Part shown: positions 1 through 64,000 of the stretch, piece after piece
Layout of the letters: each line of letters begins with the position of its first letter
Position numbering within the stretch: position 1 is the first letter of the stretch
Assembly: GCA_025360005.1 (NCBI GenBank)
Contig: JANYDA010000034.1
Span: 1 to 64,000 of the forward strand
From: Fibrobacteria bacterium
Lineage (GTDB): Bacteria; Fibrobacterota; Fibrobacteria; UBA11236
Length of the DNA: 64,000 nt
Reading direction: 5' to 3'
The notes under the pieces: generated by a model
Databases searched by the model: none
The model's input: the letters and a program-made list of their open reading frames with translations, nothing else
What the model was told of the DNA's origin: nothing
Made by a program: the position numbers and the translations under genes

Positions 1-2
1 AA

Positions 3-254
3 GGGAACGGGGACTGCTGCGGTGATAAGCCTGCGTTGCTTGACGTATTCCACGGGCAGATGGAATCAATTCTGGGAAAAGGTGGACCAGTATGGATTGT
101 CCATGGTAGCGTGAATGTTACATCAGATCGAGATCACACCCATTGGAACAATGACCACGAAAAAGAAATAAGTAAATTTAAATGGCTTTTCGATATTGGT
201 GCCATTGACTTCAATGAATACAAAGCAAAAGAAAAAGAATCACTCTCGCGATAA
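3..254 (+). CDS. SHOCT-like C-terminal domain protein, 5' end cut by the window
   Basis: The frame is open from the first bases of the window to a TAA at 252-254, so this is the C-terminal part of a gene that begins upstream; an internal TTG at 36 is the first possible start seen. The last 30 residues (EISKFKWLFDIGAIDFNEYK and on to a KEKESL ending) fit the short C-terminal SHOCT pattern: leucine-rich helix, 'G.I...E', then a Lys/Glu helix. SHOCT domains sit at the end of many unrelated proteins, often oligomerising, so the main function cannot be told. Base composition is clearly lower in GC than the genes after 650. Confidence 0.5.
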   Translation, partial: GNGDCCGDKPALLDVFHGQMESILGKGGPVWIVHGSVNVTSDRDHTHWNNDHEKEISKFKWLFDIGAIDFNEYKAKEKESLSR

Positions 255-648
255 GAGCCCGCCTTTTTTCGCAGTACAGTGTAACATCGCACAACAACTA
301 AAATGGTGCCAACATTGAAGTGCAGTGCGCGCCGTATAACAAACGAGTCTAGCAGATAAAGTGTGGCCGTCATGGGTTTTGCTCGGTCGGTCGGAAGGCG
401 GGTGGGTAGAGCAGGAGATACGGTAACGTTAAAATCCATCGCTGGATAGGAATGGATTTCCACCTAGCAGAGACAAAGCCCTGGTGAAAGCGTTTTCCAG
501 GAGAGAACATCCGTTGCGTGTTTGGCGGCTACGGTGATGCCGACGTGGCATTTTTGCGGCCCCGAGTGCTGGATTGACAAAGCGAGCTATTGGAAATGGA
601 CTTTTAATTTCCTAAGCTGAATTTATCCATTTGGGGAAGGGGCATACC
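255..648. other. Intergenic stretch without a convincing gene
   Basis: About 390 bases with no supported coding region on either strand. The open frames here lack ribosome binding sites and family resemblance. It contains mixed-composition DNA and a weak integron-site-like pair of ends (334-340 and 428-434) that I rejected. The 3' end supplies the Shine-Dalgarno of the next gene (GGGGAAGGGG at 633-642). Confidence 0.5.
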
Positions 649-1869
649 GTGTTGGAGTTTAAAGTGGGAAAAGGCTTGGTGCTGGGCGCCTTGTTGGTGG
701 GAGGATTGGCTCAATTCGCCCAATCGCAGATTCCGGTCCCTTTAGCACGCGAAAGAATCGTGACAATCGGTGGCCAACCGAAAAGGCTGACCTCGAAGCT
801 TACCAAATTAAGGAAGGTGTTGGTTCCCGAATTCTTTTTCGGATATAACCATAATATCGGCAGGCCGGAAGTCGATCGACTGCTCAATGTAATTGCGGTC
901 ACGGATAGCATCCAGTTCACCTTCGTGTCGGATGTGAATAATTTCGACGCGGCGACTTTCAGCCAATATTCCGCCATCGTATTCAATAATGTGAGTTCCA
1001 TAAATGGCAGCGGATTGGGGTCTTCCAAGCAAAACGCTATCCAAAGCTATGTCGAGGGCGGCGGTGGCGTGATATTGCTGCATGCCACAGGGGACGGAAA
1101 GGGTAGCGGTTGGCCATGGTTCAACAGCACCTTGCATCCCACCCAATTTGCCGGTGAGTCGCAAACGGGCCAAACCACGCGGGTTTATCAGCCGGAATCG
1201 GATGCCAATTGGAATAAGGTATTGCCCGCGTCCTCCACCGTACATCCCATTATGGAGAGCATCCCGCACGATACCCTGATCGCTGAAGAGTTTCCGGGCT
1301 ATGGAGGCAGCATTAAGGACAAGGTTCCTTCCGCGGAAGTCCTGTTCAACGTAGATGACAACTATGCCGGATTCAATTGCGGATCGGGTTGCGATAAATC
1401 GAATCCTTGGCCGCATTCTTTGGGTTGGACTTTCAAAATCAAAAAAGGGACCATGGTGTTCGCCGGATTCGGGCATGATGCGGGTGCGGCCACGACTTGG
1501 GGCAGGCCCAATCCCCTGGATCAAAGAGGCCCCTATTACGAACGTTTGTTAAGGCAGTCTTTGTATTGGGCGGCAGGGTATGACACCACAGCCGCCACCA
1601 CCGGGTTGTTAAAGGGGAAAGCGGAGGATTACCGCTTCCGCCAATACGGCGTGGCCTTCGACGATAGGAAGATGAGCGTATTGTTCACTGAATCCGGGCC
1701 GCATAGCGTATCCTTGATCGATATGCGCGGCCACGTTTGGTTGACGGAGCATGCCTCTACCGCAAAGGAGCATATTCTGGATACCAGCAGGCTTCCCTTC
1801 GGCGTTTACATGTTACGTGCTTCCACCCGCAAAGGCGTGCAATCAAAACGCTTTGTAATCGGCGGCTGA
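649..1869 (+). CDS. Secreted ThuA-domain protein with type IX-like C-terminal sorting domain
   Basis: A 406-residue secreted protein. I chose GTG at 649 because a GGGGAAGGGG Shine-Dalgarno lies 6 bases upstream and the N-terminus becomes a clean signal peptide (VGKGLVLGALLVGGLAQFA); a TTG at 631 would lie before it. Residues about 50-310 resemble ThuA-like class I glutamine-amidotransferase folds: 'YSAIVFNN', 'FVEGGGGVILLHA'-type segment, and a late 'H..GW.....GTMVFAGFGHD' block. ThuA domains are common in carbohydrate-related secreted proteins, but the reaction is unknown. The last about 80 residues (VSLIDMRGHVW ... LPFGVYMLRAST ... KRFVI) match the Fibrobacterota/Bacteroidota secretion sorting domain, so export by a type IX-like route is inferred. 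Confidence 0.8.
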   Translation: MLEFKVGKGLVLGALLVGGLAQFAQSQIPVPLARERIVTIGGQPKRLTSKLTKLRKVLVPEFFFGYNHNIGRPEVDRLLNVIAVTDSIQFTFVSDVNNFDAATFSQYSAIVFNNVSSINGSGLGSSKQNAIQSYVEGGGGVILLHATGDGKGSGWPWFNSTLHPTQFAGESQTGQTTRVYQPESDANWNKVLPASSTVHPIMESIPHDTLIAEEFPGYGGSIKDKVPSAEVLFNVDDNYAGFNCGSGCDKSNPWPHSLGWTFKIKKGTMVFAGFGHDAGAATTWGRPNPLDQRGPYYERLLRQSLYWAAGYDTTAATTGLLKGKAEDYRFRQYGVAFDDRKMSVLFTESGPHSVSLIDMRGHVWLTEHASTAKEHILDTSRLPFGVYMLRASTRKGVQSKRFVIGG

Positions 1870-1892
1870 AAGGTGACAATTCGGGTTTGGCC

Positions 1893-3254
1893 GTGAAATT
1901 AATCACGCTGGCACGGCTCCTCACGCTGCCGTTGCTGCTCGTTTGTCTGGGTACGGCGGCCGAAAACATCGTTCTCCACAGCTCGGCCTATAACGACGTG
2001 GGCCAAGTGATGAAGGGGGAAACCCTGGGCGGGGACACCGTTGAAAATCTTTACCTGTCGAGATTCGGGGTCAGTGTCGCCGCTGCCATTATGGTGGATG
2101 AGAAGCTGACTTTGAATATCGGCGCGGGAGGTTTGTTTTGGTACCCCTTTCCCGTTTCCCCGCTCTCCTGGTGGACAAGGCGTTACCAATTCGGCCCTGG
2201 AATATCCGAAGCCTCTTTGCATTACGCCTTTACCCCGGACTTGTCCTTTAAGGCCGGTTTTTTCGGCTATAAATACAATCCTGATGCGCGGAACCTGGGC
2301 GAATACCTGCTTCGGTCGGAAGCTTATCCCGGTTTGGTTTCCACCGGTGGCTGGTCCTTTTTAAACAGCGCCGTGTATCAGTCTTTGGGAATGCAATTGC
2401 AGTGGACGGTTTGGAACGGCTGGTTGACGAATGACCTGTTGCTTTTCAGCGAGATGAACAGGCCGCCTATTTTCGACGTCAGCCCCACTTATGTGGGAAC
2501 GTTGCGATTGGGAAATGCATTCGAGGTCGGCGGCGGCGTGTCCTTGCACCGCCTTCTTCCCGTACATCCCAGTTCGGAATCGCCCCGGGTGGTATGGAAA
2601 ACCATCGGTCAAGGCAACAGCTACTTGATCCCCAATCCGGATTATAATCCAAATGATCCAGCCGGAGCTTCCGCAGCAAATCCCATCTACTTGGAAGACA
2701 CCACTCGCTTTTACTCCTTGCAGGGCGTAAAGGTGATGGCCAGGGCCTCCCTGGATTTCAAAGCCTTTTCCTCCGTGCTAGAGGACGCCTTAGGCCCCAA
2801 GGACATGCGGCTTTACTTTGAAGCGGCGCTCTTGGGAGTGAAAAATTATCCCTACTACTATGAGAAACCTCTTCAACGCATTCCCATGATGGCCGGGTTT
2901 AATTTCCCCACTTTCAAGATGTTGGACCTTTTATCGCTTGAAGTCGAATATTACGCCAACCCCTGGGCCGATAATCAGAAAAATTTTTATTCGAGCGGTC
3001 CGATTCTACCCGTTTGGGTCACCAATAGAACCGCCTTTCAAACAGGCCACGCTCCCGTCTTTCGCGATGATTGGAAATGGTCCATTGAAGCCGCGAGAAC
3101 CCTTTTCCTTGGCCTAACCGTACAAGCCCAGATAGCCAATGATCATATGCGCTTGATCGGCTTGCAAGATGGCGATCCCATCCCTGCCAACTCACCGTTG
3201 ACCCGGTATGGAAATCATTGGTATTACGTGGTTCGGCTGCAATGGGGCATTTGA
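1893..3254 (+). CDS. Outer-membrane beta-barrel-like protein, paralogue of the 4991-6478 gene
   Basis: About 453 residues from GTG 1893; TTG 1887 is an alternative with better spacing from AAGGTGA at 1870-1876. The N-terminus (KLITLARLLTLPLLLVCLG) is a signal peptide. The rest is rich in alternating aromatic/glycine segments and ends in an aromatic strand (YYVVRLQWGI), as outer-membrane barrels do. It shares long blocks with the gene at 4991, including YKYNPDARNLGEYLLRS and the terminal 'WYYVVRLQWGI / WYYLVRLQFGI'. It lies 23 bases after the ThuA gene and 4 bases before the His-rich membrane protein, so co-transcription is likely. No named family is recognised; porin, assembly or anchor roles are all possible. 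Confidence 0.65.
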   Translation: MKLITLARLLTLPLLLVCLGTAAENIVLHSSAYNDVGQVMKGETLGGDTVENLYLSRFGVSVAAAIMVDEKLTLNIGAGGLFWYPFPVSPLSWWTRRYQFGPGISEASLHYAFTPDLSFKAGFFGYKYNPDARNLGEYLLRSEAYPGLVSTGGWSFLNSAVYQSLGMQLQWTVWNGWLTNDLLLFSEMNRPPIFDVSPTYVGTLRLGNAFEVGGGVSLHRLLPVHPSSESPRVVWKTIGQGNSYLIPNPDYNPNDPAGASAANPIYLEDTTRFYSLQGVKVMARASLDFKAFSSVLEDALGPKDMRLYFEAALLGVKNYPYYYEKPLQRIPMMAGFNFPTFKMLDLLSLEVEYYANPWADNQKNFYSSGPILPVWVTNRTAFQTGHAPVFRDDWKWSIEAARTLFLGLTVQAQIANDHMRLIGLQDGDPIPANSPLTRYGNHWYYVVRLQWGI

Positions 3255-3258
3255 ACGC

Positions 3259-4989
3259 ATGACCGCACTAAGGCCGGCATTTACGGATAGGCGATTGTGG
3301 ATCCTGGATCCCGGGCGGGATATGCTGCTGTTCGTCCTGCCCATGGCATGGATTCTCCCTATTATCTGGCTGCTGGGAAACCATTTTGATCTGAATGCCT
3401 TTGGGGTGGTTTTATTGGCGGTTGGCAGCGCCGGCCACCATTTGCCGGGTTTTCTACGCGCTTATACGGATCCGAACCTGTTCCGGCGCTATCGATGGCG
3501 TTTTATCCTGGCCCCCCTGTTTTTCCTAAGCGTGTGTCTGGCCTTTGCCTGGTTCAATCTGCAAAGCCTGAAACTGATTCTGGTTTTATGGGGGATGTGG
3601 CATGGGGCCATGCAGGTCAACGGGTTCCTTCGCATTTACGATTCCAAGGCGGGATCAATCGCCGCCGCAACGGCGTGGTTGGATTGGGCCATGTGTTTGG
3701 CATGGTTCGGCGGCGGAATCCTCCACTCTTCCACCAGGCTGATGGGGCTATTCGCGTACTTCTACGGTTCCGGCGGATCGTTGATTCCACCGGACGGGTT
3801 CCTGGCTTTCCGTTCGGCTTGGGACATTTTCATCTTGGGCGTGACTTTTCTTTTCGCGGTGAATGCTTGGAGGCAATCCCGGCAAGGGCGGCTTTTTAAT
3901 CCCATCAAGCCGGTGATCATGGTTTCCAGCTTTGCGTTTTGGTGGTTCGCCATGGTAAAAGTCGACAACTTGCTACTAGGCTTGGTCCTGTTCGAGATTT
4001 TCCATGATGTCCAGTACAACGCTATGGTCTGGGTTTACAACGGAAAAAGGGTGGCCGGCGGAAGTGCGTCGAGTCCGGTGGAATCCTTTCTTTTCCGGTC
4101 GACCCCGGCCCGCTTGGTCCTCTATATCGGAATTGTCCTGGCTTATGGTTGGCTGGGCGTGGTATTCGATTATGCGACTCCCCAAACCGCCATGACCCAA
4201 GCTTTCGGAAAAGGAGCCATGCCCATTTGGTCAAGCCTATTCATGGTATCCGGCTTTCTCCATTTCTATTTCGATGGGTTTCTTTGGCGGGTCCGCGATC
4301 CTCACTTCCGATCGGGTCTGGGGTTGGCTGGGTCTCCCATTCCTGCCGAGCAGGCCAAAAGGAACAAGCCCGCACGCGAATGGACCCTTTGGTTATTCCC
4401 TGGGTTGAAATGGTCCCTGTTGTTTGTATTGCCTGCGGCCGCGCTGGGATTTACCGAATACCGCGGAAAAATGGCCTCCGAATTGGACCAATACCGGAAC
4501 ATGGCCCTGATTATTCCCGAAAACTGGTACGTGAATTTCGCGCTTGGATCCATGGAGATGGCGAAGGGGGAGTCGGATCCGGCCATTCAGCACCTGGAAC
4601 GGGTGGTAGCGGACAAACCGGATTTCGGCAGCGCGCAGGCAACCTTGGCGGCGCTGTATCTTAAGCAGGGAAATAAGGACTCGGCCGTTGCGCATTATTC
4701 CCGGGCCGCCCTGCTGGATCCAAACGATGAGCAGGTAGGCGGCCTATTGGGGAAATTATTGCTTTCCCAAGGCAAGGTAAATGAGGCTCTCCCCCATTTG
4801 CGTCAAACCGTGGAATGGGATCCGCAGAACAAATACGCCTTGAATAATCTGGGCATCGCCTTGCAAACGCAGGGAAAGATCGGGGAAGCCGCGGAATATT
4901 ATCGCCGCGCGTTCGCGGTGGATCCCCAATTCAGCAGTGCCAAAACCAATTTGGATCAGGCGCAAAAAATCTTGGCCTCCGGGAGATGA
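3259..4989 (+). CDS. Polytopic membrane protein with repeated His motifs and C-terminal TPRs
   Basis: A 576-residue protein starting at ATG 3259, four bases after the preceding stop. Residues about 20-400 form many hydrophobic segments. Within them a pattern recurs: GHHLPGFLRAYTD (H60, H61), WHGAMQVNGFLRIYD (H115), FHDVQYNAMVWVYN (H249) and LHFYFDGFLWRVRD (H335). Each is His, then Asp/Asn/Gly, then 'FL/MV' and Arg/Trp. Histidines in membrane helices suggest a metal- or haem-binding enzyme or a quinone site, but I recognise no named family. Residues about 415-576 form at least three TPRs ('..A.YLKQGNKDSAVAHYSRA...DP'). It is flanked by two paralogous barrel proteins, pointing to a shared envelope function. 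Confidence 0.6.
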   Translation: MTALRPAFTDRRLWILDPGRDMLLFVLPMAWILPIIWLLGNHFDLNAFGVVLLAVGSAGHHLPGFLRAYTDPNLFRRYRWRFILAPLFFLSVCLAFAWFNLQSLKLILVLWGMWHGAMQVNGFLRIYDSKAGSIAAATAWLDWAMCLAWFGGGILHSSTRLMGLFAYFYGSGGSLIPPDGFLAFRSAWDIFILGVTFLFAVNAWRQSRQGRLFNPIKPVIMVSSFAFWWFAMVKVDNLLLGLVLFEIFHDVQYNAMVWVYNGKRVAGGSASSPVESFLFRSTPARLVLYIGIVLAYGWLGVVFDYATPQTAMTQAFGKGAMPIWSSLFMVSGFLHFYFDGFLWRVRDPHFRSGLGLAGSPIPAEQAKRNKPAREWTLWLFPGLKWSLLFVLPAAALGFTEYRGKMASELDQYRNMALIIPENWYVNFALGSMEMAKGESDPAIQHLERVVADKPDFGSAQATLAALYLKQGNKDSAVAHYSRAALLDPNDEQVGGLLGKLLLSQGKVNEALPHLRQTVEWDPQNKYALNNLGIALQTQGKIGEAAEYYRRAFAVDPQFSSAKTNLDQAQKILASGR

Positions 4990-4990
4990 A

Positions 4991-6478
4991 ATGAAAAGCA
5001 TGGTGTTTTTTCTGGCGGCCCTGTTTTCCCTATCCGCTGCCGAGGATGTCGTCACCCTTCCCCTCAAAGTGGATGCTTATGTCGATGCGGGTCAGGTGGT
5101 CAAAGGCTTGCGCGCCGATCCGGGCAATGATTCCAAGACCCTCCCCGTCGGGAATTATTTTTTATCCAATACCGGGATATCCATCCTTTCGCAAACGGTG
5201 GTGAAAGAAAAGCTGCATCTGAATATCGGCGTGGGCGGGTTGTTCTGGTATCCCTTTACCTTTCCATCCACGGTGAATTCACGCCAGATTAAATTCGGCC
5301 CGGGTATTTCCGAGGCGTCCTTCAGGTACGATTTCTCCGAAAACCTTTTCGTGAAATCCGGTTTTTTCGATTATAAGTACAATCCCGATGCGCGCAATCT
5401 CGGGGAATACCTGCTTCGTTCGCAGGCCTATCCCGGTTTCGTTAAAACGGGCGGATGGTCCATCATCAACAGCGCCGCATATCAATCCTTGGGAACGCAA
5501 ATCCGCTGGAATACGTTCGGGGGCGCATGGACCCACGATCTGCTTTTGTTCAGCGAGTTCGAAGAGACGCCGCTTTTCGATATGAGCCCCGCCTACGTGT
5601 CCACGTTGCGCATGGGCACGGTGCTGGAATTGGGCGCAGGAGTTTCCTTCCACCGGCTGCTTGCCATCAAGCCCAGCGAGGATTCCCCCAATTACAGTAC
5701 CAATACCTACGTGGAAGTCCCGAATATGGCGGCCCTGCCGGAAATAGACACGGTGATCGGCGGCCAGGTTTTCCGCCAACATGCCATTGCCGCCGGTTCC
5801 ACCTATAAGGGCATGGAATCCACGCTTACCAAGTACCGGAACGATAGCGGGTCCGTAGTGAAGCTGGCCAATGACGCACAGGGCAATCGAATTTACGTGC
5901 TCGACCAAGATACCATGCGCGCCGGTACCAGGACGCGCTTGACTTATCGGGGAGTCAAATTGATGGGCAGGGCTTCCTTGGATTTCAAACCCTGGTTCGG
6001 CCTTGAGGATAAGCTGGAACCGGGGGATTTGAAACTCTACGGAGAAGTGGCCGTACTGGGGGTGCAAAATCAACCTTACTATTACGACAAGCTCGCCTAT
6101 CGCATGCCCATCATGTTCGGATTCGGTTTCCCGACCTTCAAATGGCTGGATGCCCTTTCCATGGAGGCGGAATATTACCGGAACCCCTGGCCGGACAACC
6201 GGGAAAACGCTTTTCAAAACAGCTTGCCCTTGTGGTTCGTAGACAATGGATTAAGCCCGGGGGAATTCGATGCCGAGGTCGCGCGAAACCACAATTCGGA
6301 CGATTGGAAATGGTCCATCTACGCATCCAAAACCCTGACCAAGGGAATACGGCTTTTAGCCCAGGTCGCCAATGATCACTTGCGCCTGAGGAACGAGTTC
6401 CTGCAGCCCACCTATATTCCGCTTACAAGCGGGGCAAATAATTGGTATTACCTGGTTCGCCTGCAATTCGGAATATGA
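4991..6478 (+). CDS. Outer-membrane beta-barrel-like protein, paralogue of the 1893-3254 gene
   Basis: A 495-residue protein; ATG 4991 follows the previous TGA by one base and has GGGAGATGA just before it. The N-terminus MKSMVFFLAALFSLSAAED is a signal peptide. The body repeats the features of the gene at 1893 (GIGGLFWYPF-type block, YKYNPDARNLGEYLLRS, LLLFSE, LMGRASLDFKP, QPYYYDK, VANDH, terminal WYYLVRLQFGI) with an extra insertion of about 40 residues near residues 240-290. The terminal aromatic strand and Gly/Tyr pattern fit an outer-membrane barrel. It probably arose by duplication around the intervening membrane protein. Exact role unknown. Confidence 0.65.
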   Translation: MKSMVFFLAALFSLSAAEDVVTLPLKVDAYVDAGQVVKGLRADPGNDSKTLPVGNYFLSNTGISILSQTVVKEKLHLNIGVGGLFWYPFTFPSTVNSRQIKFGPGISEASFRYDFSENLFVKSGFFDYKYNPDARNLGEYLLRSQAYPGFVKTGGWSIINSAAYQSLGTQIRWNTFGGAWTHDLLLFSEFEETPLFDMSPAYVSTLRMGTVLELGAGVSFHRLLAIKPSEDSPNYSTNTYVEVPNMAALPEIDTVIGGQVFRQHAIAAGSTYKGMESTLTKYRNDSGSVVKLANDAQGNRIYVLDQDTMRAGTRTRLTYRGVKLMGRASLDFKPWFGLEDKLEPGDLKLYGEVAVLGVQNQPYYYDKLAYRMPIMFGFGFPTFKWLDALSMEAEYYRNPWPDNRENAFQNSLPLWFVDNGLSPGEFDAEVARNHNSDDWKWSIYASKTLTKGIRLLAQVANDHLRLRNEFLQPTYIPLTSGANNWYYLVRLQFGI

Positions 6479-6510
6479 ATGGGCCCAAACAATTCAGAGA
6501 GGGGGATTTT

Positions 6511-7686
6511 ATGAAAAATGTATTCGCTATCATGATTAGTACTTGCGGCATTGTTTCGGCGGTTGCGGCGCAAAGTTGGTTCTCGCAGATCACGGCTTCC
6601 CAAAAAGCCGTTATCCAGCAACAGTCCCTGCGCGGGATTTCCTTCGCCTCCCCGGATTCCGGCGTGGCCGTGGGAACCCAAGGCTTGATCCTGAGAACCG
6701 TGAATGGCGGAGCGGCATGGACTTACAGCTTCGACACCAGCTACACCACTTTAAATGGCGTGAACTGCCCGAGTTCATCCATCTGCTATGCGGTTGGATC
6801 CTATGGAAAAATCATCAAGACCACGGACGCCGGCCAAACCTGGACGCCGCAAACCAGCTTCATCAAAACCGTAGGGTTGTTTTCCGTTGATTGTCCCAGC
6901 ACCACTACCTGTTATATCGGCTACGGTTCTCCCGGCCTATCATCCACCACCTTTTTGAAAACCACCAATGGCGGAACTACTTGGTCCACTCAAAACGCCC
7001 CCAGTTGGGGATATGAGCTCAATGCCATCAACTGCCCTACCGCCACCAATTGCTATGTCGGCGGGGAATCGCGTGCGGTCCGGAAAACTGCGGATGGTTC
7101 CATTTGGACCACGCCTACTTCGCCGCCTGCACCAGCCTCCGCCGCAAGCGCCAATTTACCGATACGCGGAATTTACTGCACGGATGCCTTAACTTGCTAT
7201 GTGGTGGGAGGCGGAGGCATGCTCGCCAAAACCACGGACGGGATGGGTACTTGGACCAGCGAGAATAGCGGCACAAAACTGAGCTTGCGTTCCATTTATT
7301 TTGCGGATGCCTCCACGGGCTACGCTTCGGGAGACAGCGGCGTCATATTGAAAACCACCAATGGGGGATCGGCTTGGACCAAGGAAAACAGCGGAACCAC
7401 AGCCGGCCTGTCGGGCATAGTATTTGCCAGCCCTACCACGGGGTATGCGGTTGGTGAAGGCGGAACCGTGTTAAAATGGGGTACGCCCACCACCTCCATT
7501 TTCCATGCGAACCAATCCCTTCCATCCCGGATCGGAAAGGCCCGGGAAAATACCAGGAATTTTGGTGCTAATGGAAGACTGGTGGCCCCTGCGGGGAAAT
7601 TTGGCAAAGCGCGGACCGATGGGCTTATTAATGGGCCGGGTATCGAATTTGATGGACTCAACATGATCGGAAGCGCACCTTGGTGA
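6511..7686 (+). CDS. Secreted YCF48-type beta-propeller protein
   Basis: A 391-residue protein. ATG 6511 is chosen over ATG 6475 because GAGAGGGGGA precedes it and a signal peptide (KNVFAIMISTCGIVSAVAAQ) follows. It has about seven repeats of the form 'ILKTTNGG..W....SGT...L.GV.F.S...GYAVG..G', the pattern of YCF48/BNR-like propellers; two or three repeats carry Cys pairs (NCPSSSICY, DCPSTTTCY). In YCF48 such propellers assist photosystem II assembly, but in heterotrophs they are generic secreted propellers. The last 60 residues do not resemble the usual sorting domain. Its stop at 7684-7686 lies in the same frame as the broken propeller that follows. Confidence 0.7.
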   Translation: MKNVFAIMISTCGIVSAVAAQSWFSQITASQKAVIQQQSLRGISFASPDSGVAVGTQGLILRTVNGGAAWTYSFDTSYTTLNGVNCPSSSICYAVGSYGKIIKTTDAGQTWTPQTSFIKTVGLFSVDCPSTTTCYIGYGSPGLSSTTFLKTTNGGTTWSTQNAPSWGYELNAINCPTATNCYVGGESRAVRKTADGSIWTTPTSPPAPASAASANLPIRGIYCTDALTCYVVGGGGMLAKTTDGMGTWTSENSGTKLSLRSIYFADASTGYASGDSGVILKTTNGGSAWTKENSGTTAGLSGIVFASPTTGYAVGEGGTVLKWGTPTTSIFHANQSLPSRIGKARENTRNFGANGRLVAPAGKFGKARTDGLINGPGIEFDGLNMIGSAPW

Positions 7687-7714
7687 TTCCTTTTCCCTCA
7701 GGATCCGGAATGGT

Positions 7715-7855
7715 TTAAGGTTTCCAGCTTTTCACGGCAAGGTCGCGAATCGGGATATTCGCGCAGGCACTCCCCAGGGCTTTCGCCGCGTCCTCGCGCT
7801 TGGATTGTTTCGACAAACTATTGGCCCGATTGCCATAGGCCATGGCCGCGGCGGA
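7715..7855 (-). pseudogene. C-terminal fragment of a minus-strand protein abutting a broken propeller
   Basis: On the minus strand a frame runs into a TAA at 7715-7717 and encodes a plausible protein C-terminus: 'AAAMAYGNRANSLSKQSKRE' followed by 'DAAKALGSACANIPIRDLAVKSWKP'. This helical, Ala-rich ending looks like the tail of a TPR-type protein rather than noise, yet going upstream past about 7855 the frame enters the propeller sequence of the other strand. I read this as the remaining 3' end of a gene whose 5' part was lost or replaced at a junction near 7850-7858. Translation may not occur. Confidence 0.4.
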
Positions 7856-8916
7856 CCGGAAGCCAATTTGTCGCCGTAGGCGCGGAAGGCACCATCCTTA
7901 CTTCGCCCGACGGCATCGACTGGAAATATCGAGAGAGGGGAGGAACTTCCGCTGCGCCGCTAACATCCGTCGTATGGACCGACAGCAAATTCGTGGCCGT
8001 AGGCGTGGGCGTAGGTATCCTCATTTCATCGGATGGCGTTAACTGGACCAGCCGAATCTCCAAAGAAACGAGCTGGCTTTCTTCCATCACCTGGACGGGC
8101 GACCAACTCGTAGGCATTGGTCATAATGACACCCTCCTCACCTCCCCCGATGGAATAACATGGACATCGCGAAGCTTAGGAACGGCGAACATTGTGAAAT
8201 ACCTTACCTGGGCCAATAGCAAGCTCATCGCCATTTGCGCCAATGCTTCCAGCCCTTCTAACGGGGTCATCTTTACCTCACCCGATGGGATAACTTGGAA
8301 CCCTGGCGACTCCATAAAATCACCGGACTTGCCCAACTCGGTGACCTGGACAGGAAGTCAATTCGTCGCCATAGGAACCGGAACTCTTACTTCTGCGGAT
8401 GGAATAACGTGGACTAAGGCAAGAGCAGGATCCCCGCTTCAACCTTCTTTAACTTCTGCGATTTGGACGGGCAGCCAATTCGTGGCCGTAAGCCATAGTA
8501 TTTACACTTCCCCAGACGGCATCCAGTGGACGGCCCGGTACACCTATGGGTTAGGCGGCTCCATAAATGGCATTGCTTGGAGCGGTGACCAATTGGTTGG
8601 CGTAGGCGCCAGTGGCGTCATCGTCACCTCTTCCTTAATTAATTCCAACATCGTCTTTCCCCATTCCCCGTCGTACAATACCCTTTACCTTCACCTCTCT
8701 CGTTCCCATCTATTCGTTATTCTGCCAAGGTCTTTTCAAACCCAAAACACACAGGCGTCTATATACAGCCTAACCGGCTACAGGGTAGCTGAGATTCAAT
8801 CCTCCGGACGCAATGAAATCACAATTCCCCTCAGCGGCCTGGGGCATGGAACATATTTGTTTGAAGCGAAGTGCGTTGGGGCGAAGGTAAACCGATCCTT
8901 CAGTATTATCGAGTAA
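7855..8916 (+). pseudogene. WTG/VAVG-repeat secreted propeller lacking its 5' end, with sorting domain
   Basis: The coding frame holds six or more repeats of 'WTGSQFVAVG...TSPDGITWT' starting abruptly at about 7855 (TGSQFVAVGAEGTILTSPDG) and ending in a type IX-like sorting domain (ASIYSLTGYRVAEIQSS, then LGHGTYLFEAK and RSFSIIE). No signal peptide, start codon or ribosome site lies before the first repeat; the frame upstream (7687-7854) reads as non-propeller sequence, and the minus strand there encodes another protein tail. The intact relative at 14888-16033 begins with a signal peptide and one more repeat. The gene is therefore 5'-truncated by a deletion, rearrangement or assembly join. 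A GTG at 7993 is the first in-frame start but would omit two repeats and any export signal. Confidence 0.6.
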
Positions 8917-9105
8917 ACGGCCGGTCGGTCAAATAGTCGGAGCCTTCGCAAAGACAGTCTTTGAAAAAGGGCTGGGGAAATTATCGAATTCGCGAATCAT
9001 CGGCCCTCGTCCTTATGCGTCGATCGCCCTATCCTCACTGCCAGGGTTTTTGGACCGCGATCGGAGACGGAGGAAAACGCTCCAAAGATGCTCCATCGAA
9101 TTTTC

Positions 9106-9627
<522 letters not shown>

Positions 9628-9907
9628 ATTATCCTCCCGAAGCAAAATGGCCCAGAAGATAGGATTAAATTCCTGACCATCAATTTGCAAGGTCAGTATG
9701 TGAGAACGTCTCCGTGTCAATACAGGCCGCGCCCACCGCTGGACGGACGGAAAGCAATGGAAGCGGGATGGATATGCGACGTCGATATCCCTTTGCCTCG
9801 CGGCTATACCGGAACACGCCCGCCCGCAAAGGTTCTCCGATTTCCATAGATCGCCGCATTTATTTATTTAATTGGACGGAACAACCGACTTGGCGATAGG
9901 AGCAAGC

Positions 9908-10573
9908 ATGCGAATTTCAAAAAAAACCACCGCGCTTTTGGCTTTGATGGGAATGATGGCGGGTTGCGCGGGAATGAATGATGCCGGCAAGGGCGGGATT
10001 ATGGGCGCCGGGGTAGGCGGCATGATGGGAGGGCTGATAGGCCATGCCAGCGGCAATACCGCGGCCGGAGCCATCATTGGAGCGGCGGTGGGAGGGGTTG
10101 CGGGCGCCTCCATCGGCCACTACATGGACAAGCAGGCCGCGGAACTGCAGCGCGATCTCAAGGACGCCAAGGTGGAGCGGGTGGGCGAGGGCATTAAAAT
10201 CACCTTCAACTCCGGCATCCTCTTCGATGTCAATTCGGACAAGCTGCGGAGCCAGGCCAGGACCAATCTGGGTGAGCTTGCCAAGACCCTGAACAAGTAC
10301 GGCGACACGCAGATCATGGTGCAGGGCAATACGGATTCGACCGGATCGGAAAAGCACAACCAGAAGCTTTCGGAAGAGCGCGCCGGTTCCGTAGGCCACT
10401 ACCTCATGGAGGGAGGCGTTAAGAGCGGGCGCATTACCGAGTCCGGGATGGGCGAAAAGAATCCGGTGGCCGACAATGGGACTTCGGAAGGCCGCCAGGA
10501 GAACCGCCGCGTCGAGGTTGCGATCTGGGCGAATGAGAAACTGAAGGCCGCCGCAAAAAACGGCACGATCTAA
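9908..10573 (+). CDS. OmpA-family lipoprotein with glycine-zipper and peptidoglycan-binding domain
   Basis: A 221-residue protein; ATG 9908 has AGGAGC four bases upstream. Lipobox MMAGC at about residue 17-21 marks a lipoprotein. Residues about 28-75 are a glycine-zipper segment (GGIMGAGVGGMMGGLIGH, AGAIIGAAVGGVAGASIGHY) that may insert into or pack at the membrane. The C-terminal OmpA/MotB domain carries the peptidoglycan contact region (VQGNTDSTGSEKHNQKLSEE ... ENRRVEVAI), which binds diaminopimelate in this family. It probably tethers the outer membrane to the cell wall. An imperfect hairpin follows the stop codon. Confidence 0.9.
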   Translation: MRISKKTTALLALMGMMAGCAGMNDAGKGGIMGAGVGGMMGGLIGHASGNTAAGAIIGAAVGGVAGASIGHYMDKQAAELQRDLKDAKVERVGEGIKITFNSGILFDVNSDKLRSQARTNLGELAKTLNKYGDTQIMVQGNTDSTGSEKHNQKLSEERAGSVGHYLMEGGVKSGRITESGMGEKNPVADNGTSEGRQENRRVEVAIWANEKLKAAAKNGTI

Positions 10574-10614
10574 AACCCCGCGGATTGCCATGGGATTTCT
10601 TTGTTGGGGTTTTT
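10572..10614 (+). terminator. Possible transcription terminator after the OmpA-family gene
   Basis: AAAACCCC at 10572-10579 can pair with GGGGTTTT near 10606-10613, directly after the stop codon and ending in a short T run. The loop is long (about 26 bases), so this is a weaker candidate than the terminators at 33894 and 57654. Confidence 0.35.
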
Positions 10615-10704
10615 ATCGATGGGCTTGCTTGACCCGTTTAAGCGCCCGCCCTTATGATGATGCGAGCCTGGGATCCCATCCCGGGCCGGGAACAAGGGCG
10701 CTTT

Positions 10705-12336
10705 ATGATATTTCGGAATTTGGTTCGCAAGACCGGGGCCCGGCTGGCATGCGCGATTGGAGCGGCCGCGGCTGCCTGTCTCGCCGGTGAGGGAAACCGT
10801 TTAGCGGCGGGCGAAGATCACTTGATATTCCTGCGCGAAGATGGATCCCTATGGGGAGTGGGATCGGATCAGTTCGGGCAACTGGGGATGATCGGCCCTG
10901 CGCGGCCGCTGCCTGCCGCCATCGACCAGGAATCCTGGTCCCGCGTTTCCGCGGGCGCGCAGTATTCCATGGCCATTAAGGCTGACGGATCCCTTTGGGC
11001 TTTCGGAAAGAACGGTTCGGCGCAATTGGGCTTGGAAAAATGCGATTCCATCGCCGCTCCCAGGGCCGTGGAGGGCGATCGATGGTTGGATGTGGCCGCC
11101 GGTTCCGCCGTGACTTTAGGCATAAAGGCGGACGGAAGCCTGATCATGTGGGGTGAATGGAAAGCCCTGGTCACCACCGCGGGCCTCAAAGGCGGGCGCA
11201 AAGGCAGACCGCGGCAGGTGGGTCCCGGCGAATGGAGCGCGGTGGCGATGGGCGCGAACCACGCCTTGGCCTTACGTTCCGATGGAACGCTGTGGGGCAT
11301 GGGGAGCAATTCCCTGGGCCAAACGGGTTGCTCGAGTTCCGTGCCTTCCAGGACCTTATGCGCGGTAGGGGATGCGAAGTGGAAAAGCATTACGGCAGGC
11401 GATGGGTTCAGCGTGGGGATCCGGCTGGATGGAACCCTGTGGAGCTGGGGCGACAATGCCTTGGGGGAACTCGGCAGAGGGGCGGCCAGCGAATGGGAAT
11501 CCATGGGACAGGTGGGCGCCGATAAGTGGCGCGCCGTTTCCGCGGGAAGCCATCATGTGATCGCGCTGCGGGAAGACGGCAGCCTGTGGGCCTGGGGCGC
11601 CGGAGCGGAAGGCGCCTTGGGGATCGGTTCCCTGGAAAACCAACCCGGTCCGGTCATGGTGGGTTATGACAAATGGACCGAGATCGCGGCCGGAAAAGGT
11701 TATTCCGCGGCCGTGCGCGCCGACGGGGAAGCGTTGATCTGGGGCAACCTCGGCTTCATGCGGGCCCAAGCGGAAGGGAGGGATCCCATCGCGTCACGTC
11801 CGTGTTACCTGGAGCGCAAGCTGACCTTGAATCCGATCGGGCCCGTGATTTTCGGCGGCGGCGATCCCATCCTCGGCTACGTCGCCAACCATTGGGACAG
11901 CGTTTTCATATCCAGCGGGAATCCTTCCTTGCTGCAACCCGTGGCGGGCGGCATCCACGCATTGGCGGCGGGAAGGGGGAACGTAATGGTGCGGGCCATC
12001 CCTCCCCCAGGTAGCGGCCAGGATACCTTGTGCTTGATCCGGGCCGTGACGGTGGCGAAAGGCCGCCAGACCCTTGAGTTTCCGGAACCGGAGCCTTTGG
12101 CGCCGGGAACCGCCATGGAAGCGGGAGCCGTGTCCAGTATCGGGCTGCCGGTGACTTTGGTCAGCCTCGATCCGAAGGTGGTGCGCGTGGCGGGACAGCG
12201 TCTGGAAGCGGTGGGCCCGGGCATAGCCGAGATAAGGGCCGTCCAGCCGGGCGATGCCAATACCCTGCCCGCGCTTTCCGTCAGCCGCAAAATCACCGTG
12301 GTGCCCAAGGCGGGCGCGGAAATTTCTGCCCGGTAA
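10705..12336 (+). CDS. Secreted RCC1-repeat propeller with bacterial Ig-like tail
   Basis: A 543-residue protein. ATG 10705 (ACAAGGG seven bases upstream) gives a signal peptide (TGARLACAIGAAAAACLAG); ATG 10654 is a less likely upstream start. Residues about 30-370 hold seven RCC1-type repeats: 'W..V..G..H..ALR.DGSLW.WG.N..GQLG'. Residues about 380-540 contain a domain starting 'GRQTLEFPEPEPLAPG' with 'SSIGLPVTLVS' and 'GIAEIRAVQPGDANTLPAL', the pattern of MBG/Big-like domains. Such proteins are exported adhesion or binding scaffolds in many soil bacteria; no enzymatic residues are visible. No sorting domain was recognised. Confidence 0.8.
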   Translation: MIFRNLVRKTGARLACAIGAAAAACLAGEGNRLAAGEDHLIFLREDGSLWGVGSDQFGQLGMIGPARPLPAAIDQESWSRVSAGAQYSMAIKADGSLWAFGKNGSAQLGLEKCDSIAAPRAVEGDRWLDVAAGSAVTLGIKADGSLIMWGEWKALVTTAGLKGGRKGRPRQVGPGEWSAVAMGANHALALRSDGTLWGMGSNSLGQTGCSSSVPSRTLCAVGDAKWKSITAGDGFSVGIRLDGTLWSWGDNALGELGRGAASEWESMGQVGADKWRAVSAGSHHVIALREDGSLWAWGAGAEGALGIGSLENQPGPVMVGYDKWTEIAAGKGYSAAVRADGEALIWGNLGFMRAQAEGRDPIASRPCYLERKLTLNPIGPVIFGGGDPILGYVANHWDSVFISSGNPSLLQPVAGGIHALAAGRGNVMVRAIPPPGSGQDTLCLIRAVTVAKGRQTLEFPEPEPLAPGTAMEAGAVSSIGLPVTLVSLDPKVVRVAGQRLEAVGPGIAEIRAVQPGDANTLPALSVSRKITVVPKAGAEISAR

Positions 12337-12503
12337 AAGCCGGTTCCCGACCCGTTTCACCGTTGGCGTTTCCGCAGCGCTATTTTCATCCGGCCCTCAA
12401 ATCGCGAACCGGAACCGCGGCGTGCCGCCTACTTTAGTCCCGGGGCAGGCTTCTCTTCCCGACGGGCATGGTGGGGACGCACATCTCGAAGGGAGTACGG
12501 ACT

Positions 12504-13727
12504 ATGCGGGTTTTATCCGGTTCAAAATGGACGCAGCGTTTCGCTATCCTGGTTTTGGGCTTGGGAGCGCATGCCTCCGCCCTGGACTATTGCATCGGCG
12601 CAGACCTTTCCTTTTTAAAGCAGCAGGAAGACGGCGGCACGCGATTTAAGGATGGGGGCGTGCAGGGGCCCGGCTTGCGGATCTTCCGATCGCACGGATA
12701 TGGGTGGATCCGCTTGCGTATTTTCCATACTCCGAGCAATAATCCCGAAGGCCTGAATCGGCCGCTACCTAATGATCTGCCCTATACCATTGCGCTGGCC
12801 AAACAGGCCAAAGCCGCGGGTTTTAAAATCCTTTTGGATTTCCACTACTCCGACACATGGGCGGATCCGGGCAAGCAATACATCCCCAAGAATTGGGCGG
12901 GACGGACGCATGCGCAATTGCAGGATTCGGTATTCGCCTATACCCGCAGCACCATGCTCGCATTCAAGCAGGCGGGCGTTTATCCTGAGATGGTCCAAAT
13001 CGGAAATGAGATTACCCATGGCATGCTTTGGCCGGACGGGAAGGCGCCGAATTGGGGAAACCTGGCCGATCTATTGAAGGCGGGAATCCGCGGCGTGGAT
13101 TCCGCGACCGTGGATGCAACTACCGGAGGCGCAATGGCAGGCCCCTCCAATCGGCCATTGATTATGCTCCATTTGGACAGAGGCGGAGATAAAGCCGGGA
13201 CTAAGACCTGGTTCGACAATATCCTGGCCCAGGGAGTGGTCTTCGATATCATCGGGCAATCCTATTATCCCCAATGGCATGGAACCCTGGCCGATCTGAA
13301 GGGCAATCTGGCCTTCACGGCCGATGCCTACGGGAAGGATATCATCGTGGTGGAGTTGGCTTATACGGCCTTGGCAAACGGGAGCTCGCCCTTTCCTCTG
13401 ACCGACGCAGGACAAGCGGCCTTCCTCGACTCGGTAGACAGGATTGTCCAGGCTACTCCGAACAATCACGGCAAGGGAATCATGTGGTGGGAGCCCACCG
13501 CCAGCAGCGGTACCCGGAATCTCTTCGACGCGGGCGGGAACGCCAAGCCCGCCATGAAGGTTTTCGACAAATACCTTACTTCGGTGATACCCTTCCCACC
13601 GGCAAAACGGTTTTCCCATCGCCAGCCGGCTTTAGGGGGGGCCGGTTTGGAGAATGGAGGGGCCGGCTTCGGTCCGGACGGCAGGCAAGTGGCGCGACCG
13701 TTTTTCTTCCGGTGGTTTACCCGATAG
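12504..13727 (+). CDS. GH53 endo-beta-1,4-galactanase
   Basis: A 407-residue secreted enzyme; ATG 12504 has GAAGGGAG upstream and a signal peptide (WTQRFAILVLGLGAHASA). The TIM-barrel matches GH53: 'GADLSFLKQQED', 'WIRLRIFHTPSNN', 'KILLDFHYSDTWADPGKQ', 'VQIGNEITHGMLWP' with acid/base E169, and 'DIIVVELAYT' with nucleophile E284. GH53 enzymes cut beta-1,4-galactan of pectic arabinogalactan, so plant cell-wall use is inferred. After the catalytic domain (about residue 355) the tail is short and basic, ends in RPFFFRWFTR, and lacks the expected sorting domain; a run of seven G near 13632 sits there and could mark a frameshift. Confidence 0.9.
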   Translation: MRVLSGSKWTQRFAILVLGLGAHASALDYCIGADLSFLKQQEDGGTRFKDGGVQGPGLRIFRSHGYGWIRLRIFHTPSNNPEGLNRPLPNDLPYTIALAKQAKAAGFKILLDFHYSDTWADPGKQYIPKNWAGRTHAQLQDSVFAYTRSTMLAFKQAGVYPEMVQIGNEITHGMLWPDGKAPNWGNLADLLKAGIRGVDSATVDATTGGAMAGPSNRPLIMLHLDRGGDKAGTKTWFDNILAQGVVFDIIGQSYYPQWHGTLADLKGNLAFTADAYGKDIIVVELAYTALANGSSPFPLTDAGQAAFLDSVDRIVQATPNNHGKGIMWWEPTASSGTRNLFDAGGNAKPAMKVFDKYLTSVIPFPPAKRFSHRQPALGGAGLENGGAGFGPDGRQVARPFFFRWFTR

Positions 13728-13850
13728 CCTTCCGTTATTTCCGCGGTCATTCGCTCCCCGCCGTGCCCGCCGGAACCGCCAGCCAAGAAACCTGTACTAC
13801 CTTTGTCCGAAGCCGGAAGCGGATGAAAAATTTTGCGGAGAATATCGGAG

Positions 13851-14210
13851 ATGAATGCCAAAGCCCGCTGGAACCGGAGCCATTTTACCTGGCTCGCAGC
13901 ATTGCTCCTTCTTGCCGGGTGCACCTCCGGATATCGCATTGACAAACGGATACCGATTTCGGAAAGCGTCGATCACGGCAGGTATGTGGTCGTCACCATC
14001 GACCATGAAAAGATACCCGGACGGAAGCTGGTCATCACGGCCGACAGCGTATTCATCGATCGCACCGCTTTGGACAAACGGGACGTGGTCCGCATATTGA
14101 AGCGGGTGTCCGAACCGACGAAAACGAAGCTGATGGTCTGGGGCTGCATACTCGGCGCCATCGCCGCCGTGAGCCTCCTCTTATGGGACATATCCCAGAT
14201 TAACAAGTAG
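13851..14210 (+). CDS. Small lipoprotein with C-terminal membrane segment
   Basis: A 119-residue protein. ATG 13851 follows CGGAGA by nine bases. The N-terminus (FTWLAALLLLAGCTSGY) holds a lipobox ending LLAGC; residues about 85-110 (KLMVWGCILGAIAAVSLLLW) form a second hydrophobic segment, unusual for a lipoprotein. The middle is short beta-like sequence (GRYVVVTIDHEKIPGRKLVI). No family recognised. The next small genes follow closely on the same strand. Confidence 0.55.
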   Translation: MNAKARWNRSHFTWLAALLLLAGCTSGYRIDKRIPISESVDHGRYVVVTIDHEKIPGRKLVITADSVFIDRTALDKRDVVRILKRVSEPTKTKLMVWGCILGAIAAVSLLLWDISQINK

Positions 14211-14232
14211 GCGGCACTAAAAAAATACGGCT

Positions 14233-14421
14233 GTGGCAAAGGACGCGGGGGGACATATCGCCGGATTCCCGAAGCCTACGCAGAAGCTTTTGGCCGCGCT
14301 CCGGCCGGCCATCCTGAAAGCGGTACCGGCGAGCTATGGCATATTCGGCACGGTGGTGTTATGCTTGGTGGTATTCGTAACAAGTTGGAATAGATTTCCC
14401 AAGCATCCGGAGCCCGCATGA
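14233..14421 (+). CDS. Putative small single-span membrane protein
   Basis: A 62-residue frame from GTG 14233 with one clear membrane segment (YGIFGTVVLCLVVFVTSW). It overlaps the DUF6526-type gene by ATGA (14418-14421), which supports translational coupling, but no good ribosome binding site is visible at the start. Function unknown. Confidence 0.4.
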   Translation: MAKDAGGHIAGFPKPTQKLLAALRPAILKAVPASYGIFGTVVLCLVVFVTSWNRFPKHPEPA

Positions 14422-14846
14422 CAGCGCAAACCTACGCGACCCATCGTCGTTATCCCATCCGGCGGTTCTACCTGCCGGTAACGTCCGGGCTGGCTTTCCT
14501 GGCGGCCTTGATCAATCTGGCTTATCCGGACGCATGCGCGGGGATGTTGCCGCCGGTGATGTTCGTCTTGATAGGCGGGGCGTTGCTGCTGGCCTGGTTC
14601 AGCACCAGCGTCAAGGTTTTGAAGGTGCAGGACAGGGCTATCCGGGCCGAAGAGAACTTCCGCCATTACCTGCTTACCGGAAAACCGCTTCCGGAGGGTT
14701 TGGGCAAGGGCCAGATCGTGGCCTTGCGCTTCGCATCGGACGAGGAGCTTCCCGATTTGGCAAAGCGCTCGCTCGCCGAAAAACTAAAAGGGGAAGACAT
14801 CAAAAAGTCCATCCGTACGTGGCGGCCCGACACCTTTCGCGCCTAA
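14418..14846 (+). CDS. DUF6526-like membrane protein
   Basis: A 142-residue protein whose ATG overlaps the previous stop. Two membrane segments lie near residues 20-36 and 43-62, followed by the typical cytoplasmic tail: 'VQDRAIRAEENFRHYLLTGK', 'IVALRFASDEELPDLAKRSL', 'IKKSIRTWRPDTFRA'. This matches the DUF6526 family as I remember it; the family has no known function. It ends 41 bases before a secreted propeller gene. Confidence 0.75.
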   Translation: MTAQTYATHRRYPIRRFYLPVTSGLAFLAALINLAYPDACAGMLPPVMFVLIGGALLLAWFSTSVKVLKVQDRAIRAEENFRHYLLTGKPLPEGLGKGQIVALRFASDEELPDLAKRSLAEKLKGEDIKKSIRTWRPDTFRA

Positions 14847-14887
14847 CGCGATTGATCGGCATCGGGAACCATGGTAGGATCCCTTCC

Positions 14888-16033
14888 ATGCGTTTCACCT
14901 CCCGTTTCCCATCCTTTTTGCCGCTGCTTTCGGCGTTGACGGTTTCCGTTGCGGCCGGCCCGGAAGCCGTCTGGACCGACCATTCCCCGGGAACGGATTT
15001 CGACTTGAACGGCGTGGCTTGGACCGGCAGCTTTTGGGTGGCGGTGGGCGGCAGTTTCAGTTCGGAAAACGTGGTGTATACTTCCCCGGACGGCGCGGCC
15101 TGGCAGAAGCGGACCGACTCCAGCCTGACGGGGGAGGGTTTGAACGCGGTATGCTGGACGGGCAGACAATTGGTCGCGGTGGGGCCCGGGGGCAATGTGG
15201 TAACGTCCCCGGACGGGATCACCTGGACGCAGCGCCCCAACGCCTGGCCGGAAGAATGGGTGGGCGTTGCCTGGACAGGTAACCTGCTGGTTGCGGTAAC
15301 CGGCGTGGGAACCATCCTCACTTCCCCCGATGGATCGGATTGGACCCTCCGCGCGGGAGGCGATGGGGGGCCGCGCGCCCATTTCAACGGCGTGGCCTGG
15401 TCCGGAAGCCTGGCCGTGGCGGTGGGCGGCACCGGGGACGGCAAGGCGGACGGTGAGATTTTCACCTCTCCGGACGGGGTGGTATGGACTCAACGAAAGG
15501 CGGAAGGCGCTCCCGGCCTGCGGGCGGTGGCGTGGACGGGAAGCAAATGGGTGGCCGTGGGCGGCATCTTCGATGCCAATGGCGATAAAAAGCCTTCGCG
15601 GCTGAGCGCGGTTTCGATCGACGGAACGGTTTGGACCTCGGCCTTGGACAGCGCATCGGAAATCCTGCAATCCGTGGCTTGGACCGGAAGCGGTCTGGTG
15701 GCCGTGGGTTGGGACGGCGCGCGCATGGCCTCCGTGGACGGACTGGTCTGGACCCATCCTGCGGCGGATACCTTGCCGCGATTGCAGTCCGTCGCATTCG
15801 CGGGTAATCGTTTGGTGGCGGTGGGGTGGGGTAGCACCATTGTTACCTCGCCCGTGGACCCGGTAACCGGGACGGTCCTTGCGAGGGCTTTTTCCGAAGC
15901 CGTGGCCAAGGATCGGATGCGGGCATCCGGCCCGTTCGGGAGGGGACATGATTTGCTGGGTCGCAACCCGCCGAGATCCGGAATCCGATCATGGCCATGG
16001 GGATCCGGCCTGATCCGGAAGGCTACTCCGTGA
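14888..16033 (+). CDS. Secreted WTG/VAVG-repeat propeller protein
   Basis: A 381-residue protein from ATG 14888 with signal peptide (FPSFLPLLSALTVSVAAG). It holds about seven repeats of 'GVAWTGS..VAVG......TSPDG..WT.R', the same unit as in the broken gene at 7855-8916. The unit probably forms one propeller blade. The C-terminus (after about residue 335: TVLARAFSEAVAKDRMRASG, FGRGHDLLGRNPPRSGIRSW) is not a standard sorting domain but holds a possible degenerate 'GRNPPRSG'. The 3' end overlaps the convergent gene at 16023 by 11 bases. Confidence 0.7.
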   Translation: MRFTSRFPSFLPLLSALTVSVAAGPEAVWTDHSPGTDFDLNGVAWTGSFWVAVGGSFSSENVVYTSPDGAAWQKRTDSSLTGEGLNAVCWTGRQLVAVGPGGNVVTSPDGITWTQRPNAWPEEWVGVAWTGNLLVAVTGVGTILTSPDGSDWTLRAGGDGGPRAHFNGVAWSGSLAVAVGGTGDGKADGEIFTSPDGVVWTQRKAEGAPGLRAVAWTGSKWVAVGGIFDANGDKKPSRLSAVSIDGTVWTSALDSASEILQSVAWTGSGLVAVGWDGARMASVDGLVWTHPAADTLPRLQSVAFAGNRLVAVGWGSTIVTSPVDPVTGTVLARAFSEAVAKDRMRASGPFGRGHDLLGRNPPRSGIRSWPWGSGLIRKATP

Positions 16034-16406
16034 GATCCACCCGGTAGACCTGGTACTTGGTATCCCCTCGCCAGGGAGCGGTGATGAATTTCTCGCGGTA
16101 GTGGAGCTTGGCCCGCTTGCCCGTCATCAGGGCGGTATCCAATCGGGCCAGCACCAGGACGTCCTTGCCATTCACGGAAAAGTCCCAGACATTGGAGACG
16201 GCGACGGAAGTGTTCTGATCGTGGATGCCCATCCCCAGGTTCAACTGGCCCTCGTAGGTTTTCATCACCAGGCCTTTGCGGCTCAGCTTGATCACGGTGC
16301 CGGCCCGATAGCCATCGCTATAGTTCCCGAACAGGTAGAAGGCGAAACCCGCGAGGGCGATGAGGACGATGGCGGCGGCGATCAGCTTGACGGTTTTCAT
16401 GCGCAT
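16023..16406 (-). CDS. Conserved single-span membrane protein
   Basis: A 127-residue protein; ATG 16406 or 16400 are both possible, without a strong ribosome site. The N-terminus (LIAAAIVLIALAGFAFYLFG) is a membrane anchor, followed by 'YSDGYRAGTVIKLSRKGLVM' and 'KTYEGQLNLG', then 'VSVSNVWDFSV'-type and 'LHYREKF' segments. Proteins with this layout in Bacteroidota are often mislabelled 6-phosphogluconate dehydrogenase; there is no dehydrogenase motif. The exposed beta-rich part faces the periplasm. Function unknown. Confidence 0.65.
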   Translation of the reverse strand: MRMKTVKLIAAAIVLIALAGFAFYLFGNYSDGYRAGTVIKLSRKGLVMKTYEGQLNLGMGIHDQNTSVAVSNVWDFSVNGKDVLVLARLDTALMTGKRAKLHYREKFITAPWRGDTKYQVYRVDLTE

Positions 16407-16532
16407 AAAGATACTATGCCCGGAGGCGGTTAACCTAATACGATTCGCGTGCAAATTCCGGCGAATTGGTTATTTTTCCAGGCAGCCACGCGAGTGGCCC
16501 AACTAGGCAACCGCCAAATCCCAGGAGAGAAC

Positions 16533-16640
16533 ATGGCCAAGGAAAGAAACACGAAGAAGGAAACCAAGAAGGCGCCCGTCAAGTCCGCCAAGGAAAAAAA
16601 GATGGAGAAGCGGGAGAAGAAGGCTAGCAAGCCCCGTTAA
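16533..16640 (+). CDS. Very small lysine-rich basic protein
   Basis: A 35-residue protein from ATG 16533, with CCAGGAGAGA ideally placed upstream. About half of the residues are Lys, Arg or Glu (AKERNTKKETKKAPVKSAKE and on), resembling widespread tiny basic proteins seen across bacteria that may bind nucleic acid. The strong ribosome site is the main support for a real gene. Confidence 0.6.
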   Translation: MAKERNTKKETKKAPVKSAKEKKMEKREKKASKPR

Positions 16641-16701
16641 CCCTTGTTTCGGGAGCGTGGGCCGTACCCGCCTCCCGTACCAGGCCGCGAAAGCGAATAC
16701 C

Positions 16702-17154
16702 ATGAGTAAGTTCTCCGCCTTTTCCGAGTGGCTGGCCAGGTCCCGGAGGCCTATTACCTGGATTTATTGCAGCGCGGTTTTATTCCCGCTGGCATTCGCC
16801 CTGGTGGCGGCCGTGATCATGACGGCCAGGCGCCATGCCGATTCCGGAACGGCTTTCAACGGCGGATTCGCTTCTTTCTACCTGATCCTGATGATTCTGC
16901 TGGCGGCGGTGCCGCGTTCGGTCCTGCCCGCGGTTTTGATCTGGCTGGTGCTGATCCGGTTCCGGCCGGCTTTGGATGCCAATCCCTGGAACCGGTATCC
17001 CGGCCTGGTGGCGATCTTGGCGGCGGCCTTATACTTGCATGCCAAGGTCTATGATCGTCCTTTCAACTTCATCTGGCTGGGCATAGCCGCGCTGGCGGTC
17101 ATACTTCCCCGTCTGGCTTTGCCTTCCTTGCGGAACGGCCTGCACCGGATTTAG
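16702..17154 (+). CDS. Four-span membrane protein of unknown function
   Basis: A 150-residue protein from ATG 16702 with about four hydrophobic segments (ITWIYCSAVLFPLAFALVAA, ASFYLILMILLAAV, VLPAVLIWLVLI, LVAILAAALYLHA, FIWLGIAALAVILP). The ribosome site is weak. No family recognised. It is one of a run of small plus-strand genes between 16.5 and 18.75 kb. Confidence 0.5.
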   Translation: MSKFSAFSEWLARSRRPITWIYCSAVLFPLAFALVAAVIMTARRHADSGTAFNGGFASFYLILMILLAAVPRSVLPAVLIWLVLIRFRPALDANPWNRYPGLVAILAAALYLHAKVYDRPFNFIWLGIAALAVILPRLALPSLRNGLHRI

Positions 17155-17316
17155 GGTCCGTTAAGCCTCCGGGGCCTGAATCGCACTTGGGTTTCGCGCT
17201 CCGGGGCCGCGCGCACGGGTACCGCAGGTGTTACCGGCGGCTTTATCCCCGCAACGCATCCGATAGGCGACGCGGGAAGCTTTGCGAAAAACGGCGCGAA
17301 TAAGTACAATAAAGCC

Positions 17317-17847
17317 ATGTTGTCGCAGCGGGATATGGATCGCTTCAACCGCCGCATGGCCGGAGTGGAAAAACGATTGCAGGCCGAGAAGCGCTTGGCG
17401 GTGGGGTACGTGGAGATACTGACCGCCTTGATGGAGACGCTGGCCGAGCGGAACCCCGAGACCATTTGCGCGAAGGATCTGACGGAAGCGGAATTGTTCG
17501 GCCTGTTGGAAGGTTTTCCCTTCCGGGCGCCCGTCATCCTGGGCGAGATCGAAGATGCCGCCATCGAGGTGCCGGGCGGCATCCGCCGCATCTATGCCGC
17601 GCTCAACAACGGGGCGGGTTCGGAATGGGAAATCCACCGCAACGATTCCGATCCCTTTCCCTCCAACCCTTATGCCCATAATGAGGTGGAGGATATCGCC
17701 ATGGATTTGGCTACGGGCGGCCTGTACCATGATCGGCAATTCGTGCATCGCTTGCGCCGGGCCCAGTTGATCCGTTTCCGGGATAAAATCGCCTCGAAAT
17801 ACCCCGGCATCGGCCTTCCCCCTTTGGCGGAATGTCTCACGGGCTGA
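17317..17847 (+). CDS. Unknown cytoplasmic protein with N-terminal helices
   Basis: A 176-residue protein from ATG 17317. The N-terminal 45 residues form a charged amphipathic helix (RFNRRMAGVEKRLQAEKRLA); a central 'IEVPGGIRRIYAALNNGAGS' segment and a C-terminal 'HRLRRAQLIRFRDKIASKYP' helix follow. No signal peptide, membrane segment or known motif. Codon-position composition matches the neighbours, supporting a real gene. Function unknown. Confidence 0.5.
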   Translation: MLSQRDMDRFNRRMAGVEKRLQAEKRLAVGYVEILTALMETLAERNPETICAKDLTEAELFGLLEGFPFRAPVILGEIEDAAIEVPGGIRRIYAALNNGAGSEWEIHRNDSDPFPSNPYAHNEVEDIAMDLATGGLYHDRQFVHRLRRAQLIRFRDKIASKYPGIGLPPLAECLTG

Positions 17848-17918
17848 ACTAGATTTGCATGGGCGCGGGAGCGCGCCGGTGGATGGGTTGCAACGGAGCG
17901 AGGCGGAGGCGGGAATCG

Positions 17919-18356
17919 ATGGCATTGGCCGGCATGGCGGAACAAGTGGTTTGTGAAACGCGCAGTTTCAAATTGGCCTTCCGGAACGACGCGATGGTGA
18001 ACATCGCCGAGATCAACGATGAAATCCTGGACTCGGTTTCCAAGTACGCCGGCAAGGCCGTATTGGGCTATACCAAGAAGGGCCGGGCCGTGACGCTCGA
18101 TGAGCTGGCCCGTAACGGCATCACCGAAAGCCTGCCCGCGGACGGGAGCGAAGTGGTGAAAGTGCTGCTCTTCGATTTCAAGGAAGAGAAGTTCTTCGTC
18201 ATGGATCGGCAATCCATCATCCCGCTGTCGCGCCTGAAGATGACGGTGGCGTACCGCCGGGACGGGAACCGGCAAGCGCCCGCGCCCGGGGAGGGCAAGC
18301 CGGTGGATCCGGAGGATGACGACTATACCGCGGACGTTTTTGTGAAGACCAGGTAA
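17919..18356 (+). CDS. Unknown 145-residue protein
   Basis: ATG 17919 is chosen because GGAGGCGGG lies upstream; ATG 17934 is an alternative. The N-terminal part 'CETRSFKLAFRNDAMVNIAE' and 'AVTLDELARNGITESLP' looks globular, with 'VLLFDFKEEKFFVMDRQSII' strands, and the tail is acidic and Pro-rich (APAPGEGKPVDPEDDDYTAD). No family recognised. It precedes a small lipoprotein by five bases. Confidence 0.5.
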   Translation: MALAGMAEQVVCETRSFKLAFRNDAMVNIAEINDEILDSVSKYAGKAVLGYTKKGRAVTLDELARNGITESLPADGSEVVKVLLFDFKEEKFFVMDRQSIIPLSRLKMTVAYRRDGNRQAPAPGEGKPVDPEDDDYTADVFVKTR

Positions 18357-18361
18357 GGTTG

Positions 18362-18742
18362 ATGCGGCGCCGGGGATTGGATTTATTCAAGCCGGCGACG
18401 GCGGGGTTGTGCATTGCATGTGTTTGCCTGCAAGCTTGCTGCGGACCCGCCACCTGCCCGCAAGCCAGATCCGGCCGCGCGCTGCTTGATAAGACGGTGG
18501 CTGAAGTGGAGCGGTACAAGGAGCGGAACGGACGTTACCCGGTGGTGCTGGACGATATCAGGCCGGGCTACCAACGCGACGTGGAGGGCCGCCTGAAATC
18601 GGATTGCCCGGACTGCAGCGAGTTCCTCTACAAGACGGATTCGTTCGGATACCAGATCGAATACGTTTATCCCCATCTCGGCCGCAACCGCTGCCTGCAT
18701 AACAATGAGATGGATGCCTGGGAGTGCAAAGGCATCTATTGA
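18362..18742 (+). CDS. Small cysteine-rich lipoprotein with pseudopilin-like segment
   Basis: A 126-residue protein from ATG 18362 (AAGGT upstream). A hydrophobic N-terminus (AGLCIACVCLQACCGPA) contains a lipobox ending LQAC. Residues about 42-65 (DKTVAEVERYKERNGRYPVV, LDDIRPGY) match the 'Y....GRYP..L.D' piece that follows the first helix in type II/IV pseudopilins, and the C-terminal half holds a Cys pair (DCPDCSEF). Probably surface-located; role unknown. Confidence 0.55.
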   Translation: MRRRGLDLFKPATAGLCIACVCLQACCGPATCPQARSGRALLDKTVAEVERYKERNGRYPVVLDDIRPGYQRDVEGRLKSDCPDCSEFLYKTDSFGYQIEYVYPHLGRNRCLHNNEMDAWECKGIY

Positions 18743-18786
18743 AACGGCCCCGGCCGCTGCCCACCCTGGCGAGCAAGGATCTTTTC

Positions 18787-21390
18787 TCAGGGCTTCTTGC
18801 GATCGCGATGGACGGAGGCATTGCGGAGCTGGCCTTCCATGACTCCGTATTTTTCCACCACGCCCATGCGGCTGAATACCTCTTCCGGAGCGGATGCGCC
18901 GGCCGCCAACCCCGCATAGGCATGGACCTTGGCCCGCAAGGTTTCCGCATCCTCGTACAGCGCCTCCAGACGGAAGCGTCTGACGCCTTTGGCCAGCAGG
19001 GAAGGGACCAGCATGGCCGCGCTTTGGGGCTTGCCGTTGAACATGGTGTTGCGGCATTCCTGGTCGGCCTTGAGCGGATGCAGGGCGCCGGTATGATCGC
19101 GCAACTCCACGCGATGCTTTTCACAGGGCTTGCCGCAGTCCCGGAAGCTGGACCCGTTGCTCATGAAGGCCGCGAACACGCAATGCTCCATGTGGAAGCT
19201 GGGCAGATATTGATGCACGGTGATTTCCAGCCTGCAAAGCATATGCGATGAGGCGGGATCGGCCCCGTTCATCGCATCGATCAAATCGAACAATTGCCAT
19301 TGGTTCAAATCGTAGGAAGGGCAGATGGAAGCCAGACCTTTGCCCGCCAGCCAGGCGGCCGTCAGGGAATTGCTGACGTTGAGGCTGAAGTCCCCTTCCA
19401 GCGAAAGGCCTTTACCCGCCAGGTAATGCAAGGCGCCCAGGTTGCGGACCAGGACCGCGTCCGGGGCCAACGCCTCGATGACCTTGAGATTGTGGTATTC
19501 GGAGGGCTTGAGGATACGGGTGGTGGCGATGCCGGCGCGGAAACCCAGGGCGCGCACCCGGGCCACGGCGCTTTTGTAATCCTTGCCGTGCTCGAAATCC
19601 AGGTATACGGTGTGCAAAGGCAGGCCCGCGATGGCTTCCAATGCGGAGGTCTCCCTTATCAGCAAATTCAGCCTGGCCGCGTCGCTGACCGATCCGGCAG
19701 GCGCGGCAGGATGCGCGCCCGGAACGGAAACCCGCAATCCTTGCAGGGCCTCGCCTTCCATCCACGCTTCCGCCTGTTGCGGCGAACGCAAGGGGGCCGG
19801 TTCCTTGCGGTCGAGCTTTTCCCGCAGGGCGGCCACGGCGGCCTGCCGCGCCTTGCGTACGTCCTTATCGGCCAGGAACAGGCCCGGAGCCAGAACGAAC
19901 TCGAAATCCGCGAGGTGGTATCCCGATCCGGACAGTCCTCCGGCCTCCTTTTCCGCGCGTTCCCGGGTCAAAGCCGTAAGGGGATTCCGGGCCTTTAGCA
20001 ACGGCGCCGGGGAAAACCCTTCGCCGCTGCGGCCGGCGGAATCCCATACGGTAACGCGCAAGTGACCCCCGGAAATCCCGTCCGCGCGCATGCGCAAGGG
20101 CAAAGTCTTCCAGCGGGACTTGTCGGAGAAGCTGCGCCGAAGGTCGCTTTCCAAGGCGGGGGAATCGTTCAGGTAAACCGCCGCCCCGATGGGGATTTCC
20201 TCCGCGCGGAAATCATTGGAGAAGGTGAGCTCCCACTCCGTCGCGAACTTCCGGTCCGCCGAAAAAATCCGGGCTCCCCAAGCGCGCTCCTCTTCGGCCC
20301 GTCCGCGCGCATCCATCCCGGCTTCGGGATAGGCCACGAATAGCAAGCCGTCCCCGGCCTGCAGCGCATGGCTGCTGATGACCCGCACGCCGCGGGGGCG
20401 ATGGGCGGAAAGCGTTCCGATCTCCAGGCCGCGATGCGATCCGTAGCGCCCGTCCACCAGGCGCTGATGATCGACCCCGCCCAGCCAGCCGTTGAAGAAG
20501 CCGCGCGAGTAAGTAACTTGCAGGTTATCTATGTCCTCTCCATCCGGGGCCGCGGCTCCCTCCGCGCCGGAACCGCTTTCGATGGCCCGGCGGTAGGCCG
20601 ATGCCGTGGAGGCCACGTATTGCGGGGTCTTGAGCCGCCCTTCTATCTTGAAGGAATCGATGCCCAGTTCCATCAGGCCCGGCACGTCGTCCAGGCCGCA
20701 TAGATCCTTGGGCGAAACCAGGTAGCGGCGCGCGCCCAGGTCGCGCTTTTCCCCGTCGACGATGAGATCATATTCCATACGGCAGGATTGCGCGCATTGG
20801 CCGCGGTTGGCGGACCGGCCTCCGAAGCCTTCGCTGGTCAGGCATTGGCCGGAATAGGAAACGCACAGGGCTCCGTGCACGAACACCTCCAGCTCCTTGT
20901 CGGTATGGCTCCGGATCAAGGCCATCTCCCGGATAGAGACTTCGCGGCCGAGTACGTAACGCGCCAACCCCAAATCCTCCGTAAGGGCGATGGACTCGTG
21001 GTTGGTGACCGTCATCTGGGTGGAAGCGTGCAGGACCTGGGAAGGGGAGAGGAAGCGGATCAGGCGCGCCAGGCCCGGATCCTGGACGATGAAGGCGTCC
21101 ACGCCGGCTCGCAAGGCGCGCGGCAAATGGGAAAGCAGCTGCCGCAGTTCATTCTCGAAAATGAGCACGTTGAGGGCCAGGAAAACCTTGACTCCGTGCT
21201 GATGGCAAAAGGCGATCATGGCGTCCAGATCTTCCCAGCTGTGATCCTTGGCGCGGCCGCGCGCATTGAAGCCCGGGAAACCTACGTAGACGGCGTCCGC
21301 GCCGTTGTGGACGGCGGCCATGCACATGTCCATGTCGCCCACGGGAGAAAGGATTTCCGGGCGCCGGGGCTTGCTAGGTCGGGTTTTCAT
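18787..21390 (-). CDS. Large peptidase U32-family protein (RlhA-like)
   Basis: An 867-residue protein; ATG 21390 starts the conserved N-terminus (PEILSPVGDMDMCMAAVHNG, ADAVYVGFPGFNARGRAKD). The U32 signature region is visible: 'LEVFVHGALCVSYSGQCLTS' and 'RSANRGQCAQSCRMEY', followed by 'IEGRLKTPQYVA'. In E. coli the U32 protein RlhA is needed for hydroxylation of C2501 in 23S rRNA, and the clustered Cys residues bind an Fe-S cluster in this family. The protein is longer than E. coli RlhA (about 650) and its C-terminal third has a second Cys cluster (HMEHCVFAAF, FRDCGKPCEKH), as in long-form U32 proteins of other phyla. Function as an RNA-modifying enzyme is inferred. Confidence 0.85.
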   Translation of the reverse strand: MKTRPSKPRRPEILSPVGDMDMCMAAVHNGADAVYVGFPGFNARGRAKDHSWEDLDAMIAFCHQHGVKVFLALNVLIFENELRQLLSHLPRALRAGVDAFIVQDPGLARLIRFLSPSQVLHASTQMTVTNHESIALTEDLGLARYVLGREVSIREMALIRSHTDKELEVFVHGALCVSYSGQCLTSEGFGGRSANRGQCAQSCRMEYDLIVDGEKRDLGARRYLVSPKDLCGLDDVPGLMELGIDSFKIEGRLKTPQYVASTASAYRRAIESGSGAEGAAAPDGEDIDNLQVTYSRGFFNGWLGGVDHQRLVDGRYGSHRGLEIGTLSAHRPRGVRVISSHALQAGDGLLFVAYPEAGMDARGRAEEERAWGARIFSADRKFATEWELTFSNDFRAEEIPIGAAVYLNDSPALESDLRRSFSDKSRWKTLPLRMRADGISGGHLRVTVWDSAGRSGEGFSPAPLLKARNPLTALTRERAEKEAGGLSGSGYHLADFEFVLAPGLFLADKDVRKARQAAVAALREKLDRKEPAPLRSPQQAEAWMEGEALQGLRVSVPGAHPAAPAGSVSDAARLNLLIRETSALEAIAGLPLHTVYLDFEHGKDYKSAVARVRALGFRAGIATTRILKPSEYHNLKVIEALAPDAVLVRNLGALHYLAGKGLSLEGDFSLNVSNSLTAAWLAGKGLASICPSYDLNQWQLFDLIDAMNGADPASSHMLCRLEITVHQYLPSFHMEHCVFAAFMSNGSSFRDCGKPCEKHRVELRDHTGALHPLKADQECRNTMFNGKPQSAAMLVPSLLAKGVRRFRLEALYEDAETLRAKVHAYAGLAAGASAPEEVFSRMGVVEKYGVMEGQLRNASVHRDRKKP

Positions 21391-21553
21391 GATCGGCCCA
21401 AATATAGGAAGTCGCGCCGTTATTTGCCGGAGGCCGGGCCTGATCCTCCGCCTGTAACGGCCCCGGTACCCCCCATTCCCAGATAGGCCTTTCGCTCCCC
21501 TGGTCCGCAGCCGAAAAAAGCGATAGAATTGCCCTGGGATCGAAAGGAGGCTT

Positions 21554-22069
21554 ATGGGCATTACCATCCATTACCGCGGCCGGGTCAGTCCGAAAGTGAA
21601 GACCAAAGAGTTCCACATCTACGCCGGGCTCATCTGCAAAGAGAAGAAATGGAAGATCACGGATCTGAGCGAAACCGAGGGGGACGCGGTACTGGATCAT
21701 CCGGACGGCGAAATCCCCTACCAAGGCAAGCTGAGCACCTTCGTCATCACTCCGCACGAACATTGCGATCCCGTGACTTTCCAAATCACCGGGGACGGTT
21801 ATTTCAAGAACTGGTGCAAGACCCAATTCGCGCCCCTTGAGGTGCACGTGGGACTGGTGGATCTCTTCCGTCAGGTCAAGATCAAGCTCAGCGAACTGGT
21901 CATCCAGGATGAAGGCGGTTTCTGGGAATCCAACAATGCGGAAGCGTTGGAAGAGCGGATCATAAAATGCTTCATGGAGATCCAAAAATCCAAGGAAGAC
22001 GATCCGGAATACTACGGCCCCGTAAAGTCCGAGAACGGGCGGATCACGGATTTGATGAAGGAAAGCTGA
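21554..22069 (+). CDS. Unknown 171-residue cytoplasmic protein
   Basis: ATG 21554 has a near-perfect GAAAGGAGG ribosome site. It is predicted to be globular and beta-rich (ITIHYRGRVSPKVKTKEFHI, LSTFVITPHEHCDPVTFQIT, YFKNWCKTQFAPLEVHVGLV) with an acidic helical tail. No signal peptide or membrane segment. No family recognised; the strong ribosome site suggests good expression. Confidence 0.55.
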   Translation: MGITIHYRGRVSPKVKTKEFHIYAGLICKEKKWKITDLSETEGDAVLDHPDGEIPYQGKLSTFVITPHEHCDPVTFQITGDGYFKNWCKTQFAPLEVHVGLVDLFRQVKIKLSELVIQDEGGFWESNNAEALEERIIKCFMEIQKSKEDDPEYYGPVKSENGRITDLMKES

Positions 22070-22137
22070 GGGCGCCCGGAGCGGGGCTCGGCCCTTCCTG
22101 AATATTTATCTATCTCTCCTGGTTGGAGAGTTTTACC

Positions 22138-23235
22138 GTGACGGACCTGCACGTTTACATCGGCAGCTACACCTCGAATGGGGGCGAAGGCATTTACCTG
22201 TTCGGTCTCGATGGGGAAACCGGGGCCTTGAAACCCATCCGCACCACGGTCGGCGTGGTGAACCCTTCCTTCCTCACGGTCCATCCGGACGGCCTGCACC
22301 TGTATACCGTCAACGAGGTGGACGCCTACTACGGAAAACCGGAGGGCGCCCTCAGCGCCTTCGCCATCGAGCCCGGCAGCGGCGAATTGCGCTTCCTCAA
22401 CCAGCAACCTTCCCGCGGCGCGGCGCCTTGCCATCTTTCCCTGGATCAAACCGGCCGCCTGTTGTTCGTGGCCAATTGCGGCGGCGGCAGCGTGGCCGCC
22501 TTTCCCCTGCAACCGGACGGAAGCCTGGCGGCTTGTTCGGGGCAGGCGCGGCACCAGGGTTCCGGCCCCAATCCTTTCCGGCAAGAAGCGCCCCATGCGC
22601 ATTGCGTGGCCCCGGATCCCTTCAACCGCTACCTACTGGCCGTGGATTTGGGGATCGATCGGATCCTCGCTTATCCCTTCGATGCGGAAACCGGGATCCT
22701 GCGCGCCTCTCTGCCCGGTTCCACGCCGACGGAAAGCGGATCCGGTCCCCGGCACCTGGCCTTCCATCCCAACGGGAAATGGGTTTACGTGGTGCATGAA
22801 TTGGAATCCCGCGTATCCCGTTACGCGTACAACGGCATGATCGGCGCCTTGTCGGAACCGGAATCCGTTTCCTCCTTGCCTCCGGGATATGACGGTGAGA
22901 ATTCCGGATCCGGGATCCAGGTCGATCCGTTGGGGAAGTTCCTGTACGTTTCCAATCGCGGCCAGGACGGAGTATCCCATTTCCGCATCGATCCCGGGGA
23001 CGGATCGTTGGCTTATGCGGGGTGCGAATCCACGCGCGGAAAATTCCCGCGCCATTTCGCCATCGCTCCGGGCGGGCGCTTTCTGATCGCGGCGAACCAG
23101 CGATCGGATTCATTGTCGGTTTTCCGCATCCATGCGGCGACGGGGATTTTGGAATTCACCGGGTACGGCGCTGCCGTTCCCTCGCCCGCATGCGTAAGCA
23201 TCCATGTCCCGCTTCCCGGGCCGGCGTGCCTTTAG
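22138..23235 (+). CDS. Lactonase-family beta-propeller (6-phosphogluconolactonase-like)
   Basis: A 365-residue protein. GTG 22138 has GGAGAG seven bases upstream. It matches the YbhE/Lactonase family: 'VYIGSYTSNGGEGIYLFGLD', 'NPSFLTVHPDGLHLYTVNE', 'GAAPCHLSLDQTGRLLFVAN', 'EAPHAHCVAPDPFNRYLLAV', 'GSGPRHLAFHPNGKWVYVVH' and 'GKFPRHFAIAPGGRFLIAAN'. E. coli Pgl of this fold hydrolyses 6-phosphogluconolactone in the pentose phosphate pathway; many relatives act on other lactones, so the substrate is open. No signal peptide. Confidence 0.88.
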   Translation: MTDLHVYIGSYTSNGGEGIYLFGLDGETGALKPIRTTVGVVNPSFLTVHPDGLHLYTVNEVDAYYGKPEGALSAFAIEPGSGELRFLNQQPSRGAAPCHLSLDQTGRLLFVANCGGGSVAAFPLQPDGSLAACSGQARHQGSGPNPFRQEAPHAHCVAPDPFNRYLLAVDLGIDRILAYPFDAETGILRASLPGSTPTESGSGPRHLAFHPNGKWVYVVHELESRVSRYAYNGMIGALSEPESVSSLPPGYDGENSGSGIQVDPLGKFLYVSNRGQDGVSHFRIDPGDGSLAYAGCESTRGKFPRHFAIAPGGRFLIAANQRSDSLSVFRIHAATGILEFTGYGAAVPSPACVSIHVPLPGPACL

Positions 23236-23253
23236 CGTTACCTTCGGCCATCT

Positions 23254-25986
23254 TCAGCGGTAACCTTCCGGCACGCGCCGAGCATCCCCGCCCGTGCGCA
23301 TATAGTCCCCGAAATGGCGGCGCGCCTCCGCGAGGGTGCCTGCCCGCGCCGACAAGGTTCCCAGGTAAAAATACGGCGCCGATTCTTCCGGACAACGGTC
23401 CCGCGCCTGTTGGCTGAGATCCTTCGCTTGCCGGTCATGGCCCGCGCGTAAGTGCGCTTTGGCCGCCACCACCAGGAAGTCGCACGCCTCCGGATGGCGA
23501 TCCAATCCGGCCTGGGCCAAGGCGACGGCATCCGCCTCCTGATGCTTGGCAAGCAGCGCGTCCACGGCCGCCATCAGGCCCATCGGTTCATCCGGATCCA
23601 GTTTGCGGGCCTTGGCCGCCCATATCGCGGCCTCATCCGCTTGGTTCATGCGCAGGTAGGCCAGCGCCAAATGCGCGGCCGCTTCCGCCGTGGCCGCGGC
23701 CTGGAAGGATCGCCTCAGGTTCTCCGCCGCCGCTTCCGGTTTTTCCTCCTTGGCGAACGCCTGGCCCTGGCCCAACCACCCCTTGGCCTGCCAGGAGGGT
23801 TTGTCTGAGTCCGTCAGGTCCTGGAAATAATGGTGCGATTCCCCGCTGCGCCCAAGTTTTAGGAGGCACAACCCCTGCCGATACTCGGCCTCGGGGTAAT
23901 CTTCCTGGTACTGTAACGCCGAAGTGAACTGCTTGGACGCATCCGGATATTCGCGCAGGGCGTAGGCGGCCCGGCCCAGCAGAAAATGCAGTTCGGCGTC
24001 GTTCTCCTTGGAGGCTTCCAGGGTTTGCAGCAATTGCTTGGCCTGATCGGCGGATCCCTGATCGATCTCAGCCGCGGCCAAGACTTTGCGCACGTCGAAA
24101 TCGTTGCTGAAGGAAGATGCCTGGATCACCGTGACCGCGCGTTTGCCTTCCCCGCAGGCGGAAAGCGCGCGCGCCCATTGCACCAGGTTCTGCGGGGAAG
24201 GATGCGCCGCCTGCAAGCGCGCGAATTCCTCCACGGCTTCTTTGGCCTTGCCCTGGCGCAGCAGGCATTGGCCGTAGATGGACAAGCCTTCCCCAGAAAG
24301 CTTGGCGCGCAGGGGCCTCAGGGTTTTCAAGGCGGCATCCCATTCCTCGCGCGCGAAATAGGTTCCCGCCAAGGCCGCGGCGAAATCCGGGCGCTGGGGA
24401 GCCAAAGCAGAGGCGCGTTGGAAATGCTCCAAGGCCACGCCGTCTTGTTGGCGTTTCAAGGCCATGCGTCCCAGCCAGAAATGGCCTTCCGCCTCGCGCG
24501 GGTGCGTCTTGATGAGCGTATCCAACAAGGCTTCCACCGGATTCCACGTGTCCCGCGTCAAGGTGATTTCGGCCAATAGAAACAGGGCCCGGCGGGCTTC
24601 CGGGGATTGCGGGTCCAGGCCTTGCGAACGCCACAGCGCCCCTTCCGCCTTTTCCCCGTTGCCGGAAAGCCAGCGGATTCCGGCCAGGCCGCGGAAACCA
24701 CGCGCCTGCCATGCGGGCGATTCCGACCGCGATAGGGAATCGAACATGCGCTCAGCCTGGACCGTGTCGGCCAAAGCCAGGCGGCAGCGCGCCATGGCGA
24801 GAATGGCCTGGGGATAATCCGGGCGCAGGCTTGCCAAACGCTCCAGGCCGGCCAAAGCTTCCCGCGGTTGGCCTTGCTCGAATTTGCCCAGGGCCAGGTG
24901 GTAAACCGCCAAGGGATTGGGATCCCGGCCCCCGGCCAACTCCACTATGGCCTTGCGGATGGCTTCGCCATCGGGTTGGGGCGCCTCCGCGGGCGCGTTC
25001 TTGGGGACGGCGGCCTTCCTTTTGGGCGCCTCATTGAGGGCATACAGGCGGCGTGCGGCCTCGGGTCCGATCAGGTTCTTTACCTTGGCCAGGAAAGCTT
25101 TCCGCTTGGCCTTGGGAACGGCCTTGGACGCCGCTTGCGCTTCGATGATCTGCGCTACCATGGCCCTGGGAACCTGTTTTTTGGCCAGCGCCTCGGCCGT
25201 CATCTTCTTGGAAGGCGCCAGCAGCATGGCCCGCACGGCCAGGGATAGGGATTCCATGGAATCGGCAGGCACCTTGAGATAAGGCCGAAGGGCGGCGGGG
25301 GGCTCGATATCCGCGGCCCGCAAGACCGAGTCGAAAGCATGCGCCAGGTAGACGTCGGCTTCCAGCGGGCGTTTCTGCGCCGCCGCATCCGCCCACAGTA
25401 GGGTAGCCCACAGGTTACGGTAGGCGCGGGTGGTATCCTCCGCGTCGAAGAACCGGCTCAAAGTGAGGCGGTTGGCGACGGCTTCGCGGTGGAGTTCCGG
25501 TTTGCCCATGGCTGTGAGCATGCCCGCGGCCAGCCGCGGATAATATTCCGGCGAGGCAGACTCCCCTGCGGCCCCGCGTTTTTTCGCGGGCAGGCGTTTG
25601 CGCGCAACGCCGATGCGGCGGATGGGAATGCCGCCTTGCATGGGAATCCTGTCCAGGCTGAAGTCCCGCGCCAGCGTATCATCGAGGCCCAGCGTGACGG
25701 CGCGCAAGAGGGGAGAGGGCAGGAAATCCTTTCGATCGATGGCGAGTACGTATTCGCCCGGGGCCAACTTAGCGAACGCATAGGTTCCCGACTTGGCGGA
25801 GATTTTTACGGCCACCTTTTTCCCGGCGGCATCGTAGAGGGTAAGGCGCGCCCCCGCCACGCCTTTGCCGGAGCCGGCGGAATCCAGGGAAGCGCAATCC
25901 AGCAAGCGGCCGCGCAGGGATTCCCCGGCGGCCCAGACGGCCGTCGCGGCCAGGAAAATCGGAATGGATATGGAAACCGGACGCAT
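23254..25986 (-). CDS. Secreted TPR protein with N-terminal carboxypeptidase-regulatory-like domain
   Basis: A 910-residue protein. ATG 25986 has CAGGGGG upstream and a signal peptide (RPVSISIPIFLAATAVWAAG). Residues about 20-110 form a CarboxypepD-regulatory-like/SdrD-like domain (GARLTLYDAAGKKVAVKISA, KLAPGEYVLAIDRKDF). From about residue 400 to the end there are a dozen or more TPR units (for example 'AEGHFWLGRMALKRQQDGVA', 'AELHFLLGRAAYALREYPDA'). It likely acts as a periplasmic or outer-membrane scaffold. It follows the DUF4062 gene by 158 bases on the same strand. The frame stays open upstream of 25986, but that sequence shows no family match. Confidence 0.75.
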   Translation of the reverse strand: MRPVSISIPIFLAATAVWAAGESLRGRLLDCASLDSAGSGKGVAGARLTLYDAAGKKVAVKISAKSGTYAFAKLAPGEYVLAIDRKDFLPSPLLRAVTLGLDDTLARDFSLDRIPMQGGIPIRRIGVARKRLPAKKRGAAGESASPEYYPRLAAGMLTAMGKPELHREAVANRLTLSRFFDAEDTTRAYRNLWATLLWADAAAQKRPLEADVYLAHAFDSVLRAADIEPPAALRPYLKVPADSMESLSLAVRAMLLAPSKKMTAEALAKKQVPRAMVAQIIEAQAASKAVPKAKRKAFLAKVKNLIGPEAARRLYALNEAPKRKAAVPKNAPAEAPQPDGEAIRKAIVELAGGRDPNPLAVYHLALGKFEQGQPREALAGLERLASLRPDYPQAILAMARCRLALADTVQAERMFDSLSRSESPAWQARGFRGLAGIRWLSGNGEKAEGALWRSQGLDPQSPEARRALFLLAEITLTRDTWNPVEALLDTLIKTHPREAEGHFWLGRMALKRQQDGVALEHFQRASALAPQRPDFAAALAGTYFAREEWDAALKTLRPLRAKLSGEGLSIYGQCLLRQGKAKEAVEEFARLQAAHPSPQNLVQWARALSACGEGKRAVTVIQASSFSNDFDVRKVLAAAEIDQGSADQAKQLLQTLEASKENDAELHFLLGRAAYALREYPDASKQFTSALQYQEDYPEAEYRQGLCLLKLGRSGESHHYFQDLTDSDKPSWQAKGWLGQGQAFAKEEKPEAAAENLRRSFQAAATAEAAAHLALAYLRMNQADEAAIWAAKARKLDPDEPMGLMAAVDALLAKHQEADAVALAQAGLDRHPEACDFLVVAAKAHLRAGHDRQAKDLSQQARDRCPEESAPYFYLGTLSARAGTLAEARRHFGDYMRTGGDARRVPEGYR

Positions 25987-26144
25987 GCGAACCCCCTGCA
26001 ACGGATGGGCTGGCCCTTGGGCCGGCCGCCGTGCGCGGCCAAGTCGTCTCCAAGGTAAGGCGGACGGGCCGGTAAGGCTGGGGGAAAAGTCGGCGGGATT
26101 AGGGGGGCCGGAACCCCGTTCCGGGAACATGGCCCCGGGAGGGT

Positions 26145-27485
26145 TTAGTTTTCCTTGAGTTCGGCGATGATCTTTTCCGCGTCCGGGTCCTTTTGATCGG
26201 CGGCCTTGAGGAACCATTTGAAAGCGGTGGTCTCGTTGCGCTCCACGCCTTTTCCGCTGCGGTACAATTGGCCGAGCTTGAATTGCGCCTTGGCATTGCC
26301 CTGCTCGGCCGCGGCCTGGAACCAATGGGCGGCCTGGTAGGAACTCTTGGCCGTACCTTTCCCGATACGGTACATGAGGGCTACCTTGTACTGCGCATCC
26401 GGAAAGCCTTTTTCGGCCGAGCGTTTGTACCACTTCAACGCGAGAGAATCGTTGCGCGGAACGTCCCTGCCTTGTTCGTACATCTGCCCTACCTGGAATT
26501 GATCCTCGCGGGATCCATCCAATGCCTTGCGGAGGAACACCTTGGTCGAGTCCTGATCATCCGTCACCGCTACCGATCCGCTCGCCTTGCGCGGGGCCGC
26601 CGGCAGGACGGCTTTCGGCCGGGGCGATTCGGCCTGGGCCGGATCGGCGCCGGACGCGTTTTCCGTGCCCGCTTCCGGCGCGGCATTCGCCTGGGAACCG
26701 GCGCGCGCTTCCGCGGCCGCTTGCCGGGAAATCTTGTGGAAAGGCAGCGCTTTCATTTTCGCCAATGCCAGTCCGATCAGGGCGACGGCGACCAATCCCA
26801 CCGTAAAGCTTTTGGCGAGCGGGACGCGGGCGGCGCGCCGGCGCCGGAAAGGTGTGGAGAGCGCCTTCTGCAGCATCGGGATGGTGCGCGTTTGCATGTC
26901 TTCCGGCAACAGTTGCATGGGCGGCGAACCGGCGAGCACAGGTAACTTGCGGGTTTCCCATGCGCGGGCCCTGAACTTGGTGGTCTTGGGCCCGGTTTTG
27001 GTTCTCATCCCGGATTCCTGCGCCACCCGGTAGAGATCCTGGGTGACCAGGCCGACCAGGGAGGGAATGTCCTCGAAGATCTTGGCGTCATGGCGGGCTT
27101 CCAGCTTTTCCCGGAAGGCCTTCAGTTGGGCCGCGCGCGCGGGATCGCGTTCGAAATGCGACGGGTACATCCCGGATTTGGAATCGCGCAGATAGACGAG
27201 CACGCGCTTACCTTGCGCCTGGCCCTCCAGGTATTCCGCTTCTCCGTGCGGGATGTCCTGGCCGGGGGCGATGACTCCTTGCAGGTTTCCCAGGATCAGC
27301 ACCAGCACATCGCTGCGGCCGATTTCTTCTTTGGCGGCGTCCAAAGGTTGTATCGAGCGAGGGCAATAGAAGGTAAGCGATGAGAATTGATCGGACAGGC
27401 CATCTAGGCCGTCCGATACCGCGTTCCTTTCGCTGACCAGGTCGCGATAGGTGCTGCAAACAAATACATGGAGGGATTTATCCAT
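26145..27485 (-). CDS. DUF4062 - transmembrane - Sel1-repeat protein
   Basis: A 446-residue protein from ATG 27485 (AGGGGAT upstream). Residues 1-155 are a DUF4062 domain: 'LHVFVCSTYRDLVSERNAV', 'SIQPLDAAKEEIGRSDVLVL', 'GNLQGVIAPGQDIPHGEAEY'. DUF4062 is a nucleotide-hydrolase-like/TIR-like domain commonly at the front of STAND-type sensors. One membrane segment at about 227-243 (FTVGLVAVALIGLALAK) follows. The C-terminal 110 residues hold three Sel1 repeats ('A..WYKRSAEKGFPDAQYKV', 'AAHWFQAAAEQGNAKAQFKL', 'AFKWFLKAADQKDPDAEKII'). The layout suggests a cytoplasmic sensor/effector domain linked to a periplasmic protein-binding domain. Role unknown. Confidence 0.8.
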   Translation of the reverse strand: MDKSLHVFVCSTYRDLVSERNAVSDGLDGLSDQFSSLTFYCPRSIQPLDAAKEEIGRSDVLVLILGNLQGVIAPGQDIPHGEAEYLEGQAQGKRVLVYLRDSKSGMYPSHFERDPARAAQLKAFREKLEARHDAKIFEDIPSLVGLVTQDLYRVAQESGMRTKTGPKTTKFRARAWETRKLPVLAGSPPMQLLPEDMQTRTIPMLQKALSTPFRRRRAARVPLAKSFTVGLVAVALIGLALAKMKALPFHKISRQAAAEARAGSQANAAPEAGTENASGADPAQAESPRPKAVLPAAPRKASGSVAVTDDQDSTKVFLRKALDGSREDQFQVGQMYEQGRDVPRNDSLALKWYKRSAEKGFPDAQYKVALMYRIGKGTAKSSYQAAHWFQAAAEQGNAKAQFKLGQLYRSGKGVERNETTAFKWFLKAADQKDPDAEKIIAELKEN

Positions 27486-27805
27486 GGGATCCCCTGATTG
27501 TTTCGTGAATGGTCCCGCCGGCGGGCGGGAGCCTGAGAAGAGGGAAGCCAACGCAGGCCCGCTGCACCCCGGAAGCCGGGATAAGGGGGATAAAGCTGAT
27601 CCCTACCTGAACTCTCGAAATCTACTTCTTGCCCGGTAAGGGGTCAATCGGGAGAATTTCTCCCATTCACCGGCAAAGGGCAAAGTATGAAAAAAGCCGG
27701 AGCGGGCCCATCGCTCGGATCGGATTTCAGTCCCGCCTCAAACTCCCAAAGGGATTGGCGCTGGCGGAGTCGCGCCGTCGGCAACCCGTCTTCAATAGGT
27801 TTCGC
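27486..27805. other. Intergenic region with terminator and upstream region of the DUF4062 gene
   Basis: About 320 bases. On the minus strand it contains the terminator of the preceding operon (27690-27718) and then the 5' region of the DUF4062 gene. No convincing promoter boxes or coding sequence were seen. Confidence 0.5.
27690..27718 (-). terminator. Rho-independent terminator of the AlgX-like/transglutaminase-like operon
   Basis: Read on the minus strand: CCGAGCG, loop of seven bases, CGCTCCGG (one bulged C), then CTTTTTTC. It lies about 90 bases after the stop at 27806. Confidence 0.7.
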
Positions 27806-28711
27806 TTACTTGCCCAGTACCGCCAGGTTTATCAAGGCAGGTTGGGAAAGGGAATCGCCTTTCAAGGCGGCCAGGAATTTCTCCCTGGCTTGGGCTTTTT
27901 CGCCTTCCCACAATAGGCAAGCGCCCAGACTGCCAAGGGCTTCGGGGAATCCCGGCACGGCGTTTTCCGCAAGGCCGAATTCCGCTTTGGCCGCGGCCAA
28001 ATCCCCGGCGGCGCGATGCGCGTTGCCCAGGTTGAAAACCAGGGCGGCCAGGGCCTGTTCCGGCCGGGCATCCGCCAAGGAGTACCAGGGACGTTTCCGT
28101 AACGCGAAGGTTTCCCTGTAGAAGGAGTCGCTGCGCGCGATGCCGCCGCGCAGGGTTTCGATGTTGCGCGGAGATCCCCGCGGGGAGAGATAACGCACGA
28201 AGACATGCCCGGGCAGGAATACCGGGACCATGGGCAGATCCAGGCTTCGGCCCAGCGCCAGGTACATCAGGGTCAATCCCACGCAGGCGCCCCGCCGCCG
28301 TTGCAGTATCAAGGTAGGGATGGACGCGGCCAGGTCATCGCCCACCGTGTCGGGAACGATGGCGAGGGTGTCGAAGAGGAAGGCGTTGAGGAGCGCGATA
28401 CGAGAGGAATCGGCGGTCAGGGAAGCCAGGGCCGGGCGCAAGCGTTGAGAGTAACGGTACAGGCTTTCCGCCAAAACGGAGCGATCCGGAAACGCGACTC
28501 CCGCGGCGGCATCCTTGCCGGCGGCGGAATCCGACCGCAGGAATTTCATTTCCCGCAAAGCCAGGGCGTCCAGGGATGCCAACTGATCGGGAAAATCGGA
28601 AGGATGCTTGTTCAGGATTGCGGCCGCTTGCGAGGCGGGATCGGGCCGCTCCAGGCGGCAGCCGGTGAGCAAGGCCGCCGCCGCCAGGGCGGCGATCAAG
28701 GCCAACCTCAC
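27806..28711 (-). CDS. Lipoprotein with SirB1/transglutaminase-like domain
   Basis: A 301-residue protein. GTG 28711 overlaps the previous stop (GTGA), so translation is coupled to the AlgX-like gene. Signal peptide with lipobox (LIAALAAAALLTGC). The core 'RRRGACVGLTLMYLALGRSL' ... 'VPVFLPGHVFVRY' matches the Transglut_core2/SirB1 fold, with Cys and His of the presumed active site. The C-terminal 100 residues contain TPR-like helices (ALAALVFNLGNAHRAAGDLA). Likely periplasmic. The coupling suggests it processes or positions the product of the acyltransferase-like neighbour. Confidence 0.7.
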   Translation of the reverse strand: MRLALIAALAAAALLTGCRLERPDPASQAAAILNKHPSDFPDQLASLDALALREMKFLRSDSAAGKDAAAGVAFPDRSVLAESLYRYSQRLRPALASLTADSSRIALLNAFLFDTLAIVPDTVGDDLAASIPTLILQRRRGACVGLTLMYLALGRSLDLPMVPVFLPGHVFVRYLSPRGSPRNIETLRGGIARSDSFYRETFALRKRPWYSLADARPEQALAALVFNLGNAHRAAGDLAAAKAEFGLAENAVPGFPEALGSLGACLLWEGEKAQAREKFLAALKGDSLSQPALINLAVLGK

Positions 28712-30753
28712 TTGGCCGCCCAGCCCCCGGGATAGACGAACAGATCCCGCGCGGACATCATCCACACCACCAGGCGCTTGTTGCCCAGGTAATCGTCGCC
28801 GCGCTTTTTGAGTTTGCCCGGCGCTTCCGGACCGCCGCCCCATCCCATGATGAGATCCACCGGTCCGCCCAGGTCCCTGGCGATGTGCGCGGTAACACCC
28901 GCGTGACGGCAGCCCACCGTCTGGTAGACGCCGGTATAGCTGTCGCCCAGGATCAGAACCGCGGAGGAATCGCTGTCCTCGTACAGCCGGCCCTGGTTGT
29001 CCGTCACCTGGCGGCCGAGCAGGGATTCCGGGGCCACCTGCGCCTTTTTCGCATCCGGGAGCCGCGCCTGGATATCGCCCAACTGCTCGAAGGTGGTATC
29101 CTTCACGCGATAGTCGTGCCGGTCGCGGAATACCGAATCGTACCAGGAATAATTCTTTACGCGCTCGGAGACCAACTGCGCGGCGGCCTCCAGGCCCACC
29201 GTGGTCCAATGCGTATCCTGGCGTTGGTACAGGGAGCGCTTTCCGTCCTCGCTGGCCGCCTTGATTTTCAGGAACGGTTCCCATAGGTCGAGGGTTTCCA
29301 CGCGCGCATCGGCCAGGTCGCGGACGAGTTTGCGTTCCCAAGGCTGGGCGATGTGCCCGGGCAGGGTGTCCGCTTTGTCGGACAGGTATTCCGGATAGAT
29401 GTCCAGCTTGGTGGGTATGGGTACGAAAAGGAAGTCGATGCCTTGCGCGGCCAGGTAATCCTTGAAGGCGGCGATGGCGGGAATGGGGTTCTGGGGGGCG
29501 CCGGGCGCGCTCCCATCGGGCGCCAGTAGGTATTCCACTTCCCTCCGGAAGACCAGGAACTTGTCTTGAGCCATAAGGCCCAGCACGGCTTCCGGTTCCT
29601 GGGCGGCGAACTTCTTCAGGTCCTGTTGGAAGGGGCCCAGCTTGGCGATCCATTTCTTCCAATCGCCGGCGCCGTAGCTTTTCTTCTCCGCATCCATCCG
29701 GGCGGTGATGGCTTCCAGCCGCACGGTCAGGCCCTTGTCCAGGCCGCGCGCGATGGGCTTGCCTTCCTTGCGTTTCTGGATTTCCGATTTGGCCGAACCC
29801 ATGCCTTCCACTTCGAATACGTTGTAGAGGGTGTCCGCGAAGGGATGGCCTTGCAGGATGAAAAGGGGATTGGCCACCCAGGCGCCGGACATTTCCTTCT
29901 TGGAGTCTGCGGGCGTTTCTTCGTAAGGCCAGGCGGATCCGCCCTTGGGGGTAAGCAAGTCCGTGTTGTAAGAGGGATACCAGCGCGAGGCCAGGTTGCG
30001 CGCCCAATCGATGACCTGGGGTTCGCTCAGGATCCGGGTGGAATATTCCCCTGTGATCTCCGCCGCCATCTCCGCGGTGAATACGCGCGGATCCAGGCGA
30101 CCCACCACTTCCGCGTATCCGTCATGATCCTGATCCTGGAAGCCTTCCAGGAAGGAGTTGAGCCATGGCTTGAATTCCAATTCCACCCAGACCTCTTTCA
30201 CATTGCCTTTGTTGTGGATATACACGGAGGCGAATTCCTGGAAGGGCTGCGCGATGTCGCCGGTATCGCCCCATTTTTCCGTGGTCACGGCGGAGTAGGC
30301 GTTGGCCAGCCCGGAGGCTTTCTCGAAATTCCATTTCAGCAAATGCTCCAGCAGCGGCGTCCAGGCCAGGGGATGCGCTTTTTCCGGCTCGCTCAGAGGC
30401 GTGAAGTCGAGGATGGGTTTCACTTCCTGCAGCAGGCCGCCGAATCCAAGGGCGGCCAGACGGATCTTGACGGCGGGATGGACGGCTTTCCAATCCGGTT
30501 CCGCCAGCATAACGTTCTTGGAATACGCGGCGAAGTCGAGATTGGCTTCGCTGGGGGCCTTGATATGGCGCACCAACACGTGCGAGTGGAGCCGATTGTA
30601 GTTCGCATTCACGGTAATGACCGCGGGTTCGGCGGATTTCTTGTCCTCCACCTGGCAGGCCGAAAGGAACATTCCCGCCATCAGCATGGCCGCGGGAATC
30701 CGTCGCGCTCTGAGAAAGCGATTGGCGCCGAGAACGGATTGGGGAAGAGGCAT
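28708..30753 (-). CDS. AlgX/AlgJ-like SGNH acyltransferase-domain lipoprotein
   Basis: A 681-residue lipoprotein from ATG 30753 (AGGGAG upstream), lipobox MFLSAC. The C-terminal about 330 residues match the SGNH-like acetyltransferase domain of AlgX/AlgJ: 'IDFLFVPIPTKLDIYPEYLS', 'QDTHWTTVGLEAAAQLV' (the Asp-His pair) and 'SSAVLILGDSYTGVYQ' (Ser nucleophile). In alginate and cellulose systems such proteins O-acetylate exported polysaccharide using an acyl group supplied by an MBOAT membrane protein. The N-terminal half (about 40-330) is unusual and unrecognised. No MBOAT gene is in the window. Confidence 0.8.
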   Translation of the reverse strand: MPLPQSVLGANRFLRARRIPAAMLMAGMFLSACQVEDKKSAEPAVITVNANYNRLHSHVLVRHIKAPSEANLDFAAYSKNVMLAEPDWKAVHPAVKIRLAALGFGGLLQEVKPILDFTPLSEPEKAHPLAWTPLLEHLLKWNFEKASGLANAYSAVTTEKWGDTGDIAQPFQEFASVYIHNKGNVKEVWVELEFKPWLNSFLEGFQDQDHDGYAEVVGRLDPRVFTAEMAAEITGEYSTRILSEPQVIDWARNLASRWYPSYNTDLLTPKGGSAWPYEETPADSKKEMSGAWVANPLFILQGHPFADTLYNVFEVEGMGSAKSEIQKRKEGKPIARGLDKGLTVRLEAITARMDAEKKSYGAGDWKKWIAKLGPFQQDLKKFAAQEPEAVLGLMAQDKFLVFRREVEYLLAPDGSAPGAPQNPIPAIAAFKDYLAAQGIDFLFVPIPTKLDIYPEYLSDKADTLPGHIAQPWERKLVRDLADARVETLDLWEPFLKIKAASEDGKRSLYQRQDTHWTTVGLEAAAQLVSERVKNYSWYDSVFRDRHDYRVKDTTFEQLGDIQARLPDAKKAQVAPESLLGRQVTDNQGRLYEDSDSSAVLILGDSYTGVYQTVGCRHAGVTAHIARDLGGPVDLIMGWGGGPEAPGKLKKRGDDYLGNKRLVVWMMSARDLFVYPGGWAAK

Positions 30754-30835
30754 GCGGACTCCCTGGCTGGTTAGTGACTGGACGCGAGTGCCGGCCGACC
30801 CCGGATCCGCGCGGCAAAAATATAGGAATAAGCCA

Positions 30836-31891
30836 TCAAGGGCCATGGACCCGGAAGGCATAGGCCAAAGTCCGCGCGAGGATTTCCGGCAAGCGCTGCT
30901 TCGGCTCCCATTCCAGCAATCGCAACGCCTTGTCGATGCGCGGCATGCGCCGATCGGAATCGGCGTAGCCTTCACCGTAGAAGGTTTCCGAGCTTACCTC
31001 CGCCAAGGGCAAGGCCAGGTAGGATGCGTCTCCGGTCAAGTCCGCGGCGCAGGCGAGCATCAACTCCGCCAAGCCGCGGATGGTGACTTCATTGTCGGGA
31101 TTGCCAAGGTTGAAGATCCGGTTGCGCGCCATTCCCGGCCGCTCCAGCATGCGCCGCAGCGCGTCGATGGCCTCCTCCACGGCCAGGAAGGTGCGGCGGG
31201 CTTTCCCGCCGTCCACCAGAGGCAAGGGCTTCCGGTCCAGCAAAGACGAGGTGAAACAGGCGAGCACGCGCGGTAGGCCGTCGCCGTCTCGGCCGGGCAG
31301 GAAATCCATGCGCGGTCCCAGGAAATTGAAGGGCCGCACCAGGGTGAAGTCCAGGCCCCTTTCCTTATGCAATGCATATACATACCGCTCCAGCAATTGC
31401 TTGGCGCAGGCATAACTCCAGCGCTGGCTGGCGACGGGGCCCAGTAACAGCGGGGTTTCCTCTTCGTCCATCTCGTAGAGGGCCGGATTCGCGTACCCGG
31501 CTCCGGTCCAATGGGACAGCGTTTGCCCGTAGACTTCGCTGGTGGAGAATTGGATCAGCCATTTGCCGGTCCGGGCGCAAAGGTCGGCGATCTTGCGGGC
31601 CTGGATGAAATTGCTGTCGATGACGTCCAGGGCCTTGGTGTTGTATTGGGAAGGATTGCAGATGGCAGCCAGCGAAATCACCACGTCGCATTGGGCCAGG
31701 CGCGTTTCCAGATCCGGCTGGGAATAGATATCCCCGGCATGGAAGCGGAAATGGGGATGGCCGAGGTGGGGGAGGATCTTGGCGGGAGTCCAATCCCAGC
31801 CTTCTATGCGGACGTCCGGATCGGGGAGGAAGGCGTCCAGGAAATGGCTGCCGATGAATCCTCCGCAGCCGAGCAAGGCAATCCTGTTCAT
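30836..31891 (-). CDS. NAD-dependent epimerase, ArnA C-terminal / UDP-xylose synthase type
   Basis: A 351-residue protein from ATG 31891. It has the NAD-binding motif GCGGFIGSH, the SYACAKQLLER catalytic Tyr-Lys, and long resemblance to the ArnA dehydrogenase/decarboxylase domain: 'FTLVRPFNFLGPRMDFLPGR', 'NRIFNLGNPDNEVTIRGLAE', 'VSSETFYGEGYADSDRRMP', 'LEWEPKQRLPEILARTLAYA'. ArnA-type enzymes convert UDP-glucuronate to a UDP-4-keto-pentose; close bacterial relatives make UDP-xylose. Which product forms here is open because no ArnB homologue is nearby. Probably supplies sugar nucleotides for surface polysaccharide. Confidence 0.85.
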   Translation of the reverse strand: MNRIALLGCGGFIGSHFLDAFLPDPDVRIEGWDWTPAKILPHLGHPHFRFHAGDIYSQPDLETRLAQCDVVISLAAICNPSQYNTKALDVIDSNFIQARKIADLCARTGKWLIQFSTSEVYGQTLSHWTGAGYANPALYEMDEEETPLLLGPVASQRWSYACAKQLLERYVYALHKERGLDFTLVRPFNFLGPRMDFLPGRDGDGLPRVLACFTSSLLDRKPLPLVDGGKARRTFLAVEEAIDALRRMLERPGMARNRIFNLGNPDNEVTIRGLAELMLACAADLTGDASYLALPLAEVSSETFYGEGYADSDRRMPRIDKALRLLEWEPKQRLPEILARTLAYAFRVHGP

Positions 31892-32035
31892 GCGGGGAAA
31901 GTTAGTAAAGGGGTGGTCCGGTTCCGCCGGAGCGCAGGCCGGCCTTTGCCGGGCGGGCGGCAAGGTTGTATGTAGATTTGCCGGGTGGCAGGAAAGCATA
32001 TTCCGCGCTCCCTCGCGGCAAAGAAAATCCGCGCT

Positions 32036-33736
32036 ATGGAACGGCTTCCGGCCGCGCTCCTGACCGCGGCGGGATTGGCCTGGGTGGTGGCCTGCCTGTG
32101 GTTTCCCCTCACCGATACGGACATCTGGTGGCACCTGGCTTCGGCCAAGCTGATGTGGGCGCGCAAAGCATTCCTGCGCGCGGATCCTTTTTCCGCGGTT
32201 TCCTTGGGCGCGCCTTGGACCGATCTCCATTGGGGCTTCCAATGCCTGGCGTATGCGGCCTGGAAGCTGGGAGGCCCGGCCGCATTGGTGGCGGGCAAAT
32301 GCCTGGCCGTGGCCGGGGCGTTGGGTTTGGCGCTCAGACCGCATCTGGACCGGCGCACGGCTGCCTGGTTGGTTCCCTTGGCCGCTTTCGGCATTTACCA
32401 AGTGCGCTTCTTCATCGACGTTCGCCCCTTGGCGCTCACCCTGTTGGGGCTGGGCATCCAATACGCGACGGTCATCCGGCATTTGCGCGGAGGCCTGCGG
32501 CGCCCCTGGTGGATCCTCATCCCGGTGCAAATCGCCTTGGTGAACATCCAGGGCCTGTATCCCTTGGGTGACGTGCTGGTTACCTGCCTGATCGCGGGGG
32601 AATGGATCGATCGCAAACGCGGGATAGGGATGGAATTCCGGCCCGCCACGTCTTTTGCGACCGGCATTGCCGCGCCGGTCATGCCGCTGCGCGGATTGGT
32701 CCTTACCTGCGCGGCCATGTGGGCGGCCGGTTTGGCCAGCCCCTTCGGGTGGTCGGGAGTGCGGTTGCCTTTGGCCTTGTTGGAGCGGATAACGCCGGTT
32801 GCGGAGAACATCTTCTCCACGGAAATAGCGGAAAACCTTCCGCTAACGGATTTGCTGCGCCGGCATCCGGGGCAAGCCCTGCCGTTCCTGTTGCTGGGCT
32901 TGGCGGTGGCGTATACCTTCGATAAGGCGCGCGCCCGCTTCGGCACCGGCCACGCCCTCCTATTCCTCGCCTTCGCCGGCCTGGGCTGCATGGCGCAACG
33001 CAACCTTCCCCTGGCCTTTTTGGCGGGATTGATGGCGGCCGGACGTAACTTGCAGGTTTACCTGGGAGGAAATGCCCCATCCTCCGGATCCGAGGGAGGC
33101 GGAACCGGTCCCCTGCGGAGGCTGCGGCCCTTTGCGGGGTGGGGCGCTTTGGCTGCCGTTATCCTTCTTTACGGCCCCAAGTTGCGCGCGGCCTGGGAGT
33201 ACGAGTTGCCCGGAAGCATGGAGACGCCTTTCCGGTTCCCTGCGCCCGCCGCGGACTACCTGGAGCGGCATCCCCTGCCCGGGAACATCTTCAACGAGCT
33301 TCGTTACGGGGGATACCTGGAGTTCCGCCTCTACCCGGGGAAGATCGTCTTCGTGGACGGACGCATGATCCTGCGCTCCCCGGAATTCTACCGGGATTTC
33401 CTCGCCGCCGTGGACCGGCCTGAAGGCTTCCCCCAGTATCGCGCCCGTTACGGTATCACGCATGCGCTGCTCCCCATTTCCGAGGATCTGCGCTACCTGC
33501 CGCTGGCGGCCCATTTGCTGGGAAGGGAAGGATGGACTTTGCTCTATTGCGACGGGGCCTCGGCCTTGCTCGCAGACTCAGCCGCCACCGTGGGCGTTCC
33601 CATCGTCCCGGTGCCGGGGGCCATCCGGGCCCGCTTCGGCGCCAATCCCCGCCTGCAAGCCGTCGCCGCCGCCAATGCGGATCGGTTCCTGCGCGCGGCA
33701 AGCGCGGATAGGGAAAATTCCGCCAACCTCCCTTGA
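32036..33736 (+). CDS. GT-C-like polytopic membrane protein
   Basis: A 566-residue protein from ATG 32036; GTG 31985 is also possible. About ten membrane segments, with 'FPLTDTDIWWHLASAKLMWA' near the N-terminus. The 'DTDIWWHLA' loop is the acidic signature seen in uncharacterised GT-C/PMT-like proteins. The soluble C-terminal domain begins near residue 400 (GNIFNELRYGGYLEFRLYPG, KIVFVDGRMILRSPEFYRDF). It probably transfers a sugar from a lipid carrier. It is divergent from the epimerase gene, and its stop codon overlaps the -35 box of the next promoter. Confidence 0.65.
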   Translation: MERLPAALLTAAGLAWVVACLWFPLTDTDIWWHLASAKLMWARKAFLRADPFSAVSLGAPWTDLHWGFQCLAYAAWKLGGPAALVAGKCLAVAGALGLALRPHLDRRTAAWLVPLAAFGIYQVRFFIDVRPLALTLLGLGIQYATVIRHLRGGLRRPWWILIPVQIALVNIQGLYPLGDVLVTCLIAGEWIDRKRGIGMEFRPATSFATGIAAPVMPLRGLVLTCAAMWAAGLASPFGWSGVRLPLALLERITPVAENIFSTEIAENLPLTDLLRRHPGQALPFLLLGLAVAYTFDKARARFGTGHALLFLAFAGLGCMAQRNLPLAFLAGLMAAGRNLQVYLGGNAPSSGSEGGGTGPLRRLRPFAGWGALAAVILLYGPKLRAAWEYELPGSMETPFRFPAPAADYLERHPLPGNIFNELRYGGYLEFRLYPGKIVFVDGRMILRSPEFYRDFLAAVDRPEGFPQYRARYGITHALLPISEDLRYLPLAAHLLGREGWTLLYCDGASALLADSAATVGVPIVPVPGAIRARFGANPRLQAVAAANADRFLRAASADRENSANLP

Positions 33737-33760
33737 CAATCGTTTGCGAATGCATATAAT
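33733..33760 (+). promoter_or_regulatory. Consensus sigma-70 promoter
   Basis: TTGACA at 33733-33738 and TATAAT at 33755-33760, 16 bases apart, both perfect consensus. The predicted transcription start (about 33767) coincides with an ATG. The -35 box overlaps the stop codon of the preceding gene. No promoter of this quality was seen elsewhere in the window. Confidence 0.85.
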
Positions 33761-33766
33761 TGGAAC

Positions 33767-33862
33767 ATGTCGCGCCCGGTTTCCCGCTCCCTCCGCTTTG
33801 ATCTGCCGCAAGTGAAAGCTTGGCATGTCAAACACATTATGGTAGCGGGCGGGCGAGACTGA
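33767..33862 (+). CDS. Possible leaderless 31-residue leader peptide or part of a small RNA
   Basis: An ATG at 33767, exactly at the predicted transcription start, opens a 31-codon frame to TGA at 33860-33862. The peptide is basic (MSRPVSRSLRFDLPQVKAWH then VKHIMVAGGRD) with no run of a regulatory amino acid. Either it is a leaderless leader peptide or the frame is incidental within a regulatory RNA. The sequence is followed at once by a candidate attenuator. Confidence 0.35.
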   Translation: MSRPVSRSLRFDLPQVKAWHVKHIMVAGGRD

Positions 33863-33920
33863 TTCGAATCTAAACAATCCGGATCCAAGCAAAGCCCGCT
33901 CCCCAAGAGCGGGCTTTTTT
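33818..33920 (+). ncRNA. Candidate transcription attenuator / structured leader RNA
   Basis: GCTTGG (33818-33823) can pair with CCAAGC (33885-33890), closing a 73-base domain placed four bases before a terminator. AGCGGGC occurs twice: at 33844-33850 inside the domain and at 33908-33914 as the 3' arm of the terminator. The 5' arm GCCCGCT (33894-33900) can pair with either copy, which is the geometry of a terminator/antiterminator switch. I do not recognise a known riboswitch class here. Confidence 0.55.
33894..33920 (+). terminator. Rho-independent terminator upstream of the EamA gene
   Basis: GCCCGCT, loop CCCCAAG, AGCGGGC, then TTTTTT. A perfect seven-base GC-rich stem with a T run, 28 bases before the EamA start codon. 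Confidence 0.85.
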
Positions 33921-33948
33921 CGTTTGGTCCGGGCAAAGGAGCCCATCC

Positions 33949-35031
33949 ATGGCGTCGGAAGCCGATAGTCGCAAGGTCAGATTGGGGTTGGCGGCGGTGG
34001 TCACCGCATCCATCCTGTTCTCGGCCAAGTCCGTATTCTACAAGATCTGTTTCCGCTACGGTACAACGCCCGTAGCCCTACAGACCCTGCGCGGACTGTT
34101 TTCCCTGCCGTTCTACCTGTGGCCTTTCTTGGCGCTGCGTTTCCGCGCGCCCGACAAACGGCCCGCTCCCATGCGCGGCAAGGACATGCTCATCATCGCC
34201 TGGTTGGGGTTTTCCGGCTACTACCTGGCCAGCATCTTCGATATGGTGGGCTTGCAGTACGTCTCGGCCGGCATGGAACGGCTCATCCTCTATGTCTATC
34301 CCACCTTGGTGGTGCTGTTTTCCGCTTGGATTTTCCGGAAGAAGATCCCGCGCGCGCTGCTTGCGCCGCTGTTGTTGACTTATGCCGGCATCGCCCTTTC
34401 CTTCGGGGGTGAAACGGGCGGCGTAGCGGCCGGAAGCCGGCCCTATTATGGCGGAGGCCTGGTATTCCTGAGCGCGTTGTTCTACGCGTTGTTCCTGGTA
34501 TGGCAGGGGCGGATGGTCCATCGTTACGGGCCGCAGCGCCTGGCGGCCGGTTGCATGATGGTTTCCTCGGCCTGCGTATTCGCGCAGTTCCTGGCGTGTT
34601 ACCCCCTGCATGCCTTGCTCCAGCCGAAGCCCGTGATGTGGATGGCTTTCCTCACCTCCGTGTTCTGCAACGTGGTGCCCGTCTACCTCTATGGCTACGG
34701 CGTGCAATGGGTGGGGGCGGGCAGGGCCGCCGTGGTGAGCGGGGTGGGACCGGTCTCGACCATGGTGCTGGCCGGTTTACTGCTGGGCGAACGTCCCGGC
34801 ATCCCGCAATTGGCCGGATTGGCCCTGGTGGTGTTCGGGACGTTGCGGCTGGGAATGGTGAAGGGCGTCGCGAAGGAAACCGCGAAGGAAAAAGCGAAGC
34901 CCGATGCGGATCAGGGCGCGGGCGCCGGTTCCCCGTCTCCGGATGCCTCCGGTTCCCGCATTCCCGACCCAGTACCTTCCATGTTACCTGTCCCCGCCGC
35001 GGCAGATCGGGAAGGGCGCGGTTTCACGTAG
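33949..35031 (+). CDS. EamA/DMT-superfamily transporter
   Basis: A 360-residue protein from ATG 33949 (AAAGGAG upstream). Ten membrane segments in two EamA halves: 'FSAKSVFYKICFRYGTTPVA', 'YLASIFDMVGLQYVSAGMER', 'ALFYALFLVWQGRMVHRYGP', 'GAGRAAVVSGVGPVSTMVLA'. Members export amino acids, nucleosides or other small molecules, and the substrate cannot be told from sequence. A Lys/Ala/Pro-rich tail of about 55 residues overlaps the convergent gene at 34911. Expression is probably controlled by the attenuator immediately upstream. Confidence 0.85.
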   Translation: MASEADSRKVRLGLAAVVTASILFSAKSVFYKICFRYGTTPVALQTLRGLFSLPFYLWPFLALRFRAPDKRPAPMRGKDMLIIAWLGFSGYYLASIFDMVGLQYVSAGMERLILYVYPTLVVLFSAWIFRKKIPRALLAPLLLTYAGIALSFGGETGGVAAGSRPYYGGGLVFLSALFYALFLVWQGRMVHRYGPQRLAAGCMMVSSACVFAQFLACYPLHALLQPKPVMWMAFLTSVFCNVVPVYLYGYGVQWVGAGRAAVVSGVGPVSTMVLAGLLLGERPGIPQLAGLALVVFGTLRLGMVKGVAKETAKEKAKPDADQGAGAGSPSPDASGSRIPDPVPSMLPVPAAADREGRGFT

Positions 35032-35351
35032 GCGCGTAAGGACCAGCCCGCCATCGCGGCCAGCCCCCCCATACCGCCGCCGATCAAGCCGGTGGCCGCC
35101 AGGAGGAAAACGCCCGCGGGAAAATGGAATATCCCCGCGACTCGATGGGACAGCAGATGGTGGTTACGCCAGTCCAGGAATCCGGCCAGCGCCGCCCAGG
35201 CCAAGCCCGCGCCCGCGAATCCGGAGAGGAAGGCGGACCCGGCCCGCCGCGGCAGTAACGCGCCTACTAGGTAGGCCGCCGCCGCCGGCCACCACCAGGG
35301 AAAGAAGAATCCGCCCAGCAGGGAAGCCGCGAACAGGATCAGGATGGCCAT
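34911..35351 (-). CDS. Small membrane protein downstream of the penicillin acylase
   Basis: A 146-residue protein; ATG 35351 lies one base after the acylase stop, so translation is likely coupled. Four hydrophobic segments (ILILFAASLLGGFFFPWW, AAAYLVGALLP, LSGFAGAGLAWAALAGFLDW, GVFLLAATGLIGGGMGGLAA) with a central RNHHLLSHR. The C-terminal 40 residues overlap the 3' end of the EamA gene on the other strand by 121 bases, so one of the two tails may be non-essential sequence. Function unknown. Confidence 0.6.
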   Translation of the reverse strand: MAILILFAASLLGGFFFPWWWPAAAAYLVGALLPRRAGSAFLSGFAGAGLAWAALAGFLDWRNHHLLSHRVAGIFHFPAGVFLLAATGLIGGGMGGLAAMAGWSLRAYVKPRPSRSAAAGTGNMEGTGSGMREPEASGDGEPAPAP

Positions 35352-35352
35352 A

Positions 35353-37872
35353 TCATTTCCCCCTCAGTTGCAGGCGATAGGCGGTCTCGCCGTTTTGCGA
35401 GCCGGGCGTGGTGAGGAAGGTCAGGGGATAATACCTGCCCGCGGCCCAATCCGCGATGAACTCCGCATAGTGGGCGGAGCCGGGGTTTCCCGATTGCCCG
35501 CCCGGATAAATGCCGAAGCCGCGGGGTTCCTTTTCCATGGCGACCACCATGCGCCAGGAGGGACCGTGGGCCGTCTTCAAGGCGTTCACGCAATCGGCGC
35601 AGCCGCCCGCCCTCACGTCCAGACTGCTGAATGCATCGATACGGGCCAGGTGGCGGATTTGCACAGGCCGGTAATGGGACCAATCCGGCGTGTGCCGCAA
35701 GGCCGCGCAGGCTTCTCGGAAGGATCGCGCGGCCAGGAAGGCCAGGTTTTCCCGGGACGGGGTGGAAATGTCGTCGAACCATTCCGCGTTCGGCTCCTCC
35801 AGGATCATTTTTTTGGTGCGCTCTTTATCGGGCCATTGGTAATGCACGCTGTCCCCGCCGAACTCATCCGCCCAGATGGAGCGGTAGAGAAGGCTCCACC
35901 ATTTGTCGAACAGGGCCGGCGCGCGGTTGCCGGCGGCATGCCGGAAATCCCAGGCCGCCAACTTCGCGCGGGCGGAGGAGTCTTCCGCGGAAAAACGGGC
36001 CTGGGCGGTTTTCGCCAGCAATGCGGGCAGCAGATCCGCGGCTTGCGTATCAAAGTCGTCCAGCATGATGGCGAAGGCTCCCTCCGGCGTCAGGGAATCG
36101 CTTTCGGAAACCAGTTGCCCAAGCCGCTTGGCCCTGGGGCCATTGAGGTATTGGGCGCCCAGGTAAAAGGGATAGGTGGTGTCCGCGGGGGATTGGTTGG
36201 CCGAGAACAGCCAACCCTGGACGGGATTCCTGGCAGCCGGATCTGCCGTGCGGGGCAGCCAACCGGACCAATCGTTGCCGGGTTGCGAACCGTCCAGGAT
36301 GAAGCGGCCCTGGCCCTTCCACTTGCGGGGGAAAAGCCCGTGATGGAAAAGCGCGATATCGCCGGACACGGAAGCGAAGGCGAAATTCTGCGACGGGCAA
36401 TGGAACGGTTCCAGGGACGCGGCGAATTCATCGTACCCGCCCGCTTTCATGATGCGCAGGTAGGCCAGCAATTCATCGGAAGGATCCAAGGCCAGCCAGC
36501 GCAGCGCGTGCAGGCATGGGACGTTGCGCGACCATGGCTTCTCCTGGCTCTTCAGCACCAAGGGACCCTGATGGGTATAGATCACCGTGTCCAACAAGGT
36601 GGCGCCGCCGCGGACCTTGATGGCTTCGATCACCCGCGTGGTGGGCTTCCATTGTCCCCCGAACAGATACTCGGACAGGGTGCTGTCCTTGAAGGTAATG
36701 CGATACCAATCGAAGACGTCGTCGCCGCCGTTGGTGGAACCCCAAGCTATCTTGCGGTTGAAACCGATGAGTACGGCCGGGGCGCCGGGCAGGGAGACCC
36801 CGTAAACGCTGAGCCCGGGGGCGGACAATTGGATTTCGTACCAGATGGAAGGCAGACCCAGATCCAGATGGGGGTCATTGGCCAGGATGGGGTAACCGCC
36901 GCGTGTCCGGCTCCCGGCCACCACGAAATTGTTGCTGCCGTTCCCGGGATCGGGACGGTTGGCCGGCACAGGAACAGGAACATGGGGCGGCGCGGGCGGA
37001 ACCGCCGAGCGCGGAGCGGAGACCGAATCCGGGATCTGCAGCAAGCGGGTTCCCGCCCGAATCGCTGCGGCGGAATCGCCGGTTCGCGCGGCGGGCGGCA
37101 GTGAAGCCGGCGCGGCCGTGGCGGTATCCCAGGGCGTCCCGGCAGGTATCACGGGAGTTACCTCGGGATCGCGCAGAGGAAAATAACGGCCCACGAAGTC
37201 CCGGCCCAGCTTGGCCAGGGTATTGCTCAAGGGCAAATCGTCCCCGCCGCCGGAGAGGGTCCATTGCAGGTTCTTGACCATCAGGAGGGTGTTCACCGGG
37301 GACCAGCGCCGGGGGGCATAGTCCAACAGTTTGTATTCGATGGGATATTCGCCCGGCCGCAAATCCCCTATCCAGGCATTGACCCCGTCCGCGTAGGCTT
37401 GGGAAGCCTCCCAGGATTCCCCGTCCTTCTTGGCCAGGTCCACGGCCTTTTCAGCGGCCTGCAGCAGGCCCAGCCGGCGCTGGAATTTATCATACTCCGC
37501 CAGATCCGGCCCCAGGATTTCCGCCAGCCGGCCGGCGGCCGCCAGGCTCTGGATCTCCATTTGCCACAACCTGTCCCGCGCCGTGACGTAGCCTTGCGCG
37601 AAATAGAGATCGTGGGGGTTCTGCGCGAAGATATGCGGGACCCGGCGCCTGTCGAAGACCACGGTAACGGTTTCATAAAGCCCCGGCACCCGCAATTGGC
37701 CGTCCGGCGTCCCGTCCGCTTCCGCGTTGCGCCAGAAGCCGGAGAAGGGATTGCAGAAGCGGCCGAGCGGCGGCAGCGGCCCCAGGCGGGTGCCGAGCGC
37801 GCTCAGGACGAGCAGGAGCAGGGCGCCCATCGCAACGGGTCCGATCCAACCCGGGGTAGGCTTTTGTTTCAT
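35353..37872 (-). CDS. Penicillin acylase family (S45) N-terminal nucleophile hydrolase
   Basis: An 839-residue protein from ATG 37872. A membrane anchor/signal (PVAMGALLLLVLSALG) is followed by the S45 pattern: 'VVFDRRRVPHIFAQNPHDLY', 'FAQGYVTARDRLWQMEIQSL', then after a low-complexity linker the chain-cleavage site 'GNGSNNFVVAGSRTRGG' with Ser313 as the nucleophile, then 'ILANDPHLDLGLPSIWYEIQ' and 'GFNRKIAWGSTNGGDDVFD'. The precursor is expected to self-cleave before Ser313 into alpha and beta chains. Relatives hydrolyse amides such as acyl-homoserine lactones or beta-lactams; the substrate is unknown. Confidence 0.9.
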   Translation of the reverse strand: MKQKPTPGWIGPVAMGALLLLVLSALGTRLGPLPPLGRFCNPFSGFWRNAEADGTPDGQLRVPGLYETVTVVFDRRRVPHIFAQNPHDLYFAQGYVTARDRLWQMEIQSLAAAGRLAEILGPDLAEYDKFQRRLGLLQAAEKAVDLAKKDGESWEASQAYADGVNAWIGDLRPGEYPIEYKLLDYAPRRWSPVNTLLMVKNLQWTLSGGGDDLPLSNTLAKLGRDFVGRYFPLRDPEVTPVIPAGTPWDTATAAPASLPPAARTGDSAAAIRAGTRLLQIPDSVSAPRSAVPPAPPHVPVPVPANRPDPGNGSNNFVVAGSRTRGGYPILANDPHLDLGLPSIWYEIQLSAPGLSVYGVSLPGAPAVLIGFNRKIAWGSTNGGDDVFDWYRITFKDSTLSEYLFGGQWKPTTRVIEAIKVRGGATLLDTVIYTHQGPLVLKSQEKPWSRNVPCLHALRWLALDPSDELLAYLRIMKAGGYDEFAASLEPFHCPSQNFAFASVSGDIALFHHGLFPRKWKGQGRFILDGSQPGNDWSGWLPRTADPAARNPVQGWLFSANQSPADTTYPFYLGAQYLNGPRAKRLGQLVSESDSLTPEGAFAIMLDDFDTQAADLLPALLAKTAQARFSAEDSSARAKLAAWDFRHAAGNRAPALFDKWWSLLYRSIWADEFGGDSVHYQWPDKERTKKMILEEPNAEWFDDISTPSRENLAFLAARSFREACAALRHTPDWSHYRPVQIRHLARIDAFSSLDVRAGGCADCVNALKTAHGPSWRMVVAMEKEPRGFGIYPGGQSGNPGSAHYAEFIADWAAGRYYPLTFLTTPGSQNGETAYRLQLRGK

Positions 37873-37896
37873 GCAGGTTTAATTTAGGTATTGCGC

Positions 37897-39768
37897 TTAC
37901 TTCTTGCGCAATTTCGCGAGCTCATCCGTCCGCTTTTCCATGAAGCGGCAACGCTTGTCGTCGGCTTCGCCGGTGCAATCGGAGAAGCGGCCGAACTTTT
38001 CCCAGGCCGCGACGGCCGCATCCAGCAGTTCCGGCTTCTGTTCGATGTAGGTGTATTGCCCGTCCAGCGCGTTGGCATAAGCGTAAAGCGCGTCCCGCTG
38101 GAAATCGTGCGGGTTGAAGAAAGCGGAATTTCGCAGCACCGTAGCCTTGGCGGAATTGAAATAGGCTTCCAGGCGTTCCTTCGACTCCAGGTACAGCGCC
38201 TGGGCGAAGTATAGCTGGCCCAGATAGGCGTCGATGGCGGGATCATCATAGTCGCGGCGCAGGGATTCCAGAATGGAACGGGCCCTGGTAAGCTGATCCT
38301 TGTGCCGGAAATAAAGGGATGCGCTGCGCAGTTGCGCTTCCAGGTAGGCCTGGCGATCGCCGCCTTTATCCGGCGCGGGGATCAATTCATAGGTGGAGAG
38401 GGCGGCGTTATAATCCTTGGCCGTTTCCGCCTCCACGCCCTTGCCCACCAGGGTGGAAAAGTAGGAATGCAGTTGCGGCGAGGCCGCGAAGCCGTTCATG
38501 AAGCGCCAACTGCGCCAGAAATTGTAGCCGGAAAGGCACAGCGCCGCCAGGGACGCGGCCAGGGCGATGGTGGGGAAGGCGCGGCGGAAGGAATAGGGAA
38601 TGCGCGCGGTGCCGCCGCTGCCCCAGACCCGGAAAGCCCGCAAGCTCACCTGCAGGGATTCCTGGATCTCCGTGGCCGTGCGGGGGCGGAAATCCGGATT
38701 CTTGGCCAGCAGCTTTTCGATCAATTCTTCCGTGAGCGGGGAAATGGCTTCGCGCAGCTTGCGCACGCGCTCGAACTTGCAATCGTCGATCTTCCAGAGC
38801 AGCGAGGCCAGATTGTCCGCCTCGAACGGCCGGCGCCCGGTGCACAATTCGTAAAGCAGCACGCCCAGCGAGAAGAAATCGCTGCGGGCGTCAAGAGCGT
38901 CCCCGTTGATCTGCTCGGGCGACATGTAATGCGGGGTTCCCACTACCGTACCTTGCATGGTACGGGTGTTCACGCTCATGGGCTTGGCCGCGCCGAAATC
39001 CATCAGCTTCACCGTGCCGTTCCCGGTGATCATGATGTTTTCCGGCTTGATGTCCCGGTGCAGGATGCCCTGGATGAGATCGCCGTTGGCATTCTTGATC
39101 TGCACGTTATGGGCGTATTCCAACGCTCCCGTGATCTGGGAGGCCAGCCCCAGGATGTCCGCCTCGCGCACCCGGATATGCGAAGTCAGGTAGGTCCGCA
39201 GGGATTGCCCTTCCACGTATTCCATCTCGATAAAGAACTGCTTGCCGATCTCGCCGGTATCGAACACGCGCAGGATGTTGGGATGATCCAGGCGGGCGGT
39301 GAGCTGCGCCTCCTGCTTGAAACGCTCGAAATTGTCCTCATCCTCCGCCAGCGCCGGTTTCAGGATCTTGATGACCCTGTCCAGGTTGAAGGTGAGGTTG
39401 TGGGCGCGGTAGATGAGGGCGCTCCCGCCTTCGTTGATCTTTTCCAGGATGCGGCAATGGCCCACCATCTGGCCCAGGAAGGGATCGCCGGAAAAGGGAT
39501 CCATGGGGATGCCGCCCGCGAACATGGAGGCGTCCGCCACGTTCATCCGCCCGGTGGCCGGTTCGGGGTCCGCTCCCGTGCCGGCGAAGGATCCGGTTCC
39601 GGAATCGAGGGAAAGGTTGGCGGCGGCGTTGGCGGAAGGAAAGACATGCGTTCCCATGGGGACATTCCGATGCGGGTAGGCGGGCTCGATGGGCGGTAGC
39701 GGCGGATTCGGCGTTCCCTTCCCCAAGGCGCGGGTTTTCATGGTGGTGATGTCCTGATCCTGATCCAT
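37897..39768 (-). CDS. PknB-type Ser/Thr protein kinase with transmembrane segment and repeat tail
   Basis: A 623-residue protein from ATG 39768. A disordered N-terminal 100 residues precede the kinase domain (about 103-370): Gly loop INEGGSALIYRA (first Gly replaced by Asn), VIKILKP lysine, HRDIKPENIM (H237-D239), DFGAAK (D257) and GTPHYMSPEQ. All catalytic residues are present. A membrane segment lies at about 390-410 (PTIALAASLAALCLSGYNFW). The external/periplasmic 200 residues contain TPR-like helices ('AKDYNAALSTYELIPAPD', 'YLGQLYFAQALYLESKERLE'). It lies 24 bases before the acylase gene on the same strand. Confidence 0.92.
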   Translation of the reverse strand: MDQDQDITTMKTRALGKGTPNPPLPPIEPAYPHRNVPMGTHVFPSANAAANLSLDSGTGSFAGTGADPEPATGRMNVADASMFAGGIPMDPFSGDPFLGQMVGHCRILEKINEGGSALIYRAHNLTFNLDRVIKILKPALAEDEDNFERFKQEAQLTARLDHPNILRVFDTGEIGKQFFIEMEYVEGQSLRTYLTSHIRVREADILGLASQITGALEYAHNVQIKNANGDLIQGILHRDIKPENIMITGNGTVKLMDFGAAKPMSVNTRTMQGTVVGTPHYMSPEQINGDALDARSDFFSLGVLLYELCTGRRPFEADNLASLLWKIDDCKFERVRKLREAISPLTEELIEKLLAKNPDFRPRTATEIQESLQVSLRAFRVWGSGGTARIPYSFRRAFPTIALAASLAALCLSGYNFWRSWRFMNGFAASPQLHSYFSTLVGKGVEAETAKDYNAALSTYELIPAPDKGGDRQAYLEAQLRSASLYFRHKDQLTRARSILESLRRDYDDPAIDAYLGQLYFAQALYLESKERLEAYFNSAKATVLRNSAFFNPHDFQRDALYAYANALDGQYTYIEQKPELLDAAVAAWEKFGRFSDCTGEADDKRCRFMEKRTDELAKLRKK

Positions 39769-40090
39769 AGCCGCTCGCTTAATCCGCTTAACCTGAATAG
39801 GACCGCCATGCCGACGGCCGGTGACAATGGGAAAACTAGTATACAACTGGGGCGAAAGGAAAACCCGGCGGCATTGCCGGGGGGAATTTCCTTCCCGTTT
39901 TTTCAAGGATTTGCGCCGCGCCTGGAGCGGGAAATGTCTTCACAACGGCCTATCCGGCACGCGGGATTTATTTATGGATTGGGAAGGAAGCGTTTCCCCC
40001 GGGTACTTATCTTGATGGGGATGGCCGGCATCCGGAAACTTCCGGAAACTTTCGCAATGAAGGCGGTTTTCCGGTGAAGAGGGCGGCGAT
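39769..40090. other. Divergent intergenic region between kinase and epimerase genes
   Basis: About 320 bases. It should contain promoters for both directions, but no consensus boxes stand out. It holds a tandem direct repeat of TCCGGAAACT at 40031-40050 just upstream of the epimerase gene. Confidence 0.5.
40031..40050. repeat. Tandem TCCGGAAACT repeat
   Basis: Two adjacent exact copies of the ten-base unit TCCGGAAACT, about 40 bases before the TTG start at 40091, followed by a related TTTTCCGG. May be an operator or chance. Confidence 0.45.
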
Positions 40091-41065
40091 TTGATTTTGG
40101 TGACGGGCGGAGCCGGCAACATGGGACGTAGGCTGGCGGCGGCCCTGGCCGCGCTTGGGCTGGAGGTCCGCATTCTTTGCCTGCCTCATGAACAACCGAC
40201 CATGGAGGCGTTCTTCGCCGGAAGCGGGCCGGGACCGCAGGGTGCCAGCAAGGCCGGAAAAGTCTCCATCGTCATCGGGGACATTACCCGGAAAGAATCC
40301 CTTGCCCCGGGACTGCAAGGTGTGGAGACGGTATTCCACCTGGCCGCCGTTCTCTTGGCCCCGGGCCGGCCGGAGATATTTCAAAGCGTCAATGCGGACG
40401 GGACGCGCAACCTGATGGAAGCGTCGCAGGCCGCGGGAGCGGGGCATTTCATTTATGTGTCATCCATTTCCGTGGAGTATCCGCGTTCCAACGCCTATTC
40501 CCGGTCCAAGGCGCAAGGCGAAACCTGGGTCAAGGCCTCCCGCATCCCTTATACCATAGTGCGGCCTTGCCTGGCTTATGCGGACGGGGGGGCGCTGGAG
40601 TTCATGGGATTCGTGGATCATTTGCGGCGCGGCCCCATCGTCCTATTGCCCGCCGGCGGACGGGCGCTGAAAAGCCCCGTGCACATCGACGATCTGGTGG
40701 CGGGCCTGTCGGCTTTGCCCGGCAACCCCAAGGCTTTCGGGAAGACCTATGCCTTTTCGGGCGGGGAGATATTGAGCCTAAGGCGAATGGCGTCCCTGGT
40801 GACGGCGCATATGGGGCGGCCCAAACCCATCGTGGGCGTGCCGGCCTGGATTTGTCTTCTGGGCCTGGGCGCGCTTTGGCTGCTGGAGAAAGCCACGGGA
40901 AGGAAAAGCGCCTTCACCTTCCAGACCTACACCGGATTGATCCAGGATGCCGCGCCTTCCCATCTCGCTGCGGCCCAGGACCTGGGCTATCGCCCGCGCG
41001 GCTTCCGGGAAGGCTTGGCCGGGCTGGTTTCCTTGCGCGGCGTGCTGGGGAAATGCCCCCGGTGA
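40091..41065 (+). CDS. NAD-dependent epimerase/dehydratase (extended SDR)
   Basis: A 324-residue protein from TTG 40091, with GAAGAGGGCGG upstream. The N-terminal NAD motif 'ILVTGGAGNMGRRLAAAL', 'GDITRKESLAPGLQGVETVF', 'HLAAVLLAP' and catalytic 'YSRSKAQGE' are those of sugar-nucleotide or sterol-like extended SDRs. The late 'PAWICLLGLGALWLLEKATG' segment is hydrophobic and may associate with membrane, as in the 3-beta-HSD/isomerase branch. It is coupled to the glycosyltransferase gene (overlap 41053-41065), suggesting a lipid-linked sugar modification. Confidence 0.8.
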   Translation: MILVTGGAGNMGRRLAAALAALGLEVRILCLPHEQPTMEAFFAGSGPGPQGASKAGKVSIVIGDITRKESLAPGLQGVETVFHLAAVLLAPGRPEIFQSVNADGTRNLMEASQAAGAGHFIYVSSISVEYPRSNAYSRSKAQGETWVKASRIPYTIVRPCLAYADGGALEFMGFVDHLRRGPIVLLPAGGRALKSPVHIDDLVAGLSALPGNPKAFGKTYAFSGGEILSLRRMASLVTAHMGRPKPIVGVPAWICLLGLGALWLLEKATGRKSAFTFQTYTGLIQDAAPSHLAAAQDLGYRPRGFREGLAGLVSLRGVLGKCPR

Positions 41066-41793
41066 ACGCCGCCGCCCTCAGCATTTTCATCCCCGCTTAT
41101 AATGCGGCCGCCACCTTGCCGGACGTGCTCAAACGCATTCCCGGAGATCTGTGGCGGGATATCGGCTCGGTCACCGTCATCGACGACGGTAGCGCGGATG
41201 ATACCTCCGGAACCGTTACGCGGCTGATGGGGGAATATCCCAAGCTCGCCTTGCACCGCTTGGGGAGCAACCGCGGGTACGGGCAGGCGGTGCGCCGCGG
41301 GCTGGCCTTCTGCCGGGAGAACGGCAGCGAATTCGGCGTCTGCCTGCATGCGGACGGCCAGTATCCTCCGGAAAAGCTGGCGCAATTCCTGGAGCATATG
41401 CGCCGCCATCGCCTGGACATATTGCAGGGATCCCGTCACTTGCAGGGTACGGCGCGGGCGGGCGGCATGCCGGTCTACAAGATCATCGCGGGCCGGATGC
41501 TGACCTGGATGGAAAACCTCTGTTTCGGTCTGGACTTGAGCGATTACCATTCCGGCTTCCTCATGTACAGCCAAAAGGCGCTGCGCGGAATCCCTTTCGA
41601 TGGGCTCAGCGGGTATTTCGATTTCGATTTGGAGGTCATCGCCTGCGCGCGCGCGCGCGGCATGCGCATCGCGGAGCTGGGCATTCCCACCCGCTACGCG
41701 GGGGAGAAATCCCACCTGAATCCGGTCAAATACGGGTTGCGGGTCCTGCGGGTGATGCTCCGGTACCGGCTGGGGCGCTACGCGGCGCCTTGA
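41053..41793 (+). CDS. GT2-family glycosyltransferase (polyprenyl-phosphate type)
   Basis: A 246-residue protein. ATG 41053 overlaps the preceding gene by 13 bases; GTG 41062 (GTGA overlap) is an equally plausible start. Motifs: 'LSIFIPAYNAAATLPDVLKR', 'VTVIDDGSADDTSG', 'GVCLHADGQYPPEKL' (the DxD-like site) and 'DYHSGFLMYSQKAL'. It resembles DPM1/DPMS-type enzymes that place a hexose on polyprenyl phosphate. No membrane segments, so it is cytoplasmic or peripheral. Confidence 0.88.
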   Translation: MPPVNAAALSIFIPAYNAAATLPDVLKRIPGDLWRDIGSVTVIDDGSADDTSGTVTRLMGEYPKLALHRLGSNRGYGQAVRRGLAFCRENGSEFGVCLHADGQYPPEKLAQFLEHMRRHRLDILQGSRHLQGTARAGGMPVYKIIAGRMLTWMENLCFGLDLSDYHSGFLMYSQKALRGIPFDGLSGYFDFDLEVIACARARGMRIAELGIPTRYAGEKSHLNPVKYGLRVLRVMLRYRLGRYAAP

Positions 41794-41826
41794 CGGCCGC
41801 GCGGCGGGCAATGCCATAATGGGGAC

Positions 41827-42840
41827 ATGAGCGCGAACTCCCGTATTCCCGCGGCCCTGTGCGGCAACGAAGCCTGGCAATTGGATCGCGTTTACGGAAA
41901 AGGGCGGCGGGAAAGGCTGGCCGCCGCAGCCGATCTCTTCCCGGAAACCGTGAGCGCGGCCGGCTTCGCCCGGCAATCCGCATCGTTGCGGAATATCGAA
42001 GTCCTTTTTTCCACCTGGGGAATGGATGAGGCGCTGGCGCATCTGGCGGCGGAGCTTCCCAAGTTGCAGGCATTCTTCTACGCGGCGGGAAGCGTGCGCC
42101 ATTTCGCCGCGCCCTTGCTCGAAAGGGGGATTATCGTGGTCAGCGCTTGGGCCGCCAACGCCGTGCCCGTGGCCCAATTCACAGTCTCGCAAATCCAATT
42201 GGCCCTGAAGGGTTATTTCCGCAACGTCAGGGAAGCGCGCCTCCCGTCCAACCGCGGCCGCGTCTTGGCCGCGGGTGCCCCCGGCATCTGGGAAGAAACC
42301 GTGGCCTTGCTGGGCTGCGGCATGGCGGGCCGCGCCGTAGCGGAGCGGTTACGTCCGCTGGGATTGGACCTGCTGGCATTCGATCCTTACCTGTCCGACG
42401 CGGATGCCGCGGGCCTGGGCGTACGCAAGGTTTCCCTCGCGGACGCCTTTTCCACGGCCTATGTGGTCAGCAACCATTTGGCGGATTTGCCGCCCACGCG
42501 CGGGCTGCTGACGCGCCGGCATTTCGAGTCCATGCGCCCGGGCGCGGCTTTCATCAACACCGGGCGGGGAGCCACCGTGGCGGAAGCGGATCTGGCCGCG
42601 GTGCTGGCGATCCGCCCGGACCTGACCGCGCTGCTGGACGTGACCTATCCGGAACCGCCGCCCGCGGATTCGCCCTGGTATCGGCTGGAAAACGTCCAGT
42701 TGAGCACCCATATCGCGGGATCGAGCGGCAATGAGGTGGTGCGGATGGCGGATTGCTGCCTGGACGAGTTCGCGGCCTGGCGGAGCGGCGCCCCGTTGAC
42801 CTACCAGGTCACGCGCGCGATGCTGGAGAAGATGGCATGA
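41827..42840 (+). CDS. D-isomer-specific 2-hydroxyacid dehydrogenase-like protein
   Basis: A 337-residue protein from ATG 41827 (GGGG upstream). The NAD domain shows 'VALLGCGMAGRAVAERL', 'VVSNHLADLPPTRGLL', 'GAAFINTGRGATVAEADL' (catalytic Arg), 'LLDVTYPEPPPADSPW' (Glu) and 'STHIAGSSGNEV' (His), so the Arg-Glu-His set is complete. The N-terminal substrate domain is divergent. The substrate is unknown; relatives are often found with sugar catabolism genes. Confidence 0.88.
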   Translation: MSANSRIPAALCGNEAWQLDRVYGKGRRERLAAAADLFPETVSAAGFARQSASLRNIEVLFSTWGMDEALAHLAAELPKLQAFFYAAGSVRHFAAPLLERGIIVVSAWAANAVPVAQFTVSQIQLALKGYFRNVREARLPSNRGRVLAAGAPGIWEETVALLGCGMAGRAVAERLRPLGLDLLAFDPYLSDADAAGLGVRKVSLADAFSTAYVVSNHLADLPPTRGLLTRRHFESMRPGAAFINTGRGATVAEADLAAVLAIRPDLTALLDVTYPEPPPADSPWYRLENVQLSTHIAGSSGNEVVRMADCCLDEFAAWRSGAPLTYQVTRAMLEKMA

Positions 42841-42874
42841 GGCCGGCAAGCTTCCAACCCGGAGGGCTTACGCC

Positions 42875-43369
42875 ATGGGCCTGAAAACCTGCTTCGGTTG
42901 CTTGGCAGCATGCTTGATCATATGGCTGGCCGCCTGCGCCACCGGTAACGACGAGGATACCCTGCGTTCGGTTCCCTTGGCGGAGACCGCCCTGATCGGC
43001 GGCTATGATCTGGTCGATTACCTTTTCGAGTACGGGGATGGCGCGCGCTTGGATCCGTTCGTCCTCAAGATCACCGGCACCTTGTCCATCGGCGCCGACA
43101 GCGCCTATCTGGAAAGCATCCGGGTAGGGAACGATTCCACGCCCACCAAAGGGAAGATCACGCAAGTGAAGCTGAACGGAAACAGGGATGGGGGCGAACT
43201 CCGCTTGACCCTGGATGGTTCCGATTCCGCCGCGGGTACCAGCGTTTTCTCTTTCCGGCACGATACCTTGATGCTGGTGACCGAGGTTTCCAAGCAACGC
43301 GATGTTGCCAAGAAAGGCTTCCGCGAAACGGCCTACTATTTGCCTCGGCCCGCGCCGCCGGGGGGCTGA
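42875..43369 (+). CDS. Small lipoprotein of unknown function
   Basis: A 164-residue protein from ATG 42875 with GGAGGG ten bases upstream. Signal and lipobox (LIIWLAACATG). The rest is beta-rich (LDPFVLKITGTLSIGADSAY, LRLTLDGSDSAAGTSVFSFR), resembling a small beta-sandwich or lipocalin-like lipoprotein. No family recognised. Confidence 0.55.
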   Translation: MGLKTCFGCLAACLIIWLAACATGNDEDTLRSVPLAETALIGGYDLVDYLFEYGDGARLDPFVLKITGTLSIGADSAYLESIRVGNDSTPTKGKITQVKLNGNRDGGELRLTLDGSDSAAGTSVFSFRHDTLMLVTEVSKQRDVAKKGFRETAYYLPRPAPPGG

Positions 43370-43398
43370 CCCGGTCGCGTCCGAATTCCGGATCCCGC

Positions 43399-44007
43399 TT
43401 ACTGTACCACCGCCACATAGTCCGGATGCACGATGTTCCACTCCGGCGCGTAAACATGCACGCGGTTGGTTTCGCTCCAATCGCCCTTGGCGTCCTTGAC
43501 CAGGAATTTTCCGCCCACGAAGGTCCAGCCCAGCACGCCGCCTTCCAGGTTCCGGGCAGGGATGTTCTGCCTGGCCAATTCCAGCGCGTACTTGCCGCTG
43601 CGGTAGCCGATGGTGCAATAGACCACCAGGCGTTTTTCCTTGGGGATGCCGTGCCGGAATTTCCCCGCGAATTCGGCCGTGGTCAGGGCATGCGGCAGCA
43701 TGGAAACTTCCTGTTCCCGCGGCTGGCGCACGTCGATGAGGATCAGATCAGTATCGTCGATGATCTTTTTCAGCTCCGCGGCCTTGATCACGGGTACTTC
43801 CAGATCCTTGGTGGCCTTGACGATGGCGACGCGCAGCTTGCTTTCCAGCTTTTCCGTCTTGGACAGGCCCAGGGAGACGGCGGGAGCCGGGGGAGAGGGC
43901 GGGCCTGCGGCAAGCGACAGGAGGGCCGCGAAGAAGAGGCCCGCGGCGGCTAACAGGATTCCGGTCCGAAAAGGCCGGCGTGCCTGGATGCGGATAGGGT
44001 TGGCCAT
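43399..44007 (-). CDS. Membrane-anchored rhodanese-domain protein
   Basis: A 202-residue protein from ATG 44007. An N-terminal membrane anchor (GILLAAAGLFFAALLSLAAG) precedes a rhodanese domain: 'LILIDVRQPREQEVSMLPHA' and active-site loop 'LVVYCTIGYRSGKYALELAR' with the catalytic Cys. Rhodaneses transfer sulfane sulfur; this one is probably periplasmic. The tail (RVHVYAPEWNIVHPDYVAVV) is extra. Confidence 0.88.
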   Translation of the reverse strand: MANPIRIQARRPFRTGILLAAAGLFFAALLSLAAGPPSPPAPAVSLGLSKTEKLESKLRVAIVKATKDLEVPVIKAAELKKIIDDTDLILIDVRQPREQEVSMLPHALTTAEFAGKFRHGIPKEKRLVVYCTIGYRSGKYALELARQNIPARNLEGGVLGWTFVGGKFLVKDAKGDWSETNRVHVYAPEWNIVHPDYVAVVQ

Positions 44008-44088
44008 CCCAAAAAGATACAATCCTCGGCGCGGCAGCCCCGGCATCGCGGTTCCGGCCCCCGGCCATGAAAAGCTAATTTGGAGGGG

Positions 44089-46323
44089 ATGAAGCGCAAG
44101 GAGGATCTCTTCGCGGAGTCCGAAACGTCCGCCTCCGCCGGCAAGGATGCGCCGCTTGCCGCGCGTATGCGCCCGCGCACCTTGGACGAGTTCATCGGCC
44201 AGGAGCATATCATCGGCCCGGGCCGGCTGCTGCGCCGGGCCATCCAGGCGGATCAACTCAGTTCCATCATCCTCTACGGACCGCCGGGCACGGGCAAAAC
44301 CACCTTGGCGCAGATCATCGCCAATACCACCCGCGCGCGCTTCCTGGCCATCAATGCGGTGCTGGCCGGCGTCAAGGATATCCGCGACGCCATCGAAACC
44401 GCGCGGGAAGAGCGCAAGCTGAATGACCAGAAGACCATCCTGTTCGTGGACGAAGTCCATCGCTTCAGCAAATCCCAGCAGGACGCGCTGCTCCCGCACG
44501 TAGAGAACGGCACCCTTACCCTGATCGGCGCCACTACGGAAAACCCCTATTTCGAAGTCAACAAGGCCCTGGTCTCCCGCTCCCGCATCTTCCAGCTGAA
44601 GCCGCTGGGGGAGGAGCATGTGCGCGCGGTGATCCTGGCCGCGCTGGCCGAACCGGAGCGCGGTTTCGGCCGCAGGCGCGTGGAGATGGAGCCGGAAGCG
44701 CTGGATCATATCGTCAGGGTGGCTTCCGGGGACGCCCGCAGCGCGCTGAACGCCCTGGAATTGGCGGTGGAAACCACCCCGGCCGGTGCCGACGGTATCG
44801 CGCGGGTTACCCTGGAGGTGGCCGAAGAAAGCATCCAGCGCCGCGCGGTTTTGTATGACAAAGACGGGGATTCCCATTACGATACCATCTCCGCTTTCAT
44901 CAAATCGCTGCGCGGATCGGATGCGGACGCCTCCCTCTATTGGCTGGCCAAGATGGTCTATGCGGGCGAGGATCCCCGCTTCATCTTCCGGCGCATGCTC
45001 ATCCTGGCTTCCGAGGACGTGGGCCTGGCCGATCCCCAGGCCTTGGGCGTGGTGTCCGCGGCGGCTGCGGCCTTCGATTATGTCGGGCTGCCGGAAGGCC
45101 AGTTCCACCTGACGCAGGCCTGCCTGTACCTGGCTTCCGCTCCCAAGAGCAATACCGCCATGGCCTATTTCGACGCCCTGGAATCCGTGCGCGGCGAACA
45201 GAAGGACGAAGTGCCCGATCATCTCAAGGATGCCAGCCGGGACGGCGAGGATATGGGGCATGGCAAGGGCTATCTGTATCCCCATGCCTACCGGGATCAT
45301 TGGGTGGCCCAGCAATACCTGCCGGGGTCCCTGCAAGGCAAGGTCTTCTACCAGCCTACCGATTCCGGCTACGAGGCCACCATCCGTGAACGGGTGGCCC
45401 GCAACCGCGAGGCGCAGCTGGAAGCGGCCGAACAGGACAGGCGCGAATCCGGCGGGGGATGGGGGGGAACATCCAAGCCACGTGGCGGCAAGGTTACCTC
45501 GGCCTGGATCGATCGCGCGGCCAGCCAAAGCGGCGAGATCCTCAGGCAGGTGCGGGATATGATTTTCGCGCAGGCGCGGACGCGCCGCGACAGCCTGGTA
45601 TTGGACCTCAGCGGAGGCACCGGCTTCCTAACCTGGGAAGCTTGCCGCAGATGCCCGGCCGGCGGAGTATGGGCGCGTTGCGAGGATGCGGACCGGCTCA
45701 CGGCGATGGAGGAATGGGCCCGTCACCTGGAAATCCTGGCGCGGCCGGAAATGGTGACGGCGACTTTGGCCGCTTTGCCATCCGCGCTTGGCGCCAGGGC
45801 GGAAGCGCCCAGGTTCGATGCGCTGCTGGGCCTGGATTTGCTGCGCCGATTGGATAAGCCCGCGAAGTTGGTGTCGGCGCTGCGCCCGTTCGCGGCGGAC
45901 GGGGCCTTGCTGATTTGGGCGGAAGCCAATCCGGCGCGTTCCCAGGGCTTCCTGGAATTGCTGACGCCGGGAAGGCTGGGCGAGGCCGTGCTCGCGAAAG
46001 TAGCGGGGTTGGAGAAGGACTGGCGCGCGGGATTGTCCGCCTCGCCGTTGGACCCGTTGCGGGAAGAGCTCGAGTCTTTGGGTTTGCCGGCCACCTGTAT
46101 GCCGGGCGACTTCACCGTCCGCAAGCATTTCGCGCCCGCGCAGCTCCGCAAATGGTTTTCCCCGGAGGCGGCGGACCGGCCGGACTCCTTATTGGCGAAG
46201 TTGGCCGGGGAATTGTCGGCGCGGGAAAAGGCCGCGGTGGAAGGAACTTTGCTGGAGACCTTGGGCGGACCCGGGGTGGAATGGCGGCAAAGCTACGATT
46301 TCCTCAGGATCCAATTGGCCTGA
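44089..46323 (+). CDS. rarA: RarA/MgsA AAA+ ATPase fused to a methyltransferase-like domain
   Basis: A 744-residue protein from ATG 44089 (GGAGGGG immediately upstream). Residues 1-440 are RarA: '[18 protein letters not shown]', Walker A GPPGTGKT (K70), '[20 protein letters not shown]', sensor '[19 protein letters not shown]', and '[19 protein letters not shown]'. RarA acts at stalled replication forks. From residue about 500 the protein adds a Rossmann/SAM-like domain ('[20 protein letters not shown]'), with '[20 protein letters not shown]' after it. E. coli RarA is about 447 residues, so the extension is real; similar long forms are known from other phyla. Whether the SAM domain is catalytic is unknown. 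Confidence 0.9.
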
Positions 46324-47827
46324 TGAGGAGGTTTTTGCCGCCGCCGCGTCGGCCATCGCTTCTCCCTTTCGCGGCCTTCGCGGCCCTCCCCAGCATATCA
46401 TGAAGGCCGCCAACGCGCGCAGCCACGGGGACCCATGCAGCCGCGTGCGCCCTTACGCTTACCGGCAACTGTTCCCCCTCCGTCTGGAACGGAGAGGCGG
46501 GCAGTCCCTCCGCATTGAATAGATCCGCCGCGGGATTGCCTGCGTAGGCGTACCGCACCTGGGTCGGCTTGGCGACCTTGGAGCTGGAAACGCTGACCGT
46601 ATCGCCATGGATGACGGCATCGGCCCAAACGAAAACGTTGTCGCTGCCGGCGATGGCGAAGCCTTTGGGATTGCCGCCGCCCTTGACCCTAAGGCCTCCG
46701 CCGACGTGGTGGAAAAGCAAATGGATGAGATTGCCTTCGATGGTCTTGGAGGCGAACATGGGTCCTGAATAAACCAAATCCTTTTGCCCATACAGCAGGG
46801 CCTTGGCTGGGAGCGCCAAGCGCAGGCCTACGTCCCGTTTGTCGGGAAAATGCAAATCGATCGCCGAACCGATATCGATGGCCACTGCCATGGCGGTATT
46901 GGGCAGGCCTAAGGCCAGGCGTTGCGCCTCGCGGATCACGGCGGAAGAGGCCTGCTCATTGGGGTCGGTCTGCAAGGTTCCATAATTCGCCAACTGCACG
47001 AAATAGAAAGGGAAATCGCCTTGGCCCCATACCTTGCGCCATCCCTTGATCAAGGCTTGGAAACGGTCGCGGTAATAGACGGGCAAGCCTGCGCTGCGAT
47101 CCTGTTCGCCTTGGAGCCACACCGTTCCCCTCAGGGTGTACCCGGCCACGGTGCTCACCCATTGCCGGTACATGTTCCCATTGGCGGTATCATGATTGGT
47201 AGCCAGTACGGGATCGGAAGCCAGAGTGGCCGGATCCATCCACTGCGAGATGAAGGTGCCCCCCACGGCCGTGACCACCAGGCCCACGGCGACTCCCTGT
47301 GATCGCTGTATCTCGCGACCGAAAAAGAAACCCGTGGCGGAGAGTTTCCCGGCCGTGGCCGGGGAGCAGATCTGCCATTTGGTGACTTCGCCGGGTTGGC
47401 GCAAGGTGTAATAGCGCAGCAGGGGAAGGTCGGCGGCCTTGATGGTATCCGCATAGCCCGGGTAAAAGCTGAGGCGGGTATCCATGTTCGATTGTCCCGC
47501 GCATTGCCATACCTCGCCTACCATCACGTCCTGGATGGCAATGGTATTGTCTCCTTTGAGCGTGAGGGTGTAAGGGCCCCCCGCAGCCATGGGATCCAGC
47601 TTTACGGACCAGTTGCCATCCGCGCCGGCCACCGCGTTTTGGGATTGGCTCCCCAGGCTCACGCGGATCGATTCCCCGTTCCGGGCCTTGCCCTGGACGG
47701 CCACGGCCGCGTCGCGTTGCACCACCATGTGATCGGTGAAGGCATTGGTGACGGTGACGTTGGCATGGGCCAGGGCGGAAAAGAGGAGCGGAGCGGTGAA
47801 AGCGGTGCGAAAGAGTGTGAAGTCCAT
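46304..47827 (-). CDS. Sialate O-acetylesterase family (SASA) secreted esterase
   Basis: A 507-residue protein from ATG 47827 with a signal peptide (FRTAFTAPLLFSALAHA). SASA/DUF303 signatures: 'DHMVVQRDAAVAVQGKA', 'VWQCAGQSNMDTRLSFYPG' (Ser113), 'AVGGTFISQWMDP', 'WLQGEQDRSAG' and 'AIDIGSAIDLHFPDKRDVG' (Asp-His). These esterases remove O-acetyl groups from sugars of glycans and plant polymers. The last 50 residues are low-complexity, Arg/Gly-rich and lack a sorting domain; the 3' end overlaps the convergent rarA gene by 20 bases. Confidence 0.88.
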   Translation of the reverse strand: MDFTLFRTAFTAPLLFSALAHANVTVTNAFTDHMVVQRDAAVAVQGKARNGESIRVSLGSQSQNAVAGADGNWSVKLDPMAAGGPYTLTLKGDNTIAIQDVMVGEVWQCAGQSNMDTRLSFYPGYADTIKAADLPLLRYYTLRQPGEVTKWQICSPATAGKLSATGFFFGREIQRSQGVAVGLVVTAVGGTFISQWMDPATLASDPVLATNHDTANGNMYRQWVSTVAGYTLRGTVWLQGEQDRSAGLPVYYRDRFQALIKGWRKVWGQGDFPFYFVQLANYGTLQTDPNEQASSAVIREAQRLALGLPNTAMAVAIDIGSAIDLHFPDKRDVGLRLALPAKALLYGQKDLVYSGPMFASKTIEGNLIHLLFHHVGGGLRVKGGGNPKGFAIAGSDNVFVWADAVIHGDTVSVSSSKVAKPTQVRYAYAGNPAADLFNAEGLPASPFQTEGEQLPVSVRAHAAAWVPVAARVGGLHDMLGRAAKAAKGRSDGRRGGGKNLLIRPIGS

Positions 47828-48015
47828 GCGGGTAATATATAGCGCCTCCTTTCACGATACAGGCCGATGAAATGGGGGACGCTTTCCTTGAGAACTGGAA
47901 ACGGACCGGATCCGTCGAATCGACGGGTTTTCGGGCCCCGAAGCCGAGGACCGATCCGGATGGGAATGCGGAAGTGGGAAAGTGGGAAAGCCGGGGTGGG
48001 ATGGCCGCCCGGGGA

Positions 48016-49383
48016 TCAGCGGGATGTGGTCGGTTCTCCCGAAAGCAGCGGCCGTCCCCGGCCGGACCAACGTAACGCATCGGTTACGTGCCATTGGTAA
48101 TAGCGTTTCCGTGTGGGGTTCATGGGAGAATTGTCGATCAGTTCCAGGGTGGAGTCCCTCATTTCCTTCAAAGCGGAGACAGCGGACTTGGGCGGCTTCT
48201 CGTCGCTGCCCAAAGTGTCCTCCGTGGCGCGCTTAAAGCGCAGAGCCTCGATGAAGACGGGATAGAATTCATAGTCCCGGAATTCAAAGCTGGTGTCCGG
48301 GGCATAGCGTTTTTCCGGGTTCGGGTCCAGCAAGGCGTATTGGTAACGCACCAGATTTGCGTAGCGGCGGCTGGAAAAATCGTGCGCGGTGAAGCCGGAG
48401 ATGCGCGCGGCCAAGGCGGTGCGGGAGGCGTGCGAATAGAAACTGTCCGGATAGAAGCATAAGGCTTCATCGGTCTTGAGGAATGTGTAGTAGGGATTAC
48501 GGGGATAGGATTTTTCCAGGGAACGGAAGATCTCCCGCTTCTCCCGCACCAGCTCCCTGTCGAAAGGGGGCAGGAATTGGATCAGGAACAATTGGCTGGA
48601 AACGGAAGTGTATTGCCCTTGATAGGCGCTGACGCGCAAAGCCTCCAGGCCCGCTTTCATGGTCACGGAGCGGCCGATGATCTTCAAGGTGGCGCGTACG
48701 AACAGGGGGGCATTGGCGGCCGTGCAATTGAAAATGCCCGTGCCCATATAACTGTCCTTGATGCGCGCGTCCCGGCCGCGCGATCGCTCCAGCAGTTTCA
48801 AAGCCTGGAACCCGTCGCTCATGGCCTGGCTGGGGTTGCCGTTGATCTTCAAGGTCGCGGAGAAACCGCGGATGCCGCCCAGGATCAACAGGTAGGTAGC
48901 ATGGTCCGGTTCCTTATCGAGGGCATGTTTGCAGAGGTAACTTCCCTGTTCCGAGGCGTCGTCGATGGACTTGAGCAGCGCCTTTTCCTCTTCCTCATCC
49001 TCATAGTCGCCGTTCTGGTAGCGCATCACATCGATGGCCACCGAAAGCAGATAACTCAAGGGGGGCAGGCGCTTGGCGTTTTCCATCTCCCGCAGCGCTG
49101 CCACGGTTTTGCGGGCATGCCTGATATTGGCGGAGTAGGCCTGGTTCAGGGCCAGATGGGCCAGATCGCTTTGCTCCTGGGTCACGTCCCGGTAGAGATG
49201 GTATCCTTCCTCCAAAGCGCCCTCGCCATCGGGGACGCCGGACTCGGCGGAATAGGATTTTTCCGGAGCGGCGCCCTTTTCATCCCAAGTGGATTCGGCC
49301 CGGAGCATTCCGGCCAGGCCCAGAACCAGGACGGCTAGAAACCTAGGGAAGGGATGGGAGTGGCGCATTTTGACTATTTTCAT
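48016..49383 (-). CDS. Exported protein of unknown function with TPR-like helices
   Basis: A 455-residue protein from ATG 49383 (ATG 49368 also possible) with a signal peptide (FPRFLAVLVLGLAGMLRAES). The mature part is helical, with an acidic patch (YEDEEEEKALLKSIDD) and TPR-like pieces (HATYLLILGGIRGFSATLKI). No family recognised. The gene is separated by 41 bases from the divergent BrkB gene. Confidence 0.5.
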   Translation of the reverse strand: MKIVKMRHSHPFPRFLAVLVLGLAGMLRAESTWDEKGAAPEKSYSAESGVPDGEGALEEGYHLYRDVTQEQSDLAHLALNQAYSANIRHARKTVAALREMENAKRLPPLSYLLSVAIDVMRYQNGDYEDEEEEKALLKSIDDASEQGSYLCKHALDKEPDHATYLLILGGIRGFSATLKINGNPSQAMSDGFQALKLLERSRGRDARIKDSYMGTGIFNCTAANAPLFVRATLKIIGRSVTMKAGLEALRVSAYQGQYTSVSSQLFLIQFLPPFDRELVREKREIFRSLEKSYPRNPYYTFLKTDEALCFYPDSFYSHASRTALAARISGFTAHDFSSRRYANLVRYQYALLDPNPEKRYAPDTSFEFRDYEFYPVFIEALRFKRATEDTLGSDEKPPKSAVSALKEMRDSTLELIDNSPMNPTRKRYYQWHVTDALRWSGRGRPLLSGEPTTSR

Positions 49384-49424
49384 CGCTGGAAGCCTGGAAG
49401 GGATCCTGGCCGTTTCCGACCCGT

Positions 49425-50876
49425 TTGGGAAAGCTTTTGACCAAAAAAGATAGCAAACATCGAATCTTCCCGGTTTCCGGAGGCCGGCTCAACGGGTTGC
49501 TGAAAGCCCTGTCCGGCAAGGGATTGGCGGCCTTGTCCAGCCTGAACCGCGTGGGCATGGAAAAGGACATCCGTTGGACCCGGAAGTTCGCCGCGCGCGT
49601 GGCCCGGGTGCTGGTGCTGGCGGGGATGAGCTTTCCCGTGAACCAGATCCCGGTGCGCGCCAGCGCCCTCACCTACACCTCCATTCTGTCCTTCGTGCCC
49701 TTCGCGGTCATCCTTTCCTCCGTGGCCGGCCGTTTCGGCTATCTGGATCTTCTCTCCCGCCTGATCATCTATCTAGCGGACTCCATGAACCTGGACGTGA
49801 ACCTGGATCCCATCCTCGGGGTCATCGAGTACGCGCAGAAGGTGGATTTCCAGAAGCTCGGGCTGGTGGGGAGCCTGGGACTCCTCTTCGCGTTCTTCCT
49901 TTCCATGAGCAATATCGAGCTCGCCTTCGATCATATCTGGGACATCCGCAAGGATCGGAACTGGTGGCGCCGCATCAAGGAATACACTCCCTTCCTGCTC
50001 CTGCTCATCCTGTTGGTGGTGGCGGCGGGAAACGTCCTCTTCAAATACCGGGTTTTTCTGGAGAGCAGGTTTTCCGGGGCCCAGGTGCCGGGCCTGGTCC
50101 ATGAAACCGTGATCCTGCTCAGCACCATAGCCGTGGTCGGTTTCCTATGGATGGCGTTGGGGCTGCTCTTTTACATCATCCCAAATACGCGGGTGCGGCC
50201 TTTCCCCGCGGTGCTGGCAGCCAGCATTTCCACCGGCCTCATCTACCTTCTGACCCGGGTGCTGGTGATCTTTCCCAGCCTCATCCTATCCCGCAACAAC
50301 TTCATCTACGGCTCGCTGGCAATCTTTCCCGCCTTGCTATTGATGATCTATCTCTTCTGGATGATTGTGCTCTATGGCGCGGCGGTGGCGTTCATGTACC
50401 AGCGCCTCTATCTTTCGCGCGGGATGACCTCGGCTGCGGCGGGCGATTCCGAGGCCTTCCGCAACATGGAAAAGGATGTCATCGATGTTCTGAAAGCCGT
50501 GCACGGGATTTCCGGATCCAAAGCCGTGGAGGGGAGGCGCGCGGTCCCGCTTTCCCTGTTGGCAGGCGAGCTTTGGGACGATACCCAGTCGGTGGAACGC
50601 TTAGCGGGACCGCTCGTCGAATTGGGTTTGCTCTCCAAGCGGCGGATCCATTCCGGCCCCCTGTATGCGCCTCGCAAACCGCTGGGGGAAGTGGATCTCT
50701 CCGGCATCCATTATCTCCTCTTGCGCCTGGATCCCAAAGGGACCGGCAAGCTGCGCTCCCTGAATTCATGGGACGAAATCAAGCATACCCTGGGCGTCCT
50801 GTATTCCTCCGGAAAGAACCATCCGCCCCTGTACCTGGGGAGCGTGATTTCCGAATCCGATCCGGACAAGGGCTGA
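49425..50876 (+). CDS. YihY/BrkB-family inner-membrane protein
   Basis: About 483 residues; TTG 49425 is the longest likely start, TTG 49437 and ATG 49557 are alternatives. The six-span BrkB core is clear: 'VRASALTYTSILSFVPFAVI', 'LFAFFLSMSNIELAFDHIWD', 'LFYIIPNTRVRPFPAVLAAS', 'NNFIYGSLAIFPALLLMIYL'. The C-terminal 130 residues add a helical cytoplasmic domain (AVPLSLLAGELWDDTQSVER) resembling the winged-helix tail of long BrkB forms. The family is poorly characterised, and the old RNase BN name is incorrect. Confidence 0.85.
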   Translation: MGKLLTKKDSKHRIFPVSGGRLNGLLKALSGKGLAALSSLNRVGMEKDIRWTRKFAARVARVLVLAGMSFPVNQIPVRASALTYTSILSFVPFAVILSSVAGRFGYLDLLSRLIIYLADSMNLDVNLDPILGVIEYAQKVDFQKLGLVGSLGLLFAFFLSMSNIELAFDHIWDIRKDRNWWRRIKEYTPFLLLLILLVVAAGNVLFKYRVFLESRFSGAQVPGLVHETVILLSTIAVVGFLWMALGLLFYIIPNTRVRPFPAVLAASISTGLIYLLTRVLVIFPSLILSRNNFIYGSLAIFPALLLMIYLFWMIVLYGAAVAFMYQRLYLSRGMTSAAAGDSEAFRNMEKDVIDVLKAVHGISGSKAVEGRRAVPLSLLAGELWDDTQSVERLAGPLVELGLLSKRRIHSGPLYAPRKPLGEVDLSGIHYLLLRLDPKGTGKLRSLNSWDEIKHTLGVLYSSGKNHPPLYLGSVISESDPDKG

Positions 50877-50880
50877 GCGC

Positions 50881-51651
50881 ATGGGGATGTGGGTATATCC
50901 GGCCCTGTTCCTGGTGGGCGTCGCGGTCTCTTTCATCAACTCCGTCTCCGGAGGCGGTTCCATCCTGAGCCTGTCCCTGCTCATCTTCATGGGCCTGCCT
51001 GCGGCCACCGCCAACGGAACCAATCGCCTGGGGATACTGCTGGGCTCGCTGGCTTCCTTGCTGGCCTTCCGATCGCAAGGCATCTTCCTGCCCAGGCTGG
51101 CCATGCAGGTAGGCTGGCCCGCAGCCATCGGCTCCCTGGCGGGATCGCTGCTGGCCGTCCGCATCTCCGATCGGTTGTTCAATCCCATCCTGGCCGCCGT
51201 GATCCTGTTGGTGGTATTCTCCACCTTGCGGGGAGCGGGCCGGGGCCATGCCGATGGGGAAACACCCAGGTTACGCAAGGATTGGATCGCCCTGATCCTG
51301 TTCGCCGCCATCGGCTTCTACGGCGGATTCATCCAGGCCGGTTCCGGTCTCATCATGATGGCTGCGTTCAGCCGCCTGGGCAACCTCGACGTGTTCCGGA
51401 TCAACGCCCTCAAGGTTTCCAACACCCTGATCTTCATTGCCGTATCCCTGGCCACTTTCGCCGCGGCGGGCCGCATCGATTGGCCCTTGGCGGCCGTGCT
51501 GGCGGCCGGCAATCTCACCGGCGGTTGGGCCGGCAGCCTATGGCAGATCCGCAAAGGGGAGGTGTGGGTGAACCGTTTCCTGTTATGGTCCGGGCTGGCG
51601 ATGGCCGGTAAGCTGCTCTGGAGCACTTGGGCCGCATGGAGCCGCGGCTAG
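50881..51651 (+). CDS. TauE/SafE-family membrane transporter
   Basis: A 256-residue protein from ATG 50881, four bases after the BrkB stop. The typical double repeat is visible: 'VSFINSVSGGGSILSLSLLI', 'TANGTNRLGILLGSLASLL' and 'IGFYGGFIQAGSGLIMMAAF', 'INALKVSNTLIFIAVSLATF'. Members export organosulfur or sulfite-like anions; substrate unknown. Likely co-transcribed with the BrkB gene. Confidence 0.88.
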   Translation: MGMWVYPALFLVGVAVSFINSVSGGGSILSLSLLIFMGLPAATANGTNRLGILLGSLASLLAFRSQGIFLPRLAMQVGWPAAIGSLAGSLLAVRISDRLFNPILAAVILLVVFSTLRGAGRGHADGETPRLRKDWIALILFAAIGFYGGFIQAGSGLIMMAAFSRLGNLDVFRINALKVSNTLIFIAVSLATFAAAGRIDWPLAAVLAAGNLTGGWAGSLWQIRKGEVWVNRFLLWSGLAMAGKLLWSTWAAWSRG

Positions 51652-51654
51652 CCA

Positions 51655-53355
51655 TCAATACCTGAGGATCAATTCCCCGGACAGGATGGGGGAGGCGAGG
51701 CTTACTCCGGCCCGGCTTTTCCAGTTTTCCACTTCCAGGAATCCCAGGTCGCCGCGGAACTCCACGAACCGCCGCCATCGCCATGCGCCTCCCAGTTGCA
51801 GCGCGTTGCGAGTCTCCACCGTCCCGCCCAGGAAAACCTTCCGCGTCCCCTCGATCGGGGTTTCATGCACGTCGAATATGGAGCTGCCCCGGGACGTCGC
51901 ATTCCTTTGCATGAACGCGTATTCCAGCCTCAGATCCAGATCCGCGCGGATCGGCTGCTCCCAGGCGGCCCTGAAAGCATGGGAATCGGGGGGCAGGGAG
52001 CTTCCCAGCAGGGCGCCGTAATGCTGCATCTGATCATCCCGCACCTGGTGGGTGAACACCCAGGGCTCCACGTGCGCGTATTCGATTTGCACGCGCGCCG
52101 ATGGGAAGGGGAGATCCACCGCTTCCGCGCCGACGGCATAGGCGTATTTGGCGCCCCAGAAATCCGGATCCCAACCGCTGAAGTCATCCACCAGCAGTTC
52201 CCCGAAAAACCTCCCGTGCCCGGCCCATAGGACTTCCGCGTCCATCCCCACCGCGGCATTGTCGCGATCCCCAAGTTCATGTTCGGTGTATTTCAGCGGG
52301 ACCAAGGGGATGGCGTAGGTCCAATCCAACGGCCTGCCCGCCGTCATCACCATCTCCTGCATGCCCAGGCCCAGGAATCTCCAGGGCCGATATTCCAGGC
52401 GGTGGGCTATCAGGTGCGCCAGGGAATCCTGCCATAGCCCGGTCCGCTCCGCCACCACCTTGGTGTAGGTGAACTTGCCGGCCCGGAAGCCCATGCGCAA
52501 TTGGGTCATGGGCGCAGTCTCCCCGGGGTAACGGTAACCCCGGCGATACCTACCGGGATCGGGCGTGCCCCTGAAGCCCGCGGAATCGCTCGCCGGCAGG
52601 GAATCCTGGACCCAGAACCATGGGCGCTGGGAAAGGAAGGCGTGCTGCCAGATACCGGGGCCCCATTGGTTCCAATCGCTTCCGAACTCAAGGCGGAATC
52701 CCTCCTCCTCATAGCCCACCACGGTCCGGAAAGCGTCGAAGGTTCCCGCCGTGCGCGGAATGCCGGCCTTGCCGGTGCGGTCCGTGTTGTAAGGAAGGCC
52801 GCGGGCGGGATCATAATTCTCGGTGAAGCGTTCATGCAGGGAGCGTTCCTGGCCGCTACCCGCGGTGGAGGTGAATTGCAGCTTTTCCCGATAGGAGCCT
52901 TGGATGGTCCCGGTGAGCGATCCGAAACCGTGGGTCATGGCGCGCGGGAGCGAATCGCGGATATAGCCTTCATTGTAGGATTCGGCGTGGATCCCCACCC
53001 GGAATGAGGAATCCCGGTAGCCGAGCGGATGGTATCGGCCGTCGCTGCTTTCCCGCAATCCGAACTCTTCGGCGAAGGCGTCCAGGCGCTTCGATTCCCA
53101 TTCCGGCATGCCCGCGGCGCGGATCCCGGCCTCCCGTAACAATGCGGTTACCTCGGACCCGGGGAGCGGAAGTGTTCCCAGGCGGCCGGGCGCGATCCGG
53201 CCTTCCAGTTCCAGCCGGCGCAGGAACGGGTAGACGGAATTGGCGATGTCCACCGGGGCGGAAAAGGCGGCCGTAACGGCGGCCATCAATAGGGAGAGGA
53301 CTGGAAGCCGGAAGCGGAGAGCGGCGGACGTCCGTTTGGGTGATGGGAAAGGCAT
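51655..53355 (-). CDS. Capsule assembly protein Wzi-like outer-membrane barrel
   Basis: A 566-residue protein from ATG 53355 with a signal peptide (LPVLSLLMAAVTAAFSAP). An N-terminal helical segment ('NSVYPFLRRLELEGRI') is followed by barrel strands, including 'FRLEFGSDWNQWGPGIWQHA', 'AERTGLWQDSLAHLIAHRLE', 'AEVLWAGHGRFFGELLVDDF' and a terminal strand ending LILRY. The GPG plus W-rich strand and 'FGELLVDDF' pattern are those of the Wzi/capsule-assembly family, which binds exported polysaccharide at the outer membrane. It fits with the glycosyltransferase and epimerase genes elsewhere in the window. Confidence 0.75.
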   Translation of the reverse strand: MPFPSPKRTSAALRFRLPVLSLLMAAVTAAFSAPVDIANSVYPFLRRLELEGRIAPGRLGTLPLPGSEVTALLREAGIRAAGMPEWESKRLDAFAEEFGLRESSDGRYHPLGYRDSSFRVGIHAESYNEGYIRDSLPRAMTHGFGSLTGTIQGSYREKLQFTSTAGSGQERSLHERFTENYDPARGLPYNTDRTGKAGIPRTAGTFDAFRTVVGYEEEGFRLEFGSDWNQWGPGIWQHAFLSQRPWFWVQDSLPASDSAGFRGTPDPGRYRRGYRYPGETAPMTQLRMGFRAGKFTYTKVVAERTGLWQDSLAHLIAHRLEYRPWRFLGLGMQEMVMTAGRPLDWTYAIPLVPLKYTEHELGDRDNAAVGMDAEVLWAGHGRFFGELLVDDFSGWDPDFWGAKYAYAVGAEAVDLPFPSARVQIEYAHVEPWVFTHQVRDDQMQHYGALLGSSLPPDSHAFRAAWEQPIRADLDLRLEYAFMQRNATSRGSSIFDVHETPIEGTRKVFLGGTVETRNALQLGGAWRWRRFVEFRGDLGFLEVENWKSRAGVSLASPILSGELILRY

Positions 53356-53482
53356 TCCCGTAAATATACTCCGGCAGGGGGAAAAACCTGGGTCCAGCCC
53401 GGGAATCCAAGTATGTTTTACGCTTCTTTCGGAGCCGGGGGAAGGAAAAATCCCGTGTCTGCCGTGGGTCGGAAAGGTACGC

Positions 53483-55120
53483 ATGGGGAACATGATAGTG
53501 GCAGGTTGGTTGCGCTGGTCCGCGGCTATCGGCACGGGAACCTTGATCATTCTTTCCCTGCAACCGCTGGGGTCGTGCACTTACGAAACCGCTTTCACGC
53601 AACCGGATTCCAGCGCCGTAAAGCCGGGGGCCGGGCCGGTCGCCGCCGGCGACAGCGCGGGTTCCGGACATGTCCTGGCCTATACGGTAGACAGCGAGTC
53701 CGGGCGGGGCTGCCGGATAACGATCGATATCGGCGCCTGGCCGTCCGATGAACCCAAGATTTTCCAGGCGCCCGTATTCTATGCCGACAATCCGGTGATG
53801 CCCGCGCCCGGTTATAAGGCTGCGGATCTGACGGTACGGGACAAAGACGGGAACACGTTGCAGGCCCGGGACACCGTGCTCGCCGGCATCAACCTGGACG
53901 GCCGTTTCATGGTGCTGCCCGCCGCCGCGCGCACCCTATCCTACGCCGTGGATCTGGCGCCCCGCGATACTTCCCGTTTCGGCTTGCCCATCCCCAAGAC
54001 CGCCCCCGGCGTCGATCTCATCGACGGCGCGTATTATTTCATCCTGCCTTTGCTGGGCCGGGATTACGCCACCCAATGGCGCACCTCCGCGAAGTTATCC
54101 CTGGAGTTCGCCGCCATGCCCGGCCGCACCTTGGTGGGCACGGATGCCAAAATGAATTTCACCACCAATTACGAGCTGATGTTCGTGCGCGCCGCCTACG
54201 ATCCTATCAAAACCAGAACCTTCACCATGGCCAACCATGAGGTCACCGTTTACGCCACTTCCTCAGACACCCTGGATCTGGATAAGTTCGGCGGCCTTTT
54301 GGAAAGGTGCATCCGCCTCGTCGAGGACTCCCTTTTGCCGCTTCCCACGCATCGGTATTTCGTGGGGGAGAACGCGCAGTTCTGGGGCATTGAAGGCGTG
54401 CAAGGCTATTGGTTCAAGGCCGAAGCCGCCGCGCTTCCGGAAGTGCATGTCCATGAGCTCACCCACACCTTTGTCGGCATCTACCATTCCGATTATGACG
54501 ACCCCTGGTGGAAGGAAGGCGTTACCGATTATCTGGGCCTGCTGCTATCCGTCCAGACCGGATTGATCGGGGACACCGCTTTTGCCGCCAACATGCTTAC
54601 CCTGCGGGATACCCTGCCCGCGGTGAGGCAATACGCCCTGGCCAACCATTATGTCCGCAACCACCTGTTCCAGACCATGGACTCCGCCTTCGTAGAGCCG
54701 GCCGACGCATTGGGTTTCATCGGTCTGGTCTACGGCAAGGGGAGCCAGGCCGCCATGATCCTGGATCGTTACCTGCTGGAACATTCCGGGGGCAAAAAGT
54801 CCATCTACGATCTCATCCGCGACATAGTGTCTTCTTACGGGACGGCCTTCCATCGCTCCCAGTTGGAAGCCTCCGTGGATCGCTTGGCCGGCGGCAGCTC
54901 CTCCGTTTTCCTTGGAAATCTCCTGGATCAGGCCGCTCCGCTCGGAGCCGACAGCCTCGCGCATACCTATGCGGCGTTAAGGACCTTGGGGCGCTTCGGT
55001 CCCATCGGGGGCAAGGCCAAAATCGCCGGAGTCGATCCGGCCCCGGCAGGCGCCGCGAAGGCCTCCGCCGCTCCCGTAACGCGCCTGTTACCCGGAGTCC
55101 CGGCCGGTTCCAAGTTGTGA
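53483..55120 (+). CDS. Putative HExxH metallopeptidase-like lipoprotein
   Basis: A 545-residue protein; ATG 53483 (AAAGGT upstream) or 53492. Signal and possible lipobox (LIILSLQPLGSC). A gluzincin-like zinc site is visible at 'VHVHELTHTFVG' (H324, E325, H328) with a third ligand in 'DDPWWKEGVTDYLGLL' (E345), the spacing seen in M1/M61-type peptidases. The N-terminal 300 residues are beta-rich as in M61 proteins. It probably acts at the cell surface or in the periplasm; substrate unknown. It diverges from the Wzi-like gene. Confidence 0.7.
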   Translation: MGNMIVAGWLRWSAAIGTGTLIILSLQPLGSCTYETAFTQPDSSAVKPGAGPVAAGDSAGSGHVLAYTVDSESGRGCRITIDIGAWPSDEPKIFQAPVFYADNPVMPAPGYKAADLTVRDKDGNTLQARDTVLAGINLDGRFMVLPAAARTLSYAVDLAPRDTSRFGLPIPKTAPGVDLIDGAYYFILPLLGRDYATQWRTSAKLSLEFAAMPGRTLVGTDAKMNFTTNYELMFVRAAYDPIKTRTFTMANHEVTVYATSSDTLDLDKFGGLLERCIRLVEDSLLPLPTHRYFVGENAQFWGIEGVQGYWFKAEAAALPEVHVHELTHTFVGIYHSDYDDPWWKEGVTDYLGLLLSVQTGLIGDTAFAANMLTLRDTLPAVRQYALANHYVRNHLFQTMDSAFVEPADALGFIGLVYGKGSQAAMILDRYLLEHSGGKKSIYDLIRDIVSSYGTAFHRSQLEASVDRLAGGSSSVFLGNLLDQAAPLGADSLAHTYAALRTLGRFGPIGGKAKIAGVDPAPAGAAKASAAPVTRLLPGVPAGSKL

Positions 55121-55142
55121 AAGGACCGGATGAAGCGCCGAG

Positions 55143-57053
55143 TCAATCCTCGTAGCATTTCATGATGCCTTCTTCGATCCACTTGTATTCGCCGGCCATC
55201 ATGGACTTGGCGATCTTGTTGGCCTGGCGATCATCATTGTCGTTGATGCCGGCGAACAGGGCGTCCACGCGGCGGCGGGACTCCTTGCAGAAGTAGCTGG
55301 CCAGATGGACGAAGTGGGGATTGGCCGGATCCTTTTCATGGCGCAGCTTGGCCAAGGCGCATACGGAGGCCATGGCGAACAGCTCCGTGCCGATGTCGAC
55401 GAAGCGGCTCAGCAGTACCTGCTTGCGTTCCAGCGTGTTCTGGTACATGCCCATGGCGTGGAAGATGCTGCGCGCCAATTGGTGCGAGGTGCGTTCCACG
55501 AAGTTCATGTGCCGGGAAAGCTTGGGCCCGAATTCCGAATAGCCCGGGAACATGGAGGTATTGATCCATTGGGTGGGATACCACTTGCTGTAGAAGTTGG
55601 CCATCTTGAGGCCGGCCTTGAGCTTGCGGCCGAGGGGTACCCTCAGCATTATTTCCGCCGCCACCTGCATGTGCGGATCCATGGCCTCGCGCGCCAGGAA
55701 CAGATGCATGATTTCCGTGGTGCCTTCGATGATGCGGTTGATGCGGCAATCGCGCATCATGCGTTCCACCGGCACGGCCTTTTCGCCGCGGCCCTTGAGG
55801 GATTCCGCCGTTTCATAACCGCGGCCGCCGCGGATCTGCATGGTCTCGTCGATCATCTTCCACGCGGCTTCCGAGCAGAACATCTTGGCCATGGCGGCTT
55901 CGATGCGGATATCGTTGCCGCCTTTGTCTGCCATCGCCGAGGTCAGCCAGGTAGTGGCCTCCATGGCGAACAGGGTGGAGGACATGTAGGCGATCTTGTT
56001 GGCCACCGCCTCGTGCTTGCCGATGGGCAGTCCCCATTGCACGCGTTCGTTGGCCCAGTTGCGCACGATGTTCATGCATTGCTTGCCCATGCCCACGCAG
56101 GCGGCGGGTAGGGTCAGGCGGCCCACGTTCAAGGTGCTGAGCGCCAGCTTGAGTCCCTTGCCCAACCCCAGGATGATGTTCTCGGCCGGGACCTTCACAT
56201 CCTTGAAGCTGATGAGGCCGTTCTGGATGGCGCGGATGCCCATGAAATCGCAGCGCCATTCGGTCTTCATGCCGGGCGTGCCCTTTTCCACGATGAAGGC
56301 GGTGATCTGGGTGATTTCCTTGCCGTTCTTGATCTTGGGAGGCGTGCGGGCCATGACCACCAGGATGTCGGCCGCGGGGCCGTTGGTGCACCAGAGCTTC
56401 ATGCCGTTGATGATGTAATGTTTGCCGTCCGGCGTGGGCGTGGCCGTGGTGGACATCTTGGCCGGATCGGAGCCCACATTGGGTTCGGTCAGGGCGAAGG
56501 CGGAGATGGCGCCCTCGCGGAAACGCGGCAGGTATTTCTTCTTCTGTTCCGGGGTGCCGAAAAGCTTGAGCGGCTGGGGCACGCCGATGGACTGATGGGC
56601 GGAAAGCCATACCGCCGTGGATCCGCAATAGGACGCGACCATGGAAACCACGCGATTGTAATTGACTTGGGTGAGCCCCAAGCCTCCGTATTCCTTGGGG
56701 ATCTTCATCGCCCACAGGCCCATCTTGGTGAACTGGTCCAGCACCTTCTTGGGCACCTCGCGGGTGCGATCCACTTCGTCTGGGTCCAGGTTGGCGCGTA
56801 GATACTCGGCCACTTCTTTGCACAGCTTATCCCCGATGATCTTGTCTTCCGGCGTCTGTTCCGGGAAAGGCACGATCAGTTCCGGCTGGAACTTGCCCAT
56901 GAACAGGCCCCCGGCGAAGCTGGGACTTTCCCATTTATCTTCGCGCGAGGATTCGGCCACCATCATGGCCTCGGCCTTCTCCTTGGACATCTTGGACGTA
57001 TCAATCTTGATTTCGAATTCCGCTTCTTTTCCGTCCTTGGTTTCCGCGCTCAT
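55143..57053 (-). CDS. Acyl-CoA dehydrogenase, VLCAD/ACAD9-like
   Basis: A 636-residue flavoprotein from ATG 57053 (CGGAGGA upstream). Signature segments: 'GAISAFALTEPNVGSDPAKM' (FAD/substrate), 'TNGPAADILVVMARTPP', 'GMGKQCMNIVRNWANERVQW', 'QIRGGRGYETAES' and 'INRIIEGTTEIMHLFLAREA', the last with the region of the catalytic Glu. An extra C-terminal 170 residues (from about 465) match the long VLCAD/ACAD9/FadE12-type architecture. It oxidises acyl-CoA at C2-C3 in fatty-acid breakdown. No ETF or thiolase gene is nearby. Confidence 0.92.
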   Translation of the reverse strand: MSAETKDGKEAEFEIKIDTSKMSKEKAEAMMVAESSREDKWESPSFAGGLFMGKFQPELIVPFPEQTPEDKIIGDKLCKEVAEYLRANLDPDEVDRTREVPKKVLDQFTKMGLWAMKIPKEYGGLGLTQVNYNRVVSMVASYCGSTAVWLSAHQSIGVPQPLKLFGTPEQKKKYLPRFREGAISAFALTEPNVGSDPAKMSTTATPTPDGKHYIINGMKLWCTNGPAADILVVMARTPPKIKNGKEITQITAFIVEKGTPGMKTEWRCDFMGIRAIQNGLISFKDVKVPAENIILGLGKGLKLALSTLNVGRLTLPAACVGMGKQCMNIVRNWANERVQWGLPIGKHEAVANKIAYMSSTLFAMEATTWLTSAMADKGGNDIRIEAAMAKMFCSEAAWKMIDETMQIRGGRGYETAESLKGRGEKAVPVERMMRDCRINRIIEGTTEIMHLFLAREAMDPHMQVAAEIMLRVPLGRKLKAGLKMANFYSKWYPTQWINTSMFPGYSEFGPKLSRHMNFVERTSHQLARSIFHAMGMYQNTLERKQVLLSRFVDIGTELFAMASVCALAKLRHEKDPANPHFVHLASYFCKESRRRVDALFAGINDNDDRQANKIAKSMMAGEYKWIEEGIMKCYED

Positions 57054-57260
57054 GCTTATTTTCCTCCGCTGGTCTGACGATACTGGCTTGCCATTATCTT
57101 ACACTATTGGAATTGCCATGACCACGAAAACACGTTGGCTGATCGGCAATTACCGGCAAACCGGGCGCTGGCGAATCTGGAATACCGTCACCACCTGCAG
57201 GAGCCGGAAAATCGCTTGGCCCGGAATGAGCCCGGGACGGTAAAGCATCAATGAATTACC

Positions 57261-57461
57261 CTATCTGTGGCAGTTGGGAACCCAGATGGAGGCGATGCTC
57301 AGGACCAGGGCCAACGCCACGGAACCGATGCCGATGGCGAACATTTTCTTCTGCCCTTTTTCCAATCCCTGGGTGAAGATGAGCAATCCCTTCAGCGATT
57401 GTCCGAGCAGGATCCCGCCGAAGCAACTGAAGACGCAAACCAAGCTGAGCATGAGCAACAT
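57261..57461 (-). CDS. Small two-span membrane protein
   Basis: A 66-residue protein from ATG 57461 with AGGAG eight bases upstream. Two hydrophobic helices (LLMLSLVCVFSCFGGILLG and IGIGSVALALVLSIASIW) joined by a short charged loop (GLEKGQKK). No family recognised. The hairpin-rich region 57557-57632 lies upstream on its strand. Confidence 0.5.
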   Translation of the reverse strand: MLLMLSLVCVFSCFGGILLGQSLKGLLIFTQGLEKGQKKMFAIGIGSVALALVLSIASIWVPNCHR

Positions 57462-57556
57462 ATTTCGGGCTCCTAGTGGAAGTCCCAACATTATACGTTC
57501 TAAAAATACCGGGAACAACGATTCCGTGGGTGGAGTTGGAGGGGAAAGAGTCCGGT

Positions 57557-57632
57557 GAGGCGATGCCGACATCGTCTCGGCGTCGGTCGTAAAGAGTGGG
57601 ACCGGCCACCACTCTTTACGCCTTTATAAAGG
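57557..57632. repeat. Pair of strong hairpins plus a palindrome in an intergenic region
   Basis: Hairpin 1: GAGGCGATG (57557-57565), loop CCGA, CATCGTCTC (57570-57578), nine pairs with one G-T. Hairpin 2: CGTAAAGAGTGG (57588-57599), nine-base loop, CCACTCTTTACG (57609-57620), a perfect 12-base stem. A palindrome CCTTTATAAAGG follows at 57621-57632. None of these has a T run, so they are not standard terminators. Confidence 0.7.
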
Positions 57633-57653
57633 GGTGCACTTGCCTAATGGGCT

Positions 57654-57685
57654 AAAAAAAAAGCGGCCGGGAAACCCGAACCGCC
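57654..57685 (-). terminator. Rho-independent terminator of the tubulin-like gene
   Basis: Read on the minus strand: GCGGTTCGGG, TTT, CCCGGCCGC (imperfect stem), then nine T. It starts 40 bases after the stop of the tubulin/FtsZ-like gene. Confidence 0.8.
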
Positions 57686-57724
57686 ATGAGGATGCCCAAT
57701 ATGGCATTCCCTTCCTATGCATTC

Positions 57725-59029
57725 TCATGTCGCCGGAGATTTCGCCTTTTTGATTTTGACGTACTCTTCCAGGCTATATGAACGGTTTTCCAGGTCGAGG
57801 TCGGTCTCTTTGGCTTCCTTGGATTCCTTCGCGACGGGTTCGGACCGGTAGCTGGCCCCGCCGTTAACCGCTTCGCGGGAAAGCACGCTGGTATCGCTGA
57901 GACCCGGGGCCGGCGACCGCGGATCCGGTCCATTGGAAAATAGATCCATCTCGTCCAGGGAGGAAATGTCCAGGGTCGGCAGAATCTGGGCCAGCTTCTG
58001 GGTCAGGTTCTTACCTTCGGAGGACGCTTCCACCAGCATTTCCTGGAGCCTGACCGGGATGGTCAAGCGGCCCAGCATGGTGCTGATCCTGATGGTGGTG
58101 GAATTGGGCACTTCGTACAAGCCGAAATAGCAGGTAGCGCCGTTGGTTAGGGATTTGAATTCCTCTCCCAGCAGGTTCAGGAAACGGCTCGAGGTTTTTT
58201 GCAGGATAGCGGCGGGGGCATAGATGCTGATGGCGCCGCTGGCCGCGGTGGCGAAGTTGAAACCTTCCGCCATCAGGCCGCTGGTTTGCCAGATCTCCTT
58301 CAGACGGGGAAGGATATCGTCCAGGGTGTTGATCTGGGAGGCCGCCAACTCGGTTTCGCCGAAGATGAGAATGCCCTTGGACAGCAGCACCTTGCGGAAG
58401 TCTTCGTTATCGAAGCTGATCAGGCTCTTGGCGGAAAATTCCGTGGTGAGGGAGTTGAAATTGGAGAAGGTCTTGACCACGTAGTCGTTGGCCTCCGGAT
58501 AGAACGCGGAGAGGCTGCTGTTGGGGAATTGGTTCAGGATCTTGTTGTTGTCGACGATGATGCAAGAGTCGAAGTTCTCGCCCACGATGCGGTTGATGGC
58601 GCGCAAGGCGTTCACCTTTGAAAGCGCCGATTCGTCGTTGGTAGGGATGGTTACCAGGGATACGATGGGCAGGTTGAAGCGCTTCATCATATTTCCGAGC
58701 AGGGCGACATTGCTGCCGGTGCCTCCGCCCAGGCCTGCGGTGATGAGGATGGCGTCCGCGCCGGATACGAATTGCTGGATTCCGGCCAGGATGTTGGGGA
58801 GATGGGAGAAGATGGCTTTTTCACCGATGCGGGGATCCTTGCCGGCTCCGTCCGTATCATTGAGGGGCGTATGGATTTTCCGATTCTCGGGGATGTTGGC
58901 CAAGTCCTTGAGATCCAGGATGGAGGTATTCACCGCCATGCTGGGATATCCGTATTTGGCGAATGAGTTCGCCAGATTGCCGCCGCACTGTCCCAATCCG
59001 ATAACCGCGAATTTCAGTCTAGTCGTCAT
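57725..59029 (-). CDS. Tubulin/FtsZ-superfamily GTPase, not canonical FtsZ (TubZ/FtsZ-like)
   Basis: A 434-residue protein from ATG 59029 (GGGAG five bases upstream). N-terminal 'KFAVIGLGQCGGNLANSF' (residues 6-23) is the T1 nucleotide loop. The T4 signature GLGGGTGSN lies at 99-107, and a T7-type catalytic loop is seen at 'LISFDNEDFRKVLLSKG', where D207 and D210 align with the FtsZ DxxD and Ser205 replaces the usual Asn. 'YPSMAVNTSILDLKDLANIP' resembles the TubZ-type second strand. The tail from about 365 is Ser/Pro-rich and ends in a basic segment (SYSLEEYVKIKKAK). It should polymerise with GTP, but its overall sequence is far from normal FtsZ. It lies 170 bases downstream of sufU, with its own terminator. 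Confidence 0.75.
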   Translation of the reverse strand: MTTRLKFAVIGLGQCGGNLANSFAKYGYPSMAVNTSILDLKDLANIPENRKIHTPLNDTDGAGKDPRIGEKAIFSHLPNILAGIQQFVSGADAILITAGLGGGTGSNVALLGNMMKRFNLPIVSLVTIPTNDESALSKVNALRAINRIVGENFDSCIIVDNNKILNQFPNSSLSAFYPEANDYVVKTFSNFNSLTTEFSAKSLISFDNEDFRKVLLSKGILIFGETELAASQINTLDDILPRLKEIWQTSGLMAEGFNFATAASGAISIYAPAAILQKTSSRFLNLLGEEFKSLTNGATCYFGLYEVPNSTTIRISTMLGRLTIPVRLQEMLVEASSEGKNLTQKLAQILPTLDISSLDEMDLFSNGPDPRSPAPGLSDTSVLSREAVNGGASYRSEPVAKESKEAKETDLDLENRSYSLEEYVKIKKAKSPAT

Positions 59030-59199
59030 AGCGCTCCCATGGAATTGATAAGGTGGCCCAGCGTCGGCTGCCCTTGTTATAGGGGGTAAAGCTATTAAAT
59101 GCAATGATTTCCCGCCACCGGAAACGATTGCGGTTATGGGGTTTCCGGTTCCCATTCCCTTTTTTGAGACCTAATTGGACTCTTGGATGGCGAGGCGCG

Positions 59200-59655
59200 T
59201 TACCCTTCCGTGGTGGCGGATGGCTTTTTCTCCAGCGCGCCCATCAGGGCATGCCAGGCCAGGGACGCGCACTTGATGCGGGACGAATATTCCTTCACCC
59301 CTTCGAACAGGGTCAGCTTTCCCAGATGGTTCTCCCGGGACCTGGGATCGAACTCGCCCCGCACCATGTCATGGAACTCGGTGAAGATCTCCCGGACCTG
59401 CGCCAGGGTCTTGCCTTTGAGATAAGCCGTCATCATGGAAGCGCTGGCCTTGGAGATGGCGCAGCCATTGCCCTGGAAGCTCAGGTCCGCGAGAGTACCG
59501 TTCGCGTCCACGTTCGCGTAAACGGTGATGTGGTCCCCGCAAAGCGGGTTATGGCCTTCGCAGACCAGCGCCGCATCCGGGATGGTCCGGTAGTTGCGCG
59601 GATTCTTATTATGGTCCAGGATGACCTGTTGGTAAAGCTCGTTGCTTCTGGACAT
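59200..59655 (-). CDS. sufU: SufU-type Fe-S cluster assembly protein
   Basis: A 151-residue protein; ATG 59655 overlaps the sufS stop by one base. It has the conserved Cys residues of SufU: C39 in 'HNPLCGDH' (with D41), C65 in 'GNGCAIS' and C129 in 'RIKCASLAW'. In Firmicutes and others SufU is a zinc-dependent sulfurtransferase that accepts persulfide from SufS. Its place right after sufS fits this role and explains the absence of sufE. Confidence 0.93.
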   Translation of the reverse strand: MSRSNELYQQVILDHNKNPRNYRTIPDAALVCEGHNPLCGDHITVYANVDANGTLADLSFQGNGCAISKASASMMTAYLKGKTLAQVREIFTEFHDMVRGEFDPRSRENHLGKLTLFEGVKEYSSRIKCASLAWHALMGALEKKPSATTEG

Positions 59656-60956
59656 CAGCGGAACATTTCCCCGATACGCCTGAGCCCCTTGGCCAAGGCG
59701 TCCAGATCGGACGCATCGTTGTATGGCCCCAGCGAGGCGCGCGCCGTGGCGGGAACGCCGAAGCGATCCATGGTGGGCTGGGCGCAATGGTGGCCCGCGC
59801 GGATGGCGATGCCGTCCTCGTCCAGCAAGGTGCCGATATCATGGGGATGTACCCCGTCCAGGGTGAAGGATAGGATGGATCCCTTGTGGGCGGCGGTGCC
59901 GATCAGGCGCAGGCCCGGGACTTCCTTGAGCACGGCGGTGCCGTATTCCAACAACGCATGTTCATGCGCGGCGATGCGATCCAACCCCACTTTATTCAGA
60001 TAGTCCACTGCGGCTCCCAAGCCCAGGACTTCCACGATGGGAGGCGTACCGGCTTCAAAGCGGTGGGGGGACGCCTGGTAGGTGGTCTTCTCGAAAGTCA
60101 CCTTCATGATCATGTCGCCGCCGCCCTGGTAAGGAGGCATGCTCTCCAGCAAAGCCAGCTTACCGTACAGGATGCCTACGCCGGTGGGGCCGAACATCTT
60201 GTGCCCGGAGAAGGCGTAGAAATCAGCGTCGAGATCGCGCACGTCCACGGCCATATGCGCGATGGATTGGGCGCCATCGATCAACACCACGGCTCCGCGG
60301 CCGCCGGGACCGGACAGATGCGCCAGGCGGATAATCTCCTTCACGGGATTGATGGTGCCGAGCGCGTTGGAAATATGGTTCACGGCCACGATACGGGTGC
60401 GTTCGCCCAGGAGTTTCTTGTATTCCTCCAGCATCAGCGTACCGGTATCGTCCACGGGGATGACCTTGATCACGGCGCCCGTCATCTCCCCGATGATCTG
60501 CCAGGGAACGATATTGGCATGGTGTTCGATTTGCGAAAGGATGATTTCATCGCCGGGCTTCAGGAACTTGCGGCCATAGCTGTAGGCCACCAGGTTGATG
60601 CTCTGGGTGGTGCCGCTGGTATAGATGATCTCCCTTTCGGAAGCGGCATTGATCAGGGCGGCGACTTTCCTGCGCGTGCCTTCATAGGCGGCGGTGGCTT
60701 TTTCGCTGAGTCGATAGACGCCGCGGCGCACCGTGCCGTAGCTCTCCATGTAGAAGGTGTTCATGGCTACTATGACGGATAAGGGTTTCTGGGTAGTGGC
60801 CGCGCTGTCCAGGTAGCGGAGCGGCTGTCCGCCAAACTCGCGGTTCAGCACCGGGAAATCCCTTTTGATGTCCAACCCGGGATGGAACGCGGGAATGGAT
60901 GCTGCGCGGTCGGCCGGCGCGATGCCGGGACTGGAGGCGTCGCTGGGATTAGCCAT
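59655..60956 (-). CDS. sufS: Cysteine desulfurase SufS
   Basis: A 433-residue PLP enzyme from ATG 60956 (AAAGGAG upstream), overlapping sufD by eight bases. PLP lysine K253 in 'FSGHKMFGPTG', PLP-contacting 'SQIEHHANIVPW' and 'NHISNALGTINP', and the reactive C391 in 'IAIRAGHHCAQP'. It takes sulfur from cysteine and hands it to SufU for SufBCD. The N-terminus has an extra about 25 residues of low conservation. Confidence 0.95.
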   Translation of the reverse strand: MANPSDASSPGIAPADRAASIPAFHPGLDIKRDFPVLNREFGGQPLRYLDSAATTQKPLSVIVAMNTFYMESYGTVRRGVYRLSEKATAAYEGTRRKVAALINAASEREIIYTSGTTQSINLVAYSYGRKFLKPGDEIILSQIEHHANIVPWQIIGEMTGAVIKVIPVDDTGTLMLEEYKKLLGERTRIVAVNHISNALGTINPVKEIIRLAHLSGPGGRGAVVLIDGAQSIAHMAVDVRDLDADFYAFSGHKMFGPTGVGILYGKLALLESMPPYQGGGDMIMKVTFEKTTYQASPHRFEAGTPPIVEVLGLGAAVDYLNKVGLDRIAAHEHALLEYGTAVLKEVPGLRLIGTAAHKGSILSFTLDGVHPHDIGTLLDEDGIAIRAGHHCAQPTMDRFGVPATARASLGPYNDASDLDALAKGLRRIGEMFR

Positions 60957-62373
60957 GGGAAACTCCTTTCGCGGCCGCGGGCAGGCGGTTCTTCAAGGTA
61001 TCCAGCAATGCGCGGTCGAGCACGGCGCGGAAACCTTTTTTATCGGCCTTGCCCAGCACTTCCGCGATGAACGCGATGGTCAACAAAGCGCGCGCCTGGG
61101 CGGGCGGCAGCCCGCGCGATTCCAGGTAGAACTGTTGCGCGGGATCCAGCTTGCCGGAAGTGGATCCATGAGAACACTTCACGTCGTCGGCGTGGATCAG
61201 CAATTGCGGTTTACTGTCCGCGCGCGCCTCATCCGAAAGCATCAGGTTGTTGATGAGCTGATAGGCATTGGTCTGCTGGGCGTGCTTGGCCACGTAGATG
61301 GTGCCGTCCACGCTGGAACGCGATTGATCGGCCGCCACGGATTTGAACAGCTGGCGGCTCACGCAATGCGGAACCAGATGGCGGATGCGGATGAAGTTGT
61401 GGGATTGGCGGTTTCCGGTCAATACCGTCGCGCCGTTGATTTCGGCCTCGGCGCCTTCGCCCGCCAGGTCCACGGAAAAGCTGTTGCGCGTGAGCCTGGA
61501 TCCGGTATGGGCCGATACCGCCAACAGCCTGCTATTGCGCTCCAACCTGGCTGCGAGTTTGCGAAAATGGATATCGCGGATCAAGGTGCTTTCCCCGGAT
61601 CCGGAGGCGCCCGCCTCCAGGAATTTCAGGGAAGCGCCTTCGTCCAGGAGCGCGACGGTCTGCACATTCTCCATCGATCCGGTGGCGACGGCGTTGGCCG
61701 AGGTGGCCGAGTCCGCCAGAGTCGAGTGCCGCACCAGCAAGACGGCTTCCGAGAGCTTGGCTCCATGGTAGATGATCAACGAATCGCTGCGGACGCCCGA
61801 GCCGGTATGGAAATGCAGCAGCAGCAGGGGGCTCCCGGGAACCGATCCGGCTTCCACCTGGATCACCAGGGGATCACGGGAAAAAATCATCGCTAAAGAT
61901 GCGACCGCGTCGGTTTCCTGGGAGGCGATGAGCGCGAGCGCCGCACGCGCTTCTGCAGCCAGCTCGGCCCGGGAAAGCGTCGAGATGCGGAAACCGGATC
62001 CGGGCCGGGAAAGCTCCGGGTGATAGGTTCCGTCGATCAGCACCAGATAAGCCTCGGCCGCTTCCGCCACCAATTGCGATTCGATTTCGGCAGCCGCAGG
62101 CGAGCGGTCGCCGCTCCGTTCCGGCGCGCTTTCCGCGGGAGGTCCCAGGTGGGGCAGGAATTCGCCCACGCGGATGAAGGTGAAGTCCTCCGATCCGGAA
62201 TGCGGCAACCCGGTTTTACGCAATGCGTTGAACGCGGCCGCGCGGATATCGGCCAATGCTGCGGGCCCTTCCGCTATCCAAAGGGGGATTGCGGCTTCCT
62301 GCGCCGGCGTGATGGCCGGGCGCGGTTCTTCCCGCATAAAGCGGGGCTTATTGAGGATGGCGGTCTCTGTCAT
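60949..62373 (-). CDS. sufD: SufD, Fe-S scaffold component
   Basis: A 474-residue protein from ATG 62373, seven bases after sufC. The C-terminal half carries the SufB/SufD beta-helix core with 'IYVAKHAQQTNAYQLINNLM' and 'LLIHADDVKCSHGSTSGKLD' (the conserved H...K.SHG region), ending 'FYLESRGLPPAQARALLTIA'. It forms the SufBC2D complex. The N-terminal half is weakly conserved, as usual. Confidence 0.93.
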   Translation of the reverse strand: MTETAILNKPRFMREEPRPAITPAQEAAIPLWIAEGPAALADIRAAAFNALRKTGLPHSGSEDFTFIRVGEFLPHLGPPAESAPERSGDRSPAAAEIESQLVAEAAEAYLVLIDGTYHPELSRPGSGFRISTLSRAELAAEARAALALIASQETDAVASLAMIFSRDPLVIQVEAGSVPGSPLLLLHFHTGSGVRSDSLIIYHGAKLSEAVLLVRHSTLADSATSANAVATGSMENVQTVALLDEGASLKFLEAGASGSGESTLIRDIHFRKLAARLERNSRLLAVSAHTGSRLTRNSFSVDLAGEGAEAEINGATVLTGNRQSHNFIRIRHLVPHCVSRQLFKSVAADQSRSSVDGTIYVAKHAQQTNAYQLINNLMLSDEARADSKPQLLIHADDVKCSHGSTSGKLDPAQQFYLESRGLPPAQARALLTIAFIAEVLGKADKKGFRAVLDRALLDTLKNRLPAAAKGVSHG

Positions 62374-62380
62374 TTCCGGC

Positions 62381-63151
62381 TCACTTCACCAGCCAATCGT
62401 AACCCTTTTTCTCCACCTCCAGGGCCAGCTCTTTGTCGCCCGTCTGGACGATTTTACCGCCGCTCAATACGTGCACCACGTCCGGCTGCACATAGTCCAG
62501 CAACCTCTGGTAATGGGTGATGAGCACGATGGCCTTGCCTGGCCCGCGCAAGCGGTTGATGCCGCCCGCTACGATTTTCAAAGCATCCACGTCCAGGCCG
62601 GAATCGGTTTCATCCAGGATGGCAAGAGCCGGATCCAGGATGGCCATTTGCAGGATCTCGTTGCGCTTTTTTTCGCCGCCGGAAAATCCCTCGTTGATGG
62701 CGCGTTCCTTATAGCGGTCGTCCATGTCCAGGATCTTCATCCTGGCGTCCAGGATTTCCTCGAAGTCCAGCGGATCGGCTTCTTCCTTGCCTTCGGCCTT
62801 ACGCTTTTGGTTGTAGGCCATGCGCAGGAATTCCGCGTTGTTGACGCCGGGGATCTCCACCGGATACTGGAAGCCAAGGAAAATCCCCTTGCGGGAACGC
62901 TCGTCCGCCTCCAGTTCCAGGATGTTCTCGCCGTTCAAAAGGACTACGCCCTTGGAAACGGTATAATCGGGATGTCCCGCAATCACCTTCGACAACGTGC
63001 TCTTGCCGGACCCGTTCGGCCCCATGATGGCATGGACTTCACCGGCTTTGACCGAGAGATTGATGCCTTTGAGGATCTGCGTGATCGCGCTTTCTTCGCC
63101 GATGGTGGCGTGGAGGTCCTTGACTTCTAACATGTAATCCGCTGTGGCCAT
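62381..63151 (-). CDS. sufC: SufC ATPase
   Basis: A 256-residue ABC ATPase. ATG 63151 has AAGGAAG upstream; ATG 63133 is an alternative. Walker [10 protein letters not shown] (K50), signature '[19 protein letters not shown]', Walker B '[17 protein letters not shown]', and H-loop in '[14 protein letters not shown]'. It energises cluster assembly on SufBD. Confidence 0.96.
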
Positions 63152-63211
63152 ATCTTCCTTAAAACCATTTTGCAAATTGCAAATTGCATCTTGCAATCTC
63201 TCTTCTCTTCC
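63152..63211. repeat. Short AT-rich repeats between sufB and sufC
   Basis: TTGCAAATTGCAAATTGCA near 63173-63188 contains two direct copies of AAATTGC and the palindrome TTGCAA. It is clearly more AT-rich than its neighbours. Confidence 0.4.
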
Positions 63212-64000
63212 TCACCCAACGCTATTCTCCAACTTAAGCGCGAGCAGCTTCTGCGCCTCTACCGCGAACTCCATCGGCAACTGGTTGAACACGTCCTTGC
63301 AGAACCCGTTAACGATCATGCTGATGGCTTCCTCGCGCGGCACGCCGCGGGATTGGAAATAGAACAGTTGATCCTCGCTGATCTTGGACGTGGATGCTTC
63401 ATGCTCCACCTGTGAGGCCGCATTCCCCGTTTCAATGTAGGGGAAGGTATGCGCGCTGGATTCGCCGCCCACCAGCATGCTGTCGCATTGCGAAAAGTTG
63501 CGGGAGCCGGTGGCGTTCTTGCCTATGCGCACCAGGCCCCGGTAGGCATTGCTGCTATGATCGGAGGCGATGCCTTTGGAAATGATGCTGGACTTGGTGT
63601 TCTTGCCCAGGTGGATCATCTTGGTGCCCGTGTCCGCCTGCATATAGCCGTTGGTGAGGGCCACGCTGTAGAACTCGCCCACCGATTCCTCGCCCACCAG
63701 AATGCAACTGGGATATTTCCAGGTGATGGCGGAGCCGGTTTCCACTTGGGTCCAGGAAATCTTGGACTTGCGCCCCAGGCATTTGCCGCGCTTGGTAACG
63801 AAATTGTAGATGCCGCCCTTGCCGGTCTTGGGATCGCCGGAATACCAGTTCTGCACCGTGCTGTACTTGATTTCCGCATTGTCCAAGGTCACCAGTTCCA
63901 CCACCGCCGCATGCAATTGGTTGGTATCGAACTTGGGCGCCGTGCAGCCTTCCAGGTAGGAGACGTAGCTGTTCTCCGCGCATACGATCAAGGTGCGCTC
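63212..64000 (-). CDS. sufB: SufB, Fe-S scaffold component, 5' end cut by the window
   Basis: The frame is open to the window edge, so only the C-terminal about 262 residues are present. They match SufB: '[20 protein letters not shown]', '[20 protein letters not shown]', '[20 protein letters not shown]' (the conserved Cys), '[20 protein letters not shown]' and '[20 protein letters not shown]'. It is the first visible gene of the minus-strand order sufB-C-D-S-U. Confidence 0.95.

Follow-up and report, generated by a model that had tools for sequence, protein, structure and literature searches.

The segment at positions 33733-33920 of the window (the whole stretch of 64,000 nucleotides of Fibrobacteria bacterium DNA that was analysed), situated upstream of a gene for an EamA transporter, is probably (at an estimated probability of about 0.7) a ribosome-mediated transcription attenuator whose leader peptide is leaderless and whose controlling amino acid is tryptophan. 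This reading draws on sequence comparison and modeled folding, from which we infer the start of transcription, the translation of the leader, the stalling of the ribosome and the direction of regulation. The general layout had been correctly recognized by the first-pass annotation of this DNA, but the control codon, the relatedness to leaders of amino acid biosynthesis genes and the masking of an RNA element by a ribosome at the stop codon had escaped it.

All features of the leader are located on the forward (+) strand. The promoter scan revealed a -35 hexamer TTGACA (33733-33738) and a -10 hexamer TATAAT (33755-33760) separated by a spacer of 16 bases; the perfect promoter noted in the first-pass annotation was confirmed (12/12 matching positions), is the sole promoter-like site between 32500 and 35500 and is kept together with the EamA gene in the relatives. 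The ATG at 33767, the seventh base past the -10 box, opens a frame of 31 codons that is predicted to be leaderless (MSRPVSRSLRFDLPQVKAWHVKHIMVAGGRD, 33767-33862, stop codon TGA at 33860-33862), and the earlier placement of this frame at the predicted start of transcription holds. It comprises element 1 (CCCGCT, 33783-33788), which in the computed folds is the partner of element 2 when no ribosome is present and whose exact sequence is not kept among relatives (a second upstream stem is made by 33773-33778), the Trp codon 19 (TGG, 33821-33823) as the proposed control codon, and element 2 (AGCGGGC, 33844-33850), the 5' arm of the antiterminator as recognized by comparison across leaders. Element 2 would pair equally well in a shifted register (GGGCGGGC, 33847-33854), i.e. 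two registers are possible in the window. A small spacer hairpin (GATTCG/CGGATC, 33861-33885), also seen in same-genus leaders, lies between elements 2 and 3 and perhaps draws the two together. The stem of the intrinsic terminator spans 33891-33917 and is formed by element 3 as its 5' arm (33891-33901, core CCGCTC) and element 4 as its 3' arm (33907-33917), with a U-tract of six T at 33915-33920. The sequence GCCCGCT in element 3 (33894-33900) can indeed pair with either AGCGGGC copy, i.e. element 2 or 33908-33914 within element 4, as had been proposed, and both pairings covary. The EamA start codon (ATG, 33949) is preceded by its own ribosome-binding site (AAAGGAG, 33935-33941), in agreement with the earlier annotation. 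The calculated folding energy of the leader RNA (33767-33925) was -64.9 kcal/mol versus a mean of -46.8 kcal/mol for shuffled sequences (z -4.8).

Close relatives of the EamA protein (kept above a threshold of E 1e-35) were present in 13 of the 168 Fibrobacterota genomes searched: the window's genus accounts for six of them, a sister genus within that family for four and other families for three. In each of the 13, the complete leader layout, consisting of promoter, ORF, element 2 and terminator, was found upstream of the gene. The distance between -10 box and ATG is 6-9 bases in these leaders; based on this spacing, transcription is predicted to start at or near the ATG with a 5' untranslated region of 0-2 bases. 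The leader ORFs usually comprise 30-36 codons (60 in one case), the terminator follows soon after the ORF in 13/13, and element 2, usually GAGCGG, can pair with the terminator 5' arm (CCGCTC). With the exception of G014, the distance from the start of element 2 to the stop codon is 10-19 bases (12/13), which places the element where a ribosome that has reached the stop would mask it. Primary sequence conservation is low except at the end of the ORF, around Trp and in the terminator. The helix GCTTGG/CCAAGC (33818-33823 and 33885-33890), which had been proposed to close a domain of 73 bases, is present in the window but is not kept at this place in the relatives; the comparison of related leaders, which the first-pass annotation had put forward as a check, accordingly bears out both alternative pairings but not the closing helix. 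When 80 loci with EamA relatives (one of which proved to belong to the same-genus genome G001) were scanned for a leader shared beyond the phylum, no comparable combination of ORF and terminator turned up in the other bacteria. A common all-purpose terminator was considered and rejected: the close matches in the window's genome are the EamA leader and a leader of the same layout on contig C14 (see below). No tRNA or tmRNA was found in the search for known structured RNA.

The assignment of tryptophan as control amino acid is based on the position of its codon. Each of the 13 EamA leader peptides contains at least one Trp, located 14-35 bases upstream of the element 2 core, and Trp is the only residue that occurs in the window of 12-37 bases before this core in all of them. 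The observed 13/13, compared with 1.29 expected after shuffling of the ORF bases, is the strongest amino acid signal; the corresponding z-score of 10.9 is not to be taken at face value, since the 12-37 base window was defined with the Trp positions already in view and the shuffling takes no account of the kinship of the genomes (about five lineages). The same window is further enriched in Val (12/13), Ala (12/13) and Lys (9/13). In 10/13 leaders the end of the nearest Trp codon is 22-28 bases distant from the element 2 core, a distance that overlaps with those of the Ile and Leu codons in the sister leaders described below. Classical Trp attenuators possess two or three Trp codons; a single one is present in 10/13 EamA leaders. 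Among five same-genus leaders, pN/pS was 0.21 at the six codons from W-2 to W+3 (Trp included) and 1.0 on either side, which indicates that the reading frame around Trp is under selection. Within the genus, the surrounding K-x-W-x-V-K is conserved beyond what codon control requires, so that the nascent chain might play a part as well; between lineages the flanking motif varies (KAWHVK, QWVIV, TTWLKSV, SWRVF), as do the C-termini and the distance from Trp to the stop codon (11-16 residues).

The element triple is present in 35 leaders. Variation in element 2 and in the arms of the terminator is slight, yet some of the changes are informative: in 24 distinct triples, standard pairs made up 91.7% of cells in the 2:3 pairing, compared to 40-53% when the elements were slid against each other, with changes on both sides at 3/7 pairs, and 89.3% of cells in the 3:4 pairing, with both-side changes at two pairs. 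In six leuA leaders (element GAGTG, 5' arm CACTC, 3' arm GAGTG) a C-G pair is replaced by U-A in both pairings; in the citramalate synthase leader of G006, a G-C pair is replaced by C-G in the 2:3 pairing only. As judged from the sequences, these compensatory changes support both pairings, and antiterminator and terminator are mutually exclusive. The folding models of the 13 EamA leaders gave corresponding results: with no ribosome, element 2 pairs upstream and the terminator forms; with a ribosome placed at the Trp codon, the 2:3 antiterminator forms in the nascent RNA; and with a ribosome at the stop codon, the terminator is obtained. When the stalled ribosome was combined with the full-length RNA, the terminator remained the stabler fold in 13/13 leaders; given that the terminator prevails in stability as soon as element 4 exists, the decision has to be a kinetic one.

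According to the proposed mechanism, RNA polymerase would begin at the A of the ATG and the ribosome would load on the 5' end of the transcript with no need of a Shine-Dalgarno site. A shortage of charged tRNA-Trp would stall the ribosome when codon 19 (TGG) occupies the A site, with the front edge of the ribosome approximately 10 bases short of element 2; the latter, being left free, could pair with element 3 ahead of the synthesis of element 4, whereby the terminator would be blocked and EamA transcribed. If tRNA-Trp is charged, the ribosome would reach the stop codon and mask element 2, and the 3:4 stem would then end the transcript at about 33920. In the absence of translation, element 2 would pair upstream and the terminator would be expected to form as well.

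A leaderless ORF, a GAGCGG element and a AAGCCCGCTC terminator also occur together upstream of other genes in genomes of the phylum. A loose element-triple pattern was swamped by chance matches; a stricter pattern gave 10 matches in 21 genomes and none in the reversed control. Most matches to the RNA model below approximately 40 bits represented terminators read in either orientation; such low-scoring matches were disregarded unless a leaderless ORF was located at leuA or a citramalate synthase gene. The leader peptides of citramalate synthase (cimA; TIGR00977, 447 bits on a piece of 300 residues, slightly below the full-length cutoff) contain runs of Ile (MSQRLIAIIRIIIDSGRSGL, MKSTLAIRIIITPPGSGL and others) and were found in G001-G009 (L005, L007, L010, L013, L196, L197, L201, L207, L260); in the same residue test, Ile ranked top with 8/8 compared to 2.98 expected. 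An I-R-I motif is conserved in these leaders, the Arg of which is unneeded for Ile sensing, so that here, as around the Trp of the EamA leaders, a residue is kept beyond the needs of codon control. The leuA leader peptides contain runs of Leu (MTSANAKNTISLLLLGLIG, MSNGIVRNSVNLLLLGLTD) and are present in the window's own genome (MSIGSVQNAIHSNVLLLGLSG*, G000:C48 at about 22890-23000, L251) as well as in G001, G002 (two copies), G003, G006, G007 and G013. In Fibrobacteraceae, trpE is preceded by leaderless Trp leader peptides ending in WWWQVP or RWWRGL (G016, L144; G017, L145; G011, L147); no attenuator was seen in the upstream region of trpE in the window's genus. The cimA and leuA leaders with their cognate codon runs serve as built-in controls for the EamA leader: they make the code of the module readable, according to which the EamA leader would read Trp.

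The same leaderless layout was also located before a gene family for which neither Pfam nor NCBIfam gave a match (G000:C14 at about 90590-90800, L002 and L248), with corresponding leaders at G001:C79, G002:C58, G003:C22, G004:C56 and G005:C192. Met is located at the control position in 5/5 of those tested compared to 0.42 expected, and an early W-R is conserved; judged by its sequence, this leader is possibly a Met attenuator.

The downstream gene (33949-35031, + strand) codes for an EamA transporter of the DMT superfamily with 360 amino acids (Pfam PF00892, E 2.8e-28). The NCBIfam equivalogs all scored far below their cutoffs (YddG: 24.1 bits versus a cutoff of 300), and a sequence search of the PDB yielded no match. 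The predicted structure (mean pLDDT 80) exhibits the DMT fold with 5i20 (YddG) as best PDB match, closely trailed by nucleotide-sugar transporters and a choline importer; as these match nearly equally well, no substrate was assigned based on the fold. Since expression is predicted under Trp shortage, an importer or salvage function would be easier to fit than an exporter, the simplest guess being that Trp or a related compound is taken up or salvaged. The ligand-controlled export envisaged in the first-pass annotation is therefore disfavored.

The single Trp and the within-genus conservation of its neighboring residues, which tolerate free synonymous change (pN/pS 0.21), would also be in accordance with an arrest peptide, in which the nascent chain (K-x-W-x-V-K) instead of the charging of tRNA-Trp stalls the ribosome upon binding of a small molecule in the exit tunnel; this molecule might be free Trp or another substrate of the pump, and the stall upstream of element 2 would give the antiterminator and switch an exporter on. 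EamA families do include exporters such as YddG, to which the protein shows a weak, sub-threshold similarity along with the best fold match (5i20). Nevertheless, we regard this explanation as unlikely: the flanking motif differs between lineages, the distance from Trp to the stop codon varies by several residues, and the Ile and Leu runs of the cimA and leuA leaders suit a control by codons. Neither a fixed distance from Trp to the stall site nor conserved C-terminal residues, as in TnaC-type arrest peptides, were found. The more specific proposal of a leaderless, Trp-containing arrest peptide that turns on the exporter of the molecule it senses, by way of a terminator module shared with amino acid attenuators, likewise appears rather improbable.

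The frequent occurrence of Val and Lys in the same window of the leaders raises the question whether Trp is incidental and another amino acid (Val, Ile or Lys) or a general slowing of translation, e.g. by ribosome-targeting antibiotics, is sensed, the more so as any stall upstream of element 2 would result in read-through; however, the departure of Trp from expectation (13/13 versus 1.29) is by far the strongest, and this explanation is considered quite improbable. The least credible alternative is a protein-free riboswitch or another RNA sensor of a ligand, which the first-pass annotation had named beside a peptide attenuator. Two alternative pairings with a terminator and a very stable fold would be expected of such an RNA as well. 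The Rfam search that had been advised to identify it, however, returned no family at threshold anywhere in the window, and a permissive search gave only weak matches to amino acid leader families and other terminator-bearing models that rest on the terminator; furthermore, the closing helix is lost in relatives and little of the primary sequence is conserved outside the three regions named above (end of the ORF, surroundings of Trp, terminator). It is the attenuator half of the earlier suggestion that is supported by the 13 EamA leaders, the sister leaders and the covariation.

The Trp attenuator reading predicts a tryptophan-responsive transporter in Fibrobacterota, and the leader provides a clue as to what an orphan EamA family may transport. 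The sister leaders for Ile, Leu, Trp and possibly Met suggest that leaderless attenuation is common among the amino acid genes of the phylum. In the open-access literature, no earlier leader-peptide attenuator was found described for Fibrobacterota or for this EamA gene. The leader may furthermore serve as a test case for whether one codon is enough for attenuation if ribosomes load at the 5' end.

With the E. coli trp leader (Trp_leader, RF00513) the EamA leader shares the order of the 1:2, 2:3 and 3:4 pairings and the proposed masking of element 2 by a ribosome at the stop codon. The E. coli trpL possesses a Shine-Dalgarno site and two adjacent Trp codons, whereas the EamA leader is predicted to be leaderless and contains mostly one Trp; the Rfam model RF00513 gave 20.4 bits for the window leader, below its gathering score of 41. 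The transporter gene ycbK of Bacillus subtilis is a member of the EamA family. Its control by tryptophan sets a precedent for a transporter gene, but operates through TRAP, an RNA-binding protein that acts where translation is initiated, and not through a leader peptide of this kind (PMC11255114). Another comparable system is the leaderless attenuator trpL-trpE(G) of Sinorhizobium meliloti, in which the leader ORF begins with the first base of the transcript, as is predicted for the EamA leader, and Trp control codons decide between antiterminator and terminator; it differs in its biosynthetic target and in its 14-residue peptide with several Trp codons, the sequence of which is unrelated to the EamA leader (PMC7298713). 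In Actinobacteria, attenuators of trp and leuS and leader peptides at ilv and cys were also predicted by genome comparison, with a complementary triple kept over long distances, though in another phylum, at other genes and with double or triple Trp codons (PMC1262725). Leaderless control peptides are further represented by the polycysteine leader ORFs of mycobacteria (early report PMC4633059; Canestrari et al. 2020, cited in PMC13236596), which concern cysteine and are described in PMC13236596 as translational attenuation. In view of these leaderless Trp and Cys leaders and actinobacterial triples, the EamA leader belongs to a known kind: the principle of attenuation is old, and what is unusual is the mostly single control codon, the transporter as target and the near-identical terminator module used for several amino acids.
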